DNA of 14,463 nucleotides, from NCBI GenBank assembly GCA_003519585.1, contig DOWL01000169.1:15559-30021 (forward strand), given 5' to 3'. Below are positions 1-14,463 of this stretch, in pieces (position 1 is the stretch's first letter; every line of letters begins with the position of its first letter). Both the position numbers and the translations under genes were made by a program. This DNA is from Nocardioides sp. Its GTDB lineage: Bacteria; Actinomycetota; Actinomycetes; Propionibacteriales; Nocardioidaceae. The notes under the pieces are model-generated. The model saw nothing but the letters and a program-made list of their open reading frames with translations, did no database searches and was not told the origin of the DNA.

Positions 1-146
1 CGCGGGCTTCGCAGTCCATCGTGGCCGCCGGGCCGATCGCGGGGCGCGGGCTTCGCCCGAAAGACCGGGTCGCTCCGCTCCCTCCCGCGTGACGGAAGGC
101 GCCCGATCGCCAGGCGTGTGACGTGCCCAAGGTCTAGCCTGGTCGC
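1..146. other. Intergenic lead-in with a 12-bp direct repeat
   Basis: No convincing coding sequence is seen here. The 12-mer CGCGGGCTTCGC occurs at 1-12 and again at 45-56. The second copy continues into GGGCTTCGCCC (48-58), a small hairpin that could belong to the terminator of a gene lying off the left edge. By synteny with other actinobacteria the neighbour beyond the edge could be parB, but nothing in the window shows it. Confidence 0.4.
135..146 (+). promoter_or_regulatory. Candidate -10 box of a leaderless promoter for the GNAT gene
   Basis: TAGCCT at 135-140 fits the actinobacterial -10 pattern TAnnnT and is followed by exactly six bases (GGTCGC) and then ATG at 147. This places the expected transcription start on the A of the start codon. 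No Shine-Dalgarno sequence lies upstream of the ATG, and no clear TTGAC-type -35 element is seen. Confidence 0.5.
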
Positions 147-800
147 ATGTCCCGGAAGGTCGTGCGGCTCACCGTCGACCACCTCGCCCAGCTCGAGGGG
201 CCGTGTGGCACCTGCCTGTTCTGGCAACTCGACCCCGTCGCCCGTGATCGGGTCTGCCCGGACGAGGCTGCGCCCGAGAAGGAGGCGTGGGTCTCCAGTG
301 TGCTGCGCGATTGGGGCTCCTGCGGCCGAGTGGTCCTGGTGGACGACCGACCCGTGGGCTATGCGATCTACGCTCCCGACGCGTTCCTGCCCGGCGCCGG
401 CGGTTTCCCCACCGCGCCGGTATCGCCCGATGCGGTGCTGCTCACGAACGTCTGGGTGCATCCACACCACGTGGGGGGTGGACTCGGGCGGATGTTGGTC
501 CAGGGCGTGGCCCGCGACCTGATCAAGCGCGGCGGCATCCGTGCGATCGAGGCGTTCGGCGACACTCGCGGGCCCGGCCGGCGGGGGAGTTGCGTGATGC
601 CGTCGGACTTCCTGGGCAGCGTCGGCTTCAAGACCCAACGCACGCACGGCGCCACGCCACGGATGCGGATGGAGCTCCGTGCGGCGCTCTCCCTCAAGGA
701 CGAGGTCGAGGCAGCATTGGAGCGGCTGGTGGGGGCGGTACGTCCCGCTGCCAAGGCCCACCCAGCCGAGGGTCGGATGACCCGTGGGGACCTCAACTGA
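147..800 (+). CDS. GNAT-family N-acetyltransferase
   Basis: A 217-residue protein with the GNAT fold signature. Strand beta4 and the acetyl-CoA pyrophosphate loop are recognisable at about 100-118 (TNVWVHPHHVGGGLG; loop H107-V-G-G-G-L-G114), preceded by a beta2/beta3 hairpin around 62-75. It probably transfers an acetyl group from acetyl-CoA to an unknown amine in the cytoplasm. The N-terminal part is rich in cysteine, with a C20-G-T-C23 pair plus C37 and C59, unusual for a simple GNAT enzyme and possibly metal-binding or redox-sensitive. It converges on trxA across a shared hairpin. The ATG at 147 is chosen because a -10-like box sits at the leaderless distance and the reading frame keeps the full N-terminal strand. 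The fold is fairly certain; the substrate is unknown. Confidence 0.85.
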   Translation: MSRKVVRLTVDHLAQLEGPCGTCLFWQLDPVARDRVCPDEAAPEKEAWVSSVLRDWGSCGRVVLVDDRPVGYAIYAPDAFLPGAGGFPTAPVSPDAVLLTNVWVHPHHVGGGLGRMLVQGVARDLIKRGGIRAIEAFGDTRGPGRRGSCVMPSDFLGSVGFKTQRTHGATPRMRMELRAALSLKDEVEAALERLVGAVRPAAKAHPAEGRMTRGDLN

Positions 801-825
801 GTCCGGGCTCGAAGGTCCAGCAACG

Positions 826-861
826 ACACTGGGACCCGACCAGCAGGTCGAGTCCCAGTGT
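826..861. terminator. Bidirectional hairpin terminator between the GNAT gene and trxA
   Basis: ACACTGGGAC (826-835) pairs perfectly with GTCCCAGTGT (852-861). The stem continues inside with CGACC (837-841) and GGTCG (846-850) around the loop AGCA, separated by a single C/A mismatch. This 15-bp stem lies between the stop codons of two convergent genes and would work in both directions. There is no long T-run, as is usual in high-GC actinobacteria. Confidence 0.75.
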
Positions 862-877
862 GCGGGTCAGCTGAGCG

Positions 878-1204
878 TCAGTTCAGGTAGTCCGACAGCT
901 CGTTGAGCAGCGCCGCCTTCGGGCGAGCGCCCACGATCGACTTCACGACCTCGCCGTCCTTGTAGAGGTTGATGGTCGGGATGCCGGTCACGCGGTACGA
1001 CGACGGCGTGACGGGGTTCTCGTCGACGTTCATCTTGAGGAAGGTGATCTTGTCGCCGTGCTGGGTCGCGATCTCGTCGAGGATCGGGGCCACCTGCTTA
1101 CAGGGGCCGCACCACTCGGCCCAGAAATCGACCAGGACGGGCTTGTCGGACTTGAGGACCGTCGCGTCGAACTCGGCGTCGGTCACGGACTCGATGTGTC
1201 CCAC
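878..1204 (-). CDS. trxA: Thioredoxin
   Basis: A 108-residue, full-length thioredoxin. The active site W31-C-G-P-C35 follows the strand VLVDFWAEW, and the cis-proline loop is G74-I-P76-T. It reduces protein disulphides in the cytoplasm and is itself recycled by the thioredoxin reductase encoded just upstream. The start is GTG at 1204, supported by a Shine-Dalgarno GAAAGGTG at 1212-1219 seven bases away and by the family's typical N-terminus. It is separated from trxB by 111 bp that carry a separate SigR-type promoter and a 5'-UTR hairpin, so trxA can be transcribed alone as well as by read-through from trxB. It is equivalent in position to trxC (Rv3914) of M. tuberculosis. Confidence 0.97.
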   Translation of the reverse strand: MGHIESVTDAEFDATVLKSDKPVLVDFWAEWCGPCKQVAPILDEIATQHGDKITFLKMNVDENPVTPSSYRVTGIPTINLYKDGEVVKSIVGARPKAALLNELSDYLN

Positions 1205-1227
1205 AGTGGGTCACCTTTCGTTGGTGG

Positions 1228-1249
1228 GTCGGCCCCGAACCGGGCCGAC
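1228..1249 (-). other. Hairpin in the trxA 5' leader
   Basis: GTCGGCCC (1228-1235) and GGGCCGAC (1242-1249) form a perfect 8-bp stem with a 6-nt loop. It lies between the putative trxA promoter and its ribosome binding site. It could weaken read-through from trxB, stabilise the trxA mRNA, or modulate translation. There is no T-run that would mark it as a conventional terminator. Confidence 0.6.
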
Positions 1250-1271
1250 GAGCTGGAAGCCTGCTTCACCC

Positions 1272-1298
1272 AACCGCACTCGGAAGCGGAATATTCCC
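1272..1298 (-). promoter_or_regulatory. SigR/SigH-type promoter of trxA
   Basis: On the minus strand the sequence reads GGGAAT (1298-1293), an 18-base spacer, then GTT (1274-1272). This is the GGAAT-N18/19-GTT pattern known for Streptomyces SigR and mycobacterial SigH, the disulphide-stress ECF sigma factors. Transcription would begin about 8 bases downstream, giving a leader of about 60 nt. The -35 box is half of a perfect palindrome GGAATATTCC (1288-1297). Confidence 0.75.
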
Positions 1299-1315
1299 AC
1301 CCGCGAGCGCTCGGC

Positions 1316-2332
1316 TCAGGCGCCTGCCACCTGCGCCTCTTCGACCAATACCTCAGCGTCGGCACGAGCCTGCGCCTCACTCGGGTCGCCCACGTGGGCG
1401 AGTTCGGCGAGGTAGCGCTCGGCGTCGAGTGCGGCCGCGCAGCCGGTGCCGGCGGCGGTGATCGCCTGGCGGTAGTGGTGGTCGACGAGGTCGCCGGCGG
1501 CGAAGACGCCGGTGAGGTTGGTGCGGGTCGAGGGGTGCTCGACGATGACGTAGCCGTTGTCGTCGAGGTCGACCTGGCCGGTGAGCAGCTCCGAGCGAGG
1601 GTCGTGGCCGATCGCGATGAACAGCCCGGTCGCGTCGAGCTCACGGGTCTCGCCGGTCACGGTGTCCTCGAGGGTCACCGACTCCACCTGCTCGGCACCG
1701 TTGATCTCCTGGACCGCGGAGTTCCAGATGATGTCGAGCTTGGGGTCGGCGAAGGCCCGCTCCTGCATGATCTTGGAGGCTCGCAGCTCGTCGCGGCGCA
1801 CGATCATCGAGACCTTCGAGCCGAACCTGGTCAGGAACGTCGCCTCCTCGACCGCGGAGTCGCCGCCGCCGACCACGGCGATGTGCTGCTCCCGGAAGAA
1901 GAAGCCGTCGCAGGTCGCACACCACGAGACGCCACGGCCGGACAGGGCATCCTCGCGAGGCAGGCCGAGCTTGCGGTAGCCCGAACCCATCGCGAGGATC
2001 ACCGCTCGCGCGGTGTAGGTGTCGGTGGCGGTCTTGACGACCTTGACATCGCCGGTCAGGTCGACCTCGACGACGTCGTCGGGCACCAGCTCCGCGCCGA
2101 ACCGCTCGGCCTGGGCCCGCATCTCATCCATCAGGGCCGGGCCCATGATGCCGTCGCGGAACCCCGGGAAGTTCTCCACCTCGGTGGTGTTCATCAACGC
2201 CCCACCGGCGGTGACCGACCCCTCGAAGACCAGCGGGTGCAGGCTGGCCCGGGCGGCGTAGACCGCGGCGGTGTAGCCGGTCGGCCCGGAGCCGATGACG
2301 ATGACGTTGCGGGGCTCGGACTGCTCAGACAT
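1316..2332 (-). CDS. trxB: Thioredoxin-disulfide reductase (NADPH, FAD)
   Basis: A 338-residue low-molecular-weight thioredoxin reductase. The FAD dinucleotide motif is G14-S-G-P-T-G19, the redox-active disulphide is C138-A-T-C141-D, and the NADPH loop is G155-G-G-D-S-A160. A second FAD segment near the C-terminus reads [15 protein letters not shown]. It passes electrons from NADPH to TrxA, encoded next downstream. The frame extends upstream to a GTG at 2410, but that start would lie inside and upstream of the promoter. The ATG at 2332 is chosen because it has a GAGGAG ribosome site (2345-2350) and the normal short N-terminus before the FAD strand. Position and neighbours match trxB2 (Rv3913). 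Confidence 0.95.
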
Positions 2333-2368
2333 CAGAGCGGGGTTCTCCTCGATTGGCGGTACCAGCAC

Positions 2369-2395
2369 AACCGATCGTAGGCGAGGAAGATTCCC
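2369..2395 (-). promoter_or_regulatory. SigR/SigH-type promoter of trxB
   Basis: On the minus strand GGGAAT (2395-2390) is followed by an 18-base spacer and GTT (2371-2369), with a G after GTT. This has the same boxes and the same spacing as the promoter in front of trxA. Transcription would start near 2361, about 30 nt before the ATG at 2332, leaving room for the GAGGAG ribosome site. The regulator implied is a SigR/SigH-class sigma factor, which is not encoded in this window. Confidence 0.8.
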
Positions 2396-2407
2396 CCGCG
2401 GCACCAG

Positions 2408-2422
2408 CACGCAGGCTGCGTG
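2408..2422. promoter_or_regulatory. Perfect palindrome upstream of the trxB promoter
   Basis: CACGCAG-G-CTGCGTG is a perfect 7-bp inverted repeat with a one-base centre, 12 bp upstream of the trxB -35 box and 19 bp after the anti-sigma stop codon. The position suits either a protein-binding operator or, as a 5-bp stem with 5-nt loop, a weak hairpin after the anti-sigma gene. No regulator can be named. Confidence 0.35.
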
Positions 2423-2441
2423 ACACGTGATCCGGGCGGGA

Positions 2442-3179
2442 TCAGGGAGCCGGGATGGTCACGCTGTCGAGCTCGTCGGCCGTGCCGCACGCGAGTACGT
2501 CGGCGCGTTGGGTGCTCCCGGTCGCCGGCCGCAGGACCAACACCGCCGGCTCGCCGTCGTACAGCGCCGGGAACAGCTCCCCGAGGCCGTACTTCCCGGC
2601 GCTGGCCGCGGGACAGCCGTACGCCGCCAGCGCGTCGGCCTCGGCTTGCACGCCAGGTGCGGCCGCCGAGCGCTTCAGCTGACGGGAGACGTCGCGCTCG
2701 AGGCTGTCCGAGCTGAGCACCAGAGGGGCGGGCAGCTCAGGCGCGGCATTGTTGGCCGAATTGTCGGAGGGGGACGTCTCCCCGCCGGAGTCGGCGGCAG
2801 AGTTGTCTCCGGCCCCTCCGGACTCGAGCTGCCGCGCTTCGCGGTCGGCGGAGCCCGCGGCCGAGCCGGCAGCGTCACTGCCCGAGGGTCCACCGACGTC
2901 GATCACCTGACCGATGCCGAAGCCCGCGACGATCACCGCTGCGGCCGCGGCCAGCAGTGCGGCGGCGTTGCGGCGGCGGCGCCGGGCGGCGAGGTCGATC
3001 ACCTGCGCGGGGTCAGCGCCAGCTGTCTCGTCGCGAGACAGGCCGGCGAGCACCAGGTCGAGCCGGTTGCCGACCTCGGCGGGGATGGGCTCGTCGTAGC
3101 GGGCCTGCGCGAGCAGGCGGCGTACTGCGGACTCCTGCTCGGGGGTGAGCTCGGGATCGGCACCGGGCTGGTCGCTCAC
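2442..3179 (-). CDS. Anti-sigma-M factor-like single-pass membrane protein
   Basis: A 245-residue protein without close sequence motifs but in the place of the SigM anti-sigma factor (Rv3912 position), directly after sigM. Residues 1-65 are a charged cytoplasmic domain, then R66-R70 form a positive cluster, then residues 71-93 form one membrane helix, giving N-in/C-out topology. Residues 95-165 are a Ser/Gly/Ala/Asp-rich low-complexity linker. A small C-terminal domain contains an [15 protein letters not shown] segment and two cysteines. No HxxxCxxC zinc anti-sigma motif is present: the N-terminal domain has neither Cys nor His, so direct zinc redox sensing is unlikely. The start is GTG at 3179 with a strong GAGAGGAGG site at 3189-3197, nine bases away. 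The function is inferred from position and topology. Confidence 0.75.
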
Positions 3180-3188
3180 GGAGGTACG

Positions 3189-3197
3189 CCTCCTCTC
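3189..3197 (-). promoter_or_regulatory. Strong ribosome binding site fixing the anti-sigma GTG start
   Basis: The minus strand reads GAGAGGAGG, an almost complete anti-16S complement, nine bases before GTG at 3179. It lies in the 66-bp gap after sigM, so the anti-sigma factor can be translated efficiently from the shared mRNA, unlike sigM, whose start overlaps the upstream stop codon. Confidence 0.7.
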
Positions 3198-3245
3198 GAA
3201 GTTCAGGAATGGCTGGACGGGTCAGCCGGACGGGGTAGGTCTGGG

Positions 3246-3932
3246 TCAGTCAGTAGAGGGCGGGGCGCGCGACGCCTCCGTGGCTCGGACGGACGAGAGA
3301 CCGTCGGGGTTCCCCGACGGTGGGTGGTCCGGGTCACCCCCGGGGCGGAGGACGCCGAGCAGCACGGCCAACCGCGCACGGCCGCGCGAACACCGCGACT
3401 TGACGGTGCCGACGGGGCAGTCGAGCATCTGCGCCACCTCGGCGACGGGGTAGCCCTCCATGTCGACCAGGACCAGGGCCGCGCGCTGGTCGGCGGGCAG
3501 CTGCTCGAGCGCGGCCAGCACCAGGCGTCGTCGTTCGTCGACCACCGCGAGGTCGGCGGGGTCCGCCGTCTCGCTGGTCGCAGTGATCAGTGAGCCGCGG
3601 CTGCCGTGGTCGTCGAGGTCTTCGGGGAGCGGCTCGGCCCGCCGTACCTTGGCCGCGCGGATCCGGTCGAGGCAGGCGTTGACGACGACCCGGTGCAGCC
3701 AGGTCGTGACGGCCGCGTCGCCACGGAACGACCCGGCCCGGCGATAGGCGGAGATCATGCCGTCCTGGAGCCCGTCCGCGGCGTCGTCGGGATTGCCCAT
3801 GGTGCGCAATGCGACCGCCCACAGCCGGTCGCGATGCCGCCGGAACAGCACGCCGAACGCCTCGGGATCACCCTCGACGTGCGCCTGCAAGAGTTCGTGG
3901 TCGGTAGGCTCCACATCGGTGGAAGGGATCAT
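3246..3932 (-). CDS. sigM: ECF RNA polymerase sigma factor SigM
   Basis: A 228-residue group 4 (ECF) sigma factor. Region 2 spans about 24-94 (AFGVLFRRHRDRLW through VVVNACLDRIR) and region 4 about 138-190, with the helix-turn-helix at 162-184 (VAEVAQMLDCPVGTVKSR). Region 3 is absent, as expected. About 36 residues follow region 4, a Pro/Gly/Ser-rich tail with no recognisable domain. The ATG overlaps the stop codon of the pseudokinase gene in an ATGA arrangement (3932-3929), which implies translational coupling. The anti-sigma gene follows after 66 bp. The assignment to SigM rather than another ECF factor rests on the conserved order murJ-sigM-anti-sigma-trxB-trxA. Its own target promoters are not evident here; the trxB and trxA promoters fit the SigR/SigH class better. 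Confidence 0.92.
   Translation of the reverse strand: MIPSTDVEPTDHELLQAHVEGDPEAFGVLFRRHRDRLWAVALRTMGNPDDAADGLQDGMISAYRRAGSFRGDAAVTTWLHRVVVNACLDRIRAAKVRRAEPLPEDLDDHGSRGSLITATSETADPADLAVVDERRRLVLAALEQLPADQRAALVLVDMEGYPVAEVAQMLDCPVGTVKSRCSRGRARLAVLLGVLRPGGDPDHPPSGNPDGLSSVRATEASRAPPSTD
3301..3320. repeat. Perfect inverted repeat within the 3' end of sigM
   Basis: CCGTCGGGG-TT-CCCCGACGG is a perfect 9-bp inverted repeat, folding as an 8-bp stem with a 4-nt loop. It lies in the coding region for the non-conserved tail of SigM (reading PSGNPDG). It may be an intragenic RNA hairpin that tunes the sigM to anti-sigma ratio, or a chance result of Pro/Gly codons. Confidence 0.45.
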
Positions 3933-5761
3933 GAACCGGCCACCACGACGTCAACGATCCCACCCTTGAAACCACCGTCGACACGGGGGAGGGAGGTGAG
4001 CCAGATCGTGACGTAGCGCCCGGTCGGCGCCTGGTCGAGCTCGACACTCACCGTGTCCGTGGGTGCCTGCACCTGGGCGGCGGCGGTGAGCTCTTCGGGG
4101 TTGGTCGGGGCGGTCTCGCTGACGTAGAGCGAGAGCGCGGTCGGCGCGCCCACGAGGGTGAGGTCGACGCGGCGTACGGCGTAGGGCTGGCCCAGGTCGA
4201 CCACCATGCCGACGCCACGCTTGAGCCCGCCGGGCCCGAGCTGCTGCTTGTAGGTGAGTGTGGTCCAGGAGGTTGCGGGATCACCGTCCACCGCGGCGCC
4301 GACCTGGTCGGGGTTCTCCTCCCCGTCGCCCTGCGGGTCGAGGTCGACCGCCGTGAGCCCGGTGATCGGAGTCGGCGCGGCCTCCGGAGTCGGCGTGGGG
4401 GAGACCGAGGTGGAGGTGTTGTCGTCGGGTTCGGCGCCGAGTGGGGTCTTGCCCCGACCGAGGTTGAACGCGATCGCGATCGCCACCAGCAGCACCAGCC
4501 CGACGGCGATCAGCATCGCCAGCCGCATCCAGTTGCGCCCGGGGACCTGCTCACGGGTGTCGTCGATCCCGTCGACGGCAGGGATCAGGCCGCTACCGGA
4601 GGACCGGACCTGGTCGAAGGGCCAGTACTCGTCGCCGCGGGCCACCACCGGTCCCTCGTCGGGGCGGGGGAACCGCGGCTTGCGGGCCTCGGGGGCGAAC
4701 AGGGGTCGCTCCGGTGGCTCTTCGAACGGCGGGGGAGGTGGCGCCGGCTCGTCGCGGGCCCGCAGCCAGGACACCTCGTCGTTCTCGTCGTCGAAGATCG
4801 GCAGCCCGGCCTGGGTGGGCACGTCCACGATCGGCTCCGGCCGTGGGGCCGGGTCGGGTTCCGGCTCGGTCTCAGCCTCCGGCTCCACCCAGTCGTCGGG
4901 ATGTGGCCGGGCCAGGATCTCCGGAACGGCGGGGAGCACGACCGTCTCGTTCTTCTCCGGGTTGCCCGCCGCGATCGCCGCGGCGAGCCCGGCCGCGTCG
5001 CCGACGAACTCCGCGAGGACGCTCTGGATACCGCGCGCGCTGCTCAGGTCGCGCACTTCCCGGACCGGCTGTCCCCGTGGGTTGAGCAACTCGTCGCAGA
5101 GGTCGTCGAGGAGACGCGGCACGCCCGCGCGCACCTGGCGCGGCCGCAGCACCCGACCGTGCTTCTCGGGTGCGCGAGGGACGGCCGAGGGCGAGACGCC
5201 CGCCCACCGCCCGGTGAGCGTGGCGTGCAGCAGCCCGGCCAGGTCGACGACGTCGTGGTGCGGGTCGCCCGGCGGCATGCCGTGCAGCGCGGCGTCCACG
5301 CAGAAGCCGATGATCCGCACCGAGCCGTTGGTGTCGAGCAGCACGTTCTCGGGCGAGAGCAGGCCGTGCGCAACCCCGTGCGCGTGCGCGATGGCGATCG
5401 AGTCGGCGACCTCGCTGACCAGCCAGGCCCCGCGTCGCGGCGAGAGCGGTCCGTTGCTGGCCAGCATGATGTCGAGCGAGGTGCCCGAGCCCCACTCGTT
5501 GACGACGAAGCACTGGTGGTCGATCCGTTCGACGTCGAGGACCCGCAGGATCCGCTGGTCGAGGACGGTGGCCGATCTGCGTGCCGCCTCCTGCAGCAGA
5601 TCGGCGCGCGGGTCGTCGGCCGAGATCACGTGCAGCGCGACGTGGCGCTCGAGGATCTGGTCGTGTGCGCGCCAGAACCGGCCGCCCCCGCTCTCACTGA
5701 GCAGATCGACCAGCCGATACCGGCCGGCGAGTACGTCGCCGGCCCGGGTCGCGTGCGGCAC
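3929..5761 (-). CDS. MviN-type membrane pseudokinase with extracellular discoidin-like domain
   Basis: About 610 residues. Residues 10-260 have a Ser/Thr-kinase fold whose catalytic residues are lost: VALH44 replaces the VAIK lysine, H132-G-L-L-S-P-E-N139 replaces HRDLKPEN, and G152-F-C replaces DFG. An acidic, proline-rich linker (about 285-400) leads to one membrane helix (412-434). A Thr/Pro linker then leads to an outside domain (about 465-610) with discoidin/F5-8-like features such as DGDPATSWT and GRYVTIWLTSLP. In M. tuberculosis these parts are the C-terminal half of the MurJ protein Rv3910, whose phosphorylated juxtamembrane threonine recruits FhaA. Here they form a separate gene after murJ. 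T402, just before the helix, is a candidate equivalent. The GTG at 5761 is preferred for its AGGGGGA ribosome site; a TTG at 5812 without a site is the alternative. The stop overlaps the sigM ATG. Confidence 0.85.
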   Translation of the reverse strand: MPHATRAGDVLAGRYRLVDLLSESGGGRFWRAHDQILERHVALHVISADDPRADLLQEAARRSATVLDQRILRVLDVERIDHQCFVVNEWGSGTSLDIMLASNGPLSPRRGAWLVSEVADSIAIAHAHGVAHGLLSPENVLLDTNGSVRIIGFCVDAALHGMPPGDPHHDVVDLAGLLHATLTGRWAGVSPSAVPRAPEKHGRVLRPRQVRAGVPRLLDDLCDELLNPRGQPVREVRDLSSARGIQSVLAEFVGDAAGLAAAIAAGNPEKNETVVLPAVPEILARPHPDDWVEPEAETEPEPDPAPRPEPIVDVPTQAGLPIFDDENDEVSWLRARDEPAPPPPPFEEPPERPLFAPEARKPRFPRPDEGPVVARGDEYWPFDQVRSSGSGLIPAVDGIDDTREQVPGRNWMRLAMLIAVGLVLLVAIAIAFNLGRGKTPLGAEPDDNTSTSVSPTPTPEAAPTPITGLTAVDLDPQGDGEENPDQVGAAVDGDPATSWTTLTYKQQLGPGGLKRGVGMVVDLGQPYAVRRVDLTLVGAPTALSLYVSETAPTNPEELTAAAQVQAPTDTVSVELDQAPTGRYVTIWLTSLPRVDGGFKGGIVDVVVAGS

Positions 5762-5825
5762 CCTGCTGTCCCCCTGTTTCGAGACCGCTCGTGGTGGTTC
5801 CTGTGGGGCCAATCGTAGGACCCGC

Positions 5826-7541
5826 TCAGGTCCGGGCGCGCCGGGTCAACGTGGCCAGGACCGCACTGACCTCGGTGATCCGGAGCAGCCGGGCGAAGAT
5901 CAAGAAGAACAGCACGTCCACCGCTCCGACGCAGACCAGCCGGACTGCCGCGACGAGCGTGCTCGGGTCCTCGGAGAGCCCGTCGAGGACCTGTGCGATC
6001 GGAAAGGTGAGCGCGGTCGCCAGGCCGGTCGCGATGATCAGGCGGCCGCCGAAGGAGAGGAGCCGCCGGGTGTACAGCCCGCGCAACCGGTGCCGCAGGA
6101 GGAGGTAGGAGACGGTGGCGCCGACGGCGTACGCCGCGGCGTACGACACCACGAGTGCGGGCGCGGTGTTCTTGGCCGAGGTCGCGCCGACCAGGGCGAT
6201 CCCGACGGCGATGTTGACCGCGGCGACGCCGCACTGGACGAAGAAGACGAGCCGGTTCTGCTCGAGTGCGTAGAAGCCGCGCAGCACGAGGTAGTGGATG
6301 GTGAAGAACAAGATGCCGAGGCCGAACAGCGACAGCGTCGGTGTGTAAGCGTCGACCCCGACGTCCGCCGCGGCCCCGTGCGCGAACAGGACCCGCGCCA
6401 GGTCAGGCGCGATCACGGGCAGCAGCGCGACGAACGGGACGATGATGGCCAGCGCCGCGCGCAGGGTGCTCGACAGCGTGCGCGCCATCGCCGGCCGGTC
6501 GTGCGCGTCGGCCTGCGCGGAGATCGTGGTCATCATCGCCGTCGCCAGCGACACCGTCACGATCGAGTGCGGGACCATGACGACCAGGAAGCTGAAGGAG
6601 TAGACCGTCACACCGGTGCCGTCGGTCGAGCTCGACGTACCGCTGGTGGCCAGCTTCTGCACGACCACGTAGGCGATCTGGTTGACCACCACGAACAGCA
6701 CCGTCCACAGACCCAGGCGCAGGGTGTGCCCGAGGCCGCTGCCACGCAGGTCGAAGCGGGGCCGGTAATGGAACCCGGAACGGCGCAGGTACGGCACCAG
6801 GACCAGCAGCTGCACCGCGATCCCGAGCGTCGCGCCGAGGCCGAGCAGCAGCTCCTGGCCCGAGGTGTAGGCGCCGAAGACCTCGTTGCCCTCGGCCTGC
6901 CCGAAGACCCCGATGTAGACGATCAGTACGGCCACGGAGATGACGTTGTTGGCGATGGGCGCCCACATCATCGGGCCGAACGAGCCACGTGCGTTGAGGA
7001 TCTGACCGACCAGCACGTACATGCCGTAGAAGAAGACCTGCGGCATGCACAGTCGGGTGAAGGCGATCGCCGAGTCGCGCACGGCGCCGTCGTAGCCGGT
7101 GGTCGCCACGTCCACGATCAGCGGAGCGGCGAGGACGAGCAGCGCCGTTGCGACGACGAGGAACAGGCCCGCGACGGTGATCACTCGGTTGGTGTAGGCA
7201 TCACCGCGGTCTGGGTCGTGGCGCAGCGCGCGGACCAACTGGGGGACCAGGACGGCGTTGAAGATGCCGCCGGCCAGCAGGATGTAGAGCGCGTTGGGGA
7301 CGGTGTTGCCGAACGCGAAGATGTCGGAGTGCAGGCTCGCGCCGAGCGCGTACGACAGCAGTGCCGCGCGGACGAAGCCGGTCAACCTCGACACCGTCGT
7401 ACCGGCAGCCATGACCGCGCTGTGCGAGAGCAGGGCCGACTGCTGGGCTGACTGCTGGGCCGCTTGGGCAGCCGGATCGGCCGTGTCGCCGACCGGGTCC
7501 TCCGTCGGCTGATCCGCCGGTCGAGCGGGACGCTCGGTCAC
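5826..7541 (-). CDS. murJ: Lipid II flippase MurJ (MviN family)
   Basis: A 571-residue polytopic membrane protein of the MOP superfamily, normally 14 helices. It moves the peptidoglycan precursor lipid II across the membrane. After a hydrophilic 40-residue N-terminus, the family signature begins with SRLTGFVRAALL (R52 and R58 correspond to the essential Arg18/Arg24 of E. coli MurJ), then SDIFAFGNTVPNALYILLAGG and NARGSFGPMMWAPIANNV (183-200). Hydrophobic segments continue almost to the C-terminus. The same frame stays open upstream to 8342, but those residues are a high-GC shadow of the preceding gene. The true start is GTG at 7541, which overlaps that gene's TGA (GTGA, 7541-7538) behind an AGGGAG site. 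Unlike the mycobacterial protein it lacks the fused pseudokinase, which is encoded by the next gene. Confidence 0.94.
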   Translation of the reverse strand: MTERPARPADQPTEDPVGDTADPAAQAAQQSAQQSALLSHSAVMAAGTTVSRLTGFVRAALLSYALGASLHSDIFAFGNTVPNALYILLAGGIFNAVLVPQLVRALRHDPDRGDAYTNRVITVAGLFLVVATALLVLAAPLIVDVATTGYDGAVRDSAIAFTRLCMPQVFFYGMYVLVGQILNARGSFGPMMWAPIANNVISVAVLIVYIGVFGQAEGNEVFGAYTSGQELLLGLGATLGIAVQLLVLVPYLRRSGFHYRPRFDLRGSGLGHTLRLGLWTVLFVVVNQIAYVVVQKLATSGTSSSTDGTGVTVYSFSFLVVMVPHSIVTVSLATAMMTTISAQADAHDRPAMARTLSSTLRAALAIIVPFVALLPVIAPDLARVLFAHGAAADVGVDAYTPTLSLFGLGILFFTIHYLVLRGFYALEQNRLVFFVQCGVAAVNIAVGIALVGATSAKNTAPALVVSYAAAYAVGATVSYLLLRHRLRGLYTRRLLSFGGRLIIATGLATALTFPIAQVLDGLSEDPSTLVAAVRLVCVGAVDVLFFLIFARLLRITEVSAVLATLTRRART

Positions 7542-9919
7542 CGGCTCCCTGCCCCCGCGGGTTGCCGGTCCTCGGCGGGCGGGTCGGCCGCGTCTCCACC
7601 CGATCCGTCGCCGGCCGGGTCGTCGTTGCCGGACCCGGCCCGCCTGGCGTTGCGGACCCGCCGGAAGAGGCGGATCAGGATGGCGCCGAAGAGCAGCGCC
7701 GCGCCGATCGCCATGAACAGCCAGATCACGTTGCTGACCTGCGCGGAGCGGACCGTCAGCCCGGTGCGCGCGCCCAGCGCTGTGCCGCGCTTGTCGGTGA
7801 CGAAGAGCGTCACCTCGTGCAGACCGTTCTCGTCTGTGCGGGCGGTGAGGATCACCGCGACCTGGCTCTGGGGGCGCACCTCGACGCGCCGCGGACCGTC
7901 GATCGCGAGCCGGTCGTCGGACTGGGCGTCGAGCGAGACCGTCACCGGCTCGTCGAGGCCGTTGGTGATCGTCGCCTGGAACCGTCCGCTGCTGCTGGAC
8001 AGCGTGACGGCCCTGGGCGCCGACACGCGGACCCGGCGCAGCCGCTCCTCGATCCAGAGCTGAGATCCCTCGGCAGACTGGCGGTTGGTGATCGGCCGGG
8101 TCCGCGCGGAGTACGAGACGCTGCCGAGGGCTTGGTCTGCGACCGTGCCGGCGATGACGTTGTTCAGGGTCAGCAGGCTCTGCAGCGTCGCGCCGGCGCC
8201 GGTCAGGTCGTCGGCCGCGTCGAAGCCCGACTGGCCGATCTGGGCCGCGGCCTGCCACTTCGGGTAGCGCAGCGTCGAACCCGTCACCGTGCTCGGGGCG
8301 GTCGCGCTGCTCACCGCATCGACCGTGGTGAGGTCGAGCCACGGAACGTCGAGGCCGCCGAAGTACGTCGCGCCGCCGTCGGGCTTCCAGTCGTGCGGCA
8401 GCACCATGGCGAGCGACGTGTGGTCGTCCCCGAGGAAGCGGACCGCTGCCTCGGCCAGCAGCCGCTGCCGCATCGCCGTGAGGCCCATCCGGGCATCCGG
8501 CCCCGGTCCGCCTTCGGCCGCTCCGGTCGAGGTGACCACGACTCGGTGCCCGTCGGTGGCGGCGAGTGCCGGGGCCGGATCTTCGAACATCGCATCGGTG
8601 AGCAGGATCGCGGTGCCCGGGTCAGCGAGGGCGAGGCCCTGCGTGGACAGGTAGCCGCTCGGCGAGGAGAGCACCAGCGTGGTCGGTACGTCGAACCCCG
8701 CGAGCCCGGAGCCGGCGCGCTCGACGGCGCGCTGGTAGAGCGCCGGGTCGTGCTCCGCCGCACCGGCCACGTCGACGTCGCCGTACGGCAGCGTCATCAC
8801 CTGGTCCTCGGGCTGCATCGCCGAGCCGAGCCGCGCCAGCCAGGCCTGGGCCGCATCGGCGGCTGCCTGGACCACGGGGTCGAGCGCGTCGAGATCCAGC
8901 GGTCCGTCGCCGCTCTGCTCGGACTCCTCGCTGGGCGACGGGGTCTCGGTCGGGGTGGCGCTGGGAGTGGTGCTGGGCGAGGTCGACGGATCGGTGGTCT
9001 CGTCGCTCTCACCGTCCGGCTCGCCGGCCTGCAGGTTGGCGGCCAGCGAGCGCGGTGGGTTGCCCTCGGCGAGTCGGCGTACGGCGTCGACCAGGGCGGG
9101 GTCGACCACCCACGTCACCGAACGGTCACCGGAACTGGCACCGAAGTCGACCAGGGCCCGGAGCCGGCCGCCCTGGGAGAGGGTCTTGGTCCAGTCGGCC
9201 AGGTCGTCGAGCGAGCCGTCGTCGGAGTAGGTGAGCTGGTGGCGCAACGGGATGACCAGCGTCGTCGGCAGCTCGCCCGGCCGCGACGCCGGCACCAGCG
9301 GCAGGAAGGTGCGGGCTCGCCCGTCGGCGGTCTCGTCGCGACCGTTGCCGTTCTCGCCCAACGCGTGGACGCCGAACCAGTAGACGCCGGCGCTGTCGGC
9401 GCGCAGCAGGTTGCGGGGCACGCTGAAGCTGTAGGACTGCTGCTCGCCGGGTGCCAGCTCCTCGATGAAGTCCTTGTGCCGCTCGTCGTTGATCCGCTCG
9501 CCGACCACCGCGTCGGGCGGTGTGTCGGCTGCTTCCGCGAGCTGCGCCGCGGTCGTCATCGGCTCGGCGGAGATGAAGGGCCGGACGTTGATCGTCGTCC
9601 ACGGCACCTTGTCGTTGTTGGTGACCGTGCCGGAGACCCGGATCACGCCCTTCTCCGGGATGGTCGAGGGGGTGAGCTGGTCGATGGTGACCGTGAGTGG
9701 GGCGTCGGTCTCGGCGCGGACCGGGGCGCGGTTGGCGCGCCGGCTCACCACGGGCGGCCGCTCCGCGGTCCGCCGTTCGGTCTTGCGGATCTGGGTCTGT
9801 ACGGCGGGGTCGGACATGCCGCTGTCGTCGGCTGCCGCGGGTCCCGCGAGCAGTCCGGTCGCCACGACCGGGACCGCCAGCGCCGCCAGGGCAGCACTGA
9901 TCGAGAGCCGGCGGAGCAT
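7538..9919 (-). CDS. Secreted, C-terminally anchored envelope protein, DUF6049-like (Rv3909 position)
   Basis: A 793-residue protein with a clear signal peptide (MLRR, hydrophobic core, cleavage near AAA30). An Ig-like beta domain follows (about 75-110, LTVTIDQLTPSTIPEKG and VSGTVTNNDKVPW). There is a large central region and a Ser/Thr/Pro-rich linker with runs of TPS and TPT. A C-terminal membrane helix (about 729-749) ends in an arginine-rich cytoplasmic tail of about 44 residues. It is therefore extracellular and anchored at the C-terminus. Its place before murJ matches Rv3909 and the DUF6049 family; the biochemical role is not known, and a cell-wall function is inferred from the operon. 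The frame is open to 9982, but that extension lies inside the palindromic element. The ATG at 9919 is chosen for the signal peptide and a -10 box at leaderless distance. The stop overlaps the murJ start. Confidence 0.82.
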   Translation of the reverse strand: MLRRLSISAALAALAVPVVATGLLAGPAAADDSGMSDPAVQTQIRKTERRTAERPPVVSRRANRAPVRAETDAPLTVTIDQLTPSTIPEKGVIRVSGTVTNNDKVPWTTINVRPFISAEPMTTAAQLAEAADTPPDAVVGERINDERHKDFIEELAPGEQQSYSFSVPRNLLRADSAGVYWFGVHALGENGNGRDETADGRARTFLPLVPASRPGELPTTLVIPLRHQLTYSDDGSLDDLADWTKTLSQGGRLRALVDFGASSGDRSVTWVVDPALVDAVRRLAEGNPPRSLAANLQAGEPDGESDETTDPSTSPSTTPSATPTETPSPSEESEQSGDGPLDLDALDPVVQAAADAAQAWLARLGSAMQPEDQVMTLPYGDVDVAGAAEHDPALYQRAVERAGSGLAGFDVPTTLVLSSPSGYLSTQGLALADPGTAILLTDAMFEDPAPALAATDGHRVVVTSTGAAEGGPGPDARMGLTAMRQRLLAEAAVRFLGDDHTSLAMVLPHDWKPDGGATYFGGLDVPWLDLTTVDAVSSATAPSTVTGSTLRYPKWQAAAQIGQSGFDAADDLTGAGATLQSLLTLNNVIAGTVADQALGSVSYSARTRPITNRQSAEGSQLWIEERLRRVRVSAPRAVTLSSSSGRFQATITNGLDEPVTVSLDAQSDDRLAIDGPRRVEVRPQSQVAVILTARTDENGLHEVTLFVTDKRGTALGARTGLTVRSAQVSNVIWLFMAIGAALLFGAILIRLFRRVRNARRAGSGNDDPAGDGSGGDAADPPAEDRQPAGAGSR

Positions 9920-9931
9920 GCGTAGAGGGTA
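9917..9931 (-). promoter_or_regulatory. Candidate leaderless -10 box of the DUF6049-like/murJ operon
   Basis: On the minus strand the sequence reads TACCCT-CTACGC-ATG, with TACCCT at 9931-9926 and ATG at 9919. This is the TAnnnT pattern exactly six bases before the start codon. No Shine-Dalgarno sequence is visible. The -35 region, if any, falls inside the 165-bp palindrome that begins at 9943. Confidence 0.5.
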
Positions 9932-9942
9932 GTGCGCTGAGC

Positions 9943-10107
9943 TGAGCCTGGATCCACCGATTGGCGGCGTAGCGAGCGTCACCAGTCGGGTGCGCTGGCA
10001 AGGCGCCGGAGCGAAGCTCTACTTGTACGTCCAGAGAGCGACGGCAACGCCGCCAGCGTGCCCGAATGGTGGCGCGTAGTAGCCGGGAATCGATGGATCC
10101 AGGCTCA
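9943..10107. repeat. 165-bp imperfect palindrome (MITE/REP-like)
   Basis: The ends are a near-perfect 20-bp inverted repeat: TGAGCCTGGATCCACCGATT (9943-9962) matches the complement of 10088-10107 at 19 of 20 positions. Further in, CACCAGTCGGGTGCGCTGGC (9980-9999) matches the complement of 10052-10071 at 17 of 20. The centre, around 10016-10036, carries CTCT/AGAG arms around ACTTGTACGTCC. Single-stranded, the element could fold into one long cruciform. It occupies most of the space between two divergent genes, contains no gene, and shows no obvious target-site duplication. It is probably a non-autonomous mobile or REP-like repeat. Confidence 0.7.
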
Positions 10108-10143
10108 ACCCGGATCCCGAGTGTGCGGCGCCGGCTCACACCT

Positions 10144-10160
10144 TAGAGTTGACCCCCGTG
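10144..10160 (+). promoter_or_regulatory. Candidate -10 box of the CCA gene with little or no leader
   Basis: TAGAGT at 10144-10149 is followed by eight bases and GTG at 10158. There is no Shine-Dalgarno sequence. This spacing allows a leaderless or near-leaderless transcript starting at 10156-10158. A TTG in the same frame at 10149 would lie partly inside the box, which argues for the GTG as the start. Confidence 0.4.
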
Positions 10161-11609
10161 TCCGCACCCGCTCCGACGACCCGCACGGTGGTCGAACTCC
10201 AACAGAACGTGGGTGCCGAGCTCGACCGCATGGCCCCGGTGATCGACGACCTCGGTGCGCTGTTCGCGGATGCCGGTCACGAGCTGGCTCTGGTCGGCGG
10301 CCCGGTCCGCGACGCGATGCTGGGCCGGCCGCACACCGACCTCGACTTCACGACCTCGGCACGCCCCGACGAGACCGAGCGGCTGCTCGACGCGTGGGGC
10401 GAGGCGATCTGGGACATGGGCCGCGACTTCGGCACCATCGGCTGCCGCAAGGGACCGTGGACGGTCGAGGTGACGACGTACCGCTCCGAGGCCTACGACC
10501 CCGCCTCGCGCAAGCCGACGGTGGACTTCGGTGACACCCTCGAGGCGGACCTCGGCCGCCGCGACTTCACCGTCAACGCGATGGCGGTGCGGGTGCCGGG
10601 CCGGGTCGTGGAGGACCCGTACGGCGGTGCGATCGACCTGGCCCAGGGTCTGCTCCGCACACCCGGGACGCCCGAGCAGTCGTTCTCCGACGACCCGCTG
10701 CGGATGCTGCGCGCCGCACGCTTCGCCGCCCAGCTCGGCTTCACGGTGGCGCCCGAGGTGGTCGCCGCGATGACCGACATGGCCGGTCGGATCGAGATCA
10801 TCTCGGCCGAGCGGATCCGCGACGAGCTGGTGAAGCTGATCTTGGCCGCCCACCCGCGGCGCGGGCTGGCCCTGCTCGTCGAGACCGGCCTCGCGGCGTA
10901 CGTCCTGCCCGAGCTGCCGGCCCTCGCCCTCGAGCGTGACGAGCACCATCGGCACAAGGACGTCTACGAGCACACCCTCACCGTGCTCGAGCAGTCCATC
11001 GACCTGGAGGAGCGGCTGCCGGACGGCGGCCCCGACTTCGTCTCCCGCTTCGCGGCGCTGATGCACGACGTCGGGAAGCCGCGCACTCGGCGCTTCCTCG
11101 ACGACGGCTCGGTCACCTTCCACCACCACGACGTCGTCGGCGCGAAGCTGACCCGCAAGCGGATGCAGGCGCTGCGGTTCTCCAAGGACGAGACGGAGGC
11201 GGTCGCCAAGCTGGTCGAGCTGCACCTCCGCTTCCACGGCTACGGCTCCGGCGAGTGGACCGACTCCGCCGTACGCCGTTACGTGCGCGACGCCGGCGAC
11301 CAGCTCGAACGGCTGCACGTGCTCACGCGCGCCGACTGCACTACCCGCAACCGGGCCAAGGCCGAGCGGCTGCGGCGTACCTATGACGACCTCGAGGTCC
11401 GCATCGCCAGGCTCCAGGAGCAGGAGGAGCTCGACTCGATCCGCCCCGATCTGGACGGCAACCAGATCATGGAGCTCCTCGGCATCGGCCCCGGTCGCGA
11501 CGTCGGCCGCGCGTACCACTACCTGCTCGAACTCCGCCTCGACCGCGGCCCCATGTCGGAGGAAGCCGCCGCAGCCGCGTTGCTGGAGTGGTGGGGGTCG
11601 CGCTCCTGA
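10158..11609 (+). CDS. cca: CCA tRNA nucleotidyltransferase with HD domain
   Basis: A 483-residue class II CCA-adding enzyme or poly(A) polymerase-type nucleotidyltransferase, which completes or repairs the 3' CCA of tRNAs using CTP and ATP. The nucleotidyltransferase head has G47-G-P-V-R-D52 and the metal-binding D61-L-D63. The neck motif is R134-R-D-F-T-V-N-A-M142 followed by RMLRAARFAAQLGF. A C-terminal HD phosphohydrolase domain is present, with HHRHKDVYEHT (263-273), H303-D-V-G-K-P308 and FHHHDVVG (321-328). It corresponds to Rv3907c (pcnA) and diverges from the murJ operon as in mycobacteria. The nudix gene (mutT4) found beside it there is missing. Start GTG at 10158; an in-frame TTG at 10149 is less likely. 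The gene ends 2 bp before a palindromic repeat. Confidence 0.95.
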   Translation: MSAPAPTTRTVVELQQNVGAELDRMAPVIDDLGALFADAGHELALVGGPVRDAMLGRPHTDLDFTTSARPDETERLLDAWGEAIWDMGRDFGTIGCRKGPWTVEVTTYRSEAYDPASRKPTVDFGDTLEADLGRRDFTVNAMAVRVPGRVVEDPYGGAIDLAQGLLRTPGTPEQSFSDDPLRMLRAARFAAQLGFTVAPEVVAAMTDMAGRIEIISAERIRDELVKLILAAHPRRGLALLVETGLAAYVLPELPALALERDEHHRHKDVYEHTLTVLEQSIDLEERLPDGGPDFVSRFAALMHDVGKPRTRRFLDDGSVTFHHHDVVGAKLTRKRMQALRFSKDETEAVAKLVELHLRFHGYGSGEWTDSAVRRYVRDAGDQLERLHVLTRADCTTRNRAKAERLRRTYDDLEVRIARLQEQEELDSIRPDLDGNQIMELLGIGPGRDVGRAYHYLLELRLDRGPMSEEAAAAALLEWWGSRS

Positions 11610-11610
11610 G

Positions 11611-11675
11611 CCGTCGAGTGACGCGAAAGTGCTGCGCATCGCCGTTCTGAACAGCACTTTCACGACGCTCGACGG
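11611..11675. repeat. 65-bp palindromic repeat, copy 1 (also likely terminator)
   Basis: The arms are 24 nt each (11611-11634 and 11652-11675) around a 17-nt loop, pairing at 21 of 24 positions. The inner 10 bp, GAAAGTGCTG with CAGCACTTTC, are perfect. It starts 2 bp after the CCA stop codon, so it probably ends that transcript. The right arm also encodes the last residues (R-A-S) and the TGA of the minus-strand gene that follows. It repeats, in the same orientation, at 12579-12643. Confidence 0.85.
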
Positions 11676-12514
11676 TCCCGTTCATCCAGCGGACGGAACT
11701 TGTCCTCACGGACCACGTCGCTCTCGTGCTGCAGTTTGTCGCGGTGGTGCGCTCCCATGAACTCGCCGACGACGCCGCGTCGCGGGTCGATGAGATCGGG
11801 TACGCCTACGAATCGGCCGTCGAGATCCAGGACCGGTCTGTTGCACAGTGGGTGGCCCCAGCCCGCGTCGCAGCGCCACACCAGCCGGTAGTCCGTCTCG
11901 TACGGCGACCACGAGTTCTCGTCACACAGGTCGAGCGCCTGGTCGACGTTCCGGACGTCGCGGTACCAGCGCCGCTCGAGCCGGTAGAGGCGCATCCGGC
12001 GAATCGTCGTCAGCTCCGCTGCGAAGGTCATGTCGGCTGAGACGACCATCGCGCGGGGGTAGTGGACTCGTCTCATCTCGTCGAAGAGTGCTCGTTCGAC
12101 GGAAGCGCAGCGAATGCCGTGGATGACCAGGATCTCGTCCGGAGGGACCGTGAATCGTGACGCGAGAATCCCGTCGTGGTGCTGTAGCCGTTCACCGTTG
12201 GTCGCGATCGGCACCGGAAGCCGAGTCACGCCGTCGCGGGCGAGACCATCGAAGTAGCCAGCGCCCCAGAGTCGCAAGGCGGCCCATCCTGTGACGACGG
12301 CACGCTCGCCAGCCCGACAGGCGGACTCCAGGATCCGCTGTTCGACGTACTCGTCACTCACGTGAGCGGGCACGAACCTGCCCGGGGACGTACGCCGCCA
12401 GTTCGGTCCCCGAGACCGGGGCTTCGTGGGCCCGGTGATCCCGAGAGGGTCCACCGGCACGGGGACGACGAGACCTGTCGCGGGCGGAGCGAAGAGATGC
12501 TCTGGGCGTCGCAT
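11660..12514 (-). CDS. AbiEi-like/DUF559-like protein in a repeat-bounded cassette
   Basis: A 284-residue soluble protein of a type common in actinobacterial accessory regions. The N-terminal half (about 1-150) resembles AbiEi-type antitoxin/transcription-regulator proteins: an N-terminal stretch with VPVPVDP, then AVVTGWAALRLWGAGYFDG (72-90), then GIRCASVERALFDEMRR. The C-terminal part (about 200-275) resembles the DUF559/Vsr-like nuclease fold, with E206 in SPYETDYR, D240 in VGVPDLIDP, E251 in GEFMGAHHRD, and a basic tail VVREDKFR. The protein stops soon after KFR, where relatives as I recall them continue, and its last codons lie inside palindrome copy 1, so a C-terminal truncation is possible. 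No cognate toxin gene (AbiEii) is adjacent. ATG at 12514 has no clear ribosome site or promoter. Base composition looks less GC-biased than in neighbouring genes, consistent with transfer. Function is not established. Confidence 0.7.
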   Translation of the reverse strand: MRRPEHLFAPPATGLVVPVPVDPLGITGPTKPRSRGPNWRRTSPGRFVPAHVSDEYVEQRILESACRAGERAVVTGWAALRLWGAGYFDGLARDGVTRLPVPIATNGERLQHHDGILASRFTVPPDEILVIHGIRCASVERALFDEMRRVHYPRAMVVSADMTFAAELTTIRRMRLYRLERRWYRDVRNVDQALDLCDENSWSPYETDYRLVWRCDAGWGHPLCNRPVLDLDGRFVGVPDLIDPRRGVVGEFMGAHHRDKLQHESDVVREDKFRPLDERDRRAS

Positions 12515-12578
12515 GCCCAGGCTCTGCCCGCAGGCACCTGTGGACGACCAAGGACTTTGCAGTCTGTGGAGAACGCTT

Positions 12579-12643
12579 CCGTCGAGTGACGCGAAAGTGC
12601 TGCCAGATCAGGGATCTGACAGCACTTTCACGACGTTCGACGG
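12579..12643. repeat. 65-bp palindromic repeat, copy 2 (also likely ino1 terminator)
   Basis: The arms are 12579-12602 and 12620-12643 around a 17-nt loop. The left arm is identical to copy 1 over all 24 bases and the right arm differs by one base, but the loop sequence is unrelated. The loop itself holds a smaller hairpin (CAGATC-AGG-GATCTG). It lies 16 bp downstream of the ino1 stop codon on the minus strand, so it could terminate ino1. It begins 65 bp upstream of the start of the cassette gene. Confidence 0.85.
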
Positions 12644-12659
12644 GGAACCCCCGAGGCGC

Positions 12660-13748
12660 TTACTCCTCGCCGCGGATGAAGGCCTCCACGCGGGCGCGGC
12701 CCTCCTCGTCGGGGAGCTGCACCGGCGGGGACTTCATGAGGTAGGACGACGCGGAGATGATCGGGCCGCCGATGCCGCGGTCCTTGGCGATCTTGGCCGC
12801 CCGGATCGCGTCGATGATGATGCCGGCGGAGTTGGGGGAGTCCCAGACCTCGAGCTTGTACTCCAGGTTGAGGGGTACGTCGCCGAACGCGCGGCCCTCG
12901 AGACGGACGTAGGCCCACTTGCGGTCATCGAGCCAGGCGACGTAGTCGGAGGGGCCGATGTGCACGTTGCGGTCGTGGGCGTCGGCCCCGGCCAGCGAGC
13001 CGGTGAGGTTGGAGGTCACGGCCTGGGTCTTGGAGATCTTCTTGGACTCCAGGCGCTCGCGCTCGAGCATGTTCTTGAAGTCCATGTTGCCGCCGACGTT
13101 GAGCTGGTAGGTGCGGTCCAGCGCCACGCCGCGGTCTTCGAACAGCTTGGCCAGCACCCGGTGGGTGATGGTCGCGCCGACCTGGGATTTGATGTCGTCG
13201 CCGACGATCGGGACACCGGCGTCCTCGAACTTCTTCGCCCACACGGGGTCGGAGGCGATGAAGACGGGCAGCGCGTTGACGAAGGCCACGCCGGCGTCGA
13301 TCGCGCACTGGGCGTAGAACTTGTCGGCCTCCTCCGAGCCCACGGGGAGGTAGGAGACGAGCACGTCGGCCTCGGCCTCGCGCAGCGCGCGGACGACGTC
13401 GACCGGCTCGGCCGCCGACTCCTCGATGGTTTCGCGGTAGTACTTGCCGAGCCCGTCAAGGGTGTGGCCCCGCTGGACGTCGATGCCGAGGGTCGGCACC
13501 TCGCAGATCTTGATGGTGTTGTTCTCGGAGGCGTTGATGGCCTCGGAGAGGTCCTTGCCGACCTTCTTGTCGTCGACGTCGAACGCCGCGACGAACTCCA
13601 CGTCGGAGACGTGGTAGTCACCGAAGGTGACGTGCATCAGCCCGGGGACCGTGCCACTGGGATCGGCGTCCCGGTAGTAGTGCACACCCTGGATCAGGGA
13701 GGTGGCACAGTTGCCGACTCCGACGATTGCTACTCGAACCGAACCCAT
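12660..13748 (-). CDS. ino1: Inositol-3-phosphate synthase
   Basis: A 362-residue, NAD-dependent myo-inositol-1-phosphate synthase of the short actinobacterial/archaeal type. It converts glucose 6-phosphate to inositol phosphate, the precursor of phosphatidylinositol, its mannosides and mycothiol. The NAD loop is G10-V-G-N-C-A15. Conserved catalytic-core segments are [11 protein letters not shown] (183-193), [11 protein letters not shown] (217-227), [14 protein letters not shown] (231-244), SDYV (267-270) and [17 protein letters not shown] (293-309). The ATG at 13748 is chosen because a GAAGGGA ribosome site lies at 13758-13764 and the protein then begins [10 protein letters not shown] as in the family. 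The PadR regulator gene is 52 bp upstream in the same direction, matching the Rv0047c-Rv0046c pair, so they probably share a transcript. Confidence 0.96.
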
Positions 13749-13800
13749 GGGGTGCGTTCCCTTCTGATTTGACCTTCTGGCTGACACAGTCGGCTGTCCC

Positions 13801-14385
13801 TCAGGACGTCTCTGCGGTGTGGGGCGGGGTGCCCAGGTTGGGCGTTTGCGGGTTGCCGCGCTCGGCGTTGATCAGGTCGGAGAGCCAGTTGACCTCGCGC
13901 TCGACCGATTCGACGCCGTGCCTCTGGAGTTCGCCGGCGTACCGGTCGGCCTCCTTGGCGGTCATGGCGAGCTCGCGCTGGATCCGGTCGAGCCGCTCCT
14001 GGAGCCGGGTCCGGCGCCCCTCGAGGACGCGCAGCCGGATCTCCATGTCGGTGGAGGAGAAGAAGGCGAATCGGATGTCGAAGTTGTCGTCCTCCCACGC
14101 GGTGGGACCGACCTCCGACATCAGCCGCTCGAACTCCCGGGTGCCGGCCTCGGTCACCTGGTAGGTGATCCGCGGGCGACGCGACGTCGGGGTCGACGCG
14201 GTCGACTCCTCGATCAGCGACCCCCGGAGCATCTTCTTCAACGTCGGGTAGAGCGAGCCGTAGGAGAGCACTCGACCCCAGCCGAGCATGAGATTGAGGC
14301 GCTTGCGGAGCTCGTAGCCGTGCATGGGTCCCTCGTGCAACAGCCCCAGGACTGCCAGCTCGATGGTCTCCGCGCGCCGTGCCAC
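13801..14385 (-). CDS. PadR-family transcriptional regulator
   Basis: A 194-residue regulator. The winged helix-turn-helix is at about 6-85: [21 protein letters not shown], then S41-Y-G-S-L-Y-P-T-L-K50, then the wing and [14 protein letters not shown]. The long C-terminal part (about 115-175) is strongly helical and charged, the dimerisation coiled coil of the family. The final 20 residues are polar and unstructured. The start is GTG at 14385, which gives [14 protein letters not shown]; the frame runs upstream to 14430, but the added residues would cross the promoter and operator. It is the first gene of a probable padR-ino1 operon and is well placed to control ino1 and itself. The ligand is unknown. 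Confidence 0.92.
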
Positions 14386-14397
14386 AGACCTATCGTA
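14383..14397 (-). promoter_or_regulatory. Candidate leaderless -10 box of padR-ino1
   Basis: On the minus strand the sequence reads TACGAT-AGGTCT-GTG, with TACGAT at 14397-14392 and GTG at 14385. It is TAnnnT at the six-base distance expected for a leaderless transcript, and there is no separate Shine-Dalgarno sequence. Confidence 0.5.
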
Positions 14398-14403
14398 GCG
14401 ATA
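14391..14403. promoter_or_regulatory. Probable PadR operator
   Basis: TATCG-TAG-CGATA is a perfect inverted repeat covering the -10 box of the PadR gene. It is immediately followed by a second, overlapping AT-rich palindrome GATATATC (14400-14407), the only such AT-rich stretch in the neighbourhood. A repressor bound here would block transcription of padR and ino1. Assignment to this PadR is by position; members of the family often regulate their own genes. Confidence 0.55.
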
Positions 14404-14463
14404 TATCCGCCAAACGCGAACTGGTGGCACATCGCGGCGATCTGACAGCCCGGACGGTGACGC

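Follow-up and report, generated by a model that had tools for sequence, protein, structure and literature searches.

A palindrome-bounded AbiEi-like/EDxHD nuclease gene family of Nocardioides and the proposed dispersal of its cognate palindromes

The cca–ino1 locus and its cassette gene

The window, a stretch of 14,463 nucleotides from Nocardioides sp., a member of a genus of soil bacteria, contains between cca and ino1 a minus-strand gene that is bounded by two palindromes, here together named the cassette. The features of this region are as follows.

10149..11609, plus strand: cca (tRNA nucleotidyltransferase), the convergent neighbour of the cassette gene, with synteny in relatives
11611..11675, no strand: stop-side (downstream) palindrome of 65 bp with 24-nt arms and a 17-nt loop, forming a cognate pair with the ino1-side palindrome and similarly positioned in relatives
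11660..12514, minus strand: cassette gene of 284 aa, with an AbiEi-like N-terminus and an EDxHD/Vsr-like endonuclease domain of which about 52 aa are missing in frame
12537..12547, minus strand: leader box TCGTCCACAGG, the TCCACA-type box of the family leaders
12563..12573, minus strand: second leader box TTCTCCACAGA, adjoining the upstream palindrome
12579..12643, no strand: ino1-side (upstream) palindrome of 65 bp with 31-nt arms and a 3-nt loop
12660..13787, minus strand: ino1 (inositol-1-phosphate synthase), the upstream neighbour of the cassette gene in the same direction

Direct reading confirmed what an earlier note on this DNA had claimed, that is, two 65-bp palindromic direct repeats lying 968 bp apart (start to start) with nearly identical arms; the 24-nt left arms are identical and the right arms differ by one base. 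It also bore out the claim that the stop codon of the gene (11660–11662) is located within one repeat, the stop-side palindrome holding both the last codons and the stop codon. This palindrome starts 1 base after the cca stop, and the ino1-side palindrome ends 16 bp from the ino1 stop. When a 20-mer of the arm was searched with up to three mismatches, 3 matches were found within the window against 0.01 expected, and 0 of 200 shuffles reached 3; the folding of both palindromes was also much stronger than that of shuffles (z = −4.3 and −7.6). A chance origin of the window palindromes was thus excluded. The Rfam scan of the window gave no match at gathering scores, and no gene for an AbiEii nucleotidyltransferase toxin was found beside the cassette gene, which is the single gene between the window palindromes. 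The cca and ino1 of the window showed 88% and 93% identity, respectively, to those adjoining the cassette of N. halotolerans, and the named relatives found are all from Nocardioides.

The leader of the gene, between the upstream palindrome and the start, carries a box that is common to the family. TCCACA on either strand was present in 37 of 47 family leaders (among L016–L065, with 4 of the 51 loci left out) and in 38 of 1,200 random 120-nt windows, which were drawn from ino1-side regions. The consensus of the leader boxes, T[CT][GA]TCCACAG, resembles the DnaA box, and the leader boxes could tie cassette expression to replication.

The earlier note had described the protein as AbiEi-like/DUF559-like. 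The window protein gave no match in Pfam and NCBIfam searches and no meaningful match against PDB by sequence profile, and its description as an AbiEi-like nuclease stands through its relatives, PADLOC models, and a fold comparison rather than through the window protein itself. The fold comparison of the family returned matches to AbiEi and to I-Bth0305I (Vsr/EDxHD); the family thus combines the AbiEi-type winged-helix protein by which AbiE type IV toxin–antitoxin systems are recognised with the Vsr-like catalytic fold of the EDxHD endonucleases. The residues E206, D240, x251, H257, and D266 read as E-D-E-H-D in 80 of 89 genome loci (1 of 90 loci gave no protein), x varying between E, Q, and D, and the putative EDxHD motif was assigned to them by our own reading of the sequences rather than by residue-level superposition. 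Compared with P0001, a relative, the window protein has 52 aa fewer, the difference being a gap in its nuclease domain that keeps the reading frame, and the window copy of the gene has probably decayed. The N. halotolerans and N. mangrovi members (L007 and L008) are full-length and have an intact nuclease domain. The relatives P0007, P0009, and L348 are apparently frame-shifted in the C-terminal part, and so the cassette gene may decay repeatedly; P0009 also appears to read through its own palindrome. No Y1 match was obtained in the window protein or in 29 relatives, and no relative in viral contigs was confirmed. Three IMG/VR viral contigs (L001–L003) carry a hairpin with the inner arm of the window palindrome, GAAAGTGCTG...CAGCACTTTC.

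Palindromes and the gene family

In the family loci of whole genomes, one palindrome typically precedes the match start by 110–190 bp, and the other is found at the stop or shortly after it. The upstream and downstream flanks were compared in 44 loci, which remained from 51 after removing 4 partial or weak matches, 2 near contig ends, and 1 with runs of N. The flanks matched (score at least 20) in 39 of the 44 own pairs as against 71 of 1,892 mismatched pairs, and the own downstream flank ranked first of 44 in 29 loci and among the top three in 39. The flank score between different cassettes of one genome was never above 15 (32 ordered pairs). Palindromes are thus unrelated between cassettes of the same genome and follow the gene rather than the genome. 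Of the 44 loci, 33 have a hairpin scoring at least 14 upstream and 27 have one downstream; such a score was reached in 9 of 120 random windows, also drawn from ino1-side regions. Strong hairpins (at least 13) on both sides were seen in only 23 of 44 loci, which counts against a dispersal of palindromes by the cassette protein, the scoring being one that clips palindromes overlapping the stop. In the close subfamily, whose palindromes have the outer end CGTCGAG, changes on both sides that keep the pairing are found in 15 of 23 arm pairs. Such pairing-preserving changes amounted to 61 cells against 17.6 in shuffles (0 of 500 reaching this number); the 20 palindromes of this analysis were hand-picked as palindromes, and the percentage paired is partly a matter of this choice.

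Palindromes of quite different sequence were matched in 8 of 29 AbiEi_4 loci of the order (1 of 30 loci was dropped), namely L124, L131, and L133 in Nocardioides and L121, L132, L136, L139, and more weakly L116 outside this genus. The other 21 of the 29 are without matched palindromes, a second point against dispersal by such proteins. None of eight loci with DUF559 matches, from five genomes, has a matched hairpin pair. Long inverted matches were observed between the flanks of L106 and L107, DUF559-matching genes of G005 and G009, respectively. A head-to-tail array of half-palindromes with a period of ∼31 bp is located at positions 407–660 of L249, upstream of the G118 cassette.

The association was also followed at the level of genomes. 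Among 18 palindrome-rich genomes, from which 24 cassettes were fetched, 13 have a cassette bearing GRTAGTCC-type arms on both sides; in the other five the fetched cassettes are without such flanks, which again weighs against dispersal, and one of these five, G016, has another cassette with GRTAGTCC-type flanks. None of the 16 cassettes from 14 genomes without GRTAGTCC palindromes has such arms, and matched hairpins of another kind are listed on both sides of 8 of them; the difference in cassette flank type between palindrome-rich and palindrome-free genomes gave p = 3e-5 with kinship ignored. At least five palindromes were found in 105 of 176 gene-positive genomes against 5 of 39 gene-negative ones (p = 8e-8, kinship ignored), where the gene-negative set consists of 20 genomes from the search listing and 19 obtained by subtraction, and some may be misses, the gene search having scored the 10 best candidates per genome. 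G056 has 14 GRTAGTCC palindromes and no family gene at E ≤ 1e-40, an observation unfavourable to dispersal by the family; its gene has been lost, missed, or diverged.

When palindrome pairs 1.2–1.3 kb apart were picked by position alone from among those listed genus-wide, all five were found to enclose a family gene; in one case (L348) this gene is broken into two frames. No family gene was enclosed by three more widely spaced stretches (2.4, 2.4, and 4.3 kb), one of which has a single intact palindrome. The positional result bears on the possibility that a RAYT (TnpA-REP) located elsewhere in the genome spreads the palindromes as ordinary REPs, the nuclease gene being a bystander. This we find hardly credible. 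Their outer ends GGTAG and CGTC do recall the GTAG/CGTC tags of known REPs (PMC3733652), but the tags are here base-paired on both sides of a ∼63-bp hairpin, and it is the nuclease gene that all five pairs enclose. Furthermore, Y1_Tnp (PF01797) was detected in 1 of 215 Nocardioides genomes, whereas the palindromes are found in 149; the same search was positive in E. coli and four others of 14 control genomes. RAYTs therefore do not explain the palindromes. One family of hypothetical proteins predicts the sequence of the palindrome and, in a small positional test, its place, in a genus almost without RAYTs.

Dispersed solo copies, their placement and turnover

The arm was sought in related genomes, a check that the earlier note had proposed, and it recurs there as dispersed solo palindromes. 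With both strands counted, four genomes whose cassettes bear the arm GRTAGTCCCTGACG have 55, 54, 22, and 6 copies of it; of seven others, one has a single copy and six have none, and the reversed control gave 0 in all eleven. The window-type pattern CGTCGAGWSACVYSA gave 3–30 matches per genome in eleven genomes (control 0–1), some of them by chance, as three in G005 show no palindrome. Palindromes of the major type, GRTAGTCC...GGACTAYC, reach up to 43 per genome in the 149 Nocardioides genomes that have them, with 0–1 for the reversed pattern. In the copies read, the arms are conserved, the loops are variable, and the length is near 62–64 bp. Outside Nocardioides, the arm of L139 has 8 matches in its own genome G223, of which 2 are the cassette's own, and 0–3 in 17 other genomes. 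An arm found nowhere else, or a general terminator repeat with no link to the protein family, with all relatives having the gene but no repeats, had been named beforehand as speaking against the idea; none of this occurred in the relatives.

The position of 36 distinct palindromes, a few of which are cassette palindromes, was classified with a gene caller that is a crude GC3 heuristic. Tandem gaps held 20 of them, convergent gaps 13, and divergent gaps 0; the remaining 3 are inside predicted genes, and one of these 3 seems to fit the loose pattern by chance. For most of the palindromes a stop codon is no more than tens of bases away, which places them at gene 3′ ends. Such hairpins at 3′ ends, with 15 of 23 arm pairs across species keeping their pairing, would also agree with an AbiEi-like autoregulator whose palindromes are operators or terminators, the upstream one repressing its own gene and the scattered copies being other binding or termination sites, with nothing mobilised. 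The N-terminus has the AbiEi fold, and AbiEi of S. agalactiae is described as repressing its own promoter through long inverted repeats (PMC3985639). However, operators are expected at promoters, yet none of the 33 extragenic palindromes lies between divergent genes; the second cognate palindrome at the stop codon would be superfluous, and a repressor needs no conserved EDxHD active site. We therefore regard this explanation as unlikely.

The cca–ino1 site was compared across the genus. The ino1 gene was found in 205 of 215 Nocardioides genomes, and the cassette is present at 9 of the 40 ino1 regions fetched. No CGTCGAG palindrome is listed for the 31 cassette-less junctions, where other and mostly shorter hairpins are listed near the ino1 stop, and the distance from cca to ino1 is down to 214 and 228 bp (L071, L077). 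The ancestral empty site, which the earlier note had pictured with a single copy of the same palindrome, would thus have held at most an ordinary hairpin. The comparison of L098 with L102 showed that the ino1-side palindrome can resemble a terminator core extended by cassette-specific outer arms.

Mobility of the gene cassette, which had also been suggested, found no support: it lies beside cca and/or ino1 in nine examined genomes, the cassettes of one genome share no palindromes, and tblastn of P0001 against plasmid and phage collections gave no match. These results also weigh against a model in which the whole cassette is mobile and the solo palindromes are scars of recombination between flanking direct repeats that deletes the gene, like solo LTRs. 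The flanking palindromes are indeed mutual direct repeats. Solo copies are without the gene, and a leader box is mostly missing as well: of 57 distinct palindromes in solo-site loci, 9 have such a box no more than 70 bp away, and some of the 9 are cassette palindromes. In N. psychrotolerans (L006) and N. mangrovi (L008), moreover, the cassette is beside neither cca nor ino1, so that some relocation is possible. Cassettes of one genome never share a palindrome, while solo copies reach tens, and we consider the scar model quite improbable. The cassette appears to be old and inherited vertically with the cca–ino1 site, and the palindrome appears to be what spreads.

Gain and loss of palindromes were monitored between close relatives. 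Among nine palindromes in two close genome pairs, one (L210) is absent in the relative with both flanks kept, four are present in both, and four have one or no flank matched or extra DNA. Three joined-flank sites were also compared: the first is absent in G137 and present in G086 and G144, the second corresponds to 2.2 kb of other DNA in G137, and the third, already among the nine, is present. The 11 sites overall were scored as 2 absent in the relative, 5 present in both, and 4 with an unmatched flank or extra DNA. The two absent sites have no clean boundary and no target-site duplication, which is a further point against dispersal, and insertion and deletion are indistinguishable in them. 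In the close pair G102/G103, all 14 G103 copies listed align by coordinates with G102 and 0 compensatory changes were found in ten orthologous pairs compared, indicating that movement is slow or past. G009 and G035 have the same arms; when 12 G009 solo sites were compared with 12 of the 16 listed G035 sites outside cassettes, 2 were shared by DNA, and one more matched weakly and at the protein level only. The G086/G137 pair showed six compensatory pairs in eight orthologous sites. With 2 of 11 sites differing without clean junctions and with decay in one pair, dispersal would be slow, past, or partly due to host repair or gene conversion. Where many arms of G086 have ..GGGTCG, those of G137 have ..GTGTCG, at some orthologous sites on both arms, as if converted in concert.

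A proposed explanation and known systems

With moderate confidence, we propose a REPtron-like system of palindromes and an AbiEi-type winged-helix/EDxHD nuclease, of which the window holds a probably decayed member and which would work as follows. A single gene, whose product joins an AbiEi-type winged-helix part to an EDxHD (Vsr/I-Bth0305I-like) endonuclease, is bounded by two palindromes that this protein would recognise. The winged-helix domains of a dimer would read the outer, conserved arms of the ∼60-bp palindrome, and the nuclease would nick or cut at the palindrome or on an extruded hairpin. Repair or replication may then copy the palindrome to new sites, and copies at transcript ends would be tolerated as terminator-like hairpins. 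The gene itself would stay put and be vertically inherited, like a RAYT. Cognate flanks in most loci, dispersed copies, the specificity between arm and cassette, conserved active-site residues, placement at 3′ ends, and the near absence of RAYTs support this system, and from them we infer the binding, cutting, and dispersal of the palindrome by the cassette protein. I-Bth0305I is reported to dimerise on a target of nearly 60 bp (PMC3943268). For AbiEi, the inverted repeats that it binds are described as perfect over an outer part of 11 bp and as extending to 23 bp (PMC3985639). Both descriptions fit a fused protein that would sit as a dimer on a ∼60-bp palindrome, with the winged helices on the outer arms and the nuclease active inside the palindrome or next to it.

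The system resembles REP/REPIN-RAYT in that the gene is flanked by cognate palindromes, with one gene per palindrome type (39 of 44 loci), that many extragenic, gene-less copies with genome-specific arms are seen in the genomes of relatives, and that several palindrome types, each with its own gene, occur in one genome. The cassette gene also behaves as a resident gene that is not found on plasmids, and the literature likewise portrays RAYT genes as vertically inherited single-copy genes that have not been seen on plasmids, with dispersed REPs (PMC8049555, PMC8266576). The REP/RAYT-like unit of protein and palindrome that the earlier note had suggested therefore holds for the joint occurrence of family and palindromes and for the solo dispersal of the arms, but not for the mobility of the gene. 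The differences are that the protein is AbiEi-like with an EDxHD endonuclease, whereas RAYT is a Y1 HUH transposase; that the palindromes are single hairpins of ∼59–65 bp with paired ends, whereas REPs are hairpins of 20–50 nt after a tetranucleotide tag, most often GTAG; and that the Nocardioides copies are in tens and REPs in hundreds. As the defining Y1 HUH protein is absent, the system was not classed as a REPtron member despite its REPtron-like architecture.

Palindrome-associated transposable elements of haloarchaea were also considered as a comparison system. IS200/IS605 elements are defined by the Y1 HUH transposase, which was found neither in the window protein nor in 29 relatives, and in 1 of 215 genomes. 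Unlike the EDxHD homing endonucleases (I-Bth0305I) and Vsr, the cassette gene has no intron or intein host that could be seen, lies between intact palindromes instead of interrupting a target, and is fused to an AbiEi-like domain. The AbiE type IV toxin–antitoxin systems differ in the partner toxin gene, which is missing inside the window palindromes, and in the extra nuclease domain, the second palindrome at the stop codon, and the dispersed copies found here.

Extending this proposal to a second, non-HUH class of bacterial repeat dispersal, in which an enzyme made of an EDxHD homing-type nuclease domain and an AbiEi-like antitoxin domain is dedicated to REP-like palindromes and co-evolves with its own palindrome in Nocardioides and perhaps other actinobacteria, and which may also serve known REPs without RAYT, is in our judgement an evenly balanced matter. 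If the nuclease disperses the palindromes, repeat dispersal by a resident enzyme would have arisen at least two times from unrelated proteins, and a role for a family of AbiEi/DUF559-like hypothetical proteins would follow. REP-like repeats are widespread in bacteria, and the sole partner enzyme named in the parts of the REP literature cited here is RAYT. No description of a link between such a nuclease and palindromes was present among the literature matches listed, as excerpted from open-licence PMC articles, which falls short of proving its absence.

The CGTC-tagged REPs are alike in being dispersed palindromes that end in CGTC with no RAYT attached, and they are said to be without a dedicated transposase (PMC3733652). 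C. crescentus is among the published alpha-proteobacteria with CGTC REPs, and the DUF559 control search was positive in Caulobacter vibrioides. Dispersal by the nuclease, if it occurs, would offer a concrete candidate enzyme for this published gap. Their tag is described at one end only (PMC3733652), in contrast to the Nocardioides palindromes, in which the GTAG/CGTC ends are base-paired; other cassettes have other ends.
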